Source of the DNA: Haladaptatus halobius
GTDB lineage: Archaea; Halobacteriota; Halobacteria; Halobacteriales; Haladaptataceae
Assembly (NCBI RefSeq): GCF_020618475.1
Contig: NZ_CP085335.1
Coordinates: 186,001-250,000 of the forward strand
Direction of reading: 5' to 3'
Length of the DNA: 64,000 bases
How positions within the stretch are numbered: position 1 is the stretch's first letter; the number at the start of each line of letters is the position of its first letter. A model generated the notes under the pieces. The model did no database searches, was not told the DNA's origin, and saw nothing but the letters and a program-made list of their open reading frames with translations. This document shows, one piece after another, positions 1 through 64,000 of this stretch. Both the position numbers and the translations under genes were made by a program.

Positions 1-711
1 TTCGCACCCGTCGGCCTCGACGTATCCTCTCTGGAGTTGGTGACCGTCCGCCTCGCGCCGACGTTCATCACGGTCACCATCGGTCTCGCGGCGGGGTCTG
101 CCGCCGCGTTCGCGCTCACCACGGAAGGCCCGACCGCGCTCGTTGGCGTGATGATCGCGGCGGCGCTCTTGCCGGGGGCGGCGACGGTCGGTATCGCCCT
201 CGTCTGGGGGGCGCTCGTCGTGGCGCTCGGTGCGACACTCCTGTTGGCGGTGACCATCGTCGCCATTAACGCCGCCGTCATTGTCACGCTCCGCTATCTC
301 GGTTACCGTTCCGCTGAGGGCGATTCGAGCGTATTGCCAAGCGCCCTGCGAGTCGTCGCTCTGATCGTTTTGGTCGCCATCATCGGTGGCGTTCTCTTCG
401 GGACGTACCAGCAACTATCGTTCGAGCGAGAGACGACGAGCGCGGTCGAGGACGTGCTCAGCCGTCCGGCCTATGGCGGACTCGACGTGGTGGCGATTCG
501 AACCGAGTACGACGCGCTCGGCGGGTCTCGAACCGTCACCGTGACGCTGAGCCGAACGTCGAACCGGTCGTATCCTTCTCTCGCCCGAGACGTTCAACGT
601 CGCATCGCCGCCCGAACCGGTCGCTCGCCCGAGGTTCGAGTTCGCTATCGGGATTATCAGGTCGCGGAGCCGGGTTCCAGCTACCCCTCGAACGGGAGTT
701 CGGGTTCGTAG
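1..711 (+). CDS. DUF389 / TIGR00341 family membrane protein, C-terminal part
   Basis: The reading frame is open from base 1, so the gene starts before the window and only its last 236 codons are present. The first part has several hydrophobic segments rich in Gly, Ala and Leu. A short membrane-proximal soluble tail follows and ends in a Ser/Gly-rich stretch. The hydrophobic core resembles the DUF389 family, which consists of multi-pass membrane proteins of unknown function common in haloarchaea. The 3' end overlaps the convergent NOG1-like gene by 31 bases. The role in the cell is unknown. Confidence 0.75.
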   Translation, partial: FAPVGLDVSSLELVTVRLAPTFITVTIGLAAGSAAAFALTTEGPTALVGVMIAAALLPGAATVGIALVWGALVVALGATLLLAVTIVAINAAVIVTLRYLGYRSAEGDSSVLPSALRVVALIVLVAIIGGVLFGTYQQLSFERETTSAVEDVLSRPAYGGLDVVAIRTEYDALGGSRTVTVTLSRTSNRSYPSLARDVQRRIAARTGRSPEVRVRYRDYQVAEPGSSYPSNGSSGS

Positions 712-1640
712 CCGATGGCTTCGACCGCGGCGTCGAGCGTCTCGGTGACGTTCTCGTCCTCCTCGATGCTCATGAACAGATCCGCATCCACGTCGGTCGA
801 GAGGTCGGCCTTGTTGCAGACGGTGAGGACGGGCACATCGCCGAACTGTTCCTCGACGGAATCGCGGAGTTCGAGCTGTGCGTCGAGGGGGAAACCGCAG
901 TAGGCGCTCGCGTCGACGATGAATAGGATGCAGTCGGCGAGGTGGGTGAGCGCCGAGACCGCCTGGGATTCGATGGCGTTTCGCTCGTCGGCGGGGCGGT
1001 CGAGCAGACCGGGGGTGTCCACGATCTGGTAGCGGATGTGGTCGCGCTCGAAGTGGCCAACTCGGACGCCCTTGGTCGTGAAGGGGTACTCTGCGATCTC
1101 GTTGCGGGCGTGCGTCACGCTGTTGACGAACGACGACTTCCCGACGTTGGGATAGCCCGCGACGACGACGGTGGGGTCGTCGGGGGAGATGTCGGGGAGT
1201 TTGCGGAGGTCGTTTCGCGCCGCGCCGACCCGGTCTAAGTCGGCTTCGACTTCCTCGACCACGTCCGCGAGACGGGCGAACCCCTGTTTGCGAACCTTGC
1301 GAGCGTAGTCGATGTCGCCGCGGAGTTTTCCCTGATACTCGCGTCCGATCTCCTTCGTCTTCCGGGAGGCCCACTGGATCTCGGAGAGGCTCTTTCGAAC
1401 TTCGTCCACGTCCACCACGGCGTCCGCGAGTTCGTAGTAGAAGGGGTCTACCTCGCGGAAGTCGGGCCACGACGTGACGACGTTCTGGAGGTTGTCGGAG
1501 AGGACGTTCGAGGCGGTCTGGAGCATTGACTGTTGGGCTTGGACGCCGCTTTTGGCCCGCCCCGCTCGCGCCGCCCGCGAGAACGCCTTGTCGATGAGTT
1601 CCTCCGACGTGGGCGTCGTCGGCAAGGTCTCGAAAATCAT
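681..1640 (-). CDS. NOG1-like GTP-binding protein
   Basis: A 319-residue GTPase. The N-terminal 150 residues are helical and charged, as in the NOG1/Nog1p family. A G domain follows with P-loop GYPNVGKS near residue 162, DTPG near 208 and NKAD near 276. Eukaryotic NOG1 acts in assembly of the large ribosomal subunit, and a ribosome-biogenesis role is inferred for the archaeal protein. The start at 1640 begins MIFETLP. A longer in-frame start exists 13 codons upstream, but the shorter one matches the family better. It is divergent from the DUF5518 gene across 99 bases and overlaps the DUF389 gene tail to tail. Confidence 0.9.
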   Translation of the reverse strand: MIFETLPTTPTSEELIDKAFSRAARAGRAKSGVQAQQSMLQTASNVLSDNLQNVVTSWPDFREVDPFYYELADAVVDVDEVRKSLSEIQWASRKTKEIGREYQGKLRGDIDYARKVRKQGFARLADVVEEVEADLDRVGAARNDLRKLPDISPDDPTVVVAGYPNVGKSSFVNSVTHARNEIAEYPFTTKGVRVGHFERDHIRYQIVDTPGLLDRPADERNAIESQAVSALTHLADCILFIVDASAYCGFPLDAQLELRDSVEEQFGDVPVLTVCNKADLSTDVDADLFMSIEEDENVTETLDAAVEAIGYEPELPFEG

Positions 1641-1739
1641 AGTCCCTCGTATGACTTCCCTCCTTAAAAGGCCGTCCATAGCGTTGTTCGGCCGATTTCG
1701 GCGGGAGGCTTTTGCTCACCCGTCCCGTATCCTTTTGTC

Positions 1740-2108
1740 ATGACCGATTGGTACGCGGTCTTCGTCGGGTTCGTCGTGTCGGTGCTCGCGGGAATCGTCG
1801 CGTTCGCCATCCCCGGAATCGGCCACGTCGGAGCGGGACTCGTCGGCGGGTTCACGGCGGGCTACGTCGCGGGCGGCGGATTGGGTCGGGGCTTTTGGCA
1901 CGGCCTGCTCGCCGGGGCGCTCGGCGGAATCGTCGTCGCGCTCTTCCTCGGTTTCGCCGGAACCGTAATCGGCGGACTGATGGGCGGCCCTCCCGGGTCG
2001 CTGTTCGGCGGGGTCGGCGTCTTTCTGGCCGCCGTCTTCGTCGCGCTCCTGTTGGCGCTCGACAGCGCGGTCGGCGGCGCGGTCGGCGGCGTGCTGAAAG
2101 GACGGTAG
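1740..2108 (+). CDS. DUF5518-type small membrane protein
   Basis: A 122-residue, very hydrophobic, glycine-rich protein with three or four predicted membrane helices. It has repeated Gly-Gly and Gly-x-x-x-Gly spacing and ends in a short basic tail (LKGR). Proteins of this size and composition in haloarchaea are grouped as DUF5518, with no known function. The gene stands alone, 99 bases from the divergent NOG1-like gene, so both promoters must lie in that short gap. Confidence 0.7.
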   Translation: MTDWYAVFVGFVVSVLAGIVAFAIPGIGHVGAGLVGGFTAGYVAGGGLGRGFWHGLLAGALGGIVVALFLGFAGTVIGGLMGGPPGSLFGGVGVFLAAVFVALLLALDSAVGGAVGGVLKGR

Positions 2109-2193
2109 CGGGAAGGAGCGGAAATCAGTAGCGTCGAAGGAGTGGCGGTGCCGAAAGGACAGCCGTTTTCCGCCGGCGGGTCGAACCACCACC

Positions 2194-2508
2194 ATGGCCC
2201 ACATCGACGCCAACACGGTACTTCCGGCGGAGCACATCCAGCAGGCGGTCGCCTCGGGGCGAGTCTCGCAGTTACACCGCGGCGACCGGTACGCCGACCA
2301 AGGCGACACCTTCGACATCGACGGCGAGACGTTCGAGGTGGTCGAGGTCACCGAGCGAACACTGGGCGATTTGACCGACGAAGACGCGCGGGCCGAGGGG
2401 TCGGAGAACTTGGACGCGTACCGGGAGCGACTAAACCAAGCCCACGAACACTTCGAGTGGGACGACGACGCGACGGTGTACCGACACCGATTCGAGCGAG
2501 CGGAGTAG
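2194..2508 (+). CDS. ASCH-domain protein
   Basis: A 104-residue acidic protein. The first half carries the pattern of a small ASCH domain (QLHRGDRYADQGDTFDIDG, then EVVEVTERTLGDLTDEDA). ASCH domains share a fold with PUA domains and are thought to bind RNA or modified nucleotides. The C-terminal part (AHEHFEWDDDATVYRHRF) is typical of archaeal stand-alone ASCH proteins. The start codon follows a short spacer after the DUF5518 gene on the same strand, but 85 bases separate them, so they are probably separate transcription units. RNA binding is an inference. Confidence 0.75.
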   Translation: MAHIDANTVLPAEHIQQAVASGRVSQLHRGDRYADQGDTFDIDGETFEVVEVTERTLGDLTDEDARAEGSENLDAYRERLNQAHEHFEWDDDATVYRHRFERAE

Positions 2509-2655
2509 CTAAGAATCGTTTCACGTTATCCGACCGCCCAGCCGCGGAGAGCACACACCGACCGAGTACGCGAAACGCGCGAGCCTAGCGAGGGCTTTCG
2601 GGGAGAACTCAAGCGTCCTGTCTGTGATTCGACCCGCGAAAAAGAACTCCCGAAC

Positions 2656-2940
2656 CTAGCGTCGTTCGGCCAACTCCGACCGTAAATCCGCCAAATCCAT
2701 GTCCTTCATCGCCAGCAGGACGAGCAGGTGGTAGACGATGTCGGCGCTCTCGTGGGCGATTTCCTCGCGGTCGTCGTCCTTCGCGGCCAGTACGAGTTCC
2801 GTCGTCTCCTCGCCCAGTTTTTCGAGGACGGCGTTTTGTCCTTTCTCGTGGGTGAACAGCGACGCGGTGTACGACTCCTCGGGGAGCGTCTCCTTCCGGT
2901 CTTCGATGACGGCGAAGAGGTCGTCCAGCACGTCGCTCAT
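2656..2940 (-). CDS. hisE: phosphoribosyl-ATP diphosphatase
   Basis: A 94-residue cytoplasmic enzyme for the second step of histidine biosynthesis, hydrolysing phosphoribosyl-ATP to phosphoribosyl-AMP. The sequence shows the MazG-like four-helix pattern of HisE: EKLGEETTELVLAAKDDD followed by HESADIVYHLLVLL, with the acidic residues that bind Mg2+. The length is normal for the family. The start is fixed by a 4-base ATGA overlap with the upstream BFN-domain gene, so the two are probably translated together. No other his gene is in the window, which fits the scattered his genes of haloarchaea. Confidence 0.93.
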   Translation of the reverse strand: MSDVLDDLFAVIEDRKETLPEESYTASLFTHEKGQNAVLEKLGEETTELVLAAKDDDREEIAHESADIVYHLLVLLAMKDMDLADLRSELAERR

Positions 2941-3389
2941 GGACCGATCTGGGCGACTTCCCGGATATCCTGTAGCTCGTCGAACTGGGCGCGCTCCTGC
3001 TGGCCGTGTTCGAACACCTCCTCTGCGACTTCGATGGGTGCGCCCGTGCGGGACGCCAACGCCAGCGAGTCGCTCGGTCGGGCGTCCACGACCTCGTGGC
3101 CGCGCGGCGTCTGGATGTGCAGATCGGCGATGTAGGTGTTGTCTTCGAGTTCGCTGACGACCACGCGCTCGATTCGTCCCCCGAGTTCCTCCATCACATC
3201 GAGCAGGAGGTCGTGGGTCAGCGGTCGCCCGATGTCCTCGGCTTCCATGCCCCGGGCGATGCTGACGCCCTCCTCGAAGCGGATGAAGATGGGGAGGATG
3301 TCGTCGCCGTCGTTCGGCGCGAGCACGACCACGGGGAGCGGACCTTCGCCCGTCGCGGCGACGCGCACCGCGTCGATTGAAACGTTCAT
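2937..3389 (-). CDS. bifunctional nuclease (BFN, DUF151) domain protein
   Basis: A 150-residue protein made almost entirely of a BFN/DUF151 domain. It begins MNVSIDAVRV and carries the conserved LPIFIRFEEGVSIARGM segment, the TYIADLHI strand and the ARPSDSLALASRTGAPI block. The domain is linked to DNase/RNase activity in plants and bacteria, but the archaeal function has not been established. An earlier in-frame ATG at 3428 is less likely because the domain starts at 3389. It overlaps hisE by 4 bases and would be the promoter-proximal gene of that pair. Confidence 0.88.
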   Translation of the reverse strand: MNVSIDAVRVAATGEGPLPVVVLAPNDGDDILPIFIRFEEGVSIARGMEAEDIGRPLTHDLLLDVMEELGGRIERVVVSELEDNTYIADLHIQTPRGHEVVDARPSDSLALASRTGAPIEVAEEVFEHGQQERAQFDELQDIREVAQIGP

Positions 3390-3551
3390 ACCGGAACCGA
3401 AGCGGGCCAGCGCCAAAAACTTGCTCACCGCTCTTCGCCTGTATCCTCCTCACCTCGATCATACGGACAGAGAGACGCTCTGTCCCGTGCTCGCTCCGTC
3501 GTCGCTCACGAGACCTTCGTTCGCTCGGCTGCCGTGCGTCGCTGGCAACCG

Positions 3552-3890
3552 TCAGTGCAGCGGGAGATCGCCGGTCACCCGGTCTACGAGGTCGTCTTCC
3601 GCCGGACCAACTGCCAGCGTCGTGACCGTTCCGGGGTCGAGTTGGGTGTGTCCCGCGTCGCGGACGACCGCGTGGGGCAGACCCTCCGCCCGCGCTTTCT
3701 CCGCGAGGCGGAAGATCTCGCTCTCACCGCTGGCTTTCAGGACGACCTTCTTCTGTCCCTCTCCCTTCCATCGCTTTCGCGCTCGGCGACCTGTATCCTC
3801 GTAGGCTGAGAGGGAAGCGTGGGCGACCTGTGCCGCGAGTTTCCCCTCGCCCATACCGATGTCGGTGCGGGCGACGATGGCCTGCTTCAT
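3552..3890 (-). CDS. pth2: peptidyl-tRNA hydrolase, Pth2 type
   Basis: A 112-residue archaeal/eukaryotic-type peptidyl-tRNA hydrolase that releases peptides from dropped-off peptidyl-tRNA. The N terminus [25 protein letters not shown] contains the catalytic-region residues of Pth2, and the later segments KVVLKASGE and [11 protein letters not shown](L)DPGT are family hallmarks. The start at 3890 gives the canonical MKQAIV N terminus and normal length. The gene is divergent from the broken YIP1-like gene across 80 bases, and it ends 162 bases from the BFN gene. Confidence 0.95.
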
Positions 3891-3970
3891 GGTCGTGTGT
3901 CGGGGGGATGGAGTAAAACGCTGGCTACTCGATTTGGGACATTCTTTATCTGCGACAGTAAACGGGGAGC

Positions 3971-4701
3971 ATGCTCGGCGACGCCCTCTGCAATCCCGAC
4001 CGCTTCTTCCGCGAGCGGACGCCGAAACTGGCGTTCCCGCAGACACTCGCCGTCGTCTTTCTCGTCACCCTGGTCACGACCGCGTCGGTCGGCGTCATGG
4101 GCTGGTGGCTCAGCCAGCGGATCACGGCGACGACGCTGGTCGACAACCCTGACCGACCGACCGCCTGAACCGTTCTGTGATAGAACTTTCGTATCCTCGA
4201 CGATAAACTTCTCCGAGGGCTGTAACCAGCCGAAACGGATCTCCGTCTCCGTCGGCGACCTGCTCTGGCGAGCGTTCAGCGATATGTACCCGATCATCTT
4301 CGTCAGCGTCCTCGTCGTCTGGTTCGTCCACGGTGCGGCGCTTCACGTCGTGTGATTGTTCGCGGGTGGAAACGGGTCGCTACTCGACACCCTCGGCGTC
4401 GCGGCGTGGGGGATGGTTCCGAGAGTCTTCCAAACGTCGGTCGGCGTCGTGCTGTTCTACTTCGCGGTTCGGAACGCGACCTTGGACGGAAACGTCGCGG
4501 TGCTTGCCGAACAGATCAGATCGTTGACCGCGACCACGACCGGCGGAAACGTACTCCTGTCGGCGCTCGTCACCGTCTGGCAGTGGTTCATCTGGAGCTA
4601 CGGTCTGAAACACGCGGAACCTCCCGATTTCGGACGCGACGGTCACCGCCGGCGTCGTCGCGCTATTCTCGTTCGGCCTCTCGCTCCTCGGTTCCGTCTG
4701 A
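3971..4701 (+). pseudogene. broken YIP1-family membrane protein gene
   Basis: One hydrophobic protein can be reconstructed across three reading-frame segments. From 3971 the frame gives [16 protein letters not shown] and one membrane segment, then stops at 4168. From about 4160 a second frame continues with DLLWRAFSDMYPIIF, hits an in-frame TGA at 4353-4355, and carries on with further membrane segments to about 4615. A third frame then supplies [21 protein letters not shown] and the natural stop at 4699-4701. The NPDRFF N terminus and four to five helices fit the YIP1 family. Two frameshifts plus a nonsense codon mean no full-length product is expected. Confidence 0.72.
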
Positions 4702-4742
4702 CGACCGGTGGGTCTTTACTCACCCCCGCCCGTTCTACCGAC

Positions 4743-5333
4743 ATGATACTCTCCGACGCCGACATCGCTCGCCGCCTCAACTCGGGCGACCTCGTCGTGG
4801 AACCGATAGACGAACCGGAGCTACAGATTCAACCGGCGAGTATCGACCTCCGACTCGGCAAGGAGTTCTTGGAGTTCAAGCGCACGAACATCCCCTGCAT
4901 CCACCCCGACAGCGAGCAGGAAGTCGAGAGCTACGTCGCGGAAACCGTCGTGGAGGAGGGAGACGAGTTCATTCTCCACCCCGGTGACTTCGTGCTCGGA
5001 ACGACGAAGGAGCGCGTCGAGATTCCGGCGGATCTGCTGGCCCACGTCGAAGGGCGCTCGTCGCTCGGTCGACTCGCGGTCGTCGTCCACGCCACGGCGG
5101 GGGTCGTCGACCCGGGCTACCGCGGGCAGATAACGCTCGAATTGTCGAATCTCGGCACCGCCCCTGTCGCGCTGACGCCCGGAACGCGCATCTCGCAGCT
5201 CATCTTTACGGAGCTCAAAACCCCGGCAGAGCGCCCCTACGGCTCCGAGCGCGGGTCGAAGTACCAAGATCAAGCCGGCCCGCAGGCGTCACGAATCGGC
5301 AGTGACCACGAGTACGGGGGTGAGCAGATGTGA
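4743..5333 (+). CDS. dcd: dCTP deaminase
   Basis: A 196-residue enzyme of pyrimidine deoxynucleotide metabolism that deaminates dCTP to dUTP on the route to dTTP. The N terminus [12 protein letters not shown] and the core [18 protein letters not shown] with [12 protein letters not shown] carry the Ser, Arg and Glu of the active site of the trimeric family. Whether it also has dUTPase activity cannot be decided here. The start at 4743 is the first codon that gives the family N terminus. The stop overlaps the GTG start of the ThiR-like gene (GTGA), so the two are probably co-translated. Confidence 0.95.
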
Positions 5334-6229
5334 GATTCGCCGAGGAGATCGTCGTCGATGAGTTCCTCCCGACGTTTCGCTCGATGCTCGCCGAAGACCT
5401 CCGAGAGCGCGGACTGACCCAGAGCGAGGTGGCCGACGCCCTCGGCATCAGCCAGAGCGCCGTCTCGAAGTACGCCCACGGCGACGTGGCGCAGAACGCC
5501 CGAATCCGCGAAGACGAGCGAATCGTGCGCCTCGTGGACGAAATCGGCGAGGGGCTGGCGACGGGAAGCATGAGTCGAGTACAGGCGCTTGTGGAGGTGG
5601 AGGTGCTCATCCGGCGACTCGAAGACCACGACCTCATCTCGCAACTGCACGAAGAGCGGATGCCGGAGCTCAAGGGCCACGGCGGCGATTTCAACGTCCA
5701 CGACCCGAACGACGAACTCCGGGCGACGGAGCGCGTCCTCTCGTCCGTGCGCCGAGGACTCCGCGCCGTCGAACAGGCGGGGGGCTTTGCATCGCTCATT
5801 CCGGCGGTCGGGTCGAACCTCTGCGAGTGTCTCCCCGGTGCCGACGGCATCGACGACGTTGCGGGCGTTCCGGGTCGCATCTTCGACGTGAAGGGGCGAG
5901 CGACCATTCCCGCGGAGCCAGAGTTCAGCGTCAGCGAACACGTCGCCTCCATCCTGCTCGCGGTGCGGAGCCACGGCGTCGATGCTCGCGCCGCGCTCAA
6001 CGTTCGGTACGACCCCGACATCGTCGCGCGACTCGAAGACCTCGGGTACGAAACCGCGGAGTTCGACGCCAAGTACGACAATCTCAGCGAGGCGGTCGGT
6101 GCTGCTCTGGACGAGACCCCCGACGCGACGGTGCTCTATCACACCGGCGGCTACGGTATCGAACCGATCACCTACATCCTCGCCGACAGCGCGGAAGACG
6201 CCGCGGAAATCGCTCGGAAGCTCGCCTGA
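5330..6229 (+). CDS. thiR: ThiR-type regulator: HTH plus ThiN (thiamine-phosphate synthase-like) domain
   Basis: A 299-residue two-domain protein. Residues about 20-52 form a Cro/XRE-type helix-turn-helix ([21 protein letters not shown]). The C-terminal 170 residues are a ThiN domain ([24 protein letters not shown]), which in other archaea is fused to ThiD as thiamine-phosphate synthase. HTH-ThiN fusions are known as archaeal ThiR repressors of thiamine genes, with the ThiN part sensing thiamine phosphates. The GTG start at 5330 overlaps the dcd stop by 4 bases. Thi4, a likely target, lies at 46579-47505. Residual synthase activity cannot be excluded. Confidence 0.85.
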
Positions 6230-6244
6230 ACGCTTCGCCCGCGC

Positions 6245-6580
6245 TCACACCGTCGTTCGTTCGCCCTGTCGCACCTCTCGAACGATGTCATCGGCCAACA
6301 CGTCGTCGCGCCCACTTCGAAGGTCGTCGACTTGTTCCGCGAACGAGACGAGTTCCGTGACGGCCCGTTCGCGGCTCTCGACCCGGCCGACGGGGCGAGC
6401 CGTCGTGAACCGATTGCCGATGCTGTCCACCAGTTCGAGCTCCCACTCGCCCGCAATCGTCGCTTTCACCGCCCGCACCGCGATGTTCGCGTCCCGATGC
6501 CGGAGTCCGATCTCGTCGCCACGGAGGGGTGACCGCTCCCATTCGGTGGGGATATCTCCGCTATCGGGCAGTGGTGGCAT
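6245..6580 (-). CDS. haloarchaeal protein of unknown function
   Basis: A 111-residue acidic protein starting MPPLPDSGDIPTEWERSPL. It has no membrane segment, no signal peptide and no motif that I recognise. It reads like a compact soluble domain (EWELELVDSIGNRFTTARP) followed by a charged helical tail. Codon use (G/C at third positions) agrees with neighbouring real genes. It ends 15 bases from the convergent ThiR-like gene. A role cannot be assigned. Confidence 0.6.
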   Translation of the reverse strand: MPPLPDSGDIPTEWERSPLRGDEIGLRHRDANIAVRAVKATIAGEWELELVDSIGNRFTTARPVGRVESRERAVTELVSFAEQVDDLRSGRDDVLADDIVREVRQGERTTV

Positions 6581-6766
6581 ATCCTATTGTTTGCCGGCCA
6601 GTCGGGTGTGCACCGTGCCTGCCTGTGCGGGTCGTTTATGCCACGAGGTCGAACTGACACACACAAAGTATATACTAGTTTGGTCTCACTATTCAGATAC
6701 CTCGGGTAGGGGTACACGAGATATGTTTTTATAGAACAGACTGCTCAGCTGCGGGTCTAGAGACGT
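6581..6766. other. A+T-rich intergenic stretch
   Basis: This 186-base gap between two minus-strand genes holds an unusually A+T-rich patch for the window, including the palindrome AGTATATACT at about 6668 and TTTTTATAG at about 6725. It must contain the promoter for the 6245-6580 gene and the 3' end of the 6767-7009 transcript. No open reading frame or tRNA was found in it. Confidence 0.5.
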
Positions 6767-7009
6767 TCAACCCCGCGCTTCGACGATTATCTCGTCGTCT
6801 TCGATTCGCTCGACTCCGTCCTCCGAGAGGGCGAACGTGTTCTCGTCGCTTCCGCCGGCGCCGAGTTCGGTCTTCATCTCCTCGACCACAGCCGGTTCGG
6901 CTTCGACGTGCGCCGTCCCGTGCCGTACATCTTCGACGATACCGAGCTGAGTTCCGTCGGCGTCCACGACGCGCTTTCCTTCCTCGTCCTTGGTGAGGTC
7001 GACCGTCAT
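6767..7009 (-). CDS. PRC-barrel-like (DUF2171-type) small protein
   Basis: An 80-residue acidic protein with the pattern GKRVVDADGTQLGIVEDV, then GTAHVEAEP and a C-terminal strand VERIEDDEIIVE. This is the layout of a small PRC-barrel-like beta domain. Three other copies of the same domain are in the window: 45811-46044, 46140-46382 and the C terminus of 62125-63435. No partner is obvious from the context. PRC-barrel domains elsewhere bind RNA-processing or cell-division partners, but nothing here shows a function. Confidence 0.75.
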   Translation of the reverse strand: MTVDLTKDEEGKRVVDADGTQLGIVEDVRHGTAHVEAEPAVVEEMKTELGAGGSDENTFALSEDGVERIEDDEIIVEARG

Positions 7010-7116
7010 GGAATAAAACCCGCCGCGCGTGGCCTTCAGGGCTGTGGCCGTTTCGTTCTCGCGGACGGATGGTCGCCGACACATCTCGGTCAAAAATCCC
7101 CATCCGGCGTCACGTA

Positions 7117-7145
7117 CCCTTCCATGAAAGGGGGCAATACTTTCG
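7117..7145 (+). promoter_or_regulatory. promoter of dgcN-dgcA with adjoining near-palindrome
   Basis: A TATA-like element (CAATACTTT, 7135-7143) lies about 27 bases before the ATG at 7169, the spacing expected for a leaderless haloarchaeal transcript. Directly upstream is a 16-base near-palindrome, CCCTTCCATGAAAGGG (7117-7132), matching its reverse complement at 14 of 16 positions. Its position against the TATA element would suit an operator, but no regulator is known. Confidence 0.4.
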
Positions 7146-7168
7146 TCCGCTGTGCGCCTGCTTAGCAT

Positions 7169-8206
7169 ATGAACCTCCGGGACGCCTTCGACGCCCCCGC
7201 TCCCGCGATCATCCTCGCGGAGGGGGCGTTCGGAACGATGGACGGCAAGACGGCCAACGGGGTCGTGATGCACAGCGAACTGTTCGACGCGCGGGCGGTC
7301 ATCGACTCGACCCACGCCGGGGAGGATGCCGGTGTCGTTCTCGACCGACCGGACGTCGGCGACGTTCCCATCGTCGACTCCACAAGCGACGCGCTCGAAC
7401 GCGCACCGAACGCCGAAGTGCTCGTCATCGGCGTGGCACCCGCCGGCGGTGCGCTCCCCGACGAGTGGGTCGAAGATATCGAGGCGGCCGTCCGCGCTGG
7501 GGTGGATGTGGTGTCCGGCCTCCACGTCTTCCTCTCCGAACGGGAATCGTGGCGGAACCTCGCGGGCAAACACGACGCACGCCTCTTCGACGTGCGAAAA
7601 CCGCCGGAGGACGACACCCTCCGGGTGGGTGACGGGCGGGTCGACGAGACGGACGCCGACGTCGTGTTGACCGCCGGAACCGACTGCGCGGTCGGAAAAC
7701 GCACGACGACGTTCGAACTCTATCGCGCCGCGAAGCGCGCCGGACTGAACGCGGGGTGGGTCGCCACCGGCCAGACCGGAATCATGGTCGGCGCGCATCG
7801 CGGCGTCGTCATCGACCGCGTCCCCGCCGATTTCACCGCGGGCGTCGTCGAAGACCTCGTTCACGCCGTCGCCGAGGAACACGACATCGTCTTCGTCGAA
7901 GGGCAGGCCGCGCTCACCCACCGCGCCTACTCGGGCGTCACGCTCGCGCTCCTCCACGGCGCGTGGCCCGATGCCGTGGTGCTGGCCGACCAACCCGACC
8001 GCGACGGGAGAACCCACTTCGAACAGTGGTCGGTCGCGGGCGTCGAACGGGAACTCGACCTCGTGGAAGCGCTCTCGGACGCGACCGTCGCCGCCGTCTC
8101 AACGTGGGCCGACCCGGCGGAGATCGACTACCCCGTCCCCGCCGCGAACGTCTACGACGAGGGCGGGTCGGACGACCTCCTCGCCGCGGTTCGGGCGGTT
8201 CTATGA
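7169..8206 (+). CDS. dgcN: DgcN-family protein (DUF1611), D-glutamate N-acetyltransferase
   Basis: A 345-residue DUF1611 protein. The N-terminal part is a Rossmann-like domain (ILAEGAFGTMDGKTANGV). The C-terminal P-loop-like domain has TAGTDCAVGKRTTTFELYRAAK, GWVATGQTGIMVG and VFVEGQAAL. Family members DgcN convert D-glutamate to N-acetyl-D-glutamate with acetyl-CoA in the DgcN-DgcA route reported for marine bacteria and haloarchaea. The stop overlaps the start of the epimerase gene by 4 bases (ATGA), so the pair forms a two-gene operon. The assignment rests on family and gene pairing. Confidence 0.85.
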   Translation: MNLRDAFDAPAPAIILAEGAFGTMDGKTANGVVMHSELFDARAVIDSTHAGEDAGVVLDRPDVGDVPIVDSTSDALERAPNAEVLVIGVAPAGGALPDEWVEDIEAAVRAGVDVVSGLHVFLSERESWRNLAGKHDARLFDVRKPPEDDTLRVGDGRVDETDADVVLTAGTDCAVGKRTTTFELYRAAKRAGLNAGWVATGQTGIMVGAHRGVVIDRVPADFTAGVVEDLVHAVAEEHDIVFVEGQAALTHRAYSGVTLALLHGAWPDAVVLADQPDRDGRTHFEQWSVAGVERELDLVEALSDATVAAVSTWADPAEIDYPVPAANVYDEGGSDDLLAAVRAVL

Positions 8207-9249
8207 GAATCGAACGCGTCTCGGTCGAACCGCTCGACCTGCCCCTCCGCGAACCGTTCGAAATCTCGCTCGGCACGCAATATCACGCGAACAACCTGCT
8301 CGTGACGGTCGAAACCGACGGCGCGACGGGGTACGGCGAAGGTTCGCCGCTCACTCACGTCACCGGCGAGACGCAGGAAGCGGCCCTCGCAACTGCTCGG
8401 ACCGCCGCCGACTTGATAGACGGGCGGAATCTCGCCGACTACCGCGACCTCGTCTCGGAGGTTCGGGCGACGTTTCCCGGCATGGTGTCGGCGCTGTTCG
8501 CGGTCGAAACCGCGATTCTGGACGCCTACTGTCGGGAGCGCGGGATGCCGCTCTCCGAACTGTTCGGCGGGTCGCCGAGGCCCGTCACCACCGACCTCAC
8601 CGTCCCCATCCTTCCGCCGGACGAGGCGAGAGGGCGGGCGGAGCACGCGGTGGCGGAGGGGTTCGACCGCCTGAAAGTGAAGACCGGGACGACAGTCGAA
8701 GACGACGTGGCGCGGGTCGCCGCGGTTCACGAGGGCGCGCCCGACGTGGAACTGACGGTGGACGCGAACCAGGGCTGGACGCCGAAGGAGACGGCCCGAT
8801 TCGCAAACGAACTCGAATCGCAGGGAATCGACCTCTTGCTCGTCGAACAGCCGGTTCCGGCGGAGGACGTGGTCGGCCTCGCACGAGTGCGCGAGGCGGT
8901 GTCGGTTCCCGTCGCCGCCGACGAATCGGTGTTCGCGCCCGAGGACGCGATTCGAGTCGTCCGCGAGGACGCCGCGGACGTGATAAACGTCAAACTCGGC
9001 AAATCCGGATTGCTGGCGGCGCGCGACATCGCAGCCATCGCCGAGGCCGCGAACGTCGAACTGATGGTCGGTTGCATGCTCGAAAGCGCGGTCGGCATCC
9101 ACGCCAGCGCGCACGTCGTCTCGGGCGTCGGGTCGTTCTCGCACGTCGATCTGGACGGGAATCTCTTACTCGCGGAAGACGTGATCTCCTCGGAGCGCGG
9201 GCCGACCATCGATGTCTTCGGGCCGGGGCACGGTATCGCGCCCGAGTAG
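8203..9249 (+). CDS. dgcA: enolase-superfamily epimerase, DgcA (N-acetyl-D-glutamate racemase)
   Basis: A 348-residue enolase-superfamily enzyme. The N-terminal capping domain begins MRIERVSVEPLDLPL. The barrel carries the KVKTG lysine pair region, VDANQGW, EQPV, and the late VKLGKSG and GCMLES motifs typical of dipeptide epimerases and DgcA. Paired with DgcN it would racemise N-acetyl-D-glutamate to the L form, feeding D-glutamate carbon and nitrogen into central metabolism. On motif alone an L-Ala-D/L-Glu epimerase is the alternative. The ATGA overlap with dgcN fixes the start at 8203. Confidence 0.85.
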   Translation: MRIERVSVEPLDLPLREPFEISLGTQYHANNLLVTVETDGATGYGEGSPLTHVTGETQEAALATARTAADLIDGRNLADYRDLVSEVRATFPGMVSALFAVETAILDAYCRERGMPLSELFGGSPRPVTTDLTVPILPPDEARGRAEHAVAEGFDRLKVKTGTTVEDDVARVAAVHEGAPDVELTVDANQGWTPKETARFANELESQGIDLLLVEQPVPAEDVVGLARVREAVSVPVAADESVFAPEDAIRVVREDAADVINVKLGKSGLLAARDIAAIAEAANVELMVGCMLESAVGIHASAHVVSGVGSFSHVDLDGNLLLAEDVISSERGPTIDVFGPGHGIAPE

Positions 9250-9355
9250 TTCGAACCCCAGCGATTCGCCCGAGCGCCCGCGCGAATCGCTATCATTCGA
9301 CAGTCGTGTCAGCGTTTGAAAACCCCTTTACGCTCGGATGGCCGACTCCGGCCTA

Positions 9356-10549
9356 ATGAGTTACAAGATCGGTCTGGTCGGGAAGCCCTCGGTGGGCAAA
9401 TCGACCTTCTTCAACGCCGCGACGATGAACGACGTGCCGGAGGGCGCGTACCCCTTCACGACCATCGACCCCTCCGTCGGCGAAGCCTACGTCCGGGTGA
9501 ACTGCGCCGCACCCGAGTTCGAGGAGTCCTGCACCCCCAGCGTCGGATTCTGCGAGGAAGGAACTCGCTACGTCCCCACGAAACTCGTGGACGTGGCCGG
9601 TCTGATTCCCGGCGCACACGAGGGGAAGGGCCTCGGCAATCAGTTCCTCACCGACCTGAACGAAGCCGACGTGTTGGTGCACGTCGTAGACTTCTCCGGC
9701 CAGACCGACATTGAGGGCGAACCGACCGAGGGCCACGACCCTCGCGAGGACATCGCGTTCCTCGAAAACGAACTCGACATGTGGTACGCGGAGATACTGG
9801 ACAAGGGTATCGAACGCTATCGATCGGGCTACGACGGCGACGAGAAACACGTCGAGGAAGACCTCGCCGAGCAGATGAGCGCGTTCAAGACGAACAAGGA
9901 CGAGATAAAGCAGATCATCCTCTCGCTCGGCCTCGAACTCGACCCCGAGAAGTGGGGGGACGACGACCGCGAAGCGCTGGCCCGTGAGATCCGCAAGCGC
10001 ACCAAACCGATGGTCATCGCGGCGAACAAGATGGACACGCCCGAAGCACGGGCGAACTTCGAGGAGATTACGTCCGACCCCGACTACGACCACCTCACCG
10101 TCGTCCCCGCTAGCGCGCACGCCGAGAAGGCGCTGAAGAAGGCCGATGAGCGGGGCGTCGTCGAGTACGACGCGGGCGACGCCGACTTCGAGATAACGGG
10201 CGACGTAAGCGAGGAGCAGGAAGCGGGATTGGAACAGATTCGGGAGTTCACCGCGGAGTTCGGCGGCACGGGCGTCCAGCGCGCCATCGAAGCCGCGCTG
10301 TTCGACGAACTGAACCTCATCGTAGTGTTCCCGGGTTCCGCCAACGGAAGCGCCAGCGAGAAGGGCGTCTTCCGCGACTGCTTCCTCCTCCCTGGCGGTT
10401 CGACGGCGGAGGATTTCGCCTACCACCTCCACAGCGACATCGGCGAGGGATTCCTGCACGGCATCGACTGCCGGAGTAAGCGCCAGATCGGATCGAGTTC
10501 GGAGTTAAACCACCGGTCGGTCGTGGAAATCGTCTCGACGAATCAGTGA
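9356..10549 (+). CDS. ychF: YchF/Obg-family GTPase (OLA1-like) with TGS domain
   Basis: A 397-residue P-loop protein. The G domain starts SYKIGLVGKPSVGKSTFFNA, has switch II DVAGLIPGAHEGKGLGNQFL, and keeps the specificity motif as ANKMD. The C-terminal TGS domain contains LLPGGSTAEDFAYHLHSDIG and ends in the archaeal form. YchF relatives can hydrolyse ATP and associate with ribosomes. The exact archaeal role is open. I chose the start at 9356 because it gives the family N terminus; an in-frame ATG six codons upstream is possible. The gene is convergent with the KDG kinase gene. Confidence 0.92.
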   Translation: MSYKIGLVGKPSVGKSTFFNAATMNDVPEGAYPFTTIDPSVGEAYVRVNCAAPEFEESCTPSVGFCEEGTRYVPTKLVDVAGLIPGAHEGKGLGNQFLTDLNEADVLVHVVDFSGQTDIEGEPTEGHDPREDIAFLENELDMWYAEILDKGIERYRSGYDGDEKHVEEDLAEQMSAFKTNKDEIKQIILSLGLELDPEKWGDDDREALAREIRKRTKPMVIAANKMDTPEARANFEEITSDPDYDHLTVVPASAHAEKALKKADERGVVEYDAGDADFEITGDVSEEQEAGLEQIREFTAEFGGTGVQRAIEAALFDELNLIVVFPGSANGSASEKGVFRDCFLLPGGSTAEDFAYHLHSDIGEGFLHGIDCRSKRQIGSSSELNHRSVVEIVSTNQ

Positions 10550-10642
10550 TGCGATAGGGGGCGTCCACAACTATCGAGCGAGACCGGACGCGTTCGAAGT
10601 CGGTGCTGCAAACTGACCGACTGCAACTTCTTCGTAGCGACG

Positions 10643-11596
10643 TTACCGGGAGATTCCCCGGCCCTCGGATTCGATGACCCGTTCGACCTCGTCGAGCGTC
10701 AACACTGCCATGTCGCCGGGGATGGTTCGTTTGAGGGCGGCGGTCGCCGCGCCGTATTCGAGGGCGGTCGGTACGTCTTTGCCCGCGAGTCGCTGGGCGA
10801 GAAACGCCCCGACAAAGGCGTCGCCGGTTCCTATCGGATCGACCGTCTCGGTGTCGAAGGCCGACTGGGCTATCACCTCGTCGTCGTGAAGCGCCAGCAC
10901 TCCGTCGGCACCGCGAGTCACGATGACGGTCTCGAAGTCCCAATCGGCGGCGAGTCCGCGAGCGATTTCGTCGACGCCGCCCGACCGGTCGAGCACGTCG
11001 CGGGCGTCGCGCTCCGCCGTCACGAGCACGTCGACCATCGGAAAGAGGTTGGTCAGGCTGGCTTGTGCTTCGGCGGGCGACCAGAGCTTCGAACGATAGT
11101 TCACGTCGAAGGCGGTCGTCGTCCCGGCGTCCTGCGCGTCGGCGAGCACCTCGCCGACGGTCGATTCCAGAGTGGGCGAGAGGGCGGGGGTGATTCCGCT
11201 GGTGTAGAAGAGGCGAGCGTCTCGGACGGCGTCCAGCGGTACGTCGGCGGGGCGGGTCGTCGTGACCGCGGCGTCGGCGCGGTCGTAGATGACGTTCGTC
11301 CCGCGTGGCTCGGTACCGTATTCGAGGTAGTACACGCCCTGTCGGCCCTCGTCGCTCCACGCGATTTCGGTGTCGATGCCATACTGGCGGAGGCCCGCGA
11401 CCACGCGCCGTCCGAGGGGCGAGTCCGGAAGCTTCGAGAACCACGTCGCCGCCGCCCCGAGTCGATGGGCGGCGATAGCGACGTTGCTCTCCGCGCCCGC
11501 GGCCCGGAGTTCGAGGGTGGCCGTGCTCTCGATTCGCTCGTAGTCGGGGGGCGAGAGACGCAACATCGTCTCGCCAAACGTCACGATATCGGTCAT
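10643..11596 (-). CDS. kdgK: PfkB-family sugar kinase, probable 2-keto-3-deoxygluconate kinase
   Basis: A 317-residue ribokinase-like enzyme. The N terminus [17 protein letters not shown] and [16 protein letters not shown] are typical of KDG kinases of the haloarchaeal semi-phosphorylative Entner-Doudoroff pathway. The C-terminal PfkB signature [16 protein letters not shown] holds the catalytic Asp. Substrate choice (KDG or another ketose) cannot be proven from motifs. An in-frame ATG at 11623 would add nine residues, but I prefer 11596. It is divergent from the Bat-like regulator across 123 A+T-rich bases, which invites a test of that regulator as its controller. Confidence 0.85.
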
Positions 11597-11675
11597 GTCC
11601 ACGAGATTGGCCGCGGGAATCATAGTTCGCCCGGTCGCGACATTCCATTGTTAGCGGAATTTTCCACAGCCGCAA

Positions 11676-11697
11676 TCTATATTGTTCGTTAATTAAC
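11676..11697 (+). promoter_or_regulatory. promoter of the Bat-like regulator
   Basis: Between the divergent kdgK and regulator genes lies an A+T-rich block with a perfect palindrome GTTAATTAAC at 11688-11697, centred about 27 bases before the ATG at 11720. This is the right place for a TATA element of a leaderless transcript. A second A+T stretch, CTATATTG, lies at 11677-11684. Confidence 0.45.
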
Positions 11698-11719
11698 TAG
11701 AATAGCCACTGGTCATCAC

Positions 11720-13687
11720 ATGAGCAACCAGAAACGGAGGCGACCGGAGTATTCCGAAATCGAGATGTTCGAGAACGACCTCTGTGACGCACTTCCCGAC
11801 GTATTCTACGCTATCGATCGCAACTGGCGGCTTCGCAACTGGAACGACCAGTTACCGAAGCAGACCGGGTACACCGACGAAGAAATCGCGGAGATGCACC
11901 CGTTGGAGTTCATTCCAGAAGAAGACCGCGAGACGATAGCACAGGCGGTTCTAACGGTGTTCGAGCACGGCGAGACGCGAACGGTCGAATCGCAACTCGT
12001 CACCGAAGACGGCGAGTACGTCCCCTACGAGTTCAACGGGTCGCCCATCACGGACGCGGCGGGAACCGTTGCTGGGTTGGCGGGCACGGGACGAAACATC
12101 TCGGAGCGAAAGGAGCGCGAGCAGGAACTTCAGCAGTACGAAACCCTGTTCGAGACCGTCGACGACGGGGTGTACGTTCTCGATTCGGATCTTCGGTTCG
12201 TCGCGGTCAACGACGCATTCGCGTCGATGACCGGATACGACCGCGACCGACTGCTCGGCATGCACGCTTCACTCGTCAGTAGCGACGCGGGATGGGAACG
12301 AGGTTCGGAACTGGCGACCGAGATGGCGGACGGGAGACGCGAGGTGGCAGCCCTCGAATCCGAACTCGTTCGAGCGGACGGAACGTTGCTCCCCATCGAA
12401 ACCCGATTTACCTACCTCTCAGACGACGCCGATGCGGTCGTCGGTGTCACGCGCGACATAACCGAGCGGAAGGAGCACGAGCACACTCTGCGCCAGCAAC
12501 GCGACGAACTGCGGACGCTCGACCGCATCAACTCCCTCATCCGCGAACTCGTGCTGGCGCTCGCGTCGACGGCGACTCGCGACGAAGTCGAGCGAACGGT
12601 CTGCACTCACTTGGCGGACTCGGATCTGTACCGGTTCGCGTGGATCGGCGAACGAAACCGAGCGACTGGGTCGGTCGCACAGCGAACGCAAGCAGGAACG
12701 GACGACGGGGCGTGGGAACTCATCGAACAGGGAACCGAGGACGAAGAATGGGAACGTCCGGCCAGCGTGGTGCTCCGTACCGGAACGCCGGAAATCGTGG
12801 ACGACATCGCCACCGACTCTCGATATCCGGAATCGGTGCAAGAGGCCATCGCCGACACCAGCATCCAGTCCGGCATCGCGGTTCCGCTCGCGCATGGGAA
12901 GACGAGCTACGGCGTCTTGGTCGTCTACGCGACCCGCCCGGGGGCGTTCAGCGAGCGCGAGGCCGCCGGCTTCGAATCGCTCGGCGAACTCGTCGGGTTC
13001 GTCATCGACGCCGTCGAGAGCAAGCGGCTACTCCACGCAGATCGGGTCGTCGAACTGGAGTTCCGACTGACCGACGAAACGGCGTTTTTCACCTCGATAT
13101 CGAACCGGTTCGACGCGACGTGCGTTCTCGAAGAGGTGATTCCGTCCCAAAGCGAAACGCTCCTCGAATACGTTCACATCGAAGGCGTATCCTCAGGCGA
13201 GGTGGTGCGACTCGCCGAGCAAACGGATGCGGTGCGACACATCCGGTTGGTCGAGGGGACGCTGTTCGAGGTCACGGTAGCCGGTGCGTCGCCGGTTCTC
13301 TCGTTGGTCGAACGAGGCGCGTCCATAACGAAAGCGGTCGCGGAGGACGGTGAAGCGCACATCGTCGCCGAACTTCCGCCGGACGCTGACGTTCGGAGCA
13401 TCGTCGAAGCACTCGAAGACGAGTTTCCCGACTCCGAACTGGTGGGGAAGCGCGAGCGCGAACGACCCGCCCGAACGGTCGACGAGCTGCGGGCGGAATT
13501 TGAAGTCGACCTCACCGAGCGTCAGTCGATAGCCCTTCAGTCGGCGTACGTCGCGGGCTACTTCGATTGGCCGCGGGAGAGCACCGCGGAAGAGGTGGCA
13601 GACGCTCTCGGCGTCACGTCGGCGACGCTCCACCAGCACCTCCGAAAGGCCGAGAAGAAGTTGCTCGTCGCGTTCTTCGGAGAGTGA
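11720..13687 (+). CDS. PAS-PAS-GAF Bat-like transcriptional regulator with HTH-10 domain
   Basis: A 655-residue cytoplasmic sensor-regulator. Two PAS domains occupy about residues 15-130 and 135-255 (ends marked by ISERKERE and ITERKEHE). A GAF domain follows at about 285-440, then a BAT-type domain, and at the C terminus an HTH-10 domain (LTERQSIALQSAYVAGYFDWPRES, then TSATLHQHLRKAEKKLL). This is the architecture of bacterio-opsin activator (Bat) homologues, which respond to light or redox cues. No bop gene is in the window, so its target is unknown. It ends exactly next to the convergent aldo/keto reductase gene. Confidence 0.9.
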   Translation: MSNQKRRRPEYSEIEMFENDLCDALPDVFYAIDRNWRLRNWNDQLPKQTGYTDEEIAEMHPLEFIPEEDRETIAQAVLTVFEHGETRTVESQLVTEDGEYVPYEFNGSPITDAAGTVAGLAGTGRNISERKEREQELQQYETLFETVDDGVYVLDSDLRFVAVNDAFASMTGYDRDRLLGMHASLVSSDAGWERGSELATEMADGRREVAALESELVRADGTLLPIETRFTYLSDDADAVVGVTRDITERKEHEHTLRQQRDELRTLDRINSLIRELVLALASTATRDEVERTVCTHLADSDLYRFAWIGERNRATGSVAQRTQAGTDDGAWELIEQGTEDEEWERPASVVLRTGTPEIVDDIATDSRYPESVQEAIADTSIQSGIAVPLAHGKTSYGVLVVYATRPGAFSEREAAGFESLGELVGFVIDAVESKRLLHADRVVELEFRLTDETAFFTSISNRFDATCVLEEVIPSQSETLLEYVHIEGVSSGEVVRLAEQTDAVRHIRLVEGTLFEVTVAGASPVLSLVERGASITKAVAEDGEAHIVAELPPDADVRSIVEALEDEFPDSELVGKRERERPARTVDELRAEFEVDLTERQSIALQSAYVAGYFDWPRESTAEEVADALGVTSATLHQHLRKAEKKLLVAFFGE

Positions 13688-14497
13688 TTACCACGGGGCG
13701 AACGACGGGTCGACTTCGCGCTCTCGCCGGTCGAGACCGTCGATTTTTGCGACATCCTCGTCGTCCAGTTCGAAGTCGAGCGCGGCGAAGTTGTCCTCGA
13801 TATGGTCGCGGCCGGTCGCCTTCGGAATCACGGCGACATTCTCCCTCTGCACCAGCCACGCTAAACTGACCTGCGCTTCGCTGACGTCGTGCTTCTCGGC
13901 GACGTCGTTCAGTTCGGGCACGTCGAACGCCTCGCCGCGGGCGAGCGGGGAGTACGCCACGAGTTGGATATCGTTTCGCCGTGCGTACTCGACGAGTTCG
14001 TCCCGCGGGAGCAGGGGGTGCATCTCGACTTGGTTGGCGAAGAGGGGCGCGTCGAGGGTCTCCCGCGCTACGTCGAGATGTTTGGGCTCGAAGTTGCTCA
14101 CGCCGACGTGCTCTATCGTCCCCTCGTCGTACAGCTGGTCGAACGCCGCAAGCGTCTCCTCGGGGTCGTACTCGCGGGCGGGCCAGTGGATGTAGAGCAG
14201 GTCGAGGTAGTCGGTGCCGAGTTTGTCGAGGCTCGCCCGGATGCTCGACAACACGTCGTCGTATGCGAGCTCGTCTATCCAGACTTTCGTGGCGAGGAAG
14301 ATGTCTTCGCGGTCGACCGACGACCGCTCGATTCCCTCGCCGACGTACTTCTCGTTGTCGTAGGCCTGCGCGGTATCGACGTGCTCGTAGCCGAGGTCGA
14401 GGGCGTATCGCACGCTTTCGACGCATTCCTCGGGGTCGGTGTTCTGCCACGTTCCGAGTCCCAGTTTCGGGATGCCGTCGCTGGCGTCGTAGGTCAT
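13688..14497 (-). CDS. aldo/keto reductase
   Basis: A 269-residue NAD(P)H-dependent reductase with the AKR barrel. The catalytic tetrad is visible as Asp and Tyr in DTAQAYDNEKYVGEGI, Lys in LATKVWI and His in YIHWPARE. The late IPKATGRDHIEDN segment binds the cofactor phosphate. It is closest in layout to the 2,5-diketo-gluconate reductase type that reduces small ketones and aldehydes. The natural substrate is unknown. The start at 14497 gives the usual short N terminus; an upstream in-frame ATG at 14614 would add an unrelated stretch. Confidence 0.9.
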   Translation of the reverse strand: MTYDASDGIPKLGLGTWQNTDPEECVESVRYALDLGYEHVDTAQAYDNEKYVGEGIERSSVDREDIFLATKVWIDELAYDDVLSSIRASLDKLGTDYLDLLYIHWPAREYDPEETLAAFDQLYDEGTIEHVGVSNFEPKHLDVARETLDAPLFANQVEMHPLLPRDELVEYARRNDIQLVAYSPLARGEAFDVPELNDVAEKHDVSEAQVSLAWLVQRENVAVIPKATGRDHIEDNFAALDFELDDEDVAKIDGLDRREREVDPSFAPW

Positions 14498-14623
14498 CGT
14501 ACTCCGAACAAGGGCCAGCGCGGAAAAAGGGGTTGCGTCGGCGGAAATTCCGGCGAGATTCGCAACCGGTCGCTCGAAGTCGAGTTGCTCGGGTAGGAGA
14601 TCCGTAATTGTCACCGCGTATCC

Positions 14624-15166
14624 TCAACCCCCGAGCAGTTCCGCGATGAGACCGCACAGACAGATCACGAACAACGGAATGGTCACGAGATTCTTTATCG
14701 TAAAACTGACCAATGAACCGATTCGGCTCGATCCATCGAAGACGCCGAGGCGTGCCGTCGACCAGTCCACGACCGGGTCGCTCGTCAGGACGAACAGACA
14801 CGCGTTGGCGACGAGAAAGACGCCGCCGAGGAGTAGAACCTGCCACGCTATTAGCGGCCACCGGTCGCTGGCGTTTATCGACAAACCGCTACCGACGGTC
14901 GTCGTCGAGAGGACGATGGTGATTACGACGATGACGAGCGCCACCCTGAACAGTCCCACGACGGATTCGACGATCAGCAGTAACGACTCCGGTAGCTGCT
15001 CGCCCCAAAGGACGAACACCCAGCGGGAGAGGACGGGAACGATCGAGAAGGCTCCGATGAGCAGGACGTTCGAAACGTAGAACGACACCGCCCAGTGGAG
15101 GAGGCGCACCGTCGCGGTCACCCCGTCGTCGAACGACTGGAGAAACGTCGTAACGTGATTTTGCAT
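14624..15166 (-). CDS. multi-pass membrane protein of unknown function
   Basis: A 180-residue protein starting MQNHVTTFLQSFDDGV, with four to five hydrophobic helices: around residues 28-50, 63-86, 107-130 and 153-178. The loops are short and no catalytic motif is seen. It sits on the same strand between the SnoaL-like gene and the aldo/keto reductase. I do not recognise a family. Confidence 0.65.
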   Translation of the reverse strand: MQNHVTTFLQSFDDGVTATVRLLHWAVSFYVSNVLLIGAFSIVPVLSRWVFVLWGEQLPESLLLIVESVVGLFRVALVIVVITIVLSTTTVGSGLSINASDRWPLIAWQVLLLGGVFLVANACLFVLTSDPVVDWSTARLGVFDGSSRIGSLVSFTIKNLVTIPLFVICLCGLIAELLGG

Positions 15167-15191
15167 GGTTGTGAGAGATTCGACCGGTTGA

Positions 15192-15662
15192 CTACGTGCG
15201 GCGTCGCAGATGTGAGATGAGGTACCGCCAGCAGAACCGTACCGTTCTCAGGCTGCTGGTCGGCGTGTTCTGGAAGGAGGCGATACGCCACTCGTCCTGG
15301 CGTTTCGTACAGACGGTGGTCGTCAAACCGTTCGGTTCGACCGACCCCTCCTCTTCGCCGGGGAAGAGGATGGCACCCTCGGAGCAAATCACGACGACAT
15401 CGGGAGCGAGGTATCGCACGTCCACGGGACGGCTCCAGAGACGGGTTCCTCGAAAGATACCGTCAAACAGTCGCTGATGAACCGCGGCGATCTCGCGGCG
15501 ACCGTCGAGTCGGTCGCCGGTTGCGACGACGTAGTTCGCCTCCTCGTCGAACGGCTTCGCGAACGCGTCGCCGTCGCCGTCGTTCCAACCGTCGGTTACC
15601 CGTCGGAGGAGAGCTTCGATCGCCCGTTCGTCGTCCGGAGTCGGAGCGGCGTCGGTCGTCAT
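15192..15662 (-). CDS. SnoaL-like / SgcJ-EcaC family protein
   Basis: A 156-residue protein of the NTF2-like fold. The segments ALLRRVTDGWNDGDGDAFAKPF, EANYVVATGDRLDGRREIAAVH and LTTTVCTKRQDEWRIASFQNTP are typical of the SgcJ/EcaC and SnoaL-like group. These are small alpha+beta proteins that act as enzymes or ligand binders with no conserved function. The C terminus carries an extra basic tail. An upstream in-frame ATG at 15680 would add six residues. It is divergent from the HTH-10 gene at 15783 across 120 bases. Confidence 0.7.
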   Translation of the reverse strand: MTTDAAPTPDDERAIEALLRRVTDGWNDGDGDAFAKPFDEEANYVVATGDRLDGRREIAAVHQRLFDGIFRGTRLWSRPVDVRYLAPDVVVICSEGAILFPGEEEGSVEPNGLTTTVCTKRQDEWRIASFQNTPTSSLRTVRFCWRYLISHLRRRT

Positions 15663-15782
15663 CGACTCGCTCCTCGGCATCGAACACGCGCTGTCGATTG
15701 CATATGTAGAGGGAAACGGCGAGGTACCAAAGGGATAAACCGAAACATGTTGCATTTTACGGTCGCCCAACGAAGGTAACGC

Positions 15783-16409
15783 ATGCCTACAGCACGGTTG
15801 CGAATCGAACCGAGCCACGACGGATTGGCCGCAGTCTCGGTCGCACGCCCGGACGACGAGTTCAGAATACTGGACGGACATCCTAACGAGGACGGGCTGT
15901 TCGTCCTGTACGAAATCCGGACGACCGACCCTAACGGAGTCGTTCGGGAGTTCGAGGCAGCGGACGAAGTTCGGTCGTGCGAGGTGATGCATCGAAGCGA
16001 CCGTGTCGTTCTCCTCCGATGTTCGATACCGAAGCCGAAGCCGTATTGCGTCGCGAACGCATCGAAGGGGTTCGCAACGTTCCCGCTGATACTCCGAAAC
16101 GGGTGGCTCCACGTCGAAGTCACGGCCTCCGACGGCGACCTATCGACCATGAAAGCGGCGTTGGAAGACGCGGGACTCGCCTATCGCGTCGATTCTGTCT
16201 CCCAATCATACGACAGTAGTGATCTCCTCACGGAACGACAGCGGGAGTTCGTCGGCGAGGCGGTTGAACGAGGGTACTACGACACCCCACGCCGATGCAC
16301 GCTCACGGAACTGGCGCGTTCGATGGGCGTTACGAAGGGGTCGGCTAGCAGAACGCTTCACCGGGCGGAAGGAAGGATCGTCGCGAAGTTCGTCCGAGAA
16401 AGTCGATGA
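15783..16409 (+). CDS. HTH-10 (Bat-like) transcriptional regulator
   Basis: A 208-residue regulator with an N-terminal Bat-associated sensing domain of about 145 residues. A C-terminal HTH-10 domain follows (LTERQREFVGEAVERGYYDTPRRCT, then TKGSASRTLHRAEGRI). This single-sensor form is common in haloarchaea, where each genome holds many paralogues. A TATA-like CATTTTAC about 27 bases before the ATG fits a leaderless promoter. The divergent SnoaL-like gene is the nearest candidate target. The ligand is unknown. Confidence 0.85.
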   Translation: MPTARLRIEPSHDGLAAVSVARPDDEFRILDGHPNEDGLFVLYEIRTTDPNGVVREFEAADEVRSCEVMHRSDRVVLLRCSIPKPKPYCVANASKGFATFPLILRNGWLHVEVTASDGDLSTMKAALEDAGLAYRVDSVSQSYDSSDLLTERQREFVGEAVERGYYDTPRRCTLTELARSMGVTKGSASRTLHRAEGRIVAKFVRESR

Positions 16410-16456
16410 GAGCGGCTTCCGGAGAACTTATCCACGCCCCGGGAGACACCCAGAAT

Positions 16457-17125
16457 ATGCGAATCGCACTGCTGGGGGGAACCGGCGATATCGGGCAGGG
16501 ACTCGCGCTCCGCTGGGCGTACGATACCGACCACGAGGTCGTCATCGGCTCGCGCGACCCGGAGAGAGCCCGCGCGATGGCCGAAGAGTACGAGACCGAA
16601 CTGGACAGTTTGGGCGTCTCGCGTTCCATCAACGGCTTCGCCAACGGGATGGCCACCGAGCGCGCCGACGTGGTCGTTCTCGCCGTGCCGCCGTTCTACG
16701 TCCGCGACACGGTCGAGGCCGTCGCGGATCGCCTCGGCGAGGTGGACGTGCTCGTCACCCCCGCCGTCGGGATGGATCGGGCCGAAGACGGCTTCCACTA
16801 CAAACCGCCGAAGGCGGGGAGCGTGACGGAACTCGTCGCGGAGTCCGTACCCGAGGGCGTGCCCGTCGTCGGCGCGTTCCACAATCTCTCGGCCGACCGC
16901 CTCGCCAACCTCAAAGTAGAACTCTCGCAGGACACCCTCCTCGTGGGTGATGACGAGGACGCCAAGGAGATGGTTCGGACGCTGGCCGAGGAGATAAAGG
17001 GCCTGCGGGCGCTCGACGCGGGGGGAATCGCCAACGCCGCCGAGGTCGAGAGCGTGACGCCGTTGCTCATCAACCTCGCGCTCAACAACGAGGGGATGCA
17101 CGACGTGGGCGTCCGATTCGAGTAG
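16457..17125 (+). CDS. npdG: NADPH-dependent F420 reductase
   Basis: A 222-residue enzyme that passes hydride between NADP(H) and coenzyme F420. The N-terminal dinucleotide-binding motif is LLGGTGDIGQGLALRWA, with an NADP-selecting segment VIGSRDPERARAMAEEY. The later VTPAVGM, VPVVGAFHNLSADRL and GGIANAAEVESVTPLLINLAL blocks are family hallmarks. Length is normal. It begins 48 bases after the HTH-10 gene on the same strand, so read-through transcription is possible. The start at 16457 gives the canonical MRIALLGG. Confidence 0.93.
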   Translation: MRIALLGGTGDIGQGLALRWAYDTDHEVVIGSRDPERARAMAEEYETELDSLGVSRSINGFANGMATERADVVVLAVPPFYVRDTVEAVADRLGEVDVLVTPAVGMDRAEDGFHYKPPKAGSVTELVAESVPEGVPVVGAFHNLSADRLANLKVELSQDTLLVGDDEDAKEMVRTLAEEIKGLRALDAGGIANAAEVESVTPLLINLALNNEGMHDVGVRFE

Positions 17126-17210
17126 GTTCGACTACGAGTGAGTAGCGTGCGGAGTAACTGCACCGCTCACGGTTCGCGTGTCCAAAGATTCGATTTTGCG
17201 TTCGGACTGG

Positions 17211-17480
17211 TTACGCGCCCGCTTCTTCCAAGACGCGCTCCAAGTCGTCGCGCTGGGTGACGCCGACGAATCGCTCGACGACGCCCTCGTCGTCCTCGAT
17301 GACGATGGTCGGGATGGAGCGAACTTGGTACTCGTTCGCAACGTCTTGGTGTTCGTCTACGTCCACCTTCTCGAACTCGACGCTGTCTCTCCAGTCTTCC
17401 TCCAAGTCCTCGAGAATCGGGTCTTGGGTCTTGCACGGTCCACACCAGTCTGCGTAGAAGTCGAGTAGCTTGACTGTCAT
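17211..17480 (-). CDS. trxA: thioredoxin
   Basis: An 89-residue single-domain thioredoxin. The redox-active site is WCGPCK at residues 12-17, with the cis-Pro region RSIPTIVIE and a C-terminal helix DDLERVLEEAGA. It would reduce protein disulfides in the cytoplasm. It is shorter at the N terminus than bacterial thioredoxin (it begins MTVKLLDFYADWCGPC), which is common for haloarchaeal copies. The gene stands alone, convergent with npdG. Confidence 0.92.
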   Translation of the reverse strand: MTVKLLDFYADWCGPCKTQDPILEDLEEDWRDSVEFEKVDVDEHQDVANEYQVRSIPTIVIEDDEGVVERFVGVTQRDDLERVLEEAGA

Positions 17481-17643
17481 GCGTTTCTTTCCTGAATTTC
17501 TGTCGCCGCGTGCATAAGGGTTTCTTACTCCGCTAGCTCTGCCGGAGTTCCGTGGATTACGCCGAACCGTGGATTCGAGTGGAAGCGAAGCAGGCTGACG
17601 GTGTTGCGAAAGGTTTACCCCCGACGCTCTCTGAACCGCAACT

Positions 17644-17808
17644 ATGAGCAGTGGCCAGAACTCCGGCGGGCTGATGTCCAGTGCCGGACTCGTGCGATAC
17701 TTCGACGCTGAAGACCGAAACACGATCCGTATCGATCCCAAGACGATCGTCGCGTTCGGCGTCTTCTTCGGCGTCTTCATCATGGTGTTGAACTTCCTCG
17801 CGATATAA
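17644..17808 (+). CDS. preprotein translocase subunit Sec61-beta (SecG)
   Basis: A 54-residue protein. It has a flexible Ser/Gly N terminus ([15 protein letters not shown]), the conserved LVRYFDAED and IRIDPKTIV segments, and one C-terminal membrane helix ([17 protein letters not shown]). This is the archaeal Sec61-beta pattern, the small non-essential partner of SecY/SecE in protein export. It lies 36 bases before pdxT on the same strand. It is easily missed because of its size. Confidence 0.9.
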
Positions 17809-17844
17809 CGAGTCCCTTTTCCCGACGCTCTCCGTACCACCGGT

Positions 17845-18426
17845 ATGAGTCTCGACGCTGGCGTCATCGCCGTGCAGGGCGACGTGAGCGAGCACGCCGA
17901 CGCGATCCGGCGGGCCGCCGCCGCGCACGGCGAAACCGCGGAAGTCACGGAGATTCGCCAGTCCGGCGTCGTTCCGGACTGCGACCTACTCTGCATGCCC
18001 GGCGGCGAATCGTCCGCCATCTCCCGCCTGCTTCAGTCGGAGGGCATCGCCCCGGAGATACGGTCCCACGTCGCGGACGGAAAGCCCATCCTGGCCACCT
18101 GCGCCGGTCTTATCGTCGCCGCGGCGGACGCGGGCGACGACCGCGTCGAGAACCTCGAACTCGTGGACGTGACCGTCCAGCGCAACGCCTTCGGGCGGCA
18201 GAAGGATAGCTTCGAAGCCCCGCTCGACGTGACCGGCCTCGGCGACCCCTTCCCCGCCGTGTTCATCCGCGCGCCGCTCATCGGCGACGTCGGCGAGGCG
18301 GAGGTGCTCGCGGCGTGGGACGGGCGGCCGGTCGCGGTTCGGGATGGCCCCGTGGTCGGAACCTCCTTCCATCCAGAGTTGACGCCCGACGACCGCATCC
18401 ACGGCCTCGCGTTCTTCGGCGACTAG
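17845..18426 (+). CDS. pdxT: pyridoxal 5'-phosphate synthase glutaminase subunit
   Basis: A 193-residue class I glutamine amidotransferase that supplies ammonia to PdxS for direct synthesis of pyridoxal phosphate. It shows GVIAVQGDVSEHADAI, the PGGESSAI oxyanion segment, the nucleophile Cys in LATCAGLIV, and the His-x-Glu pair in GTSFHPELT. pdxS is not in the window, so the two subunits are encoded apart. Length is standard. It lies just downstream of sec61-beta and could be co-transcribed with it. Confidence 0.95.
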   Translation: MSLDAGVIAVQGDVSEHADAIRRAAAAHGETAEVTEIRQSGVVPDCDLLCMPGGESSAISRLLQSEGIAPEIRSHVADGKPILATCAGLIVAAADAGDDRVENLELVDVTVQRNAFGRQKDSFEAPLDVTGLGDPFPAVFIRAPLIGDVGEAEVLAAWDGRPVAVRDGPVVGTSFHPELTPDDRIHGLAFFGD

Positions 18427-18662
18427 CGGGGTGGTGCATCGATTTCGACGCCACCGTTATCGCGTCGTTGAAATCGCGGGCCACGTCACCGGAAACGCTC
18501 GGTCTTCGGCGACGCTGGCACCCGGTTCGTCGCCCTCCATTTTCTGCGACGGTCGCGTTTCTCCCGTCGCCCTTCGTCTTCGGCGACGGTCGCATTCGCT
18601 CATCGCCCTACCAACGTACGTAGGTATCAGGTACTTGGTCGTGACCCGCCACTACTAACTCG

Positions 18663-19040
18663 ATGATCGAGTGGGAAACGGAATTCGATAGAGGAGCACT
18701 GCTGGCCGACGAGGAGCGCGACGTACCGGTCGACCTACTGTTCGAGGTGTTCGGGAGTCCACGTCGGCGACGCATCTGCTCTCGCCTCGACGACGAATCG
18801 ACGACCGTCTTGATAGATGACCTTGCCCGTCACATCGTCGAACAGGAGACCGGCACCCTCGCTGACGACGCATCGCCCGACGCGGTAGAGCAGGTCGAGA
18901 TACTGCTCTATCACGTCGACCTCCCGAAGATGGCGGAAGCGAATTTCGTCGCCTACGACCCGGAATCTGGTCTCGTCGCCCCCGGAGACGACATCGAGCT
19001 AGCCGCGAACTACCTCGAATTCCTAGAGTACACGTTTTAA
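18663..19040 (+). CDS. DUF7344-type winged-helix protein
   Basis: A 125-residue acidic protein with a winged-helix pattern: LLFEVFGSPRRRRICSRL, then VLIDDLARHIV and the family mark LLYHVDLPKMAEANFVAYD. DUF7344 proteins are abundant in haloarchaea and are presumed DNA-binding regulators. A second copy is at 49076-49438 and a possible decayed copy is near 24903. It ends 27 bases before truD. The 236-base gap upstream (18427-18662) holds no gene. It contains a small palindromic patch, ACGTACGT, at about 18614. Confidence 0.75.
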   Translation: MIEWETEFDRGALLADEERDVPVDLLFEVFGSPRRRRICSRLDDESTTVLIDDLARHIVEQETGTLADDASPDAVEQVEILLYHVDLPKMAEANFVAYDPESGLVAPGDDIELAANYLEFLEYTF

Positions 19041-19067
19041 TCCCGCCCGGGTTCACTTCCCGAACGA

Positions 19068-20405
19068 ATGCGCGAGGCACACCCCATCGAGACCGCGGTC
19101 GGAATGGAGTTCTACGTCAGCGACGCCGACGGCGTGGGCGGTCGACTCCGCGAGGCGAATGACGACTTCCGAGTGCGGGAGATCGAACGATTCGACGCCG
19201 AACCGCTCGACGCCGACCCGGGTTCGTACCCGCACCTCGTCGTCCGGGCGACCCTCCGCGGGTGGGATACGAACGACTTCGCCCGCAGGCTCTCCGGAGC
19301 GCTCGGAATCAGCCGCGAACGCGTCTCGTGGGCCGGAACGAAGGACAAGCGCGCGGTAACGACGCAGTTGTTCAGCCTCCGGAAAGTTTCGCCCGACGAC
19401 CTCCCGGAAATCTCGGGCGCCGACATCGAACCCGTGGGGCGGGCGGGACGGGCGCTCCAGTTCGGCGACCTCGCCGGCAACGAGTTCGAAATAACCGTCT
19501 TGAATCCCGACCGCCCGGCGAACGCCGAACGAATCGCGGACGAACTGCGGGCGTTCGTCGGCGGGCGGGACGCAGAACGGCTCGCGGTTCCCAACTTCTT
19601 CGGCCAGCAGCGATTCGGCAGTCGACGACCGGTCACGCACGAGGTCGGCCTGCACATCGTCCGCGGCGAGTGGGAAGAGGCGGTGATGGCCTACGTCGGC
19701 AACCCCTTCGAGACGGAACCCGAGGACACGCAACGAGCCCGCCGGACGGTCGAGGACGTCGCGCCCGATTGGAACGCCGCGCTCGACGTCCTGCCGAAGC
19801 GACTCGACTTCGAGCGAGCGATGGTACACCAACTCGCCGAGAACGGCGGTGACGACCCCGCCCCGGAGGAGTTCCGGGTCGCGTTGGAGGCCTTGCCGAC
19901 CAACCTCCAGAGACTGCTCGTGAACGCGGCCCAATCGTTCGTCTTCAATCGAATCCTCAGCGAACGACTGCGCCGGGGGCTTCCGTTCAACGAACCTGTC
20001 GCCGGCGACGTGGTCTGTTTCGCCGAGGAGGTCGACGGACTGGTCGTCCCGGACGTCGACCGACGACAGCGTGTGACCGAGAAGCGCGTTCGCACCGTCG
20101 AACGCCACTGCGAGCGCGGTCGGGCATTCGTCACCGCGCCGCTGGTCGGCACCGAGACGGAACTCGCCGATGGCGAACAGGGGGACATAGAGCGCGAGGT
20201 GCTCGCCGACCTCGACCTCGAACCCGCCGATTTCAACTCGCCGGGGGAGTTCTACTCGACCGGAACCCGGCGGGCGATGCTGGTGCGAACCGACTTCACG
20301 TTGTCGCACGATCCGCTCTCGTTCGGATTTTCGCTCCCCTCGGGGTCGTACGCCACCGTATTCCTGCGAGAGTTCCTGAAAGCCGACCCCCTCGATATGG
20401 GATAG
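19068..20405 (+). CDS. truD: tRNA pseudouridine(13) synthase TruD
   Basis: A 445-residue enzyme that converts U13 of certain tRNAs to pseudouridine. The catalytic Asp lies in [14 protein letters not shown], with [10 protein letters not shown] (TruD motif) and [18 protein letters not shown] further on. The TRUD insertion domain lies in the middle third. Length is normal for archaeal TruD. The start at 19068 follows the DUF7344 gene by 27 bases, so the two may share a transcript. Confidence 0.95.
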
Positions 20406-20446
20406 GACTTTCCGCCTCGCCGTCGTACCCCGGCGGGGGACCGGGG

Positions 20447-20884
20447 ATGGAGACGAGAACTAGAACCGACCGAATTCAGCGGGAGATCGACACCGCGCTC
20501 GCGGAAGGGTGGCGCATCGAATCCGAGACGCCCGACAGGGTCGTGCTCGTGAAGCGAAACTACGGCGACTTCGGCGTTCACATCGTCCTCGCGCTGCTGA
20601 CGTTCTGGTGGACGCTCGGCGTCGGGAACCTCGCCTACGCCGCCTACAAGTACGTCAACGATTCCCAGCGTCGCGTCCTCTGGGAGTCGGAACGCGAATG
20701 CCCGGAGTGTGGGACGACGGTCGCCCCCGACGCGAACTACTGTCGCAACTGCGGGACGGAACTGCCGACCGACCCGGAACCGGTCGGCATGACCTGCCCG
20801 AACTGCGGGGCCGCGGTCGCGGAGGGTGCGAAGTACTGTAGCTCGTGCGGCGCGGGAATCGCGGAGGTGATGGAAGGGGCCTGA
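20447..20884 (+). CDS. membrane-associated double zinc-ribbon protein
   Basis: A 145-residue protein. Residues 1-40 are a soluble segment resembling those that precede a hydrophobic hairpin in haloarchaeal zinc-ribbon proteins. A hydrophobic stretch follows (VHIVLALLTFWWTLGVGNL). Two zinc ribbons complete it, with CPECGTTVAPDANYCRNCG and CPNCGAAVAEGAKYCSSCG. All eight cysteines are present. The partner and function are unknown. It ends 5 bases before the convergent broken membrane gene. Confidence 0.75.
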   Translation: METRTRTDRIQREIDTALAEGWRIESETPDRVVLVKRNYGDFGVHIVLALLTFWWTLGVGNLAYAAYKYVNDSQRRVLWESERECPECGTTVAPDANYCRNCGTELPTDPEPVGMTCPNCGAAVAEGAKYCSSCGAGIAEVMEGA

Positions 20885-20888
20885 CTCC

Positions 20889-22188
20889 TCACTTCTTCGT
20901 CGGCGTCGCGCGTCCGAGGAAGAACGCTGGCAGGCTGAACAGTACGATGAAGACGAGGACGAACACGGTGAACAGGACGGAGAAAACGATATCTAACGGC
21001 GTCCCGACGCGAGTGACCGGTCTCGTCGCCGCGATGATAACCGCGAGCAGCGTCGGCGGGAGGACGACGGCCGTGCGGCGATATCGGAGGTCGGTCGCGG
21101 CGTAGCCGACGACCGACATCGAGAGCAGTAGGAGGGTGGCGAACGCGGCGAACAGGAAGTCGGTCACGCCGTAGAAGTTCAGTTCGAGGAGCCGCGAGAC
21201 GAGGTACGGATCGGTGAGCGCGACGGTAACGACCGTCACGACGAGACCGACCGACCACGCGAGTATCGCGGCGACGAACCCACGCTTCAGGGTCGGACGA
21301 GCGTCGGAGGTGGCGAAAAGGGAGAGCGCGATATACGCACTCCCCGCGAAGAGTGCGCCGAGCGAGTACCGTCCGTCTCCCATGACGACGGCCTGTGAAA
21401 TACCGAACAGCAGTCCGACGACCCGATGCCGCCGACGATTTTCGCAGTCAGTCGAGCCGTCGCGTCGCTCCGTTTCACGGTTTTTCCACCGACCCAAACG
21501 AATCCGACGAGAAGCGCGAACAGCGTCATCGCGGGTAAAAGTACGTCGAAGAACAAGTTACGAACCACGTCCGCGAGCGTCTCGGCCACCGCGACGAAAC
21601 TCCACATCTCACCGACGACATCGCTCGATTGGGCGAAGGTGACGAACGGGCCGTCTCCCCCGTCCCGATACTCGGTCAGCGTGAACTCGTTTCCGGCCGC
21701 CGATGCGCCGGTCGGCGCGCGCGTAACGGCGGTTCCCGGCGGCCCGCGAACCGTCAGTCGAGCCGCGCCGAGGTCGGCGTAGTTCCACGTCCCCGGTTCG
21801 TGGAAGTGGTCGAAACGAAGGACGCCGCCGGGAGTGCGAGTCACCGCCTGGTCATCCGATATCGGAGGACGACGACGTCGTCGGACGTGACGCGGGCGTC
21901 GCGGAGCGTCGTGGGTGTGGGCGCGTCGAACGCACCATCCGCGGCGGCGACGAGCGCGTAACGATTCTCGCTGAAGTTCCGAATCTCGTCGTCCGCCAAT
22001 CGGTTGCGAATCGTCCAGTCCGCGATACCGTTCTCGTGAATGACGACCGTGGCGGTGCTTCGCTCGATGTCGGTTCCGACGCCGCTGCACGGGGTACAAA
22101 CGTCGACGGGAGGTCTCGCCCCGAGAATCGGTGTCGTGACCGCGACGAGAACGACGAGTACGAGGAGGGCGAAGGTTCGGGAACGCAT
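20889..22188 (-). pseudogene. membrane protein gene broken by two frameshifts
   Basis: Three minus-strand reading frames join into one plausible protein. The first (22188 to about 21850) has a signal peptide (MRSRTFALLVLVVLVAVTTP) and an extracellular domain. The second (about 21850 to 21420) continues that domain from LRFDHFHEPGTWNYAD and has one membrane helix (LLPAMTLFALLVGFVWVGG). The third (about 21420 to 20889) has five or six more helices. The joins are at about 21845-21855 and 21415-21435, each needing a one-base change. The family is not recognised. Either the gene is decaying or the assembly has two errors here. Confidence 0.65.
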
Positions 22189-22283
22189 GCTCCAAATCGT
22201 ATTTCGTCCGATAAGTTTCTTTCCGCCACAGAAGACGGAGTTGGAACGTGGAGATTAAACGCGACGCTCCGAAAGTGACTCCC

Positions 22284-23000
22284 ATGGAGTGTCGGCAGTG
22301 CGCGTCCTCGCTCGAACGCCCCGGCGACTACTGTCTGGTCTGCCGGACGCGCAACGCCGACGCGGTGGTTCTCGACCTTGACCGCGACCACGCCGCGATG
22401 ACGATGCTGCTGGACGAGGACGCGGTGGGCGCGACCGACGTGCGGACGACGCCCGAGGACGGGGAGCGGGAGGTCGTCGAACTCCGCAACTTCGCGGGGC
22501 GCGTCGCGGACGAAGTCCGGCGAAAGCGCCCTGAGGAGGTGTACGCGGCGGGCGACCGAGACGTGATTCGGGCGGTGCGCGCCCAACTGCGCCATGATTT
22601 CTACCGGGTGGGCGACGAGCGCCCGGTGGGGGAGGTGCTCGAACGCCGAAACGAACGGTCGCTGGAGGTCGTGGAGACCGACCCGGGCGACAAACTCGGC
22701 GGCGCGCACACCACGCTCATCGGCAACCGGGACGGGATGCGCGCGATTCGGGAGGTCGCTCGCCACCCGCACGTCAAGAAGATAATCCCCGGACCCATCA
22801 GCGCGGGCGGGTCGAGTTCCCCGTCCGGCGTCCGGGCCAAGGCGACCCGTGCCGACGAGAACGGGAACGTTCGTCTCCTCCTGCGCGACGGTTCGAGCGT
22901 CCAGGAGAATCGTGTCGTCACCACCGCTATGGATCGAGAGCGCGGCGAACGAGTGCGAGACGACTTGAACGAAGTGCTCGCGGAGACGGGGTTCCAGTAG
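22284..23000 (+). CDS. DUF2103 metal-binding protein
   Basis: A 238-residue protein. It opens with a zinc-binding C4 motif (CRQCASSLERPGDYCLVC), has a long middle domain, and ends with a DUF2103 region (NRDGMRAIREVARHPHVKKIIPGPI, then ENGNVRLLLRDGSSVQENRVVTTA). DUF2103 is described only as a predicted metal-binding family. The start at 22284 places the first Cys three residues in; a longer in-frame start 12 codons upstream looks non-coding. No operon partner is obvious. Confidence 0.82.
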   Translation: MECRQCASSLERPGDYCLVCRTRNADAVVLDLDRDHAAMTMLLDEDAVGATDVRTTPEDGEREVVELRNFAGRVADEVRRKRPEEVYAAGDRDVIRAVRAQLRHDFYRVGDERPVGEVLERRNERSLEVVETDPGDKLGGAHTTLIGNRDGMRAIREVARHPHVKKIIPGPISAGGSSSPSGVRAKATRADENGNVRLLLRDGSSVQENRVVTTAMDRERGERVRDDLNEVLAETGFQ

Positions 23001-23041
23001 CCACAGACCTTTTGGGCGTGGCTCTAATTATATGTAATTAC

Positions 23042-23200
23042 ATGACCTCACGCTACGACGCGGTGCTCGCGGCGATACCGACGCTCTCGGGCGGTGGATT
23101 CGTAGCGGCACAGTTCACGTCGCTTCCGTTGGCGGTGCTCGGATTGGTCGGGGCGGTGCTCGTGGTTGGGTACGCGCTGGCGCGACCACCACGCGATTGA
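23042..23200 (+). CDS. small two-helix membrane protein
   Basis: A 52-residue protein starting MTSRYDAVLAAIPTLSGGG, with two hydrophobic helices separated by a short turn and a polar tail (ARPPRD). It sits 43 bases before rpl37ae on the same strand. Small two-helix proteins of this type are common in haloarchaea. I do not recognise a function. The upstream TTATATGTAATTACATG supplies an A+T-rich promoter-like stretch that runs into the start codon. Confidence 0.6.
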   Translation: MTSRYDAVLAAIPTLSGGGFVAAQFTSLPLAVLGLVGAVLVVGYALARPPRD

Positions 23201-23243
23201 ACTCAAAGGGTTTATCAGTCCTCTCGGGTAATTTCTCGGTACT

Positions 23244-23522
23244 ATGGCCGAAGACTCTAAATCACGAACCGGTAGCGCCGGACGGTTCGGAGCGCGATAC
23301 GGTCGCGTCGCCCGAAAGCGGGTCTCAGAAATCGAGGCGGACAAGAACGAGAACCACACTTGCCCGGACTGTGGAAGCAGCAGCGTCGACCGGAAGGGAA
23401 CCGGTATCTGGGCGTGCGGTCGGTGCGGCTACGAGTTCGCCGGCGGTACCTACCGCCCGCAGACGCCCGCCGGACGAACCGTCAAACGCTCCATCCGCGC
23501 CGCCCTCGCCGACGAAGAATGA
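23244..23522 (+). CDS. rpl37ae: 50S ribosomal protein L37ae
   Basis: A 92-residue ribosomal protein (eL43). It has a basic N terminus ([19 protein letters not shown]) and a C2-C2 zinc ribbon formed by CPDCGSSSV and [10 protein letters not shown], followed by GGTYRPQTP. It binds 23S rRNA in the large subunit. Its stop overlaps the rpoP start by 4 bases (ATGA). It is first in a conserved archaeal information-processing operon with rpoP and pcc1. Confidence 0.96.
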
Positions 23523-23653
23523 GTTACAAGTGCTCGCGCTGCAAACGGGACGTCGAACTGGACGAGTACGGCGGCGTCCGCTGTCCGTACTGCGGACACC
23601 GCGTCCTGCTGAAAGAGCGGAGCCGCGACGTGAAGCAAGTCGAAGTCCGGTAA
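23519..23653 (+). CDS. rpoP: DNA-directed RNA polymerase subunit P (Rpo12)
   Basis: A 44-residue zinc-ribbon subunit of archaeal RNA polymerase, homologous to eukaryotic Rpb12. The four ligands are in [10 protein letters not shown] and CPYCGHRVL, and the C terminus KQVEVR is typical. It overlaps rpl37ae by 4 bases and is followed 4 bases later by pcc1, so the three genes are translated from one message. Confidence 0.95.
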
Positions 23654-23657
23654 CGCC

Positions 23658-23894
23658 GTGTCTCACGACGTGCTTCTCGAATTCGACTACGAATCCGACG
23701 AGCGTGCGACACTGATTTTCCGAAGCGTCGAACGAGAGGTCGGCGAGATAGACGGCGACCGCTCGCGGACGACCGTCAAGCGGGACGGAAGGACGGTCGT
23801 CGTTCGGGTTTCCGCCGACGACCTCGTGGCGCTCCGGGCGGCGCTGAACACGTGGCAGACGTTGGTGGGGGTCGCGGAGAAGGTTTCGGGATGA
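23658..23894 (+). CDS. pcc1: KEOPS complex subunit Pcc1
   Basis: A 78-residue protein with a GTG start. It shows the Pcc1 pattern: an N-terminal strand (VLLEFDYES), VVVRVSADDLVALRAALNTWQTLV and a C-terminal helix. Pcc1 dimerises and bridges Kae1 in the KEOPS complex, which makes the t6A modification of tRNA. It directly follows rpoP. In many archaea prefoldin beta comes next; here it is separated by about 3.4 kb of accessory genes. Confidence 0.9.
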   Translation: MSHDVLLEFDYESDERATLIFRSVEREVGEIDGDRSRTTVKRDGRTVVVRVSADDLVALRAALNTWQTLVGVAEKVSG

Positions 23895-23897
23895 GGG

Positions 23898-24851
23898 TTA
23901 TCCTCCGTTCGACTCCGGAACGAAGTAGCCGTACGCGGCAGTGCGCCGCGCGACAGTTGCGACCCGAAGGATGAACGAAACGAGGACTGCTACCGGCGAG
24001 AGTACCACCGCGACGATCAGACTGACGATGACCACAAGCGGGTCGTACCCGAGCGGCGTCGTCGGGAGGGAACGGTAGCTCATTATCGTCAGTCCCGAAA
24101 CGACGATGGAGAGGACGCCGGTATAGAGTATGTAACGGGAGAGCTGTGCGAGTTCGCGTTGGATGAATATCATCTTGAAGTACTGTCGCGCCGTGTCGAG
24201 TTGGACGAGCAGGTTTTGAATGTCTTCGAGTATCTGCTTCGTCGCGTCCGAGAGCGCATCCGTGTGTTTCGCCCTGAACCGCCGAGTCTCGTACTGCTGC
24301 ATCGAGTCGTTGTAGTCGAGGATGACCGAGAGCACGACGAAGAGGTCGGCGCGCGGATCGTCCAGTCTGGCGATCTCGTCGTCCACCCGTTCGAACAGTC
24401 GCGCGTACTCTTCCTTCTCCTCCCCGACTTCCGAACTTCCGCACTTCTCTTCGAACGAACGAACGCGCTCGTCGAGCGCACGAAACAGCTCGCGGAGGAA
24501 CGCCGCCGTATTCGGCGGACTCACGAGGAGGTCGATCTGCTCTCCGACCTCCTCTCGGAACTCCACCATCGCCTCTAACTGCCGTTTTTGGTTCTTAACC
24601 CCGCCGAACTCCTGCGAGAGAATGAGTTGATTCACGGCCACGACGACCGTGACGAGCGTCAGGATTCCGTTCACCACCCCGTTCATCAGCCACATGAGTC
24701 GCGCCGGGTTGGTCAGCAGGAACAGCTTGGCGACCCCGAACACGACGTTCACGGCGAATATCCCTACGAGAATCCCGACGGCGACGGTGAGGCGGTCTCC
24801 CCGAAACAGCAACCACCACAGCGCGCGGTCGAGATAGCCTCTCGGAGCCAC
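23898..24851 (-). CDS. membrane protein with helical cytoplasmic domain, unknown function
   Basis: A 317-residue protein. Two membrane helices lie near residues 22-50 and 55-80, a long charged helical region at about 85-230 (FREEVGEQIDLLV, FEEKCGSSEVGEEKEEYARLFERV), and two more helices at the C terminus. The layout suggests a homo-oligomeric membrane protein, but no known domain is certain. It ends 3 bases from the convergent pcc1 gene. It is the first of the genes that separate pcc1 from pfdB. Confidence 0.7.
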   Translation of the reverse strand: MAPRGYLDRALWWLLFRGDRLTVAVGILVGIFAVNVVFGVAKLFLLTNPARLMWLMNGVVNGILTLVTVVVAVNQLILSQEFGGVKNQKRQLEAMVEFREEVGEQIDLLVSPPNTAAFLRELFRALDERVRSFEEKCGSSEVGEEKEEYARLFERVDDEIARLDDPRADLFVVLSVILDYNDSMQQYETRRFRAKHTDALSDATKQILEDIQNLLVQLDTARQYFKMIFIQRELAQLSRYILYTGVLSIVVSGLTIMSYRSLPTTPLGYDPLVVIVSLIVAVVLSPVAVLVSFILRVATVARRTAAYGYFVPESNGG

Positions 24852-24902
24852 GTTACTTCCCTCCGCGCGACCGATAGTTTACAACTACTCTCATCCCTAC
24901 CG

Positions 24903-25110
24903 TTTACTACCGACTCCGTCCACCAACTGTTTGACGGCGACCGCCGCCGAGCGACCCTGCAACTGCTAGCCTTCGAGGATAGAGGTGATCGTTTCACGAC
25001 GACTTCGGCGTCGAATCGCAGTGGCGGACGAATCACCGAACGTGCTCGAATATCGGCGTTCCCGAATTTCCGACGTCCCGCCACTCGTCTCCGTCCGCCG
25101 GAGCGAACTA
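24903..25110 (+). pseudogene. possible decayed DUF7344-type gene
   Basis: Frame 24903 reads TTDSVHQLFDGDRRRATLQLL, like the first helices of DUF7344 proteins. After a frame change near 25005 another frame reads RRRIAVADESPNVLEYRRSRI and on to VPPLVS, which can be laid over the later part of that family. No start codon or intact frame remains. The match is by eye only and weak. Confidence 0.25.
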
Positions 25111-25515
25111 GGGTTCGTGGTCGACGCTATCGCCGAAATTCCACAGCCACGCACCGACGACTGTCCCACCCGATCCGGCCGCCGCGACCAGCGCGGCGGT
25201 CAGGAAAAACGGCTCCCTCCACGAACCACCGACGGAGTGAACGTTGTCCGGGTTCGGGACGAGGAAGTGGAAGTAGACGCCGAACGCGAGCGAGGCGGCC
25301 ATCGAGGCGACGAACACCGCGCTCCCGAGTCGCTCTCTCCCGCGCCACAGGAGCACGAACCCGACCACGGGTGCGATTGTCGCCACTCCGACGACGAACG
25401 CTGATTGAAACGGCATCAGCGGAACCGGCACGGCGGCGTGTGGAACGCCGTGAGCGAGATTGACGAGCAGGTACGCGCCGAGCGCGACGGCGGCGACCGT
25501 CAGTTTCCCCGTCAC
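25108..25515 (-). CDS. four-helix membrane protein, unknown function
   Basis: A 135-residue protein with four hydrophobic helices and a short acidic tail (GDSVDHEP). The GTG start at 25515 is set by a 4-base overlap with the stop of the upstream epimerase gene, so the two are probably translated together. A HGVPHAAVP loop after the first helix and HFLVPNPDNVHSVGG before the fourth look conserved and His-rich. No function is recognised. Confidence 0.7.
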   Translation of the reverse strand: MTGKLTVAAVALGAYLLVNLAHGVPHAAVPVPLMPFQSAFVVGVATIAPVVGFVLLWRGRERLGSAVFVASMAASLAFGVYFHFLVPNPDNVHSVGGSWREPFFLTAALVAAAGSGGTVVGAWLWNFGDSVDHEP

Positions 25516-26525
25516 TCGCCGCTCCTCACCCCGGATGCGGCGAGCGGTTCGGGAGACTCCCCGCCCGCCATCTCGGCGAGCGTCCCCTCCTCGCGCCACG
25601 TCTCGACCACGTCCGCGAGCCCCTCTCGATAGCTCGGGTAGCGCGGTTCCCAGTCGAACGTCTCGCGGAATCGCTCGTTCGAGGTCGGGGCCGAACTCGT
25701 CAACAAGCGAACCGACGCTTTGCCGACGAGGGGGCGCGCCAGCCACCCCGGAATCCGGCGGGGTTCGGGGGCGTTGAGTCGGTCGGCGAACGCTCGTACG
25801 AGCGTGGCGAGTGCGACCGGTTCGTCGTCGGTGACGTGCCAGAGGCCGGTCGCGTCGGATTCTGTCGCCGCGGCGAACGCCCGCGCCGCGTCCTCGACGT
25901 GGAGTATCGAAAGCGTCGCGTCCCGCCTTCCGAGGGGACCGCCGCCGAGGATGGGGAACCTCCCGTCGAGCAGTCCGGAACCCATCTGACGTGTGTGGGC
26001 AGAGTCTGGCGCGTAGAACCACCCGCAGCGCAGGATGCCGACTTCGAAGCCGTGTTCGTCGCCGCCCCGCCGGACGATCCGTTCCGCGTCGAGCGCGGAG
26101 CGCGTGGAACGGTCGGGGTTCGGCGGTGCGTCCTCGTCGAACGGCGCGCCGTCCGGTCGGCGGGCGAGCCACGTGATGCTCTGGAAGAGGAGTCGGCGGG
26201 CGTCTATCTCCGCGGCGACCGAAACGAGATTTCTGGCTCCCTCCGCGCGCACTCGGTCGTTTAGCACCCACTCCTCCTCGGTCGGTTTCGTGCTCGTCGG
26301 AATCGCGGTGGCGGCGTGGATCAGCACGTCGCACCCCGCCCCGGCGGTGCGGAGGGATTCACGGTCGAGCACGTCCCCGCGTCGCGGTTCGCCGCCGCGC
26401 TCGGCGACGAGTTCGTCACCTCGCGCATCGCGGGTGAGTCCGACGACGGCGTGGCCTCTGTCGGTAAGTTCGGTGACGAGTTGGCGACCGAGAACTCCGG
26501 TTGCCCCTGCGGCGAAGACGTTCAT
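25512..26525 (-). CDS. NAD(P)-dependent epimerase/dehydratase (extended SDR)
   Basis: A 337-residue extended short-chain dehydrogenase. The Rossmann motif MNVFAAGATGVLGRQLVTEL opens the protein, then GDVLDRESL and LIHAATAIP. The catalytic Ser region is LLFQSITWL, and the usual YxxxK is altered (the matching stretch, after STRSALDAERIV, lacks a clear Tyr-x-x-x-Lys), so classical SDR chemistry is uncertain. The substrate is probably a nucleotide sugar or quinone-like molecule. It is divergent from the HTH-10 gene across 84 bases and overlaps the downstream membrane gene. Confidence 0.82.
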   Translation of the reverse strand: MNVFAAGATGVLGRQLVTELTDRGHAVVGLTRDARGDELVAERGGEPRRGDVLDRESLRTAGAGCDVLIHAATAIPTSTKPTEEEWVLNDRVRAEGARNLVSVAAEIDARRLLFQSITWLARRPDGAPFDEDAPPNPDRSTRSALDAERIVRRGGDEHGFEVGILRCGWFYAPDSAHTRQMGSGLLDGRFPILGGGPLGRRDATLSILHVEDAARAFAAATESDATGLWHVTDDEPVALATLVRAFADRLNAPEPRRIPGWLARPLVGKASVRLLTSSAPTSNERFRETFDWEPRYPSYREGLADVVETWREEGTLAEMAGGESPEPLAASGVRSGE

Positions 26526-26580
26526 AGGTAGTGATTGGGGAGATTCGACGATAGCGGTTGTGCCGCAGTCGTCTGGTCGA

Positions 26581-26604
26581 TTTATAAGTGTCCGAACTGA
26601 CACT
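26581..26604 (+). promoter_or_regulatory. TATA element and inverted repeat before the HTH-10 gene
   Basis: TTTATAAG at 26581-26588 lies 26 bases before the ATG at 26610, the classic haloarchaeal TATA distance for a leaderless message. It is followed at once by an inverted repeat AGTGTC-CGAACT-GACACT (26587-26604) with perfect 6-base arms. A protein bound there would sit between TATA and the start site and could block initiation, so the repeat is a candidate operator. Confidence 0.55.
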
Positions 26605-26609
26605 CGACT

Positions 26610-27260
26610 ATGAAGTACCTTCGCCTCACGCTCGACCCCGGCGAAACCTCGGTGCATCCCGTGTACGACGTTCTGACCGACGCTGAGTACGTCGAGCGGG
26701 CGCGCGGCCTCCACGGAAACGTCGCCGCAGATATCGCCACGCTCCTCTTTCACGTTCGAGGCGATGCGGAGCGATTCACGGCGAGATTGGACGATATCCC
26801 GGAAGTTCTGGACTACGACGTGACGCTCCTCGCCGACGACGAGTTCTACTGCTACGTCTACAATGAGACGACCGCCGTCGATGGGGCGCTGTTCGCGGCT
26901 TTCACCCGCGAGAGCGTCGTGCAGGTATCGCCCATCGAGTACCACGACGACGGGCGGGCGACGTTCGACATCGTCGGCAGTTCGGACGACCTCCACGCCG
27001 CGATGACCGACGCTCCGCCGGGCGTCGAACTTCGCGTCGAACAGGTCGGAGAGCGCGCGACCGGCAGCGAGGACGTCGAAGCGTCGCTGAGCGATCGCCA
27101 GCGAACGGCGGCGAAAGTCGCGGTCGAGTTGGGGTACTACGACGTTCCCCGGCGAGCGAGTCACGCGGACGTGGCCGACGCGCTCGGGTGCGCCCCAAGC
27201 ACCGCGGCGGAACACCTTCGGAAGGCCGAATCGCGGGTCTTCCGTGGGCTTTTTGACTGA
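26610..27260 (+). CDS. HTH-10 (Bat-like) transcriptional regulator
   Basis: A 216-residue regulator. The N-terminal part (MKYLRLTLDPGETSVHPVYDVL) is the sensing domain found in Bat-associated proteins. The C-terminal HTH-10 has LSDRQRTAAKVAVELGYYDVPRRAS and APSTAAEHLRKAESRVF. It is divergent from the SDR/membrane-protein pair, its likely target. A palindrome within its own promoter suggests autoregulation. It is followed 45 bases later by pfdB. Confidence 0.85.
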   Translation: MKYLRLTLDPGETSVHPVYDVLTDAEYVERARGLHGNVAADIATLLFHVRGDAERFTARLDDIPEVLDYDVTLLADDEFYCYVYNETTAVDGALFAAFTRESVVQVSPIEYHDDGRATFDIVGSSDDLHAAMTDAPPGVELRVEQVGERATGSEDVEASLSDRQRTAAKVAVELGYYDVPRRASHADVADALGCAPSTAAEHLRKAESRVFRGLFD

Positions 27261-27305
27261 GGCGCAAAGCGTGGCTTTTTCAGTCCCGACCACGAGGATG
27301 GAGGT

Positions 27306-27704
27306 ATGCAGGGTAATCTTCCGCCGGAGGCACAGGAGAAGCTCGAACAACTGCAAGACCTTCAGGACACGGCCCAGCAGGTCGCGGTGCAGAAGAATCA
27401 GGCCGAGACGCAACTGAACGGGGCGCAGAACGCGCTCGACGAATTGGACGACATCGACGAGGACACGACGATGTTCCGCGAGGTCGGCGAACTGTTCGTC
27501 AAGACGGACTACGACGAGGCGCAGGAAGACCTCGAAGACAAGGTAGACAGCCTCGAAATCCGCGTCGAGACGCTCGAAAAACAGGAGAACCGCGTCCGAG
27601 AGCAGTTCGAGCAGCTTCAGGGCGAACTTCAGAGCATGCTCGGCGGCGGTGCGGGTGCGGGGCCGTCCGGCCCGACCGGTCCCGGCGGCGCCGGCGGCGC
27701 GTAA
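27306..27704 (+). CDS. pfdB: prefoldin subunit beta
   Basis: A 132-residue chaperone subunit. Two long coiled-coil arms ([21 protein letters not shown] and the C-terminal half from [19 protein letters not shown]) flank the beta hairpin around [18 protein letters not shown]. It ends in a Gly/Pro-rich tail. With prefoldin alpha it forms the jellyfish-shaped hexamer that holds unfolded proteins for the thermosome. It lies 3 bases before the DUF3194 gene. Confidence 0.95.
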
Positions 27705-27707
27705 GCG

Positions 27708-27950
27708 ATGGTCAGCGACGAAGAAGTCGTCCGAACCGCCGCAGAGGCGGCCGAAGACGTGATATTTTCGCGCATCAAGCAGTCGCAGGTGAAAGATTTC
27801 GACGTTACCGTCACGTTCGAGGAGGGAATCCTCGACGTGGATGTGTACGTCAACGCGTCGGAGGCGGATCGGGACGAGGAGAAGGTGGCGAACGACGCCG
27901 CGCTGGCGGCCCGCGCGGCGGTGGACGAACTGTTCGCCGAGAGCGCCTGA
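27708..27950 (+). CDS. DUF3194 protein
   Basis: An 80-residue acidic protein (VSDEEVVRTAAEAAEDVIFSR, then FDVTVTFEEGILDVDVYVN). DUF3194 genes commonly follow prefoldin beta in haloarchaea, and here only 3 bases separate them. No activity is known. The conserved position suggests a link to protein folding or ribosome-related functions. Confidence 0.85.
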   Translation: MVSDEEVVRTAAEAAEDVIFSRIKQSQVKDFDVTVTFEEGILDVDVYVNASEADRDEEKVANDAALAARAAVDELFAESA

Positions 27951-28358
27951 TTTCATCCGATTCGTTCGCGGTATCTAACGTCAAAAATTATTACCATCGC
28001 GTGTCTCCGTGACACGTCGCCAGTCACGGGCCCGTCCGGCGGTCGTTCTCCGGAGACGGCGGAATCGGCCCGTTTTCCTGGCGTCGTGAGACAACGTTCT
28101 TCCGGGTTGAACCACCCGCCCGACACCCCGTCGGGACAATCGACGGCTGGGCACCGCTTCCTTCGGATGAACCGGCGTGCGCCGAGCATCGAAACGCCCT
28201 CCCTCCGCGGAGAAAGCGGGATCTGCGCCGAGAACTGCGCGCCGGAACGAGCCGAAGGTGGCGACCCGAAAACCTTCGACGGAAACGTCGGGGCAGTAGG
28301 TTCCGTGCGCCGTCGACCCGGTTGTCGCCAGTGAGGGTGGCGGCGGTCTTCGGGAATA
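27951..28358. other. gene-free gap of 408 bases
   Basis: No reading frame here has a plausible protein. The stretch contains an A+T-rich patch TCAAAAATTATTA (27981-27993) and two perfect short hairpins: CGTGTC/GACACG (28000-28016) and CCCGAC/GTCGGG (28119-28135). A promoter-like element followed by stems could mean a small RNA read on the plus strand, but that is speculation. Confidence 0.4.
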
Positions 28359-28523
28359 TCATCGGGGTGTTTTCGCCGTGACGTACGCGATTGCGACGAA
28401 GACGACCAGCGCGAGCAGTGCGAGTGCGAGGGCGGTGAGCCGCGGAACCGAGACGCCGAGCAAGACGAGAAAGGTGACGAAGAGCCACGCGAGAAATAGC
28501 GTGAGAACGGTTCCGAGACGCAT
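28359..28523 (-). CDS. small two-helix membrane protein
   Basis: A 54-residue protein with two hydrophobic helices (TVLTLFLAWLFVTFLVLLG and ALALALLALVVFVAIAYV) and a short polar tail (TAKTPR). Third codon positions are almost all G or C, which supports coding. It lies 35 bases beyond the end of the flavin oxidase gene on the same strand. No function is recognised. Confidence 0.6.
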   Translation of the reverse strand: MRLGTVLTLFLAWLFVTFLVLLGVSVPRLTALALALLALVVFVAIAYVTAKTPR

Positions 28524-28558
28524 TTCCGCTCGAAAGAGCGTTCACGAAAACGTAGTCG

Positions 28559-29956
28559 TTACAGTCTTTCCTTCGCTTCCACGTTCCCGTGCGCGTGGAA
28601 GACGTTCTCCGGGTCGTACTTCGCTTTCACTTTCGCGAGTCGCTCGGCGTTCTCGCCGAACGGAATCCACGAGGGGTCTTCTTCGAGGCCGGGGAAGTTG
28701 ACGTACTGACCGCGCGCTTCCGGATACTCGCGCATCTCCGCGATGCTCTCGCGCACCCACGCGATGGCGGCCTCGGTCTTTCTGGGGTCGTCCCAGTTCG
28801 CCTCGAAGTTGAGTCCGTACGGGACGTCCCGATACGCGAAGGCCGTCTCGTCGTCGCCGACACGGGCGATTTCGCCGCCGCCTTGCCAGACGTCGACGGT
28901 CGAGAGCGGAACCGGACATCGCTCGGCACAGGCGACGATGCTCTCGATGATCTCGTCGTTCAATTCGTCCAGATAGAGCGACTTCCAGTAGTAGAGTCGC
29001 CCGTCCGGGTAGTCCTCGTCCAGCATCGACTGGAGTTCGACGTAGGGCATCGTCCCGCTGAAATCTACGACCGGGTCGGCGAACTCCCGGAGGGGACGAA
29101 GGGCGTCTTCGCCTTCCTCGGGGTCGCCGGCGTAACAGCCGAGAAAGGCGATGGTCGGGTCACCCCACGACTCCTCGGGGAACTCCTCCAGTTCCGGCAC
29201 CCACGCGTAAAAGGGGAGGACGCTCACCTCGTCAGGGGCGTCCTCCGTGTACTCCCGGAAGAATCGGAGGGCTTCGGTCGCTCTGTCGCCGTCGTGCCAG
29301 ACGAAGCAGGTGGCGACCTCCGGTCCGACGGGGTGGCAATCGTACTCGAAGGCGGTGACGATGCCGAAGTTGCCGCCGCCGCCGCGGAGCGCCCAGAACA
29401 AGTCCTCGTGTTCGTCCTCGCTCGCGGTGACGAACTCCCCGTCCGCGGTCACCACGTCTGCCGCGACGAGGTTGTCGCAGGAGAGGCCGTACTTCCGGCG
29501 GACGTGGCCCATCCCGCCGCCCAGCGTGAGGCCCGCGATACCGGTGTCGGAGACGACGCCGCCGGGAACCGCCAGCCCAAACGGTTGCGTCTCTCGGTCG
29601 AGGTCGCCCCACGTCGCGCCCGCCCCGGCGCGGACTCGTCGGTCGTCCGGGACGACCTGCACCCAGTTCATCGGTTCAAGGTCGACGACCAGTCCGTCGT
29701 CCACCGTCGCCCGTCCGGCGACGCCGTGACCGCCGCCGCGAACCGCGATGGGCAGGTCGTGCTCCCGAGCGAAGTTCACCGACGCGATAACGTCCGCGAC
29801 ACCTTCGCACCGCGCGATCATCGCCGGTCGGCGGTTTATCATCCCGTTCCACACTCGGCGCGCTTCGTCGTACCTCTCGTCGTTGGGCGTGACGAGTCCC
29901 CCTTTCAGTTCCGATTCGAACGACTCGACCGCGGATTCGATGGTTTCAGTGGCCAT
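28559..29956 (-). CDS. FAD-linked oxidase with BBE C terminus (likely bicovalent flavin)
   Basis: A 465-residue flavoprotein of the vanillyl-alcohol oxidase / berberine-bridge-enzyme group. It has an FAD-binding PCMH domain at the N terminus and a C-terminal BBE segment (KAKYDPENVFHAHGNV). His77 in RGGGHGVAGRA and Cys160 in YGLSCDNLVAADV occupy the two flavin-attachment positions of bicovalent family members. Relatives oxidise sugars or other alcohols with O2. The substrate here is unknown. No signal peptide is seen. An ATG three codons upstream is an alternative start. Confidence 0.88.
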   Translation of the reverse strand: MATETIESAVESFESELKGGLVTPNDERYDEARRVWNGMINRRPAMIARCEGVADVIASVNFAREHDLPIAVRGGGHGVAGRATVDDGLVVDLEPMNWVQVVPDDRRVRAGAGATWGDLDRETQPFGLAVPGGVVSDTGIAGLTLGGGMGHVRRKYGLSCDNLVAADVVTADGEFVTASEDEHEDLFWALRGGGGNFGIVTAFEYDCHPVGPEVATCFVWHDGDRATEALRFFREYTEDAPDEVSVLPFYAWVPELEEFPEESWGDPTIAFLGCYAGDPEEGEDALRPLREFADPVVDFSGTMPYVELQSMLDEDYPDGRLYYWKSLYLDELNDEIIESIVACAERCPVPLSTVDVWQGGGEIARVGDDETAFAYRDVPYGLNFEANWDDPRKTEAAIAWVRESIAEMREYPEARGQYVNFPGLEEDPSWIPFGENAERLAKVKAKYDPENVFHAHGNVEAKERL

Positions 29957-30023
29957 GTTCCCCACCGCCAGAGGATAGGCGCGAAGGGTCGATAAACGCG
30001 ACTGCGGAATGGTCTGATAGGTC

Positions 30024-31880
30024 TCAGGCGAGGAAGAAGATGAGGATGCTGATGGCCGTCACCGCGAGGATGACCGCGCCCGCCAGCGCCCCGCCCATGG
30101 CGATGACCGCGTTGGCATGACTCGCCAGCGTCTCGGTTCGGTCGTTGCCGAACACCGTCACGTCGGCATATTCGCTCTCCATCCCCGCTTCGACCGGTTC
30201 GAGGTCGGCGGCGGCGTCCTCGACCAGCCGATCCACGAGGTCAATGAGTTCGTCGTGGTCGATGGCTCCGCCGACCTGATTCGAGGATTCGACCATGTTG
30301 ACGACGTGGGTGTCGGTGGTCATCACCTCCACCTCGTCCGTCCCGACCGCGGCCACGATTCGGTCCCGGAGGCCGGGTTCCATGTTGTTGCCATCCACGA
30401 GCACGTAGGCCGTTTGCTGTCCGGCGACTTCGACCACCGCCACCCGGATGCCGAGCGGGCCGATTCCGTCGGCGGGCGTCCACGACGTCTCGTCCCACGC
30501 GACGCCGAGTTTCGGTCGTCCGCGCGCCGCCGCTCCGAGTTCCGTCGCGGCGGTGCGAGCCGCCTGAATCATCTGGAAGGAGCGCTCGCTGCCGGGGTAG
30601 ACGTGACCGAGGTCTTCACCCTGCAATCCGTTGTTGCAGTTGTGCGCATCCACGAGCATCACGTCGTCCACTCCGCTCGACCGGGCCTCCGCGGCGGCGG
30701 CGAGTCCGACCGCGTACTCCACGTCGTCCGCGAACTCCGGGGAGTAGGTGGCGACCAATAGGGCGTCGTCGCCGAACCCCTGCCCGACGAGCTTGGCGTC
30801 ACCCTCCTGCGTCCGAACGCTCCGACTCGCGGAATCGCTGTACTCGATCCGCTGGTAGGCCGCTTCCGCGGTTTCGAGGATGGTGTCCACCTCGCGCTCG
30901 GTGACGAGGTTGAAGTCGTGTCCAGCGGTGGCGTGGGGCGGAAACGCGAGGCCTTTGGACTGACTCGCCACGCGCCGAGGGAGGTTCCCGCCGCCTATCT
31001 CGCCCATCGGTCCGGGATGGATCATCGGCAGGACGAACCGGGCTTTCTCGCTCCCGTCCGTTCGGCGGAACGAGAGCACGGTGACGGGAATGACCGCCGG
31101 TTGACCGATCTGCTCGAAGAAGTCCTCCAGTTCGCGGGTGCCCTCCGCGATGTGGCCGATGAATCCCCCGACGAAGTCAAGCAGACTGACGCCGAGACTG
31201 CGCCGCCACGGGCGGTCGATGACGACGAGGAAACCGTACACGCCGAGGGCGTACACCCCGCTCACGACGGCGAGGAGGAAGAAATCGCGGGGGGTAATGA
31301 GTTGTGTCAGTGCTTGCGGGGCCTTCTCTGGACGAGCCAGTACGTTCTGTACGAGCGGTCCGCCGAGTTTGAGGACGCGGATCGTCTCGCTGTAGACGAA
31401 CAGCAACACTCCGGCGGCCCCCGTCTGGATGCTTGCCGGGAGTAGCGCGACCGAGAGCGACTTCCGCGAGACGGCCATGACGACCAGCAACCGTAGCGCG
31501 AAGATAGACGCTAAACCCACGATGAGTGCGTCGAGGACGAAGTCCTGCTCGAGCTGGGTAAACACGACGACGGTACCAGCAATCGTCAGGATGGCGACCA
31601 CGATCACCTCACACGCCAATGCCAGCAGCGACGACCGATTGTACGTCAACTGGCCGCCGAGACGGCGGTCGACCGGCGTCGTCAGGACGCTCGCGGCGAC
31701 GGTCGGAATCCCGATGAAGAAGATGCCCTCCCACGCGTCTTGCAGGACGTACTGCGAGTCGAACGCCCCGATACCCGCGACGGCCGCGATGAACAGCGCG
31801 AAGGTGACGCTCGCGTACCACCGGGGGGCGCGGAAGATGTAACGAGAGAGACTCGCCAAGTCGCCTTGGGTCGCTGTCAT
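30024..31880 (-). CDS. DUF2070 family membrane protein
   Basis: A 618-residue archaeal protein. About seven membrane helices fill the first 260 residues. A large cytoplasmic domain follows, with conserved MIHPGPMGEIGGGNLPRR, HATAGHDFNL, VDAHNCN and VVEVAGQQTAYVLVDGNNM, and a final C-terminal helix closes the protein. DUF2070 is restricted to archaea and its function is unknown; the conserved His-rich soluble part looks enzymatic. It lies 67 bases beyond the start of the flavin oxidase gene on the same strand. Confidence 0.9.
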   Translation of the reverse strand: MTATQGDLASLSRYIFRAPRWYASVTFALFIAAVAGIGAFDSQYVLQDAWEGIFFIGIPTVAASVLTTPVDRRLGGQLTYNRSSLLALACEVIVVAILTIAGTVVVFTQLEQDFVLDALIVGLASIFALRLLVVMAVSRKSLSVALLPASIQTGAAGVLLFVYSETIRVLKLGGPLVQNVLARPEKAPQALTQLITPRDFFLLAVVSGVYALGVYGFLVVIDRPWRRSLGVSLLDFVGGFIGHIAEGTRELEDFFEQIGQPAVIPVTVLSFRRTDGSEKARFVLPMIHPGPMGEIGGGNLPRRVASQSKGLAFPPHATAGHDFNLVTEREVDTILETAEAAYQRIEYSDSASRSVRTQEGDAKLVGQGFGDDALLVATYSPEFADDVEYAVGLAAAAEARSSGVDDVMLVDAHNCNNGLQGEDLGHVYPGSERSFQMIQAARTAATELGAAARGRPKLGVAWDETSWTPADGIGPLGIRVAVVEVAGQQTAYVLVDGNNMEPGLRDRIVAAVGTDEVEVMTTDTHVVNMVESSNQVGGAIDHDELIDLVDRLVEDAAADLEPVEAGMESEYADVTVFGNDRTETLASHANAVIAMGGALAGAVILAVTAISILIFFLA

Positions 31881-31915
31881 TGGAGGAAGGCCACGCCGCG
31901 GAGAGTTAAAGAATG

Positions 31916-32464
31916 CTACTCGCAGACGGCGAGGAAATTTTCGAAAATTTCCTCGCCCTCGTCGGTGTGTGCCACTTCCGGGTGCCACTGGACGCCGTAC
32001 AGGTCGCGGTCGGCGTCGCTCATCGCCTCGATGCCGCACACGTCGCTCGTGGCGGTGCGCTCGAAGCCCGACGGCACCCGCTTCACTTCGTCGGCGTGGC
32101 TTGCCCACACCCGCGTCTCGGGCGCGAGCGATCCGACGAGAGGGTCGTCGTCGTCGGTTATTTCGACCGTCACGTCGGCGTACCCTCCGTAGTCGCCGCC
32201 GCCGACCTCGCCATCGAGGACGTGCGCCATCACTTGCATGCCGAGACAGATGCCGAGGACGGGAACGTCGAGTTCGAGGTAGTCGGCGCAGTAGCCGATG
32301 TCGTCCATCGACGGCCCACCGGAGAGGACGAGTCCGTCAGCGTCGATCTCCTCGGGCGGCACGGTGTTGTCGACGAGGTCGGTTTCGACTCCCATATCAC
32401 GGAGCGCCCGGTGCTCGAGGTGCGTGAACTGACCGCGGTTGTCCACGACGAGAATTTTCGTCAT
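31916..32464 (-). CDS. guaAA: GMP synthase subunit A (glutamine amidotransferase)
   Basis: A 182-residue class I amidotransferase. It has the N-terminal KILVVDNRGQFTHLEHRAL, the nucleophile Cys in LGICLGMQVMAH, and the His/Glu pair in GVQWHPEVAHTDEGEEIFENF. In archaea this glutaminase is a separate polypeptide that feeds ammonia to the ATP-pyrophosphatase subunit (GuaAB) to make GMP. The partner is not in the window. It is 35 bases upstream of the DUF2070 gene on the same strand. Confidence 0.94.
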   Translation of the reverse strand: MTKILVVDNRGQFTHLEHRALRDMGVETDLVDNTVPPEEIDADGLVLSGGPSMDDIGYCADYLELDVPVLGICLGMQVMAHVLDGEVGGGDYGGYADVTVEITDDDDPLVGSLAPETRVWASHADEVKRVPSGFERTATSDVCGIEAMSDADRDLYGVQWHPEVAHTDEGEEIFENFLAVCE

Positions 32465-32502
32465 TGTCGGGCGTTATGGATGGCGCGAATAAAAACCGCT
32501 CG

Positions 32503-33690
32503 TCACCGCCTCGCCGCGACGGCCCCGGCGAGCAGGGCGAGCGCGACGCCGACGGTCGTCCACTCGGGGTGCTCGACCAGCACGTCGGCTCCCGGCAGCG
32601 CGTTCGGCTCCCGCGTCGTCTCCCCGCCCGGCGATTCGCGGGACGAATCTTGCGTTCGGTCGGACGACTCACTGGTCGAGCGACCGTCGGTCGTGCCCTC
32701 CGTCACTTGCACGGTCGCGGTCGCGTCGTCGGTCTGGCCCTCGCTATCGACGACCGTCACCCTCGCCGTGCGCTCGCCGGGCGTCTTGTAGGCGTGACCG
32801 GTCGTCGCTTCCTTCGTCGTCTCGTCCACCGTCCCATCGCCGTCGAAATCCCAGCGATACTCCGTCACGTCGCCGTCCGAGTCGCTCGTCCCGCTCGCGT
32901 CGAACGTCACCGATTCGCCCGTCTTGATTCCGTCATCCGCGCCGTTCGCGCTGAGCGCGGCCTCCGGCGGAGCGCCGCACCCGCCGGGACGGACGGTCAC
33001 GGGTGCATCCATGTCGAGTTCGGTTTCGGTCGGGTCGCTCGTGCTTCCGGAGAGGAACGCCCACGAGTTCACTGACTCCGCCCCGAAGCGGGGGTCGTGT
33101 AACGCGGCGTCTCCGTTCCACCTCGGGGTGATGGTCGTCCGAAAGTCGCCCGACACCCCGCGGAAGACAGCCCCGTCGATGCGGGAACCGGTCCACGTCC
33201 AGTCGATGCGGTTCCGCGACCACCGGTCTTCGCGTCCGTCGTAGGTGTCGTCCATGAGCACCCACCGACCCGACTCCGGCAGTCCGTCGAACCGGAACGA
33301 CACCGCGCTCATCGGGAGTTTCTGCCCGGTGCGTCCGGTCCGTCGCCGGTCGTGCAGTATTACGAGGCTCACGACCCCGTCGGGAGCCTCGTAGAGGAAC
33401 ATCGTGCTCCCGTTCTCGCGGGTAAGCGACGACGGCGCGAAGGAGCTGTACGACCAGTCGCTCGGTTCGGTGTAGGGATTTCGGTAGTCGTAGAACCGCA
33501 CGACGTTCTCGTCTCCTTGGATGGGTTTTACCGGGACGCAGGTGTCGCCCTGCTCCACGGCGTACACATCGTGCTCGGACGCCGGCGTGTCTGGCAGGTC
33601 GTCGCTGGGCAGTCCGGGCGGCGGGAGGGCCGCGGCGGTACCGAGCGTGGAGAGAAGGAGGAGGGCGATTAGCGCGGTGCGTCTACTCAT
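32503..33690 (-). CDS. secreted PKD-domain surface protein with C-terminal anchor
   Basis: A 395-residue exported protein. It has a Sec signal peptide (MSRRTALIALLLLSTLGTAAAL), an N-terminal domain of about 220 residues, a PKD domain (residues about 240-330, with DASGTSDSDGDVTEYRWDFDGDG), a Ser/Thr/Glu-rich linker and a C-terminal helix (VGVALALLAGAVAARR). The arrangement is that of a cell-surface protein held in the membrane. No PGF motif precedes the helix. Function is unknown. Its start is preceded by a hairpin-forming sequence at 33758-33774. Confidence 0.82.
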   Translation of the reverse strand: MSRRTALIALLLLSTLGTAAALPPPGLPSDDLPDTPASEHDVYAVEQGDTCVPVKPIQGDENVVRFYDYRNPYTEPSDWSYSSFAPSSLTRENGSTMFLYEAPDGVVSLVILHDRRRTGRTGQKLPMSAVSFRFDGLPESGRWVLMDDTYDGREDRWSRNRIDWTWTGSRIDGAVFRGVSGDFRTTITPRWNGDAALHDPRFGAESVNSWAFLSGSTSDPTETELDMDAPVTVRPGGCGAPPEAALSANGADDGIKTGESVTFDASGTSDSDGDVTEYRWDFDGDGTVDETTKEATTGHAYKTPGERTARVTVVDSEGQTDDATATVQVTEGTTDGRSTSESSDRTQDSSRESPGGETTREPNALPGADVLVEHPEWTTVGVALALLAGAVAARR

Positions 33691-33861
33691 CGACGATACG
33701 ACCTCGCGGTTCGGTGCGGGTGGCTCGAAGCGAGTCGGTGTCTCATGTTCTCAGCATGTCCGCGTCGTGCGGACTATCGTCGCCGAAAACGGGACGTTCT
33801 TACTTTGTTATGTTCCGTCTGAAACCCGCGTAGGACGCGCTTAGCCCGAGGCGAGGCGGAG

Positions 33862-34032
33862 CTACGCGATGCGCTTTAGCGCGAAGTGGGCTACCGGAAG
33901 CATCGCGAGGAACAGCGGAATCGCGTAGAAAATTTGTGTGAAGGGGTCGGGCGGCGAGAGAATCCCGCCCAAGACGAGCGCGAGGAAGAGGGCGAGTAGA
34001 ACCGTTTTGACGGCGTGTTCGCTGGAGACCAT
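33862..34032 (-). CDS. small two-helix membrane protein
   Basis: A 56-residue protein, MVSSEHAVKTVLLALFLAL, with two hydrophobic helices joined by a GILSPPDPFTQIFYAI loop and a basic end (FALKRIA). The pattern occurs in haloarchaeal small membrane proteins with no known role. It lies 25 bases after the HAD gene on the same strand and may be co-transcribed with it. Confidence 0.65.
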   Translation of the reverse strand: MVSSEHAVKTVLLALFLALVLGGILSPPDPFTQIFYAIPLFLAMLPVAHFALKRIA

Positions 34033-34057
34033 ACCTTCCGATTCCGTCGTTCCGGTA

Positions 34058-34930
34058 TCAATCTTCTCCCAACAACGCGAGCAGGTCGTTTATCGAATCG
34101 ACGACTGCCGTTGCGCCTTCCGCCTCGTACTTCCGGCGGCCTTCCTCGCCCGTCAACCCCCCCGTCAGGACGCCGACGCCGGAGTAGTCGCGGTCTGGGT
34201 TCGTCTCCGTCGCGTTCACGGCGGTTCGGATGTCGTCCAGCGTATCGCCGACGAAGATGACGCGCTCGGCGTCGAATCGCTCGGCCAGCGTCGTCAGCGC
34301 GTGGGGGTGAGGCTTGCCCTGTTCCCAGTCGTCCATCGTGAATCGATGTTCGTCGGCCACGTCCAGTCCGGCGCGTTCGAGGGCGATGTCGGCCTCGGCC
34401 GCGGGTCTGCCGGTGACGACGCCGACGGGATAGTTCGCGGTGAGTTCGGCGAGCGTCTCCGGTTCGACTAACACGGGTTCGTCGTTGATGTAGCCTCGCG
34501 CGTCGAGCGTCGGCTCCGCGTCTTCGAGGTCGGCGTACAGTTCACCCCCGAGGTAGAGCTGCTGGAACACCTCGCGCAGACGACCGGGGTTCCACGCGTC
34601 CCGGACGCGAGCGAGAGCGTCGTCGGGCAGGGAATCGGCCACGACGCGCTCGGCGGCGTCGAGTCCGCCGCCTCGTTCGGCGATTCGGTCGGTGAACGCC
34701 TCGACGGGCTGGTCGAGACCTTCGCGCGAGGCGAGGACGTACAGCGCCGCGGCGTACGTGAGTTCCCAGTCGTTGTTGAATCCGCCTGCGTCCTTGAACG
34801 CCTGCACGTCGGATTTGGGGATGGTGTCGCCGTAGACCCGCGAGACGGACTCCACGATAGCCCGTCGATAGGAGTCCGCCACGTCCACGAGCACCCCGTC
34901 GATGTCCAGTACGACAGCGTCCGCGTTCAT
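34058..34930 (-). CDS. HAD-superfamily phosphatase (TIGR01548 group)
   Basis: A 290-residue HAD subfamily IA hydrolase. It has motif [14 protein letters not shown], motif II VVTGRPA, the Lys motif [12 protein letters not shown] and motif [14 protein letters not shown], so all catalytic residues are present. The cap domain lies between residues 15 and 160. TIGR01548 members occur in haloarchaea and some methanogens. A small phosphorylated metabolite is the expected substrate, and histidinol phosphate has been discussed for relatives, but this is not shown here. Confidence 0.88.
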
Positions 34931-35003
34931 GTGCTGGCGTTCGTGCGATGGTGTAAGGGTCTGCCGAATCGCTTTTTTCCGTCTCCCCTCCGAAGCATGA
35001 CCG

Positions 35004-35615
35004 ATGCAGTACGACGAACTCCAGCGCCTCTACGGACGCGACGAGTATTACTAGGGGACGGAACCCAACGAGTTAGCCGAGTCGGTGCTGGAGTTCGCCC
35101 CCGACCGAGTCGCTCCGGCCGCGGTCGACATCGGCGCGGGCGAGGGTCGTGACGCGGTGTGCCTCGCGGAGCAGGAGTACGGTGTCCTCGCAATCGACCC
35201 CGTCCCCAACGAACTCGACAAGGCCGAGCGACTCGCCGGGGAGCGCGGCGTCGAGATCCAGACCCGAGAAGCCGACGTGAACGACCTCGACTTTCCGGCG
35301 ATGGACGTGGTGTACTCCTGCGGGATGCTCCAGTACCTCCGCCCGGAGAACAGATCGCGACAGTTCGAACGGTTCAAAACCGGCACCACGGACGGAGGTA
35401 TTCACGTCCTGTTCGCCTTCGTCGACCGCCCCGATATTCCGACCCCGCCCGATTGGGGAGCGAACGAACACTTCTACGAGCGGGACGAACTCCGGGGCTA
35501 CTACGACGATTGGGAGGTGCTGGCGGAAGACGATTTCGTCTTCAACGACGATTCCAGCGGAGAACCGCACCGACACGCGACGGAGACGCTGGTGGTACGG
35601 AGACCGGAGGAGTAG
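35004..35615 (+). pseudogene. SAM-dependent methyltransferase gene with in-frame TAG
   Basis: The frame from 35004 reads [16 protein letters not shown], meets TAG at 35052-35054 (codon 17), and continues GTEPNELAESVLEF into a class I methyltransferase: DIGAGEGRDAVCLAEQ, AIDPVPNELDKAE, VVYSCGMLQYL. Relatives have Trp at the stop position (YYWGTEPN), so a single TGG-to-TAG change explains the break. A GTG at 35085 could start a shortened protein lacking the first 27 residues. Otherwise the frame is intact over 203 codons. Confidence 0.7.
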
Positions 35616-35745
35616 ACGCTCCCACCTGTGGTGCGAAGCACGCTCGTCGCCACGTTCGCCGACGACAGTCGAATCGGAAGGATAGTCAATAAATATACAC
35701 GGTGTTGGGGGATTAATTGAACCGAGGCCGTCTTTTCGACCGCAG

Positions 35746-35949
35746 ATGGAAGAATACAGCCTCGAAGTAACCGGCATGGATTGTAAAAGCTGTGAGTGCA
35801 CGGTTCGTGAGGAAGTGACGGGCCTCCGCGGAGTGAGCAGCGTCTACCCCGACGCCCAAGCCGATGAAGTCACCGTCAGTGGCGAACTCGGAACGTCCGA
35901 GCGCGTCCGTCAAGCGATAATCAAAATCGGCTACGAAGCCGAAGTGTAA
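35746..35949 (+). CDS. heavy-metal-associated (copper chaperone-like) protein
   Basis: A 67-residue single HMA domain with the metal site MDCKSC in VTGMDCKSCECTVREEV, then the usual strand-helix pattern ending KIGYEAEV. Such proteins carry Cu(I) to P-type ATPases or act in copper handling. No copper ATPase is nearby. An additional Cys two residues after the CxxC (CKSCEC) is unusual and may alter metal binding. A TATA-like ATTAATT lies about 30 bases upstream. Confidence 0.88.
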   Translation: MEEYSLEVTGMDCKSCECTVREEVTGLRGVSSVYPDAQADEVTVSGELGTSERVRQAIIKIGYEAEV

Positions 35950-36064
35950 GGCGGTAAACCGGCCTTCAGGACGGCGACGAAAGCGGAACCCTCCCCTTCT
36001 CCACCGGATGACCTCACTTTCCTCGCGTAAATCGCTCTCAGCCTCTTGCAGACAAGCCGTTTTT

Positions 36065-36490
36065 TCACCGCTCCGTTTCGGCTCTGCCGCGGTCGGTGCC
36101 CGTTTTCCGCGCCCAGAACAGCGTCTCCCCCGGAATCGTCTCCCGTCGAACCGGAATCGCGGGTTGGTCGCCGCCGAGCGTCGTAAACACAAAATCGGCG
36201 TCGCAAGCGCGCGCGACCGCCAGTGCGGGGCGATGTAGTTCGGGCGGGAGGTTGAGCGCGTAGACTACGTCCGCGCCATCGTACGCCGCCGCGTCGGGGT
36301 CGGTCACGTCGTCCAGCGCGAATCGAACGCCGTCGGGAACCTCGCGGGGCGTGATGTCGGTCGCGGTGACGGCGACCCCCGCATTCGAGAGCGCCTCCGC
36401 CACGTCGGTTCGATTACCGATTCCGATCTCGACGGCGCGCCGATGGTCGGCGAGGCGGGCGACGATTCCGTCGCGGGTGTCCGGGTTCAC
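36065..36490 (-). CDS. UPF0146 family protein
   Basis: A 141-residue protein with a Rossmann-type methyltransferase-like core: AVEIGIGNRTDVAEAL, VTATDITPREVPDGVRFALDDVTDP and VVYALNLPPEL. UPF0146 is an archaeal family of unknown activity. I chose the GTG start at 36490 (MNPDTRDGIVARLADH) because only 39 bases separate it from the divergent archaemetzincin ATG. Longer reads would run into that gene. Confidence 0.8.
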   Translation of the reverse strand: MNPDTRDGIVARLADHRRAVEIGIGNRTDVAEALSNAGVAVTATDITPREVPDGVRFALDDVTDPDAAAYDGADVVYALNLPPELHRPALAVARACDADFVFTTLGGDQPAIPVRRETIPGETLFWARKTGTDRGRAETER

Positions 36491-36529
36491 GGCGGGATGT
36501 TTATGGGGCGTCCCCCCATAGGGGTTGCT

Positions 36530-37066
36530 ATGTTGATTGACATCGTCCCCGTGGGGGACGTAGCGGGACGGGTCAAGCGCGAGGCGTCTGCGGCCCTTCG
36601 GACTATCTACGACTGCGATGTAATGGTACACGACCGACAGGAGATACCGGCCGGGTCGCACGACCCCAACCGAGACCAGTACCGGGCGGAGGATTTCATC
36701 GAGCTAGCGAGTCGCATCGGAACGGGGGAGAAGAACATCGCCATCACGCCGCAGGATCTCTTCTACCGCCGCCGAAACTACGTCTTCGGTCTCGCCTATC
36801 TCGACGGGAGCGGGAGCGTCATCTCCACGTTCCGGCTTCAGCCCGCGTCCGACGGTCTCTCCTCCGACGGCGGCATCTCGACCAAGCCCGCGGACGAGGT
36901 GTTCTCCGACCGCGTGCGGAAGGAAGTCGTCCACGAAATCGGACACACGTTCGGCCTCGAACACTGCGATAACTCCCGCTGTGTCATGAACTTCTCGCCG
37001 ACCGTCCGCGAGGTGGACGTGAAAGAGGAGAACCTCTGTGGCACCTGCCAGCGACGGGTGCTCTGA
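36530..37066 (+). CDS. amzA: archaemetzincin
   Basis: A 178-residue zinc metalloprotease. The active site HEIGHTFGLEHC gives three His ligands and the catalytic Glu. A Met-turn-like CVMNFS follows, and a structural zinc site is formed with the C-terminal CGTCQRR cysteines. Archaemetzincins (AMZ) occur in archaea and vertebrates. The substrates are not known. It is divergent from the UPF0146 gene across only 39 bases. Confidence 0.92.
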   Translation: MLIDIVPVGDVAGRVKREASAALRTIYDCDVMVHDRQEIPAGSHDPNRDQYRAEDFIELASRIGTGEKNIAITPQDLFYRRRNYVFGLAYLDGSGSVISTFRLQPASDGLSSDGGISTKPADEVFSDRVRKEVVHEIGHTFGLEHCDNSRCVMNFSPTVREVDVKEENLCGTCQRRVL

Positions 37067-37103
37067 ACTCCGACAAATCCCGTCGAGCTAACTTCGGAAA
37101 GCG

Positions 37104-38378
37104 TTAGCGCCACCGCTCGATGCCGGTTCCGACGAGCGCGAACAGACCGAGTACGACGACGAACGACTGTTTTGCGAGGTTGTCCGGTGCGACGTACTTC
37201 ACCATCGAGATCGCCCACGAGCCGCGTTCGTGGATGACCGACGCGCCGCGCGTCTCGTTCGGTATCCCCGCCTCGCGCGCGGTCGGCCCGTCGCTACCCT
37301 CTCCTGGCAGGCGGTCCACCTCATAGGGGAGCGACCCAGTTTCTATCGCCCAAACGATGTCGCCGTCCTCGTTCAGTTCCACAACGCGGTCGTTGTACGA
37401 GTCCGCGACGAGGGTGTGGCCGTTCGGCAGGCGGTCGGCGTCCCGGGGCCAATCGAAGACCGCGCTCCCGCCGTACTCCCAGACGATTCTCCCGTTTCGA
37501 ACTTCGAGCACGCGGTCGTTCTCGCTGTCCGCCACGAGCAGAGTATCGCCGAGCGTGTCGGGGTTGTGCTGCTCGTGGAGAACGTCGCCGCGCTTCGAAA
37601 ACGAGTCCGGGCCGACGACCGGTTCGACGCGAACCGACTCGTCGTCGCTTCCGGTCGCGTCGCTCTTGACGTGCAGATCGACCACCGTGTCGAAGTTCCG
37701 GAGGCTGACCCGGAAGACGCCCGGTTCGACTCTGTCGACGTCGTTGGCGTGCGTCCAGTCCCCCTCCGCTCCCATCTCGGGCGGGCGCTCGTAGCGGTCG
37801 GTTGCGTTCCACCACCAGAGGATCTCCTTCGCGCGGTTCACCGCGAACACGCGGTCGTTGCCCATGTCCACGAGCACCCAGTGGTGTTCGCCGTCGACTG
37901 TGTAGTGGTCGGCGTCGTGCAGTTCGTGCGCGTGGAGCTTCGCGTCGAACCACGCGTACTCCCACAGGGTCGCCTTCGTCTCTTTATCCACGACCCGGAG
38001 CGCGTTTCGCACGCAGTTTCGATGGCCGTCGTCGCGGAACCGGGCCGGGCAGCGCTCGTCCGGAATCTCGTCGGCCACGGCGATCTGGACGCGATTTGGC
38101 CCGAGGGCTTCCACGTCGAACACGTCGTCCGCCTTCGCGTACTCCCAGACGACCTCGCCCCGCGGATTCACTTCGATGGCTCGCCCCTCGTGTTCGTAGC
38201 CTTGGAGAGCGATGAGGGTGTTGTTCGCGGGACGCTCCTCGTCGACCGTCGGATGGGGTCGGTCGGGTGCGGTGAGCGCCCCGACTCCGGCGGTCGCAAA
38301 GAGCGAGACGGCGAGGAAAGCGAACAGTTTCGCGCGGTTGTCGGAGACCGAGAGCCACGCGACGAGCGTCGAAATCAC
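37104..38378 (-). CDS. membrane-anchored arylsulfotransferase-like beta-propeller protein
   Basis: A 424-residue protein with an N-terminal membrane helix (LFAFLAVSLFATAGVGAL), a beta-propeller body of repeated blades (DTLLVADSENDRVLEV, HTLVADSYNDRVVELNEDGDIVW, GEVVWEYAKADDV) and a C-terminal helix (FVVVLGLFALVGTGIE). It resembles the ASST (arylsulfotransferase-like) family. True sulfotransferase activity is doubtful without a clear catalytic His. The GTG start at 38378 gives a short N terminus before the first helix; an ATG at 38480 is an alternative. Confidence 0.75.
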   Translation of the reverse strand: MISTLVAWLSVSDNRAKLFAFLAVSLFATAGVGALTAPDRPHPTVDEERPANNTLIALQGYEHEGRAIEVNPRGEVVWEYAKADDVFDVEALGPNRVQIAVADEIPDERCPARFRDDGHRNCVRNALRVVDKETKATLWEYAWFDAKLHAHELHDADHYTVDGEHHWVLVDMGNDRVFAVNRAKEILWWWNATDRYERPPEMGAEGDWTHANDVDRVEPGVFRVSLRNFDTVVDLHVKSDATGSDDESVRVEPVVGPDSFSKRGDVLHEQHNPDTLGDTLLVADSENDRVLEVRNGRIVWEYGGSAVFDWPRDADRLPNGHTLVADSYNDRVVELNEDGDIVWAIETGSLPYEVDRLPGEGSDGPTAREAGIPNETRGASVIHERGSWAISMVKYVAPDNLAKQSFVVVLGLFALVGTGIERWR

Positions 38379-38510
38379 TGTCGGGCGATACGTCGGGTCG
38401 GAAAAAAGGTGATTCGGTTCGCCGTCGCCGTGAGCTGCCAGTGCAAGCGACCGGAAAACCGACCCGCCGACGCGACACAAAGCACTTATCGGCAGAAAAG
38501 TTAGAATTAC

Positions 38511-38936
38511 ATGATGTTTGGACGACTGATAGATATGGCAGGATTACTCGTCCTCTCGCTCTTGCTCGCCGGTTGCTCTGGTCTCTCTCCGAGTCCCGGC
38601 GCGGCGGAACCGGCGACGGTCGAATCGACGACGCCGACCTCGACCACCGAGACGACTGCGACACCGACGACTAGCACCACAGAGACGATGCCCGCCTACG
38701 GCACGGAGTTCCTCTCGGTCTCGGAACTGAACGAGAGCGAGGCGATGGCGTTCGACGCCAGCGAACGGGTCGCCTTCGAAAACCACTCGGCGGAGTGCAA
38801 GGAGGTGGTCGAAGAGGCCGTCGAGTGCGATTGCTCCGTGACGCTGGACGGCGAGTTCAGTTTCCACAACGAGAAGCGCGTGAAGGTCGTGCGGTACGAG
38901 GGCGGATACTACTACCTTCGAGTCGCTATCGTCTGA
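38511..38936 (+). CDS. small predicted lipoprotein
   Basis: A 141-residue exported protein with a lipobox (LLLAGC at about residues 17-22), a Thr/Ser/Pro-rich linker (TTETTATPTTSTTET) and a compact acidic domain with cysteines (SAECKEVVEEAVECDCSV). The linker is a likely O-glycosylation region. The gene starts with two ATGs (38511, 38514). A TATA-like element (CACTTATC) lies about 28 bases upstream. Confidence 0.72.
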   Translation: MMFGRLIDMAGLLVLSLLLAGCSGLSPSPGAAEPATVESTTPTSTTETTATPTTSTTETMPAYGTEFLSVSELNESEAMAFDASERVAFENHSAECKEVVEEAVECDCSVTLDGEFSFHNEKRVKVVRYEGGYYYLRVAIV

Positions 38937-39015
38937 AACGGAGGCTCCACCCCGATGACTACCTTCGGTTCTTTCACCAGCAGTTTTATCGCTGAATACG
39001 GCGAAGTAATGTTCA

Positions 39016-39195
39016 ATGGCTTCCGCGAACGGAGAGGACGGTTCCCAGCGAAACACGGGTGCAGGGATGTCGATTGGACTCGTACTCGGCGTCGCCATCG
39101 GTGTCGCGATGAACGAATTGGCTATGGGTATTGCTCTCGGAATCGTCCTCGGTGCGGGCATCGAAGCTGGCTGGCCTCGAAAACAGCAGTCGTAA
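39016..39195 (+). CDS. small glycine-zipper membrane protein
   Basis: A 59-residue protein. It has a polar N terminus (MASANGEDGSQRNTGAG), one long or two short hydrophobic segments with Gly every third or fourth residue (GLVLGVAIGVAMNELAMG, then IALGIVLGAGIEAGW), and a basic end (PRKQQS). Third-position base use supports coding. Its function is unknown; glycine zippers often pack in oligomers. Confidence 0.6.
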   Translation: MASANGEDGSQRNTGAGMSIGLVLGVAIGVAMNELAMGIALGIVLGAGIEAGWPRKQQS

Positions 39196-39285
39196 TTCAT
39201 TCGTGATACGCACACGACCTCCTTGTCAGTCAATTCACGTACGTGAGTGTTGAACTAATAGGGTTTCTACGTAGAGAACGGATGG

Positions 39286-41097
39286 TTAGCTGTAGTAGTA
39301 CTCGCCCTCGCCCTTCTGCTGGCGGTCGAGTTGGCTGCCGGGCTTATTGATGCGCGGGCGGCCCACGTTTTCGTCGCGGCGGAAGGTGATGTCGAGGTTG
39401 GCGAGGAAGTCGTTCATCCCTTCTCGCATCCCCTTCGGGCGGCCGGCGTGACCGTGCTGGGCGGGTTCGCCGTCGAACACCATCAGGCGGTCGGAGACGA
39501 GGTCTATCATGTAGATGTCGTGGTCGATGACCAACACCGTGGCGTCCTGCATCTCGGCGTAGCGCCGGATGGCGCGCGTCGCCCGGACGCGCTGTTCCAC
39601 GTCGAGGTACGCCGAGGGTTCGTCCAGCAGGTAGAGGTCGGCGTCCTTCGACAGACAGGCCGCGATTGCGACGCGCTGGCGCTCGCCGCCGGAGAGGTCG
39701 GTCAAGTTCTGCTCCATGATACGGTTGAGCAGCAGCGGTTGGGCGATCTCGGTGTTCCAGTACGAGGAGCCGAAATCGTCGGTCAGCGACGAGAGGAAAG
39801 CGTCCACGCGCATCGGCTGGTCGATCTCGATGTACTGCGGTTTGTAGGAGATGCCGAGGTCGAAGTCCACGCTCCCCTCGTCGGGTTCGAGTCGCCCGGC
39901 GAGCAGTTTGGCGAACGTCGATTTCCCGATTCCGTTCGGGCCGACGATGCCGAGCACCTCGTTTTCGTAAATCGTCCCGCCCTCGACGTCGAGCGAGAAC
40001 TCGCTTTCGCCGTAGGATTTCGAGAGGTCGGGATACTCCGCGAGCGGGTCGGCGGTCGTCGCCTCGCGCGGCGCGTGCTCGTCGAACTCGATAGGGTTCG
40101 GTCGGATGCGCATGTTCTCGTTGTTGAGGTAGCCTGCGAGATACTCGTTGATACCGTTGCGCACCGATTTCGGTGTCGTGATGACACCGTACGCGCCGGG
40201 TTCGCCGTAGGCCACGTGCAGGTTGTCGGCCACCAGATCGAGGATGGCGAGGTCGTGTTCGACAACGAGCATCGACCGCCCGTCCTCGCCCGCCATCTCC
40301 TGGATCAAGCGCGCGACCTTGACGCGCTGGCTGATGTCGAGATACGGCGTTATCTCGTCGAGGAAGTAGAAGTCCGCGTCGCGAGCGAGCGCCGCCACGA
40401 GCGCCACGCGCTGGAGTTCGCCGCCAGAGAGGCTGTCGATGTCTTGTTCCATCACGTGCTCGATTTCGAGACGTTCGAGCAGGTCGTCCAACACGCCGCG
40501 CTCGTCGGTCCGGGAGAGCAGTTTGGCGGTGCTCCCGTCGAATCGGTCGGGAATCTTATCGACGTACTGGGGTTTTCGCGCGACGGTCACGTCGCCGTCC
40601 CGCACGTCTTCGAGGTAGTTCTGCAACTCCGTCCCGCGGTAGCGTTCGAGCACGGCGTCCCACCCCGGTGGGTCTTGGAACTGGCCGAGGTTCGGCGCGA
40701 GTTCGCCCGCCAGAATCTTCACCGCAGTCGTCTTCCCGCTCCCGTTCGGGCCGAGGATACCGGTCACCTGCCCCTCTTGGGGAATTGGGAGACCGTACAG
40801 CGCGAAAGCGTTCTCGCCGTATCGGTGGGTCGGGTCGTCCTGTAGCTCCTGCGGGAGGTTGATGATCTCGATGGCGTCGAAGGGACACTTCTCGACGCAG
40901 ATGCCGCAGGTTTCGCCGAGACAGATCTCCTCGCTGATGTGGATCTGGTCGGGCTGTCCCTCGTCCGCGTCCTCGCCTCGGAGCGTGATGCACTCCTTGC
41001 CGGTTCGGTTCGGCGGGCAGTAGTTCTTACACTCGTAGTTGCACCTATCGGGTTGGCATCGCTCCAAGTCGACGACGGCGATACTATCCTCCGCCAT
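39286..41097 (-). CDS. rli: RLI / ABCE1 ribosome-recycling ATPase
   Basis: A 603-residue ABC protein. Two N-terminal [4Fe-4S] motifs (CQPDRCNYECKNYCPP and CLGETCGICVEKCPF) precede two ATPase domains, with Walker A GPNGSGKTT and GPNGIGKST and signatures LSGGELQRV and LSGGERQRV. RLI splits post-termination ribosomes into subunits with aRF1/Pelota. The start at 41097 (MAEDSIAVVD) fits the family. It is directly after the EMC6-like gene (2 bases between), implying co-transcription. Confidence 0.96.
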   Translation of the reverse strand: MAEDSIAVVDLERCQPDRCNYECKNYCPPNRTGKECITLRGEDADEGQPDQIHISEEICLGETCGICVEKCPFDAIEIINLPQELQDDPTHRYGENAFALYGLPIPQEGQVTGILGPNGSGKTTAVKILAGELAPNLGQFQDPPGWDAVLERYRGTELQNYLEDVRDGDVTVARKPQYVDKIPDRFDGSTAKLLSRTDERGVLDDLLERLEIEHVMEQDIDSLSGGELQRVALVAALARDADFYFLDEITPYLDISQRVKVARLIQEMAGEDGRSMLVVEHDLAILDLVADNLHVAYGEPGAYGVITTPKSVRNGINEYLAGYLNNENMRIRPNPIEFDEHAPREATTADPLAEYPDLSKSYGESEFSLDVEGGTIYENEVLGIVGPNGIGKSTFAKLLAGRLEPDEGSVDFDLGISYKPQYIEIDQPMRVDAFLSSLTDDFGSSYWNTEIAQPLLLNRIMEQNLTDLSGGERQRVAIAACLSKDADLYLLDEPSAYLDVEQRVRATRAIRRYAEMQDATVLVIDHDIYMIDLVSDRLMVFDGEPAQHGHAGRPKGMREGMNDFLANLDITFRRDENVGRPRINKPGSQLDRQQKGEGEYYYS

Positions 41098-41099
41098 GA

Positions 41100-41411
41100 T
41101 TACACCTGCACGTGGTTCATGAGCAGAATTCCCCACGTGATGAACCACAGCGAGAACGTCATGAACGCCACGTAGAGATGGTCTTTGACCCCGTCGAGTT
41201 CGTATCCGATGAATCGGAGCAGAGGGATCTGGACGACCACGAACGCGAGTACGATGGCCAGTCCCATCTGGTCTTTCGCCGCCGCTGTCGTCGTCCCCAC
41301 CATGGCGGCGGAGACGAACGCCGCGACGATTCCAGCTATCGAAGCGAGCGACGTGACGGTGATACTTCGGAGATGGGCCGCCCGTCGCTCTGATGCCTGT
41401 TCAGTCGCCAT
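41100..41411 (-). CDS. EMC6-like membrane protein
   Basis: A 103-residue protein with three predicted membrane helices and the RRAAHLRSITVTSLASIAG N-terminal segment found in archaeal EMC6-like proteins. These are relatives of a subunit of the eukaryotic ER membrane complex. The C terminus is MTFSLWFITWGILLMNH. It lies 2 bases upstream of rli, so both are on one transcript. The idea that it helps insert membrane proteins is drawn from homology only. Confidence 0.72.
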   Translation of the reverse strand: MATEQASERRAAHLRSITVTSLASIAGIVAAFVSAAMVGTTTAAAKDQMGLAIVLAFVVVQIPLLRFIGYELDGVKDHLYVAFMTFSLWFITWGILLMNHVQV

Positions 41412-41595
41412 GCGTGGCACTCGGGTACCCTGCCTCAAAAGGTGTTCGTTTGTCTGTATCTCGTTTCCGTCCCACCCGTTGCAAAATCGGGGCGCGACTC
41501 GGCGGCCGAACTGGACCGAAATCATCGCACGCCACGCACCTGCGGTTTCCGTCGCTACCTCAATCCCTAAACCTCCGTCGCCCGTTGCTCGATGC

Positions 41596-43008
41596 ATGGC
41601 GATTCACGTACTCGTCGTCGGGGCGTACGGAAGCGCGGGCGTCGCCGTCGCGCGACGCCTCGCCGACGAACCGAACGTCCGGCTGATCCTCGTGGACGAT
41701 GGGGAACCGGGCGGCGGGTTGTGCATCCTCAAGGGATGTATGCCCTCGAAGGAAGTGCTGTCGGCGGCGGCCCACCGCTATCACGCTCGCCACGACTCCC
41801 GGCTCTCCGGAACGCCCGAAGCAGACCTCGAATCGGTGGTCGACCTGAAGGACGAACACGTCCTCGGCTTCGCGGAACACCGCCGCGCCGCGGTTCACGA
41901 CCTCGCGGAGCGCGAGAACGTCGAGTTCTACCACGACTCCGCCCGTTTCGTGGACAACCACACCGTCGCGGTCGACGACCGCGAGATCGAGGCGGATTAC
42001 GTCGTCGTCGCCACGGGGTCGGTCGTGAACGTCCCCGAATTACCTGGCCTCGAAGATGTGGAGTACATGACCAGCGCGGACGTGTTGGACGCGACCGAGT
42101 TCCCCGACTCGGGCATCGTGATGGGCTTCGGGTATGTCGGTCTCGAACTCGTTCCCTACCTCAGCGAGGCGGCGGGGATGGACGTCACCGTCGTCGAACA
42201 CGACGAACGACCGTTGGACGAGGCCGACGAAGCGTTCGGAGACGAACTGCTCGACATCTACCGCGAGGAGTTCGACGTCGACATCCTCACCGAAACCCGC
42301 GAGAAACGCGTCGAGCCGACAACTGACGGGGTTCGCCTCCACGTCGAGCGCGACGGCGAAGAGGGCTGTGAGGAGCACGCGATCGACGCCGACCGGCTCT
42401 TTCTCTTCACGGGTCGGCGACCGGACCTCGACGGACTCGGGCTGGAGCACACCGCGCTCGAACCGGGGACGGGCTGGGTCGACGACACGATGCAAGCCCG
42501 CGACGACCCCCGAACGTTCGTCGTCGGGGACGTGAACGGGAAAGAACCCATCCTCCACGTCGCCAAAGAACAGGGATTCACGGCCGCCGAGAACATCCTC
42601 GCGCACGCTCGCGGGGCCGACCTCGACCGGTACGAGAATGTCCACCACCACGTCATCTTCTCGGCCGTCGGCGTCTACCCCTTCGCCAGAGTCGGCGTCT
42701 CGGAGCGCGTTGCTGGCTCGGAGGGCAGGGAGTACGTGACGGTGACGCGCCGCGCGAGCGACGACGGGGTGTTCAAGACGAAACATGCTTCAGAGGGACT
42801 CGCAAAGCTCGTGGTCGACGCGAACGACGGGACGGTGCTCGGCTATCAAGGCCTCCACTATCACGCTGACGTGATGGCGAAGACGATGCAGGTCGTCGTC
42901 GAACGCGAGATGGACGTACGCGACGTTCCAAATCGGGCGTTTCACCCGACGACCCCAGAGATTCTGGATGGCCTGTTCCGCGATGCGAGTTCGAAGGTCG
43001 GACGGTGA
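41596..43008 (+). CDS. lipoamide-dehydrogenase-like pyridine-nucleotide disulfide oxidoreductase
   Basis: A 470-residue flavoprotein of the class I disulfide-reductase family. It has the FAD motif VVGAYGSAGVAVARRL, the redox pair CILKGCMPSKE, the NAD site GIVMGFGYVGLELVPYL, the second FAD contact RTFVVGDVNG and a C-terminal dimer domain (YQGLHYHADVMAK, FHPTTPEILDGLF) with the catalytic His-x-x-x-x-Glu region. It is related to Lpd and mercuric reductase, but no partner (2-oxoacid complex or mer gene) is nearby. The substrate is unknown. Confidence 0.85.
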   Translation: MAIHVLVVGAYGSAGVAVARRLADEPNVRLILVDDGEPGGGLCILKGCMPSKEVLSAAAHRYHARHDSRLSGTPEADLESVVDLKDEHVLGFAEHRRAAVHDLAERENVEFYHDSARFVDNHTVAVDDREIEADYVVVATGSVVNVPELPGLEDVEYMTSADVLDATEFPDSGIVMGFGYVGLELVPYLSEAAGMDVTVVEHDERPLDEADEAFGDELLDIYREEFDVDILTETREKRVEPTTDGVRLHVERDGEEGCEEHAIDADRLFLFTGRRPDLDGLGLEHTALEPGTGWVDDTMQARDDPRTFVVGDVNGKEPILHVAKEQGFTAAENILAHARGADLDRYENVHHHVIFSAVGVYPFARVGVSERVAGSEGREYVTVTRRASDDGVFKTKHASEGLAKLVVDANDGTVLGYQGLHYHADVMAKTMQVVVEREMDVRDVPNRAFHPTTPEILDGLFRDASSKVGR

Positions 43009-43030
43009 CGAGTTGCGGCGGAGCTCGGTT

Positions 43031-44107
43031 TCAATCGTCCGTCGACTTCGCCGGGGGGTTCGCCTCGTCGGCGACCTCCCACCGAAGCGTGACCGCCCAC
43101 TGTCGGGTGTCGCCTCGGACCGAGGAGTGTTCGACCAGTTCCACGTCACCGGCGGGACGGGGATGTCCGTCGTCGGTGGCGTCGCCCACCGGACGCATCC
43201 CCTTGTAGCGACCGGCCAGTTCCTCGCGGAGGTCTCGAAGGTAGTCTGCGAGTTCGTCGCGGTTCAGCGACGCCGTGGTCTCGGTTTCGTAACTCGTCGC
43301 GCCCCGTCCGACGCCGCCCGGTGCTCCCGAGGAGTGGTCGCCGACGACCGCGTTGATCACCGCGCCGAGCAGGAGGATGAGTCCCGTGAAGTACAGGTAG
43401 GTCACGATGACGACGACGCTGCCGAGGAAGCTTCCCGAACCGGGGTCTTTGAGGACGAGGTATATCTGGAACAGCCCTTGGAGCGCCGCCCATCCGACCG
43501 CGGCGAAGAGCACGCCCGGAAGCACGTCGTCCACCCCAACCTCGGTGTCGGGAAAACGGTAGTACACGGGGAACAGCGCGACCACGAGTCCGAAAATGAG
43601 CACCACGGGCGTCAGATAACCGAGGAAGGGGACGGTGTCGGAGAACCGCGCGAAGACGGTGCTGACGCCCACCGTCGCCACGATGGCGACGACGAGTGAG
43701 ACGAGGACGACGAGACCGTCCTCTAGTTGGTCGACGAACGAGTTGCGCGTCTCGGTCTCGTATATCTCCGAGAAGGCCGTGTCCAGACCGCGGAATATCT
43801 TGAGCGTTCCCCAGATCAGAACGACGAGGCCGACGAACGAGGCGCTGGCGGCCGATGAACTCCCTTCGAATATCTGTTCGACGACGTCCGCGATTGGGGC
43901 GGGGAGCCAGCTACCGGCGACCGCGGCGATGCGCGCTTCGAGACCCCCGCCGAAGATGGAGATGACGAACAGGAGCAACAGGAGCATCGGCGCGAGCGAG
44001 ACGATTGCGTTGTACGCGATGCCCGCGGCCATGAACGTCACGTTCTTCTCGGAAAAATCGGAGACGACCCGCTTCGTGACCCCCTGGATATCGGAAACCC
44101 TGACCAT
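43031..44107 (-). CDS. YihY/BrkB-family membrane protein
   Basis: A 358-residue protein with six predicted membrane helices in the first 260 residues: the FMAAGIAYNAIVSLAPMLLLLL start, then LIWGTLKIFRGLDTAFSEIYE and AALQGLFQIYLVL. A soluble acidic tail follows. The family includes RNase BN-named proteins, now regarded as transporters of unknown substrate. The start at 44107 gives the usual short N terminus. It is convergent with the flavoprotein gene. Confidence 0.88.
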   Translation of the reverse strand: MVRVSDIQGVTKRVVSDFSEKNVTFMAAGIAYNAIVSLAPMLLLLLFVISIFGGGLEARIAAVAGSWLPAPIADVVEQIFEGSSSAASASFVGLVVLIWGTLKIFRGLDTAFSEIYETETRNSFVDQLEDGLVVLVSLVVAIVATVGVSTVFARFSDTVPFLGYLTPVVLIFGLVVALFPVYYRFPDTEVGVDDVLPGVLFAAVGWAALQGLFQIYLVLKDPGSGSFLGSVVVIVTYLYFTGLILLLGAVINAVVGDHSSGAPGGVGRGATSYETETTASLNRDELADYLRDLREELAGRYKGMRPVGDATDDGHPRPAGDVELVEHSSVRGDTRQWAVTLRWEVADEANPPAKSTDD

Positions 44108-44280
44108 ACGTTCGGTTCGGCGGTCTGGTTTGAAATTGCTGTGGCCGTCCGGCGGAAGCGCCGTCTCGCAACCGGACGAAGAGAGTCGCCCGCCAACCGC
44201 GGACTCCGATTTTCGGCACGACACTGACCCCAGAAACGAACGCAGGTAAGGCTAAAAACCGGGGGGACATAGAGACGGAT

Positions 44281-44577
44281 ATGAAGGCCAAGCGGGAGTA
44301 TCGACGCCGCCCGGACATCGAAGTCCGGGTGCTCGACGCCCTCGTGGATCGGAGCGAGGAAGGGATGACGGTCTTCGAACTCCGGTCGCACGTAGAGGCC
44401 GATATCGACGACTTGGAAGACGCACTTGCGAATCTCAAGGAGGACAATCTTATCAACGCGAAAACCGAGAACGGACGAACCCGAATTAAACCGGACGAGC
44501 GCGTCATCCCCGACCCCGACGAACGCGGCGAAGAGCCGTCCATCGTCGACCGGATCATCGACCGATTACCCCTATAG
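44281..44577 (+). CDS. DUF6432 winged-helix protein
   Basis: A 98-residue acidic protein with a winged-helix fold pattern: VRVLDALVDRSEEGMTVFELRSHVEADIDDLEDALANLKEDNLI, then TRIKPDERV. This family is confined to haloarchaea and presumably binds DNA. It begins 173 bases from the divergent BrkB gene and lies 42 bases before the YgfZ-like gene on the same strand. Confidence 0.78.
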   Translation: MKAKREYRRRPDIEVRVLDALVDRSEEGMTVFELRSHVEADIDDLEDALANLKEDNLINAKTENGRTRIKPDERVIPDPDERGEEPSIVDRIIDRLPL

Positions 44578-44619
44578 CGCATCCGACGTTTTTACTCCCC
44601 TCGGGCATCGAATACGCGT

Positions 44620-45741
44620 ATGAGCGCTCTCGAAGAGATACACAGCGACCACGGAGCCACGTTCTGCTCGGTCGGCAACCGCCGGATTCCGCGCGACTAC
44701 GGCAGACCCGAGCGAACGCACCGCGCCGTCAGAAACGGCGTCGGACTCACTGAAATGCCCTACGGCGTCGTGGTCGTCTCCGGAGACGACCGCGTCGAGT
44801 TCGTGGACAACGTCGTCTCGAACTCGATTCCGACGGACGACGGCCGGGGAACCTACGCCCTCCTCCTCGACCCGCAAGGTCGAATCGAACTCGACATGTA
44901 CGCCTACTGTACAGACGACAGCCTCCTACTCTTTACGGCGCCCGGACGGGCGACCCCCCTCGTCGAAGAGTGGCGCGAGAAGGTGTTCATCCAGGACGTG
45001 GAGCTAACGGTGGCGACCGACCGGTTCGCCGTCTTCGGCGTCCACGGGCCCCACGCGACCGAGAAGGTCGCTAGCGTGCTGAACAACGCCGGCACGCCCG
45101 ACGACCACCTCTCGTTCGTCCGCGGAAAGATGTCCGACGTGGGTGTAACCGTCATCCGAACCGACGCGCCCACGGGCGAGGAGGGCTACGAAGTCGTCTG
45201 TACCACTGGCGAGACGGTGGACGAGATGGGTCGCACGCGCTCGAACGTCGAACTCGTCTTCGATACCCTTCTCACCCGCGGGATGAACGCCGCACCGTTC
45301 GGCAGGCGAACGTGGGAATCGCTGACGCTGGAGGCCGGGACGCCGCTGTTCGAGTTCGAACTCGATGGGGAGATTCCGAACGTCCTCGGCTTGCGGAACG
45401 CCCTTGACTTCGAGAAAGGCTGCTACGTCGGTCAGGAGGTCGTTTCGCGCGTCGAGAACCGCGGACGGCCGAGTCGTCGACTCGCGGGACTGTTCCCCGA
45501 AACGGTGCCGGAGCAGGGGGCCGCCGTCTTCGACGGCGATGAGGCGGTCGGTGAAGTCACTCGCGCCGTCGAGAGTCCGTCCCGCGAGGAACCTATCGCC
45601 ATGGCGCTGGTGGACTTCGACGTGACGGTGGGAACCGAACTGACGGTGCGGGTCGACGGCGAGGACGCGCCCGCGGAATCGGTGGCGCTCCCCTTCGTGG
45701 AGGGAAGCGACTCGTCTCAGCGCCTGCCGAGGTACGAATAG
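44620..45741 (+). CDS. YgfZ/GcvT-like folate-binding protein
   Basis: A 373-residue aminomethyltransferase-fold protein. The signature KGCYVGQEVVSRVENRGRP is the YgfZ mark (K-G-C-Y-x-G-Q-E) and separates it from true GcvT. Archaeal homologues are thought to help Fe-S cluster assembly with tetrahydrofolate. The N terminus has GNRRIPRDYGRPERTHRAVRNGVGL. Glycine cleavage genes are not nearby, supporting the Fe-S role over GcvT. A GcvT-type activity is less likely. Confidence 0.85.
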   Translation: MSALEEIHSDHGATFCSVGNRRIPRDYGRPERTHRAVRNGVGLTEMPYGVVVVSGDDRVEFVDNVVSNSIPTDDGRGTYALLLDPQGRIELDMYAYCTDDSLLLFTAPGRATPLVEEWREKVFIQDVELTVATDRFAVFGVHGPHATEKVASVLNNAGTPDDHLSFVRGKMSDVGVTVIRTDAPTGEEGYEVVCTTGETVDEMGRTRSNVELVFDTLLTRGMNAAPFGRRTWESLTLEAGTPLFEFELDGEIPNVLGLRNALDFEKGCYVGQEVVSRVENRGRPSRRLAGLFPETVPEQGAAVFDGDEAVGEVTRAVESPSREEPIAMALVDFDVTVGTELTVRVDGEDAPAESVALPFVEGSDSSQRLPRYE

Positions 45742-45810
45742 AGCGGACGGACTCCGGAGTGACGCTTCTCTTCGAGTTCCGAACCGTGGAAACCGTCACG
45801 GATACCGCGT

Positions 45811-46044
45811 TCAGTACTCGTTCCGGAGGTGAATCGCTTCGTCCGTTATCGTGTCCACGGCGTCGTTCCGGAGGGGATAGGTCTCCTGCTCGGTCGGCCC
45901 CCAGCCGAGGTTTAAACCGATGTCTGGGTCGCGGCCGACGTGCGCCGTTCCGTCCCGTACTTCGTCCACGATGCCGATGTGGTCGCCGTTTCCCGCGACG
46001 ACGAGGCCAAGGCCGTCGTCGTCTTCAGTGACCTCGATCGACAC
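45811..46044 (-). CDS. PRC-barrel-like (DUF2171-type) small protein
   Basis: A 77-residue acidic protein with GNGDHIGIVDEVRDGTAHVGRDP and a terminal strand DTITDEAIHLRNEY. It aligns by eye with the genes at 6767-7009 and 46140-46382. A GTG start at 46044 is chosen because the sequence upstream is not like the family; an ATG at 46080 would add 12 residues. It is divergent from its paralogue across 95 bases. Confidence 0.7.
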   Translation of the reverse strand: MSIEVTEDDDGLGLVVAGNGDHIGIVDEVRDGTAHVGRDPDIGLNLGWGPTEQETYPLRNDAVDTITDEAIHLRNEY

Positions 46045-46139
46045 AGACGATACTGAGGGTTCGAATCGCCGAGAATCCACCGACCGCCCGGAGCGCGGCC
46101 GCCGGGATTATGGGAGACGACGGCGTACCGTGATGCGAG

Positions 46140-46382
46140 ATGACCGCCGAACTCAGCGACGACGACAGAGGTAAGACCGTCGTCAGCGGCACCGAACGAA
46201 TCGGCACCGTCACCGACGTTAGCGGGGGGACGGCGTACGTCGACCCCGACTGGGATCACGTACCGGACGGACTCAGAGAGACGCTCGACTGGGACGAGGA
46301 CGACGATACCTACGAACTCAACGAGTCGATGGTTACGGCAGTGCGGAACGCGGAAATCCGACTCCGCGACGACCTGACGTAA
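46140..46382 (+). CDS. PRC-barrel-like (DUF2171-type) small protein
   Basis: An 80-residue acidic protein with RGKTVVSGTERIGTVTDVSGGTAYVDPDWDHVPDG, then DTYELNESMVTAVRNAEIRLR. It is one of four such domains in the window, and the head-to-head arrangement with 45811-46044 suggests local duplication. Function is unknown. Confidence 0.75.
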   Translation: MTAELSDDDRGKTVVSGTERIGTVTDVSGGTAYVDPDWDHVPDGLRETLDWDEDDDTYELNESMVTAVRNAEIRLRDDLT

Positions 46383-46563
46383 TCGACCAGCCGAGGCGAC
46401 CGCTCGCACTTAGTTTCTCGCTTCTTCGTCGAAGCACGACTCGACCGATTCGATCATCTTTTTCGAACATTGAGAGACCGTTTCGACCAGTCGAACGCCC
46501 GGTCTTTCTTTTCATCATGTTCGTGTCACCATCGGAAGGAAAACAGTTTTCAACAACTAAGTT

Positions 46564-46580
46564 ATACCACTAGATGGTAT
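46564..46580 (+). promoter_or_regulatory. palindrome over the thi4 start, candidate operator
   Basis: The 17-base sequence ATACCA-CTAGA-TGGTAT has perfect 6-base inverted arms and covers the first two bases of the thi4 ATG (46579). An A+T-rich stretch AAAACAGTTTTCAACAACT lies just upstream and could hold the TATA element. A repressor bound here would cover the start site of a leaderless message. A ThiR-type regulator is encoded at 5330-6229, so it is the first candidate ligand. Confidence 0.5.
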
Positions 46581-47505
46581 GCAAGAGTTCGACGGATTCG
46601 CGGACGTCAGCGAGGCGGAAGTCACCCGAGCAATCGGCAGCGCGTGGAGCGAGGAGTTCGATCAGTTCTCGGAGAGCGAAGTCATCATCGTCGGTGGCGG
46701 GCCGTCCGGACTGATGGCGGCGAAGGAACTCGGCGAGCGCGGGGTGCAGACGATGGTCGTCGAGAAGAACAACTACCTCGGCGGCGGGTTCTGGCTCGGC
46801 GGGTTCCTGATGAACAAGGTCACGGTTCGCGACCCCGCCCAATCCGTGCTCGACGAACTCGGCGTCCCCTACGGGGAATCCGACGAGGCGGAGGGCCTGT
46901 ACGTGGCGAACGGCCCGCATGCATGCTCTTCGCTCATCGAGTCGGCCTGCGCCGCAGGCGCGAAGATGCAGAACATGACCGAGTTCACCGACGTGGTCGT
47001 CCGCGAGAACCACCGCGTCGGCGGTATCGTCATGAACTGGACGCCGGTTCACGCCCTGCCGCGAGAACTCACCTGCGTCGACCCGATCGCAGTCGAATCC
47101 GACCTCGTCATCGACGCGACGGGCCACGACGCGGTCGTCGTCTCGAAACTCCAAGAGCGCGGCGTACTCGACGCACCCGGTCTCCGCCACGCGAACGAAC
47201 ACAACACGGACATGGACAAGACCGCGGATGACCAATACGGCGCGCCCGGCCACGACTCGCCCGGTCACGATTCGATGTGGGTCGCAAAGAGCGAGGACGA
47301 AGTGGTCGAACACGCCGGGAAGGTTCACGACGGTCTCGTCGCCACCGGCCTCGCCACCGCGACGACCTATGGTCTGACCCGGATGGGACCGACCTTCGGC
47401 GCGATGCTCCTCTCGGGCAAGCGCGCCGCGCAGGTCGCGCTGGACGAACTCGGCGTCGGCGGAACGGTCGAGATGTCGGAGACGCCGTCGCCCGCGGACG
47501 ACTGA
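46579..47505 (+). CDS. thi4: Thi4-type thiazole synthase
   Basis: A 308-residue enzyme that makes the adenylated thiazole precursor of thiamine from NAD and glycine. It has the FAD/NAD motif [17 protein letters not shown], the [16 protein letters not shown] segment, and the C-terminal [21 protein letters not shown] Cys at residue 166 (ELTCVDPI) sits at the position described as essential in the Haloferax volcanii Thi4, so it may act as sulfur donor or ligand, as in yeast. A His-only archaeal form would use free sulfide. Confidence 0.93.
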
Positions 47506-47587
47506 AAGACGATTGATGGCCAACGGTCGGTAGCTGGCTTTGCAAGTCGTTCGATTCGCGGGAAGTGGCTGACCCGATTTCGAGTCG

Positions 47588-48265
47588 CTACACCAACCGC
47601 CCGCCCGTGATTCGAACGACGCCCATGACGTGCTCGCTGTCCCATACCTCGACGGCGCGCTCCGAGAGCGCCCGCCGCGCCTCCGAAACTCGCTCGTCCA
47701 GCACGCTCCACGGCGGGCGTTCGAAATCCAACCCGCCGCCGGGCGTCGAAGCGACGACCAGCCCGCGGAAGGCCTGATTCACGGGCCACGAGTAGGGATG
47801 GGTGCTCTGGCCCGCGTCGAGGAGGGCGAGGTGGCCGCCGGGGCGAATCCAGTCCGCCCAATGCCCGACCGTCGCGTAAGGATCGTCCAGCATCCCCACC
47901 AGGAAGGTGGCGAGCACGGCGTCCACCTCCTCGCGGGGTTCGAACGCGGTGGCGTCGGCGTGTACGAGGTGGACGTTCTCCCACCCCTCTCGGGCCACTC
48001 GGTCGCGGGCCTGTTCGAGCATCCCGCGGGTGAAATCCACACCGACGACTTCCCCCTTGGAACCGACGTGGTTCCGAAGGTGCGGGAAGTTCGCGCCCGT
48101 GCCGCAACCCATCTCCACGACGGTGTCGCCCGGCGAGAGCGCGAGTTCGGAGACCGCACGCTCGCGCAGACTTGATAATCCGGGCGTCGTCGACGCGAGC
48201 AGGTCGTACAGTCGCGCCCACCGACCGTAGAACCGCTGGGCGGCGGAGGTTTCGCTCCGTGACAT
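47588..48265 (-). CDS. class I SAM-dependent methyltransferase
   Basis: A 225-residue methyltransferase. It starts MSRSETSAAQRFYGRWARLYDLL, has SAM motif I VVEMGCGTGANFPHL, motif II VVGVDFTRGMLEQARDRV and the motif III/IV region VDAVLATFLVGMLDDPY. It looks like the UbiE/phospholipid N-methyltransferase-like group of haloarchaea. The substrate is unknown. It is convergent with thi4. A start at 48292 is less likely. Confidence 0.85.
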   Translation of the reverse strand: MSRSETSAAQRFYGRWARLYDLLASTTPGLSSLRERAVSELALSPGDTVVEMGCGTGANFPHLRNHVGSKGEVVGVDFTRGMLEQARDRVAREGWENVHLVHADATAFEPREEVDAVLATFLVGMLDDPYATVGHWADWIRPGGHLALLDAGQSTHPYSWPVNQAFRGLVVASTPGGGLDFERPPWSVLDERVSEARRALSERAVEVWDSEHVMGVVRITGGRLV

Positions 48266-48357
48266 GCGTGCTCGTAGGCCGCGAATCGACAAAAGAACCG
48301 GGGCGGGATTTTCGAACCATCACCGCGGTACCTCCGTCGTCTCGGCCGAGTCTCGTA

Positions 48358-48975
48358 CTACTCGAACAGACCGTCGACATCGCGTTCGCGCGCCGCCCGC
48401 CGTTCCGCGTGCTGTCGAAGTCGCTGAAACACCAGTCCCCGATTTTCGTCCTCCCGCACGAAATCCATGACGAGGCTGATGAACCGGCTCCCCTCGTCGC
48501 CCAATTCGAGGTCGTCACGTGCGAACTCGATGGCTCGCTCGATAGTTCCCTCGTCGTATCCGAACTCCTCGGCGAGCACGAGCGCCGCCGTCGCGGCAGC
48601 GTCGAAATCGAGGTCGTCGGGCAGGAGAACGACCTCGCGATAGGTCAACCGTGGCGGCGGCGCTCGCTCCACGTGTTCGGGGTCGTCGCGGACTGTACTG
48701 AGGTAGTCCCGAACGTCGCCGACGTTGATGCCGCGGTAGTCCGCCGGAAGCCCGTCGAGGTACGCGACCGCACTGGCGGCCAGCCCTCGAACGCCTTCCC
48801 AGTTCGAACCGCGGACGTGATACACCGCCGCGGTGAACTGGATGAGACCGTGGAGAAACCGCTCGTCGGCGGAGTCGCGTTCGAGTTCCAGCCAGTGGTC
48901 TTCCCACGCATCGTGGGCTGCGTGGAACTCGCCCGCGTTGTAGATGGCGACACCGGCTTGGAGGGAGTCCTCCAT
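48358..48975 (-). CDS. DUF309 protein
   Basis: A 205-residue helical protein. The DUF309 signature is GVAIYNAGEFHAAHDAWEDHWLE, followed by FLHGLIQFTAAVYHVRGSNWEGVRGLA. The C-terminal half is acidic with HDAERR-like basic ends. Function is unknown. The start at 48975 gives the family N terminus MEDSLQAGVAIYN. It is divergent from a DUF7344 gene. Confidence 0.82.
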   Translation of the reverse strand: MEDSLQAGVAIYNAGEFHAAHDAWEDHWLELERDSADERFLHGLIQFTAAVYHVRGSNWEGVRGLAASAVAYLDGLPADYRGINVGDVRDYLSTVRDDPEHVERAPPPRLTYREVVLLPDDLDFDAAATAALVLAEEFGYDEGTIERAIEFARDDLELGDEGSRFISLVMDFVREDENRGLVFQRLRQHAERRAARERDVDGLFE

Positions 48976-49003
48976 ACCATCGTCTTCTCGCCGGGGGTGA
49001 AAA

Positions 49004-49019
49004 TTCCTTCCGGAAAGAA
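49004..49019. promoter_or_regulatory. 16-base near-palindrome in a divergent promoter gap
   Basis: TTCCTTCCGGAAAGAA matches its reverse complement at 14 of 16 positions. It lies between the divergent DUF309 (start 48975) and DUF7344 (start 49076) genes. A second inverted pair, GTTACC (49024-49029) and GGTAAC (49053-49058), lies close to it. These are candidate binding sites; the DUF7344 protein itself could be the binder. Confidence 0.35.
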
Positions 49020-49075
49020 AGGTGTTACCAAACCACAATGACTATTCGGGAGGGTAACGTACGGTTGGAGGAGGG

Positions 49076-49438
49076 ATGCTACAGGGGTCGGTTACCGATG
49101 AACGCTCGCTCAACAAGATATTTCGCCTGCTAGCGAGCGAGCAACGACGATACGTGCTCTACTATCTCCACGAACTAGATGGCTCCGCCGACCTCGACGA
49201 TATCGCCACGCAGGTCGCGGCGTGGCAGCGAGAGAAACCGTCCGAGGAGGTGACGGACGACGAGCGCGAGCGAACGCTGATTCGCTTGCAGAACGTCGAC
49301 CTGCCGAAGTTGGCGGATGGAGGCGTCGTCGAGTACGATTCGAGAACTGGGATGGCTCGGTTCCGCGAACCGGGGAGACTCCTCGGACTGTTCCTCCTCT
49401 TCGCGGCGAAAGTCGAGCGACCGGTCAGAAACGAGTAG
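49076..49438 (+). CDS. DUF7344-type winged-helix protein
   Basis: A 120-residue protein with LNKIFRLLASEQRRYVLYYLHELDG, ADLDDIATQVAAWQRE and LQNVDLPKLADGGVVEYD, matching the copy at 18663-19040. It is a presumed DNA-binding protein. It is divergent from the DUF309 gene, with palindromes in the gap. Confidence 0.8.
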   Translation: MLQGSVTDERSLNKIFRLLASEQRRYVLYYLHELDGSADLDDIATQVAAWQREKPSEEVTDDERERTLIRLQNVDLPKLADGGVVEYDSRTGMARFREPGRLLGLFLLFAAKVERPVRNE

Positions 49439-49517
49439 CGGTTCACGGATGCGAAACGCTTCGCTACTGGTATCGCCATCGCACGGGTGTCGCGGTATCG
49501 CGTGGAAGAAAGGTGGT

Positions 49518-49592
49518 TTACTTCGCCGTCTTCTTCGCGGCCCACTTCTTGGCGTCCTGTACGAACAGTCGGTAGCTCTCAAGTTTACTCAT
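49518..49592 (-). CDS. possible 24-residue basic microprotein
   Basis: An ATG at 49592 opens a 24-codon frame that starts MSKLESYRLFVQDAKKWAAK and ends KTAK. It would form a basic amphipathic helix. Nearly all third codon positions after the first few are G or C, as in real genes here. An A+T-rich stretch (ATTATTTACT) lies upstream. It sits in the gap between the DUF7344 gene and a methyltransferase gene. Real translation is unproven. Confidence 0.4.
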   Translation of the reverse strand: MSKLESYRLFVQDAKKWAAKKTAK

Positions 49593-49740
49593 ACACGAGT
49601 AAATAATCACCCGGACTTGAAAAGTATCACGGTCGAGGATACATTTGGACTGGGAACGCATAGCACGACCAGCGCTTACGATTCGTGACCAGAACTGACC
49701 GGATGGTAACGGACATACCTCCGACAGGCGTCGTTCCGGT

Positions 49741-50490
49741 ATGGACGACCTCGAACGGAAACGACTGACGACGGCGTCGTTCGGCGAACTCGCCGACGCA
49801 TATCTCGACAGCGACGTCCACCGGACGGGCGCGGATCTCGAACTGCTCGCCTCGTGGTGTGACGACGCGACCTGCGCGCTCGATATCGCCTGCGGCGCAG
49901 GACACACCGCCGTAGCACTCACGGAAGCGGGCGTCTCGACGGTGGTCGCCGCCGACGCGACGTCTGCGATGGTCGAGACCGCCACGGAAACGTTCGACCT
50001 GGTCGGCACCGTCGCCGACGCGGAGCGACTCCCGTTCGCGGACGACGCCTTCGACGCGGTCACTTGTCGAATCGCGGCCCACCACTTTCCGACCCCGAAT
50101 GCGTTCGTCCGCGAGGTCGCCCGCGTGCTCGCGCCTGGCGGCATCTTCGCGTTCGAGGACAACGTCGCGCCGAACGACGAGCAACTCGCTGATTTCTTCG
50201 ACCAGTTCGAACGCCTACGCGACCCGTGTCACGGCGAGGCGTTCTCGGTCGCGCAGTGGCACGACCGGTTCCGCGAGGCGGGGTTCACCGTCGACGAATC
50301 GGCGACCGTGCGGAAGGAGTTGGAGTACGAATCGTGGGTCGACCGGACGAACCCCGACGAAGAACGGCGAGAAGAACTGAACGAACTCGTTCGGCGACCG
50401 GAGGCGAAAACGGTGTACGGCGTCACCGTCGAGGACGGTGTCGTTCGCGGGTTCGGTAACGAGAAGGTGTTAATTCGGGCGACGAAATGA
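49741..50490 (+). CDS. class I SAM-dependent methyltransferase
   Basis: A 249-residue methyltransferase. Motif I is ALDIACGAGHTAVALTEAG, motif II VVAADATSAMVETATET, the acidic DAERLPFADDAFDAVTCRIAAHHF and LAPGGIFAFEDNVAP follow, then a C-terminal cap. The C-terminal sequence VYGVTVEDGVVRGFGNEKVLIRA is typical of the UbiE-like MenG group. The substrate is unknown. It is upstream of the tRNA-Arg gene on the opposite strand. Confidence 0.86.
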   Translation: MDDLERKRLTTASFGELADAYLDSDVHRTGADLELLASWCDDATCALDIACGAGHTAVALTEAGVSTVVAADATSAMVETATETFDLVGTVADAERLPFADDAFDAVTCRIAAHHFPTPNAFVREVARVLAPGGIFAFEDNVAPNDEQLADFFDQFERLRDPCHGEAFSVAQWHDRFREAGFTVDESATVRKELEYESWVDRTNPDEERREELNELVRRPEAKTVYGVTVEDGVVRGFGNEKVLIRATK

Positions 50491-50534
50491 ATCGGGAAGC
50501 AACTCGCTACGCTCGTCACGTTGGCCCCTGAAAA

Positions 50535-50607
50535 CGTCCTGACGGAGATTTGAACTCCGGTCCCTGGCTCCGCAAGCCAAGAGGATAGTCCACTACCCTA
50601 CCAGGAC
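50535..50607 (-). tRNA. tRNA-Arg (anticodon GCG)
   Basis: The 73-nt cloverleaf has acceptor arms GTCCTGG (5' end at 50607) and TCAGGAC (3' end 50536-50542), discriminator G at 50535, T arm CGGAG/CTCCG and anticodon stem TTGGC/GCCAG. The 7-nt loop TTGCGGA places GCG at 50571-50573, reading CGC (Arg). No intron is seen. A TATA-like CCTATAACC lies about 28 bases upstream and a T-rich end follows. Confidence 0.92.
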
Positions 50608-50741
50608 TCATTCATCCCTTTCGCGGTTTCGGTTATAGGGGTTACGGTCTGAAGACGCCGTGCGGATGGGGCGCAACCGAGCGTGTAACGCAGAAACCAT
50701 ATGAGAGTAACTCAAATCGCTGTTTTCGCCTACGGGAGTAT

Positions 50742-50752
50742 TATTTACAACG
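50742..50752 (+). promoter_or_regulatory. promoter of the Tat/lipoprotein gene
   Basis: TATTATTTAC lies about 24 bases before the ATG at 50771, in the right place for a TATA element of a leaderless transcript. Confidence 0.5.
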
Positions 50753-50770
50753 CAGGTGTTGTTTCTTCGT

Positions 50771-51313
50771 ATGCAACGACGGGAAATCCTCAAGAAAACG
50801 GGCGCGACGGTGACCGTCGGCCTACTCGGTGGCTGTCTCGGTCGGAGCGGCGCTCCGGGCGGGCAGGCATCCGACGACGGTTCAGGCGGGTCGGGAGGCG
50901 ACACCACGACAACGACTGCGAAGCCGACCCTCGAAAATCGCTCGTTCAAAATGCTCAGCGCGAACTGCGGGAACGAGACCGACACGGCGTCGGTTTCGTT
51001 CGAAGCGGCGAAGAAAAACGTCATCGTCACCGGCACCATCACCGGCAGCGACTCCTGTGCGAAACCGGTTCTCGCAGGTGCGAACGTGAGGAAAGACGGA
51101 ACCCTCACGGTCACGGTGAAGACCAAGAAGAAAAACGGCGCGACCGCCTGCACGCAGTGTCTCACCGAACTCGAGTATCGGGCGACGTTCGCGTTCGAAG
51201 GGTCGTCTCCGAAGTCAGTGAAAGTCGTCCACGAGAGTCTCGGCGAGACGAAGACGGCCGCGACAATGCAACGGGACGGTACGAGCACCACCACTACCCC
51301 CTACGGAACGTAG
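50771..51313 (+). CDS. exported lipoprotein of unknown function
   Basis: A 180-residue protein. It has a twin-arginine-like start (MQRREILKKTGATVTVGLLGGC) with lipobox GLLGGC, so it is probably exported by the Tat route and lipid-anchored. A Gly/Thr-rich linker and a compact domain follow, with four conserved Cys (ANCGNETD, DSCAKPVLAG, TACTQCLTELEY). A longer start at 50756 is possible but less likely. No known function. Confidence 0.75.
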   Translation: MQRREILKKTGATVTVGLLGGCLGRSGAPGGQASDDGSGGSGGDTTTTTAKPTLENRSFKMLSANCGNETDTASVSFEAAKKNVIVTGTITGSDSCAKPVLAGANVRKDGTLTVTVKTKKKNGATACTQCLTELEYRATFAFEGSSPKSVKVVHESLGETKTAATMQRDGTSTTTTPYGT

Positions 51314-51463
51314 TCGGCGAGACGGACGAAGCGTACATTTATCTGAGAGGACGCGGGCAGTATTCTCTGTGAGCAGATTCGCATCGAAAGCGCCCGACAG
51401 CGTCGGACCGCCGACACAAAGACAACGCTTAAGCGACGGCCAACCCACCACCTTAGTACGATT

Positions 51464-52969
51464 ATGGGCGTTATAGAGGACGTACACGGAGACCTCGACG
51501 CCGACATCTCTCTGGAGGAGTTTCGGGGTGCCGTCGAGGAAAAAGTCGAACAGATGGGCGGGCTCGCGGACGAGGAGACCGCCGCGATGCTAATCGCCCA
51601 CGAACTGGACGATGACGAAGTGAACGGTGTCGCGGACGTCGAACCCGGCATGGAGGAAGCGAAGTTCGTCGCCAAAGTGACGAGCGTCGGCGACCTACGC
51701 ACGTTCGAGCGCGACGGAGAAGACGCGGACGGCCACGTCCTTAACGTCGATGTCGCGGACGAGACGGGGTCGATCCGCATCTCGCTCTGGGACGAACAGG
51801 CCAAAGCCGCGGAAGACGAACTGGAACCCGGGCAGGTGCTCCGCATTAAGGGTCGCCCGAAAGACGGCTACAGCGGCACCGAGGTCAGCGTCGACCAAGT
51901 CGAACCCGACGAGGACACCGAGATCGACGTGCAAGTGCAGGACACCTACGCTATCTCTGACCTCTCGCTCGGCCTCTCGGATGTGAACGTGCGAGCGAAA
52001 CTCCTCGATACGGACACTGTCCGCACCTTCGACCGTGACGACGGGTCGGAGGGCAAGGTCGCCAACCTGACCGTCGGCGACCACACCGGACGGATTCGGG
52101 TCACGCTCTGGGACGAGCGGGCCGGCATCGCCGAGGAACTCGATCCGGGCATCTCCGTCGAAATCGTGGACGGGTACGTGCGCGAACGCAACGGAAGTCT
52201 CGAACTCCACGTCGGAAATCGGGGGGCGGTCGAAGATATTGAGGAAGATATCGAGTACGTTCCGGAGAGCACACCGATCGAGGATCTCCAGATCGGCGAT
52301 ACGGTGGATATCGCAGGCGTGATCCGTTCGTCGGATCCGAAACGTACCTTCGACCGCGACGACGGCTCCGAAGGGCAGGTGAAGAACGTCCGTGTGCAGG
52401 ACGAGACGGGAGACATCCGGGTCGCCCTCTGGGGGGAGAAAGCCGACCGCGAACTCGCTCCGGGCGACAAGGTCCAGTTCGCGGACATCGACGTTAAGGA
52501 CGGCTGGGCGGACGATATCGAAGGCTCCGCCGGGTGGCAATCGACCGTCACTGTCCTCGACAGTAGCTCGCCGACGGAAACCGCGAGGGACGACACGGAC
52601 AGCGATGCCACCGGACTCGACGCGTTCGCCGACGACTCCGAAGACGAATCGACGACCGCGGACTCCGGCGGAACGACATCGACGGACTCCAGTTCGACCA
52701 CGGCGACAGACACCGACTCGACCGCGACGGTAGATGCCACCTCGGCAACGTCGACGGACGCCAACGCGACCACGGCAGATGCAACTGGTGGAGACGGCGA
52801 GCACGTTGAGTTCACCGGAACCGTCGTGCAGGCCGGTAACCCCGTCGTGCTGGACGACGGCGAAGAAACGGTGAGCGTCGAGACGGACGCCGACGTCCAC
52901 CTCGGCCAAGAGGTCACGGCGCGAGGCGAACTCCGCGATGGGACGCTTGACGCCGACGACGTGTTCTAG
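51464..52969 (+). CDS. replication protein A-like ssDNA-binding protein with OB folds
   Basis: A 501-residue protein. After a helical N terminus (residues 1-65), three related OB domains follow. Each has a GEDADGHVLNVDVADETGSIRISLWDE-type strand pattern, around residues 68-140, 175-260 and 265-350. A long acidic Ser/Thr/Asp-rich linker (about 370-445) and a fourth small OB-like C-terminal end (HVEFTGTVVQAG, then VSVETDADVHLGQEVTARGEL) complete it. This is a haloarchaeal RPA in the layout called RpaC. It would bind ssDNA in replication and repair. No separate RPA-associated gene is next to it. Confidence 0.88.
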   Translation: MGVIEDVHGDLDADISLEEFRGAVEEKVEQMGGLADEETAAMLIAHELDDDEVNGVADVEPGMEEAKFVAKVTSVGDLRTFERDGEDADGHVLNVDVADETGSIRISLWDEQAKAAEDELEPGQVLRIKGRPKDGYSGTEVSVDQVEPDEDTEIDVQVQDTYAISDLSLGLSDVNVRAKLLDTDTVRTFDRDDGSEGKVANLTVGDHTGRIRVTLWDERAGIAEELDPGISVEIVDGYVRERNGSLELHVGNRGAVEDIEEDIEYVPESTPIEDLQIGDTVDIAGVIRSSDPKRTFDRDDGSEGQVKNVRVQDETGDIRVALWGEKADRELAPGDKVQFADIDVKDGWADDIEGSAGWQSTVTVLDSSSPTETARDDTDSDATGLDAFADDSEDESTTADSGGTTSTDSSSTTATDTDSTATVDATSATSTDANATTADATGGDGEHVEFTGTVVQAGNPVVLDDGEETVSVETDADVHLGQEVTARGELRDGTLDADDVF

Positions 52970-53027
52970 CGCTCGAACAGCCGACCGTCAGACCCGTATA
53001 CTGCCTGAAATGTACCGCTCAAGAGGC

Positions 53028-53234
53028 TTAACTCTCGAACGGCTCTTCGTCGCGGTGGTTGTCCACGTTCTGCTCGTCCGCGGCGGCGTCTTCACGATCT
53101 TGGTCGTTCTCGACCCTCGTCTCGTCTTCGAGTTCCTCTTCACGTCGTTGCTCGACCTCTTCCTCTCCTTCCGCTTCCTCCGATTCTTCTTTCTCCTTCG
53201 CCATCGTTCGGTCGCGTTCGTGTGGGTCACTCAT
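53028..53234 (-). CDS. small acidic charged protein
   Basis: A 68-residue protein starting MSDPHERDRTMAKEKEESEE and rich in Glu, Asp, Arg and Gln. It looks like an intrinsically disordered or coiled linker protein. It lies between rpa and the divergent histone gene and shares the 121-base promoter gap with the histone. Coding is supported by third-position G/C. The role is unknown; charge complementarity to DNA-binding proteins is a guess. Confidence 0.5.
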   Translation of the reverse strand: MSDPHERDRTMAKEKEESEEAEGEEEVEQRREEELEDETRVENDQDREDAAADEQNVDNHRDEEPFES

Positions 53235-53269
53235 CGTATCGAAAAATTCGCTTCCGACTTCCTTATTCG

Positions 53270-53330
53270 TACTGGCGGTTCGCAGCCGATCGGACGCGTT
53301 TGCCGCGAACGCCAGTAGGGAAAGATTAAG
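53270..53330 (+). promoter_or_regulatory. histone promoter with imperfect inverted repeat
   Basis: A near-perfect inverted repeat has arms TACTGGCGGTTCG (53270-53282) and CGAACGCCAGTA (53306-53317). The second arm is the reverse complement of the first minus one G, and the spacer is 23 bases. It stands just upstream of GAAAGATTAAGG (53320-53331), which holds a TATA-like element about 27-30 bases before the histone ATG at 53356. It could be an operator or, if transcribed, a hairpin. Confidence 0.5.
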
Positions 53331-53355
53331 GGCGACTGCCTCCCGCTGTTGGATT

Positions 53356-53787
53356 ATGAGCGTTGAGCTTCCGTTTGCGCCGGTCGACACGATCATCCGA
53401 CGGAACGCGGGCGACCTTCGAGTGAGTGCGGGTGCTGCCGAAGAACTCGCGCGTCGCATCCAAGTTCACGGGGCTGACTTGGCTGAGGACGCCGCGAAGC
53501 AGGCGACGGCGGACAGACGGAAGACGCTGATGGCCGAGGATTTCGGCGTCCAGCAGGTCGTCGATAAGGACAACCTCACCCTGCCGGTCGCGCCGGTCGA
53601 CCGCATCGCTCGTCTCGACATCGATGACGATTATCGCGTCGCCATGGACGCGCGAATCGCGCTGGCGGACATCCTCGAAGATTACGCCAACAATGTCGCG
53701 TCGGCAGCGGCGATACTCGCACACCACGCAGACCGGCGAACGGTTAAGGGCGAAGACATCGAGACCTACTTTAGGCTGTTCGAATGA
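53356..53787 (+). CDS. doublet histone (two histone folds in one chain)
   Basis: A 143-residue haloarchaeal histone with two tandem histone folds. The first is about residues 3-65 (LPFAPVDTIIRRNAGDLRVSAGAAEEL) and the second about 75-143 (LPVAPVDRIARLDIDDDYRVAMDARIAL). Each has the core helix-strand pattern (RRKTLMAEDF and DRRTVKGEDIETYF at the ends). The fusion forms an internal dimer. It is acidic, as expected for a high-salt cytoplasm. The stop overlaps the deacetylase start by 4 bases. Confidence 0.93.
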   Translation: MSVELPFAPVDTIIRRNAGDLRVSAGAAEELARRIQVHGADLAEDAAKQATADRRKTLMAEDFGVQQVVDKDNLTLPVAPVDRIARLDIDDDYRVAMDARIALADILEDYANNVASAAAILAHHADRRTVKGEDIETYFRLFE

Positions 53788-54800
53788 AGTTCGGCTACAG
53801 CGAAGTCTGCTTGGCACACGACACGGGCAAGCGCCATCCCGAGAACCCGGATCGCCTCCGCGCGATTCGGAAGGCGCTCACGCGTAAGCACGGCGTCGAG
53901 TACGTCGAAGCCGACTCGGCGACGGAATCCGAGGTCACCGCCGTCCACGACGCGGGCTACGTCGACGAGTTCCGCGAGTTCTGCGCGAGCGGCGGCGGAA
54001 ACTGGGATCCCGACACGGTCGCCGTCGAGGAGACGTGGGACGCCGCGCTCGAAAGTGCTGGACTAGCGTGCTGGGCGGCGGACGCTGCGCTAGCGGGCGA
54101 AGACGGACGCCAGACTCCCTTCTCGCTCGGCCGCCCGCCGGGGCATCACGCCGTGGCCGACGACGCCATGGGTTTCTGCTTCTTCAACAACGCCGCCGTC
54201 GCGGCCCAGTTGGTCATCGACGCAGGCGACGCCGAGCGAGTCGCCATCCTTGACTGGGACGTTCACCACGGAAACGGCACGCAGGACATCTTCTACGACG
54301 ATGAAGACGTGTTCTACGCCTCGATACACGAAGATGGCCTCTACCCTGGCACGGGCGAAATCGACGAGTCGGGGATGGGCGACGGAAGGGGGGCGACGCT
54401 CAACGCGCCGCTTCCGGCGGGGTCGGGCGACCCGGAGTACCGCACCGTCTTCGACGAACTCGTCGCGCCCGCTTTCGCCGCGTTCGACCCGGACTTAGTG
54501 CTGGTGAGCGCGGGGTTCGACGCCCACCGTCATGACCCCATCTCGCGGATGCGCGTCTCGACGGACGGGTACGGCATGCTGACGGCGCGCGTTCGGGAGA
54601 CGGCTGACGAGGCGGGGGCGGCCCCCGCCTTCGTCCTCGAAGGCGGGTACGGACTCGACACGCTCTCGGACGGAGTTGCGATGGTTCACGAGGTGTTCGA
54701 CGGAATGGAGCCGGTGGTTTCCGAGGAAGAGGCGAACGAGGACGTGCTAGAACTCGTTTCGGGCGTGCGTGACTCACACCCGCTCTTGGATTCGGCTTAG
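53784..54800 (+). CDS. histone deacetylase family protein
   Basis: A 338-residue class II HDAC / acetoin-utilisation-type enzyme. The active site shows the paired His in GRPPGHHAVADDA, zinc ligands in LDWDVHHGNGTQDIFY and the later Asp in VSAGFDAHRHDPI, and GGYGLDTLSDGV follows. Overlap with the histone gene (ATGA) indicates translational coupling. Whether it removes acetyl groups from the histone or from small polyamines is not known. Confidence 0.93.
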   Translation: MKFGYSEVCLAHDTGKRHPENPDRLRAIRKALTRKHGVEYVEADSATESEVTAVHDAGYVDEFREFCASGGGNWDPDTVAVEETWDAALESAGLACWAADAALAGEDGRQTPFSLGRPPGHHAVADDAMGFCFFNNAAVAAQLVIDAGDAERVAILDWDVHHGNGTQDIFYDDEDVFYASIHEDGLYPGTGEIDESGMGDGRGATLNAPLPAGSGDPEYRTVFDELVAPAFAAFDPDLVLVSAGFDAHRHDPISRMRVSTDGYGMLTARVRETADEAGAAPAFVLEGGYGLDTLSDGVAMVHEVFDGMEPVVSEEEANEDVLELVSGVRDSHPLLDSA

Positions 54801-55005
54801 GGTTTAAAGTTCAGGGTCACTTGAGCGAGACGGTCGCTTACGGACTCTTGGTGATTCTGGTAAGACGACCACAGCTCTCGTGCTTTTAGGACACCATGAC
54901 GACTCTCGATTAACCAACGAGGGTCTATAGGAACTTCCAGACGACGTTTTCGTCCGACTCACCGGAGTCAGTGCGCTCGGAGTTATTGAACCGAACACTC
55001 GCCTC

Positions 55006-55182
55006 TCACTCGGCGTACTGTTCGGGATCGTTTTCGAACTCGGTTTCGTGCTCCGACGAGCAGAAGTAGTACGTCTCGCCCTCGTATTCCATCGTCGCGG
55101 GGGCGAACTCCGTCTCCTGAAAGTCGGTCTCTTGCGGACTCTCGACGTCAACGTCGGTGCCGCAGATGATGCACGTGGGCAT
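55006..55182 (-). CDS. YHS-domain metal-binding protein
   Basis: A 58-residue protein with MPTCIICGTDV at the N terminus and the YHS/TRASH motif YYFCSSEHETEFENDPEQY at the C terminus. This gives four cysteines for zinc or copper binding. It stands alone between the deacetylase and the glycan operon; the 205-base gap 54801-55005 on its left shows no gene. The family is linked to metal-sensing or electron carriers. No further role is clear. Confidence 0.8.
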   Translation of the reverse strand: MPTCIICGTDVDVESPQETDFQETEFAPATMEYEGETYYFCSSEHETEFENDPEQYAE

Positions 55183-55247
55183 GCTTCGTTATCCGGCGCG
55201 TATCACCGAGGGATTTGTGGCCCATCGCTTTCGAACCTTACCTGTAA

Positions 55248-55256
55248 TTTATATTT
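55248..55256 (+). promoter_or_regulatory. promoter of the glycan operon
   Basis: TTTATATTT lies about 45 bases before the first gene's ATG (55297), so transcripts would have a 5' leader of about 20 nt, unlike the leaderless pattern common here. This is the only promoter evident for the four coupled genes. Confidence 0.5.
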
Positions 55257-55296
55257 TGACGCGGTGTAGGGTCGTCAGACCTTACGGGATGGGCCG

Positions 55297-56475
55297 ATGA
55301 GACAGGAATCACAAAGCGTCTCTGCAGCGGTGTTGCACGACCGATTCCCCGGAATCGGGGGCGGAGAGCAGTTCGCCATCGAGGCGGCACGCGTGCTCGA
55401 CGCGCCGATGTACACGATGTACGTCGCCGAAGGCGTCGAACTTCCGGACGACGTTCGAGTCGTTCCGATACGACAGGAGAAGTACACTCGGGGTGTCTCC
55501 GGGCGGTTCCTCGAATGGAAGAACGAGGGGATGAACCCCTTGGAGACGCTGTCAGTCGCGCTAGACATGACGGACGCCCACGACGAACTGGCGGGGTACG
55601 ACGTGCTCGTCGAGAGCGCCCCTCTCTCGAAGTCCTACGTCCCGCAGGTCGGGCAGACGGTGCTTCACTATCCACACAGCCCGCCGCGGTGGCTCTACGA
55701 CCTCTACGGCGAGCGTCTCTCGGCGTTCGATTACCCCGGCGTTCAGTTCGCGTTGAAGGCGTACGCGAAGGGGTGGCGCGCGCTCGACAAAGAGGCCAAC
55801 GACTACGTCGACCGATTCGTCGCCAACAGCGAACTCGTCCGCGACCGCGTCCAGCGGTACTACGACCGGGACGCCGCCGTCATCTATCCGCCGGTGACCG
55901 GCGAGTGGCGCGACGAGGGCGACGACGGCTACTTCGTGACGTGGTCGCGCCTCGCCCCCGAGAAGCGGATCGATCTCGTCATCGATGCGTTCACAGACTT
56001 GGACGAACGCCTCCTCGTCGTGGGCGACGGCGAGGAACGCGAGAAACTCGAACGGAAGGCCCGAGGGAACGACAACATCGAGATGCGCGGATACGTGGAG
56101 CGTATCGAGGACGTGGTCGCCCGCGCCACTGCCATCGTGTACGCGCCCAAAGACGAGGATTTCGGCCTCGTCGGGGCGGAGGCGCTGTCGGCCGGAAAAC
56201 CCCTCATCGGCGTGAACGAGGGTTACACCCGCCAGCAGGTCGTCGAAGGAACGACCGGCCTCCGATTCGAACCGACCGTCGCGTCGCTGCGGGATGCCAT
56301 CGACCGATTCGACCCGCACGACTTCGACGCCGCCGAGATTCGGCGATTCGCCGAACGGTACGACAGGACGACGTTCGCGGATAGCCTTCTGAACCTCGTC
56401 AACAGGACCCACGCGGAAGCCGCCTCGAAGCGCTCCGCGGTCGACAATGATACGGAAACCGTACGAATCCGCTGA
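55297..56475 (+). CDS. GT4-family glycosyltransferase
   Basis: A 392-residue GT-B enzyme. The N-terminal acceptor-binding domain begins AAVLHDRFPGIGGGEQFAIEAA. The C-terminal part has FVANSELVRDRV, the donor-binding SRLAPEKRIDLVIDAF and the catalytic-region PKDEDFGLVGAEALSAGKP. It would transfer a sugar from a nucleotide or lipid donor in surface glycan synthesis at the cytoplasmic face. The next gene overlaps its end by 29 bases. Confidence 0.9.
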   Translation: MRQESQSVSAAVLHDRFPGIGGGEQFAIEAARVLDAPMYTMYVAEGVELPDDVRVVPIRQEKYTRGVSGRFLEWKNEGMNPLETLSVALDMTDAHDELAGYDVLVESAPLSKSYVPQVGQTVLHYPHSPPRWLYDLYGERLSAFDYPGVQFALKAYAKGWRALDKEANDYVDRFVANSELVRDRVQRYYDRDAAVIYPPVTGEWRDEGDDGYFVTWSRLAPEKRIDLVIDAFTDLDERLLVVGDGEEREKLERKARGNDNIEMRGYVERIEDVVARATAIVYAPKDEDFGLVGAEALSAGKPLIGVNEGYTRQQVVEGTTGLRFEPTVASLRDAIDRFDPHDFDAAEIRRFAERYDRTTFADSLLNLVNRTHAEAASKRSAVDNDTETVRIR

Positions 56476-57118
56476 GCCTCGCGTCTCGGTCGTGATTCCG
56501 ACCCTCCCGGCGAACGACCACGACCGGGTGGTCGCCGACCTCCGCGAACAGACGACGCGCGACTTCGAGGTGCTGGTGGTGGACGACGCGAGCCTCGACA
56601 TCTGTGAGGCGCGAAACGCCGGTATCGAGGCCGCGAGCGCCGACGTGGTGGCGCTCACCGACGACGACTGTCGCCCTCCGCCGGAGTGGGTGGCTCGCGC
56701 CGACGAGGCGCTCTCGGACGATGCCGTCTGCGTCGAAGGGCGCGTCGAGGGGGGACGAACCTACCGCGGCGAAGGGAAGTACGTCGGCTGTAATCTCGCG
56801 TTCGACCGCGAGACCGCCCTCGCCGCCGGCGGATTTCGGAGCGAGTACGCCGGATGGCGCGACGACACCGAGTTCGGGTGGCGCATGGAAGAGTCCGGCC
56901 CCTGTCGCTACGACCCGAATCTGGTGATGTCCCACCCCGACCGGACGCGCGCCAGCATCGACGACGAGAAGGAGGCGCGCCTGCGACGCGAGTACCCGAC
57001 CCGCTACGAGGAGCGAATCGTCCCGGATACGACGCTCGGGTGCGTCAACGACTGGCTCTGGCGACGGGGGTTCTGGGACGCTATCGACAGGGTACGCTAC
57101 CCCGGGGGGAGTCGATGA
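56447..57118 (+). CDS. GT2-family glycosyltransferase
   Basis: A 223-residue GT-A transferase. The N terminus RVSVVIPTLPANDHDRVVADL is the family start, then VLVVDDASLDICEARNAGIEAA and the Asp-rich DVVALTDDDCRPP (metal-binding). Compared with full GT2 members it is short. The start at 56447 overlaps the GT4 gene by 29 bases, and the stop overlaps the sulfatase-like start by 4. Confidence 0.88.
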   Translation: MIRKPYESAEPRVSVVIPTLPANDHDRVVADLREQTTRDFEVLVVDDASLDICEARNAGIEAASADVVALTDDDCRPPPEWVARADEALSDDAVCVEGRVEGGRTYRGEGKYVGCNLAFDRETALAAGGFRSEYAGWRDDTEFGWRMEESGPCRYDPNLVMSHPDRTRASIDDEKEARLRREYPTRYEERIVPDTTLGCVNDWLWRRGFWDAIDRVRYPGGSR

Positions 57119-58416
57119 AGGTCGCGCTCGTCGTCCTCGACACCCTACGAAAGGACGCCTTCGACGAGCAATTCGACTGGCTCCCCGGCCAGCGGTTCGA
57201 GAACGCCTACTCCACGTCCCACTGGACCGTCCCGGCCCACGCCTCCCTATTCGCGGGGAAGTACGCGAGCGAACTCGGCGTTTACGCCGGAGCGCAACTG
57301 TTCGACTGTCCGGAACCGGCGCTCGCCGAGTCGTTCAGGGACGCGGGCTACACGACCCGCGCGTTCAGCGCGAACGTGAACGTCTCCCGGCCGTTCGACT
57401 TCCACCGCGGCTTCGACCAGTTCGAAGGGAGTTGGCGGCTTCGGGCGCTCTCCGAGAACGTCTTCGACTGGGACGGCTTCATCGCCGAGACGCGGGAGAT
57501 GGGACCGGAACGCTACCTGTTCGCCCTACGCGACGTGCTCGCCGGCGACAGCGATACGATCCCCTCGCTCAAACGCGGCGCGCTGCTCAAACTCCGCGAT
57601 CTGGGCTGGGGTCGGACGACCCGCGACGACGGGGCGACCGAGGCGCTCCGATTCGTCCGCGAAACCGACTTCGGCGACGACGAGTTCCTGTTCGTCAACC
57701 TGATGGAAGCGCACACGCCCTACGCCCCGCCCGAGGAGTACCGGACGGTCGAACCGCCCGAACTGAACGGGTTGCGGGCGACGCTCGACGCGCCGGACGC
57801 CGACCCGGACAGGATTCGGCGAGCGTACCGGGATAGCGTCTGCTACCTCTCCGACGCCTACCGCGCCATCTTCGCGGAACTCCGCGAGGAGTTCGACTAC
57901 GTCGTCACCCTCGCCGACCACGGCGAGGCGCTCGGCGAGTACGACGCGTGGGAGCACCTCTGCGGGCTGTACCCCGACGTGACGCGAATCCCGCTCTGCG
58001 TCTGGGGTGACGGACTCGACGGAACCCGCGACGAGACGGTGAGCTTACTCGACGTTCACGGGACGATGCTGGACATCGCCGACCTCGACGCCGAATCGCG
58101 GGGGCGATGCTTGCTCGGCAGGTTGGACGAAAGGTCCTGGCTGGCGGAGTACCATGGCCTGACGAACCGCCACCGAACGTCGCTCGCCGGGGACGGCTTC
58201 GACACCGCACCGCTCGACGCCGAACTGCACGCACTGGTCGCGCCGGGCTACTACGGCTGGGAGACGCCGGATGGCTTCCGCGAACTAGGCGAAATAGACA
58301 AGCCGCGCGAGCGAATCGAAACGCTCGTGAACCGACTCGAACGGAGAGCGGTCGAGAACGACGTGGCCGTCTCGGAGGCCGTCGAGAACCAACTCCGGGA
58401 CTTGGGCTACGCGTGA
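57115..58416 (+). CDS. sulfatase / alkaline-phosphatase-superfamily protein
   Basis: A 433-residue cytoplasmic-type protein with the metal-binding start VALVVLDTLRKDAF, a nucleophile region STSHWTVPAHASLFAGKYASELG (Thr in place of the Cys/Ser of true sulfatases) and TLADHGEALGEYDAWEH. It is like the enzymes that transfer or remove sulfate or phosphoryl groups on glycans. No signal peptide is present. It is coupled to the gene before (ATGA) and the flippase after (GTGA). Confidence 0.85.
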   Translation: MKVALVVLDTLRKDAFDEQFDWLPGQRFENAYSTSHWTVPAHASLFAGKYASELGVYAGAQLFDCPEPALAESFRDAGYTTRAFSANVNVSRPFDFHRGFDQFEGSWRLRALSENVFDWDGFIAETREMGPERYLFALRDVLAGDSDTIPSLKRGALLKLRDLGWGRTTRDDGATEALRFVRETDFGDDEFLFVNLMEAHTPYAPPEEYRTVEPPELNGLRATLDAPDADPDRIRRAYRDSVCYLSDAYRAIFAELREEFDYVVTLADHGEALGEYDAWEHLCGLYPDVTRIPLCVWGDGLDGTRDETVSLLDVHGTMLDIADLDAESRGRCLLGRLDERSWLAEYHGLTNRHRTSLAGDGFDTAPLDAELHALVAPGYYGWETPDGFRELGEIDKPRERIETLVNRLERRAVENDVAVSEAVENQLRDLGYA

Positions 58417-59870
58417 GCGAAGCGGCGGGCATCAGCCTCAGCAAGGAGACGCTGGGCGGAACGGTCGCCCAGTTCACGATGGCGGCCATCGGGTTCGCCG
58501 GGACGGTCATCTTCGCGCGGTGGCTCGGCCCGAGCGCGTTCGGGGGTGTCTACCTGCTGTACGCGCTGGCGAAGCTCGCCGATCGACCGATGAACGGTTG
58601 GTCGCTGGCGGCGAAGAAACGCCTCTCCGAGTCCGACGCGCTCCGGCCGCCCGCGTTCGGAGCGCAACTGCTGTTCGACGCCGGCTGGGTCGTTCTCGCG
58701 TGTGTCGCCGTGTTCGCCGCCGCAGACGCCCTCCGGGGGTACACGAGACTCGCGGCCGCCCCCCTCCTGCTCGTCCTCCTGCTCGCCACCGAATCGGCGT
58801 ACGAGACCGTCGACAGCCTCGTCCAAGGTCGCGGGCGAATCAGCGCCGCGACGTGGATAGATACTGTTCGGTCGGTGCTCACCCTCCCGCTTCAGATCGG
58901 CTTCGTCTGGCTCCTCAGCACCGCCGGAACGGTCGCCGCCGCCGGGATGGTATACGGACTCGCGGCCGCCTCGGCGCTGACGTTCCCCCTCGCGGCCGCG
59001 TTCGTCGGGGTTCGGCCCGCACTCCCGTCAGGCGCGTTCGTCCGGAGCCTCGCCGACTACGCTCGGTACAGCATCCCGACGACGGCGTTGGGGACGACAT
59101 ACGACCGCCTCGACGTGCTCCTGCTTGGCTTCCTGCTCGCGCCCGCCGCGGCCGGGTTCTACGAGGTGGCGTGGAAGCTCACGCTTCCGGCGGTGTTTGT
59201 CGCCGACGTGGCAGGGCGCGGACTGATGGCGGCGGTGAGCGCCCGCAGGGCGCAAGGTGCGAGCGTCGGGCGGGACGTATCGAACACCGTCGCCTACGCC
59301 GGGGTGCTCGCGTTTCCCATCTTCTTCGGGGCGCTCGCACTGTCCGAATCGCTCGTCGTGACGGTGTACGGACCGGCGTATCGGGAAGCCGCCCTCCTGC
59401 TGGTCGGGTTGGCCGGTTATCGCGTCGTCCGCACGCAGAGCGGTCCGCTCCTCCAGGCGGTCAACGGCTTGGACAGACCGGATATCGCCATGCGGCTCTC
59501 CGCGGTCGCGGTGGCCGCGAACCTCGTTCTCGGCGTCCTGCTCACGCTACGATTCGGCCCCATCGGCGTCGTCGTCGCCACGCTGGTCGCGGAGACGCTC
59601 CGGTATCTCGGTACCCTCCTGTTCCTCCGGCGAACGGTGTCGGGGTTCGTTCCCGTCTCGCGTCCAATGGTCGCCCAAATCGGGGCGAGCCTCGTCATGT
59701 TCGTCGTCGTGTCGACGGCTCACGCCTCGCTCCCCATCCGGTCGTGGGTCGACCTCGCGGTGCTCGTCTCGCTCGGCGGGGTCGTCTACATTGGTGTCCT
59801 CCTCGCCGCGAGTCCGGAAACCAGACACACGCTCGACGAGGCGGTTCGCGGAACGTTCGCCTCGCCCTGA
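58413..59870 (+). CDS. oligosaccharide flippase (MOP superfamily)
   Basis: A 485-residue membrane protein with 12 to 14 predicted helices, starting SEAAGISLSKETLGGTVAQFTMAAIGFAGTVIFARWLGPSAFG, the classic Wzx-like N terminus. It would flip lipid-linked glycans to the outside of the membrane. A GTG start overlaps the sulfatase-like stop by 4 bases. With the two glycosyltransferases it makes a short glycan-export operon. Confidence 0.9.
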   Translation: MSEAAGISLSKETLGGTVAQFTMAAIGFAGTVIFARWLGPSAFGGVYLLYALAKLADRPMNGWSLAAKKRLSESDALRPPAFGAQLLFDAGWVVLACVAVFAAADALRGYTRLAAAPLLLVLLLATESAYETVDSLVQGRGRISAATWIDTVRSVLTLPLQIGFVWLLSTAGTVAAAGMVYGLAAASALTFPLAAAFVGVRPALPSGAFVRSLADYARYSIPTTALGTTYDRLDVLLLGFLLAPAAAGFYEVAWKLTLPAVFVADVAGRGLMAAVSARRAQGASVGRDVSNTVAYAGVLAFPIFFGALALSESLVVTVYGPAYREAALLLVGLAGYRVVRTQSGPLLQAVNGLDRPDIAMRLSAVAVAANLVLGVLLTLRFGPIGVVVATLVAETLRYLGTLLFLRRTVSGFVPVSRPMVAQIGASLVMFVVVSTAHASLPIRSWVDLAVLVSLGGVVYIGVLLAASPETRHTLDEAVRGTFASP

Positions 59871-60005
59871 CCCGTCGATTCGCCCTTTCGAGACCTCGTC
59901 CGACGCTCCACGACGAGCGTCTCCACTCCTCCGAAATTCCGCGAACCGATCCGAACGGACGGGAAGCCAGAAGCTATAATGACGTTTGGCAACGAAGGAA
60001 CCGTG

Positions 60006-60395
60006 ATGGCGCTCTTCGAAATCAACCTCGAAAAACCCGCGCTCGTCGAAGAACGAGTGTACAGCGACGAGGACGCAGTACCCACCGGTAGGGAGCCGAA
60101 GTCCGAGTCCGAACCGTCCGGAGGACGGTCGCTCGGGAAGCTACTCGGCCCGGTGCTCGGTCTGGTGGTGATCGCCGGCCTCGGCATGCTCTTTCGCAAG
60201 CTTCGTTCGTCGTCAGACGACGACGAAGTGACGGAAGAGACGATCGAACAACCGACCGAACCCGAGGCAGACGAGTCCAGCCGGTCTCGACTGGCGCGCG
60301 GTCGAAAGGCCGCTCGCGCGGTGGGGATTCTGGGAAGCCTGCTGGGTATTGTCGTCGTCGCGCGAAAAGTCCGCGGCGGGTCGTCGGACGAGTAA
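60006..60395 (+). CDS. membrane protein of unknown function
   Basis: A 129-residue protein beginning MALFEINLEKPALVEERVYS. It has a hydrophobic stretch near residues 50-66 (GPVLGLVVIAGLGMLF), an acidic loop (SSSDDDEVTEETIEQ) and a second hydrophobic stretch (AVGILGSLLGIVVVARKV). An ATG nine codons upstream (59979) is possible, but the family-like start is here. No function is recognised. Confidence 0.65.
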   Translation: MALFEINLEKPALVEERVYSDEDAVPTGREPKSESEPSGGRSLGKLLGPVLGLVVIAGLGMLFRKLRSSSDDDEVTEETIEQPTEPEADESSRSRLARGRKAARAVGILGSLLGIVVVARKVRGGSSDE

Positions 60396-60448
60396 CCGAA
60401 AATGACGTTTTTCTGAGGTCGGATTGGAGAATCGTGCCGTGCCAAGAG

Positions 60449-60456
60449 TTATATAG
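60449..60456 (+). promoter_or_regulatory. promoter of the FlaD/E-domain gene
   Basis: TTATATAG is a strong TATA-like element 37 bases before the ATG at 60486, giving a leader of about 10 bases. Its strength suggests the gene was, or is, well transcribed despite its internal stop. Confidence 0.5.
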
Positions 60457-60485
60457 GACGAAAGGGTTGTATTCGAAACATCAGA

Positions 60486-60953
60486 ATGGCTACCAATCCC
60501 GCAGACTACGACCTGCACGAGCTTCGCAGGATGGCCGACGAGGACGAGGAGGCGCTCAACCTCTCCGCGGGGGGCGACGGGCGAACGGCAGAAGACCTCT
60601 ACCGACTGGGCCAGCGCGAGGAGCTACTGAAACTCCAGACGAAGCTGCTGGCATCCGGGTCGCTTCCAGAGAAACACTATCTGACGGCGCTTCCGAACCG
60701 GTAAGGTGCCGAGGTCATTGTCTTCGAGTGGCTCGATTTCCTCATCGAGAAAGCCGGATTCGAGAACACCGGAAACGCGCTCTCGTACTACGAGGACGTG
60801 GACTGGCTGAGCGAAGCGGCCTACGAGAGCCTCCGGTCGTACATGTACGGGTTCTCGGAGGCAGATCGGTTCAGAGCGACCGGCCCCGCCGACCTCGATA
60901 CAAACGATCACGTGTTGAGTCTCGTCTACATCGCCCAGCTCGCGTTGCTGTAG
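60486..60953 (+). pseudogene. FlaD/E-domain (archaellum accessory) gene with in-frame TAA
   Basis: The frame starts MATNPADYDLHELRRMADED, and the FlaD/E domain begins KHYLTALPNR. TAA at 60702-60704 (codon 73) then falls where the family has Tyr (LPNRYGAEV). The same frame resumes at once with GAEVIVFEWLDFLIEKAGFEN and runs to a normal stop at 60951-60953. One TAT/TAC-to-TAA change accounts for the break. FlaD/E (ArlD/E) proteins link the archaellum motor to chemotaxis. No other arl or che gene is nearby, so this was a stand-alone copy. Confidence 0.75.
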
Positions 60954-61913
60954 TCACTCCGCGTAGCCGAGGTTTCGCAGCCTGTCTTCTATCACGTCGT
61001 CGGTCATCTCCTCGCGCACCTCCGGCGACTCCGCCGTCACGTCGCGTCGCTCGTCCGCGTCGATTTCGGCCCATGGCACCTCTATCAGTTCGCGTTTGTG
61101 GAGTCCGCCGGGATGTCCGTAGGTTCGCATCGGTATCGGATACGTTCGCTCGCCGATGAGGTTACCGTGGTCGGCCGTGACGACCGACTTCCCCGGCAGT
61201 TCCGCGACCAGTCGTTCGACGTGCGGGAGCGTCACGTCTAGATTCTCGACGTAGGCCTCGATTATCGCCGACCTGTTCGTCGTCTCGCCGTACAGCAGGG
61301 CGTTCCACGGGTGCGGCTCGCCGCTGTGTTCGTCCGCGTCGAGCTGCATCTCGATGCCCGCGTGGCCGAGCTTCCGACCCTTCTCGCCGATGAACGGGAA
61401 GTGCGGCTGCATGAAGTGCGTGATGATGCGCTTGTCCGGATACTTCTCGAACGCCGTGAGCGTCCGTTCGACCATCGTCTCGGGCATAACCGTCCGGAAC
61501 TCCTCGTTCCAGTGATCGTCTAACAGGTTGACGACGGCGTGGAACGTGCCGTCGGGGAGTTTGTGGGCGTGCGGGTTCGACGTGACGTACACCGTGTCGT
61601 GGAGTTCGCGCCCGACGAAACTCTCCCGCATGAACTCCCAACTCTCGCTCCCCGGCGAGAGCTTGCTCGTCACTCGGTCGCCGAAGTTCGCCCGCGTGGC
61701 GAACATGTCGTACCGGCAGGCGTCGAGGATGACGAGGTTGTCCCACTCTTCTGCCATCACGTCTACGCGCTCCTCGTCGTTCAACAGCCGAGAGACGTAG
61801 GCGTTCGCCCGCAGCGCGTCCTTGCGCAGTCGTCGCGTTTCCCCGCGAACTAGAGATGGATCTTTGAGAACTCGAAGGGCGTTCTGGAGATTGTACCGAC
61901 CCCGAATAGACAT
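60954..61913 (-). CDS. sulfatase-like / alkaline-phosphatase-superfamily protein
   Basis: A 319-residue protein. It starts MSIRGRYNLQNALRVLKDPSLV, and the metal-binding Asp lies in NLVILDACRYDMF, with ITHFMQPHFPFIGEKG and VTADHGNLIGERTYPIPMRTYGHPGG. It resembles the sulfatase-type haloarchaeal family often near glycan genes. A first ATG at 61934 would add seven residues. It abuts the FlaD/E gene end to end (convergent), and may work with the glycan operon upstream. Substrate unknown. Confidence 0.8.
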   Translation of the reverse strand: MSIRGRYNLQNALRVLKDPSLVRGETRRLRKDALRANAYVSRLLNDEERVDVMAEEWDNLVILDACRYDMFATRANFGDRVTSKLSPGSESWEFMRESFVGRELHDTVYVTSNPHAHKLPDGTFHAVVNLLDDHWNEEFRTVMPETMVERTLTAFEKYPDKRIITHFMQPHFPFIGEKGRKLGHAGIEMQLDADEHSGEPHPWNALLYGETTNRSAIIEAYVENLDVTLPHVERLVAELPGKSVVTADHGNLIGERTYPIPMRTYGHPGGLHKRELIEVPWAEIDADERRDVTAESPEVREEMTDDVIEDRLRNLGYAE

Positions 61914-62124
61914 ACCGGAACGCTCTACCGCCACCGCCTTATTTATGGCCTGTTTAAAGGCTCAGCGTCCGGGGAGTAGAGCGGGAACGTCGGACTCGTG
62001 GCTCGGTCTCCCGGCAGTTCTCCCCTCCCGACAAGTTCCGTCGACACAGGGTTTCGAAGGGGTCGAACGTCGCCCGGCCACCCACTCGCCGCCGCGCCGA
62101 ATCGACCAGCGGTTCGACCGCCGG

Positions 62125-63435
62125 CTACCCGGCGATTCGAACTTCGGTACGAGTAACCTCGTCTATCTGGTCGGCTCTGACCGGATACGTGTCCTCGTCG
62201 TGCTCCTCGATACCGAGTTCTGCCTTGACGCGGTCGGTGAAACTGGGGTTGGGGTCGACGTAGATGGTGTCCCCTTCGACTTCGGCGACCATGCCGATCT
62301 TCTCGCCGTCGCGGTTCACGACGTTCTTCCCAGTGTCACGGTTGTTGAGGGAGACGGCTTCGCTTTCGGTTTCCGTCGCTCCTTCCATCTCCGCGGTCTC
62401 GGTTTCGGTCGTCTCCGTCTCCATCGTCTCGTCCTCCGTCATCTCCGTCTCGGTCGTCTCTTCGACGACCGTTGATTCGGTCGTCCCCGTGACCACTTCG
62501 GAGCCGAACTCCCGCTCGACGTACTCGGCATCGACGATATCGCTCTCGACGAGGTCGGAGGTCGCCGTCGTACTCTCGATGACCTCGCTCTCGGTCAAGT
62601 TGTAGACGTTCTCGACTCGGTCGACGATCTCGTCCTCGACGAGTCGTCGCTCGAACAACAGGCTCTCGATGATCCGGCCTTCCGTGAACTCGCTCTCGAT
62701 GTGCCCCGCTTCGATGGCCTCATTGACCGGCATTTCGCCGAAGAGGTCGCTCTGTAGGAGCGTTCGTTGGACGCCTTCGATGTCGACCACGCTTTCGAGC
62801 GAGTCCTCTTCGAGAACGTCGCGCTCGGCGACGTCGACGTCGACGACCTCGCTCTCGATTCGCTTGCGCTCCACGACCTCGCGGCGCACCAGACGCGTCT
62901 CGTCGAATTCGAGGACGAGGGTGTCGTCGTCGACGAACTCGGGTTCGGTGTCGGTCAGTTCGCGCCGGATGAGTTCGGTGTCGATGATTCGGTCGGCGAC
63001 GATTTCGGAGTCGACGACTTCGCTCTCGATGGTCTCGGTTTCGACGATTTCGCGCTCGATGATGCGAGTCTCCGTGATTTCGCTCCTGACGGTCTCGCCG
63101 TCCAACAACGCCTGTTCGACCTCGGCGTTTTCGAGCGTCGCCCGCTCCGCGACCTCCGAGCGCGGGACGACCTCGTACCGTTCCGCCTCCTCGTCCGTCG
63201 CCGGATACCGGATGACCGCCATCTCCTCGTCGTCGAACGTTTCGAGGAACTCCTCCCACTCCGCCTCCTCTACCTCTACGTCGGCGTGTCGCTCAGGCGA
63301 GTAGGCGAACGGCGACCGCGTCTCCGCGTCGGTTCGGTACGCGGGCTGCCAACCGCTCTCGTCGGCCCACGTTCTAATGGTCTCTCGGTCAGTCGTGATG
63401 CGCGTCTCGCCAGTCGTTTCTGGATTCTCAGACAT
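62125..63435 (-). CDS. acidic pentapeptide-repeat-like protein with C-terminal PRC-barrel-like domain
   Basis: A 436-residue very acidic protein. Residues 1-115 are a small domain (WQPAYRTDAETRSPFAYSP). From about 120 to 315 the sequence has a period of five residues with pattern S/T-E/D-I/V/L-V/I-E/D. Examples are SEVVD, SEIVA, DRIID, TELIR and later SDLVE, SDIVD, AEYVE. A Thr/Glu-rich linker (320-360) follows. The last 75 residues are a PRC-barrel-like domain (GKNVVNRDGEKIGMVAEVEG) homologous to the small genes at 6767, 45811 and 46140. The five-residue period suggests a beta-helix. Function unknown. Confidence 0.75.
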   Translation of the reverse strand: MSENPETTGETRITTDRETIRTWADESGWQPAYRTDAETRSPFAYSPERHADVEVEEAEWEEFLETFDDEEMAVIRYPATDEEAERYEVVPRSEVAERATLENAEVEQALLDGETVRSEITETRIIEREIVETETIESEVVDSEIVADRIIDTELIRRELTDTEPEFVDDDTLVLEFDETRLVRREVVERKRIESEVVDVDVAERDVLEEDSLESVVDIEGVQRTLLQSDLFGEMPVNEAIEAGHIESEFTEGRIIESLLFERRLVEDEIVDRVENVYNLTESEVIESTTATSDLVESDIVDAEYVEREFGSEVVTGTTESTVVEETTETEMTEDETMETETTETETAEMEGATETESEAVSLNNRDTGKNVVNRDGEKIGMVAEVEGDTIYVDPNPSFTDRVKAELGIEEHDEDTYPVRADQIDEVTRTEVRIAG

Positions 63436-63603
63436 TATCTCCCACCAGTTGAATACTAGCCAATGAACTACTTAGATATGTTGGTAATTTTACTAGCGTC
63501 GGAATGTGTTGAATCACAGGACAATAGAGGAGTCCGGCGTTTATTTCCTCCTGGCGCGGTCGCTCGCACACGCCTCGCGGTGCTCACAGGAGTCAGGAAG
63601 AAA

Positions 63604-63678
63604 TGGGCCCTGTCGGATTCGAACCAACGACCACCCGGTTATGAGCCGAGCGCTCTAACCAGACTGAGCTAAGGGCCC
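63604..63678 (-). tRNA. tRNA with anticodon CAT (Met elongator or Ile2)
   Basis: A 75-nt cloverleaf. The 5' end GGGCCC is at 63673-63678, the 3' end GGGCCC at 63605-63610, and the discriminator A at 63604. The anticodon stem-loop CTCGG-CTCATAA-CCGGG gives CAT. The body resembles bacterial Ile2 tRNA (CAU, read as AUA after modification) about as much as elongator Met, so the amino acid cannot be fixed here. Confidence 0.9.
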
Positions 63679-63755
63679 TCTCGGCAGTCGATAATCTGTG
63701 ACGCCTCTTTAACGTACCGGGTTTCGACGATTCGAATCCGTGACGACCCGAGAAG

Positions 63756-63828
63756 CGCCGCCGCCAGGGCTCGAACCTGGGACAACCTGGGTAACAACCA
63801 GGTGCTCTACCAACTGAGCTACGGCGGC
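63756..63828 (-). tRNA. tRNA-Asn (anticodon GTT)
   Basis: A 73-nt cloverleaf with acceptor stem GCCGCCG (5' end at 63828) / CGGCGGC, discriminator G at 63756, T arm CCAGG/CCTGG and anticodon stem CCTGG/CCAGG. The loop TTGTTAC places GTT for Asn. No intron. Confidence 0.93.
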
Positions 63829-63930
63829 TTCTGACTGCATCCGTCCATAGATGGAGTTCTTTGATAGGGCTTTCGTTTTTCCCCGGCGGCATCGATACGC
63901 TTTCCCGCGTTCGTGGAAAACCATCGCGTG

Positions 63931-64000
63931 ATGGAACGCTTCGAGGACGTCATCGCGGCGGTTCGAACGCGGGTCGAACCGGACGCCGACGAGCGAGCGC
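63931..64000 (+). CDS. cca: probable CCA-adding enzyme (tRNA nucleotidyltransferase), start only
   Basis: Only the first 23 codons are inside the window, MERFEDVIAAVRTRVEPDAD, ending at the window edge. This matches the beginning of haloarchaeal class I CCA-adding enzymes. The position next to two tRNA genes agrees, but the catalytic part is outside, so the call is tentative. Confidence 0.5.
   Translation, partial: MERFEDVIAAVRTRVEPDADERA

Follow-up and report, generated by a model that had tools for sequence, protein, structure and literature searches.

What a sulfatase-like protein contributes to an operon of glycan-assembly genes is the question raised by positions 55,297 to 59,870 of a 64,000-nt stretch of Haladaptatus halobius DNA (contig NZ_CP085335.1, positions 186,001 to 250,000; hereafter the window). 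The features of the locus, in window coordinates, are:

55248..55256, + strand: TATA-box-like stretch TTTATATTT, probable operon promoter, read by eye upstream of the GT4 ATG
55297..56475, + strand: GT4 glycosyltransferase, 392 aa; Pfam PF00534 Glycos_transf_1, 5.6e-21
56447..57118, + strand: GT2 glycosyltransferase, 223 aa, hydrophobic segment absent; Pfam PF00535 Glycos_transf_2, 3e-12
57115..58416, + strand: alkaline-phosphatase-superfamily sulfatase-like protein, 433 aa; Pfam PF00884 Sulfatase, 1.5e-20
58413..59870, + strand: MOP-superfamily flippase, 485 aa, GTG start; Pfam PF13440 Polysacc_synt_3, 1.2e-11
60954..61934, - strand: second alkaline-phosphatase-fold protein, 326 aa, ATG at 61913 the likelier start; outside the operon

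The preliminary description had presented the four genes as a glycan operon coupled end to end. The ORF coordinates confirmed overlaps of 29, 4 and 4 bases, the Pfam classes found matched all four assignments, and classes and overlaps together support a single glycan-assembly operon. As in agl clusters, it contains glycosyltransferases and a lipid-linked-glycan flippase (judged by Pfam classes, with putative substrates). What we take to be an EX7E-type motif was seen by eye in the GT4 protein, and a simple hydropathy scan gave 10 hydrophobic segments in the flippase. The GT2 protein matched the AglG model weakly (2.9e-8, far under the cut-off), and none of the operon proteins matched an NCBIfam equivalog above cut-off. 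Against H. litoreus (L049), dN/dS was 0.12-0.17 in all four genes (0.12-0.22 for GT4 against L049-L052), indicating purifying selection and therefore real genes and not chance frames. The promoter is an unscored eye reading at the sole position looked at.

GT2, the sulfatase-fold gene and the flippase were kept in 9/9 sampled Haladaptatus genomes and in Halomicrococcus; GT4 lay out of view at L020, L021, L023 and L026 (1.5 kb flanks). H. salinisoli, a sister species, retains only 78 codons of GT4, so that this gene at least is dispensable there, an observation that we count against the sulfotransferase proposal developed below. The second sulfatase-like gene noted earlier at 60954 is real: its predicted model (pLDDT 86) has the alkaline-phosphatase-superfamily fold, with EptA (Z 15.1) and the sulfatase 6HHM (Z 14.6) tied, structural rows within 1 Z of each other being counted as such, and with a match to MCR as well. 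Pfam gave no match on its product. An extra gene of this family was present at 8/10 of the Haladaptatus/Halomicrococcus loci, as a fifth operon gene in other Haladaptatus.

The predicted model of the 57115-58416 protein (pLDDT 87.5) showed the fold of class I sulfatases (choline sulfatase 6FNY/7PTH; S1_7 ulvan sulfatase 6HHM), with 6HHM as the first structural row (Z 33.6, rmsd 3.8, 348 aligned). Compared with choline sulfatase, Thr38 aligned with Cys54, the formylglycine nucleophile position, His42 with Arg58, Asn87 with Lys102, Asn89 with His104 and His281 with Lys309, while Asp268-His269 stand at Asp296-His297 (residue roles as given in the available part of PMC5870055). The active-site Thr anticipated earlier would be Thr38. 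Residues were counted in a structure alignment of 34 proteins: T38, N87, D268, H269 and H281 were invariant (34/34), and position 89 was Asn in 25/34 and His in none. A Cys/Ser nucleophile convertible to formylglycine (C/S-x-P-x-R) was absent, with Thr in 34/34 rows, and over the same rows the family lacked both catalytic residues, Lys and His, that follow the nucleophile helix in sulfatases. No formylglycine-generating enzyme (FGE) match (PF03781) was found in the genome at E 1e-5, in a search that detected PF03781 in 4/14 control genomes and left anSME-type maturases outside its scope. With other residues in place of the formylglycine Cys and of the catalytic Lys, this protein is probably misnamed as a 'sulfatase'. 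The hydropathy scan found no signal-like or transmembrane segment, in line with the lack of a signal peptide claimed at the outset; together with the glycan-assembly context, this supports modification inside the cell before export as a reading for the enzyme.

The absence of AglB near the operon was borne out, since no AglB-model match above cut-off was found at the locus. The genome has one such match (C1:1598904-1601615), 1.35 Mb from the operon. Directly upstream of it, in a block that includes AglB (G000 C1, about 1.598-1.609 Mb), a GT4-GT2-sulfatase-fold-flippase set is present in the same order, with identities to the operon of 53-68% (GT4 68%, GT2 59%, flippase 53%, sulfatase-fold 58%). 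An undecaprenyl-phosphate-translocase-like gene (PF04018) follows AglB, and AglJ lies 1.3 kb beyond the block in the opposite orientation (453 bits against a cut-off of 325), whereas the operon has none of these three genes. Given this same gene set directly upstream of the genome's AglB, the operon is, by sequence comparison, an old AglB-less paralogue of the haloarchaeal agl (N-glycan assembly) block. The split of the two blocks is old because the sulfatase-fold protein is 62% identical to one from another family (L083), against 58% to its own AglB-linked copy; that the agl block of Haladaptatus was duplicated recently is accordingly unsupported.

The complete four-gene set was found at 6 further loci, with AglB in the examined piece at 3 of them. 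Among the matches listed, the sulfatase-fold family lay within 30 kb of AglB in 42/80 genomes. This count covered 80 of the 94 strong-match genomes and 110 listed matches at E 4.7e-93 or better, with at most about four scored matches per genome and related species counted separately; 79 of the 80 genomes had an AglB match. In a tree of 39 distinct proteins, the operon clade (100/100) fell inside a 35-row group (96/94) that holds all 19 AglB-linked rows.

Sulfation of Halobacterium N-glycans has been known for decades. The sulfotransferases of this pathway were first named in 2025: Agl30 (VNG1056C, membrane) and Agl31 (VNG1057C, soluble and cytosolic), encoded in the agl cluster of Hbt. salinarum, have a sulfatase/alkaline-phosphatase fold, and were shown to be sulfotransferases through deletion as well as expression in Hfx. 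volcanii (PMC11980604). The same paper gives 6HHM as the best DALI match of Agl31, the first structural row for the operon protein too, and places Agl31 in an arylsulfatase family, the operon protein being in Pfam Sulfatase. Both share the sulfatase fold, Agl31 being soluble and the operon protein having no transmembrane segment. In addition, an Agl31 primer encodes a C-terminal LEELGYT, and LGY is invariant in the operon family. In contrast to Agl30 and Agl31, the operon protein is encoded in an AglB-less block, and its activity is a predicted one. A cytosolic enzyme of this kind had been called unusual, which is not supported: the AglB linkage among the matches listed and the soluble and membrane sulfotransferases described for the Hbt. 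salinarum agl cluster (PMC11980604) both speak against it.

Agl31 is represented here by primer peptides and a description; its qPCR primer matched 0/26 genomes of Halobacterium's family, and the short encoded peptides picked out no clear ortholog. No strong match was found in the 13 genomes of the genus that includes Halobacterium sp. DL1, Hbt. hubeiense and Hbt. noricense (best E 1.3e-32), and the presence there of distant relatives only is counted against the sulfotransferase proposal. Likewise, the 12 examined AglB neighbourhoods of the family held distant relatives only (24-31% identity); in one further genome of this family (L095), a 47% relative was found close to AglB. The 60954 protein shares a motif with the peptide encoded by the VNG1063H primer, and we infer, from primer-encoded peptides only, that VNG1056C and VNG1063H may be of its kind.

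The reading that we favour, with a probability of about 0.55, is that the operon is an AglB-less agl paralogue whose cytosolic sulfatase-fold protein sulfates a lipid-linked glycan before flipping, the product being attached by AglB or another transferase. GT4 and GT2 would add sugars, at the inner face, to a dolichol- or polyprenol-phosphate-linked precursor whose priming would fall to enzymes from other loci, e.g. AglJ. Next, the soluble 57115-58416 protein would place a sulfo group on a hydroxyl of a sugar by means of Thr38 and a bound metal, and the MOP flippase would carry the charged glycan outwards, for attachment by the lone AglB acting in trans or by another transferase. By analogy, the group moved onto the glycan in the cytoplasm would most likely be sulfate or a related group.

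The preliminary description had left the export target unclear. This still applies to the operon itself, which has no AglB, but the target is less unclear now because the sole above-cut-off AglB adjoins the paralogous four-gene block. It is possible, if less probable, that the glycan is destined for a non-AglB target (glycolipid, exopolysaccharide unit or other surface glycan) with its own transferase, a reading compatible with any of the enzyme activities considered. The operon lies at least 0.8 Mb from AglB in 10/10 genomes (linear distance on the contig), and C4 carries a separate glycan cluster with a second, distantly AglB-like protein; against this, all four genes are paralogous to the AglB block.

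EptA and MCR phosphoethanolamine transferases belong to the same alkaline-phosphatase superfamily and use a Thr nucleophile; they are membrane-anchored and act outside the membrane, and LtaS, like EptA, carries a membrane domain and acts there too. The operon protein might be a cytosolic phosphotransferase with EptA/LtaS-like chemistry, the lipid-linked glycan receiving a group that contains phosphate, which we consider unlikely. Besides the Thr at the nucleophile position, the family profile matched EptA (5FGN 2.1e-7, 4KAV 8.2e-8), with weaker matches to MCR domains, a cross-match that is counted against the sulfotransferase proposal, and the model of the 60954 protein matches both EptA/MCR and sulfatases. 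However, by sequence and model the operon protein is nearer to sulfatases and phosphonate monoester hydrolases than to EptA, the hydropathy scan found no N-terminal membrane domain of the EptA/LtaS type in it, and the agl-cluster proteins of this fold described in the available part of PMC11980604 sulfate.

Sulfate activation genes bear on the same choice. Neither a recognisable ATP sulfurylase nor an APS kinase was found in 82/94 strong-match genomes, which favours a phosphotransferase and counts against sulfotransfer. APS kinase was found in 12/94 genomes with a strong match vs 20/298 others (Fisher p 0.08, not significant, likewise counted against the proposal), and ATP sulfurylase in 2/94 vs 10/298 (p 0.74, no association); the CysD model matched 0/392 genomes, archaeal forms perhaps being too divergent for it. 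A PAPS link of the family is thus unsupported, the APS kinase association being weak and that of ATP sulfurylase absent. The available part of PMC11980604 makes no mention of PAPS or a donor.

A hydrolase (sulfatase, phosphodiesterase or phosphatase) trimming or editing the lipid-linked glycan or a nucleotide sugar in the cytoplasm seems quite improbable. Hydrolases head the structural rows listed. Furthermore, of the five sulfatase-fold paralogues in the genome, the three on C5, C7 and C8 lack any relative of GT4, GT2 or the flippase in the 19 kb examined, an observation also counted against sulfotransfer. Nevertheless, the formylglycine Cys and Lys102 are replaced without any FGE match, and trimming ahead of flipping would be less expected in an assembly operon. 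An ordinary exported sulfatase was rejected on the active-site residues together with the lack of a signal-like or transmembrane segment and of an FGE match.

A wider and rather doubtful extension of the sulfotransferase reading is that the haloarchaeal Thr-type enzymes may form a large class of PAPS-independent cytosolic glycan sulfotransferases acting through a sulfo-threonine, the operon then being a stand-alone cassette for a second sulfated glycan. These results connect agl blocks with a widespread sulfatase-fold family of the Thr type and raise the testable question of which sulfate donor serves genomes where neither ATP sulfurylase nor APS kinase is recognisable. Haladaptatus lends itself well to separating the roles, since it has two paralogous blocks and, in one species, a GT4 deletion of natural origin. 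No publication on the operon or on AglB-less block copies was present among the matches listed in openly licensed PMC papers. The label 'sulfatase' seems to serve Thr-type proteins poorly; among six plasmid records of such proteins, one carries no annotation and the other five read 'sulfatase-like hydrolase/transferase'.

The operon is composed of four genes on the forward strand of the window, and Pfam confirmed the class of each.

55297-56475, +, GT4
56447-57118, +, GT2
57115-58416, +, sulfatase-family protein
58413-59870, +, MOP flippase

The end-to-end coupling proposed in the preliminary description was borne out, with overlaps of 29, 4 and 4 bases. In this 7.28 Mb, nine-contig genome, all four genes have dN/dS values of 0.12–0.26 in pairwise comparisons with loci L049–L052 (L049 is from Haladaptatus litoreus). 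Against the closest relative, Haladaptatus salinisoli of the same genus (locus L048; 94% for the sulfatase-fold protein), the values are 0.12–0.20 for the three intact genes. There, an in-frame deletion has left 78 codons of GT4 (L048 9125-9355), while the downstream genes are intact.

GT2, the sulfatase-fold gene and the flippase are present at all 10 operon loci. GT4 is whole in the window and in L049, L050, L051 and L052, and lies outside view at four short loci. A new feature, found at most operon loci (8/10; L020, L021, L023, L026, L049, L050, L051 and L052), is an extra gene of about 300–320 aa between GT2 and the sulfatase-fold gene, joined by short overlaps where the sequence was followed in full (L049, L050). 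This fifth gene is in the same family as the window gene at 60954 and is missing from the operon in both the window and H. salinisoli, so the compact arrangement of four genes is probably the derived one. The 60954 protein had no Pfam match, and its model (pLDDT 86) shows the core of the alkaline-phosphatase superfamily, EptA (Z 15.1) and the sulfatase 6HHM (14.6) being tied. Position 91, at a helix start, is Ser or Thr in 23/23 rows of the family and is the probable nucleophile in this model.

The absence of AglB near the operon, noted previously, was confirmed: the single genome match over the model cut-off (C1:1598904-1601615) lies 1.35 Mb away. Immediately 5′ of this AglB, and in the same order as in the operon, are a GT4 (68%), a GT2 (59%), a sulfatase-fold protein (58%) and a flippase (53%). 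AglJ (453 bits, cut-off 325) is on the other strand, 1.3 kb past the AglB-linked GT4, and an undecaprenyl-phosphate-translocase-like gene (PF04018) comes next after AglB. The operon and the agl block are thus paralogues. Of 20 fetched loci, 5 of which come from this genome, 7 hold the complete four-gene set (L078, L083, L084, L085, L086, L089 and L091), with AglB inside the fetched piece at 4 of the 7. More broadly, 94 genomes match the operon sulfatase-fold protein strongly (E 1.8e-67 or better). Among the matches listed (110, covering 80 of these genomes), AglB is within 30 kb for 47, that is in 42 genomes, where by our own arithmetic about 2 would be expected by chance, related species not being independent. 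The operon is not unique; agl-type blocks form a widespread set to which it belongs, and the earlier description of cytoplasmic glycan modification as unusual was not supported. The operon's novelty lies in being conserved while lacking AglB and standing unlinked to it: across 10/10 genomes (9 Haladaptatus and Halomicrococcus), a linear contig distance of at least 0.8 Mb separates the operon copy from AglB, and 6 of the 9 Haladaptatus have an AglB-adjacent copy as well among the matches listed. In a tree of 39 proteins, operon copies form one clade (100/100), nested at an unsettled exact position within a 35-row group (96/94) containing all 19 rows labelled AglB-linked.

A further sulfatase-fold subfamily (about 360–390 aa, motif T-x-G-[ST]-F-P) was seen in AglB neighbourhoods (L083 12192, L087 8250, L106 10154, L116 5406), so several sulfatase-fold enzymes can share one cluster. 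In the host genome, three operon-protein paralogues (47–49%; L080 on C7, L081 on C5, L082 on C8) lie in lower-GC stretches with no GT4, GT2 or flippase relatives, two having another sulfatase-family gene close by. A separate surface-glycan cluster (C4:205000-241900, L119/L120) carries a flippase-like protein (by eye), a 60954-type protein, another sulfatase-family gene and a 982-aa distant AglB-like protein (25% over 420 aa, under the model cut-off), a candidate second oligosaccharyltransferase.

The predicted structure of the operon sulfatase-fold protein (pLDDT 87.5) is best matched by sulfatases (6HHM, Z 33.6, rmsd 3.8, 348 residues; several rows tied). By alignment, Thr38 is at the nucleophile position, and Asp268 and His269 correspond to Asp296 and His297 of choline sulfatase. 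According to the available text of PMC5870055, the nucleophile of that enzyme is Cys54/fGly54, the metal is bound by Asp14, Cys54 and His297, the leaving group is assisted by His201-Lys309, and mutation of Lys102 brings activity under the detection limit while mutation of His104 much weakens it. In the alignment, the operon protein has Thr38 for Cys54, His42 for Arg58, Asn87 for Lys102, Asn89 for His104 and His281 for Lys309; Thr38, His42, Asn87, Asp268, His269 and His281 are unchanged in 34/34 aligned rows. A search for FGE in the genome gave no match, and among its 22 sulfatase-family genes, when surveyed for motifs, T/S-x-P-x-H was found in 11, a Cys motif in 3 and neither in 8. Judging from these replacements, their invariance, the absent FGE match and the survey, the protein is a Thr-type enzyme and not a formylglycine sulfatase.

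A precedent exists in Halobacterium salinarum, where deletion and expression in Haloferax volcanii show that its N-linked tetrasaccharide is sulfated by soluble Agl31 and membrane Agl30, both sulfatase-fold proteins of the agl cluster (available text of PMC11980604). The simplest reading, by analogy, is that the operon performs Agl30/Agl31 chemistry on another lipid-linked glycan. The glycan would be assembled on its lipid, modified in the cytoplasm by the sulfatase-fold protein, flipped and then transferred; beyond gene content and fold, we infer all these steps. The earlier suggestion of cytoplasmic modification before export was a good guess. Agl31 itself is likelier to be a cousin of the operon protein than its ortholog, since none of 13 Halobacterium genomes, three of which agree letter for letter with Halobacterium sp. 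DL1, Hbt. hubeiense and Hbt. noricense in the plasmid stretches sampled, matches strongly (best E 1.3e-32) and relatives of the operon protein in 12 AglB neighbourhoods of Halobacterium's family are distant only (24–31%). These neighbourhoods were chosen blind to sulfatase-fold genes, and in the pieces examined 9 of the 12 genomes carry one or more sulfatase-fold or 60954-type relatives. For a third sulfatase-fold protein, VNG1063H, no sulfation role was found according to the same text. One frame of its primer (PMC11980604) encodes VHYFQPH, fitting the H-Y-M-Q-P-H motif of the 60954 family; this short peptide suggests that VNG1063H is a 60954-type protein.

In profile searches of 392 Halobacteriales, APS kinase was found in 32, ATP sulfurylase PF01747 in 12 and CysD in none; 82 of the 94 strong-match genomes lack both of the former. 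This lack of recognisable sulfate activation keeps alive the alternative that the sulfatase-fold protein is a phosphotransferase. Haloferax volcanii, one of 14 control genomes, has no match for APS kinase, ATP sulfurylase PF01747 or CysD and nonetheless supports Agl30/Agl31 sulfation (PMC11980604), the available text of which makes no mention of PAPS or any donor. The explanation is either activating enzymes that have diverged beyond recognition or a donor other than classical PAPS. By the new evidence on active site and donor, the members of the family are probably not sulfatases. An APS kinase is present in the window's own genome, on C8 beside a canonical sulfotransferase: in L118 (36-2352; about 36–38 kb of C8) a PF13469/PF00685 sulfotransferase adjoins an APS kinase that is fused to a cytidylyltransferase-like domain, and the two may form a self-contained PAPS module that lacks an ordinary ATP sulfurylase.

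Elsewhere in the window, an acidic protein of 436 aa with many E/V/I repeats (62125-63435, −) has no Pfam match at E 0.01. Upstream of the operon, a double histone-fold protein (by eye) overlaps a histone-deacetylase-family gene (PF00850, 9.9e-90) by four bases (53360-54800, +), and L051 and L052 show the two genes in this order ahead of the operon as well. A FlaD/E-type archaellum-protein gene (60486-60953, +) is broken by an in-frame stop at 60702-60704 and is intact in L048 (PF04659, 2.9e-26) and L050.
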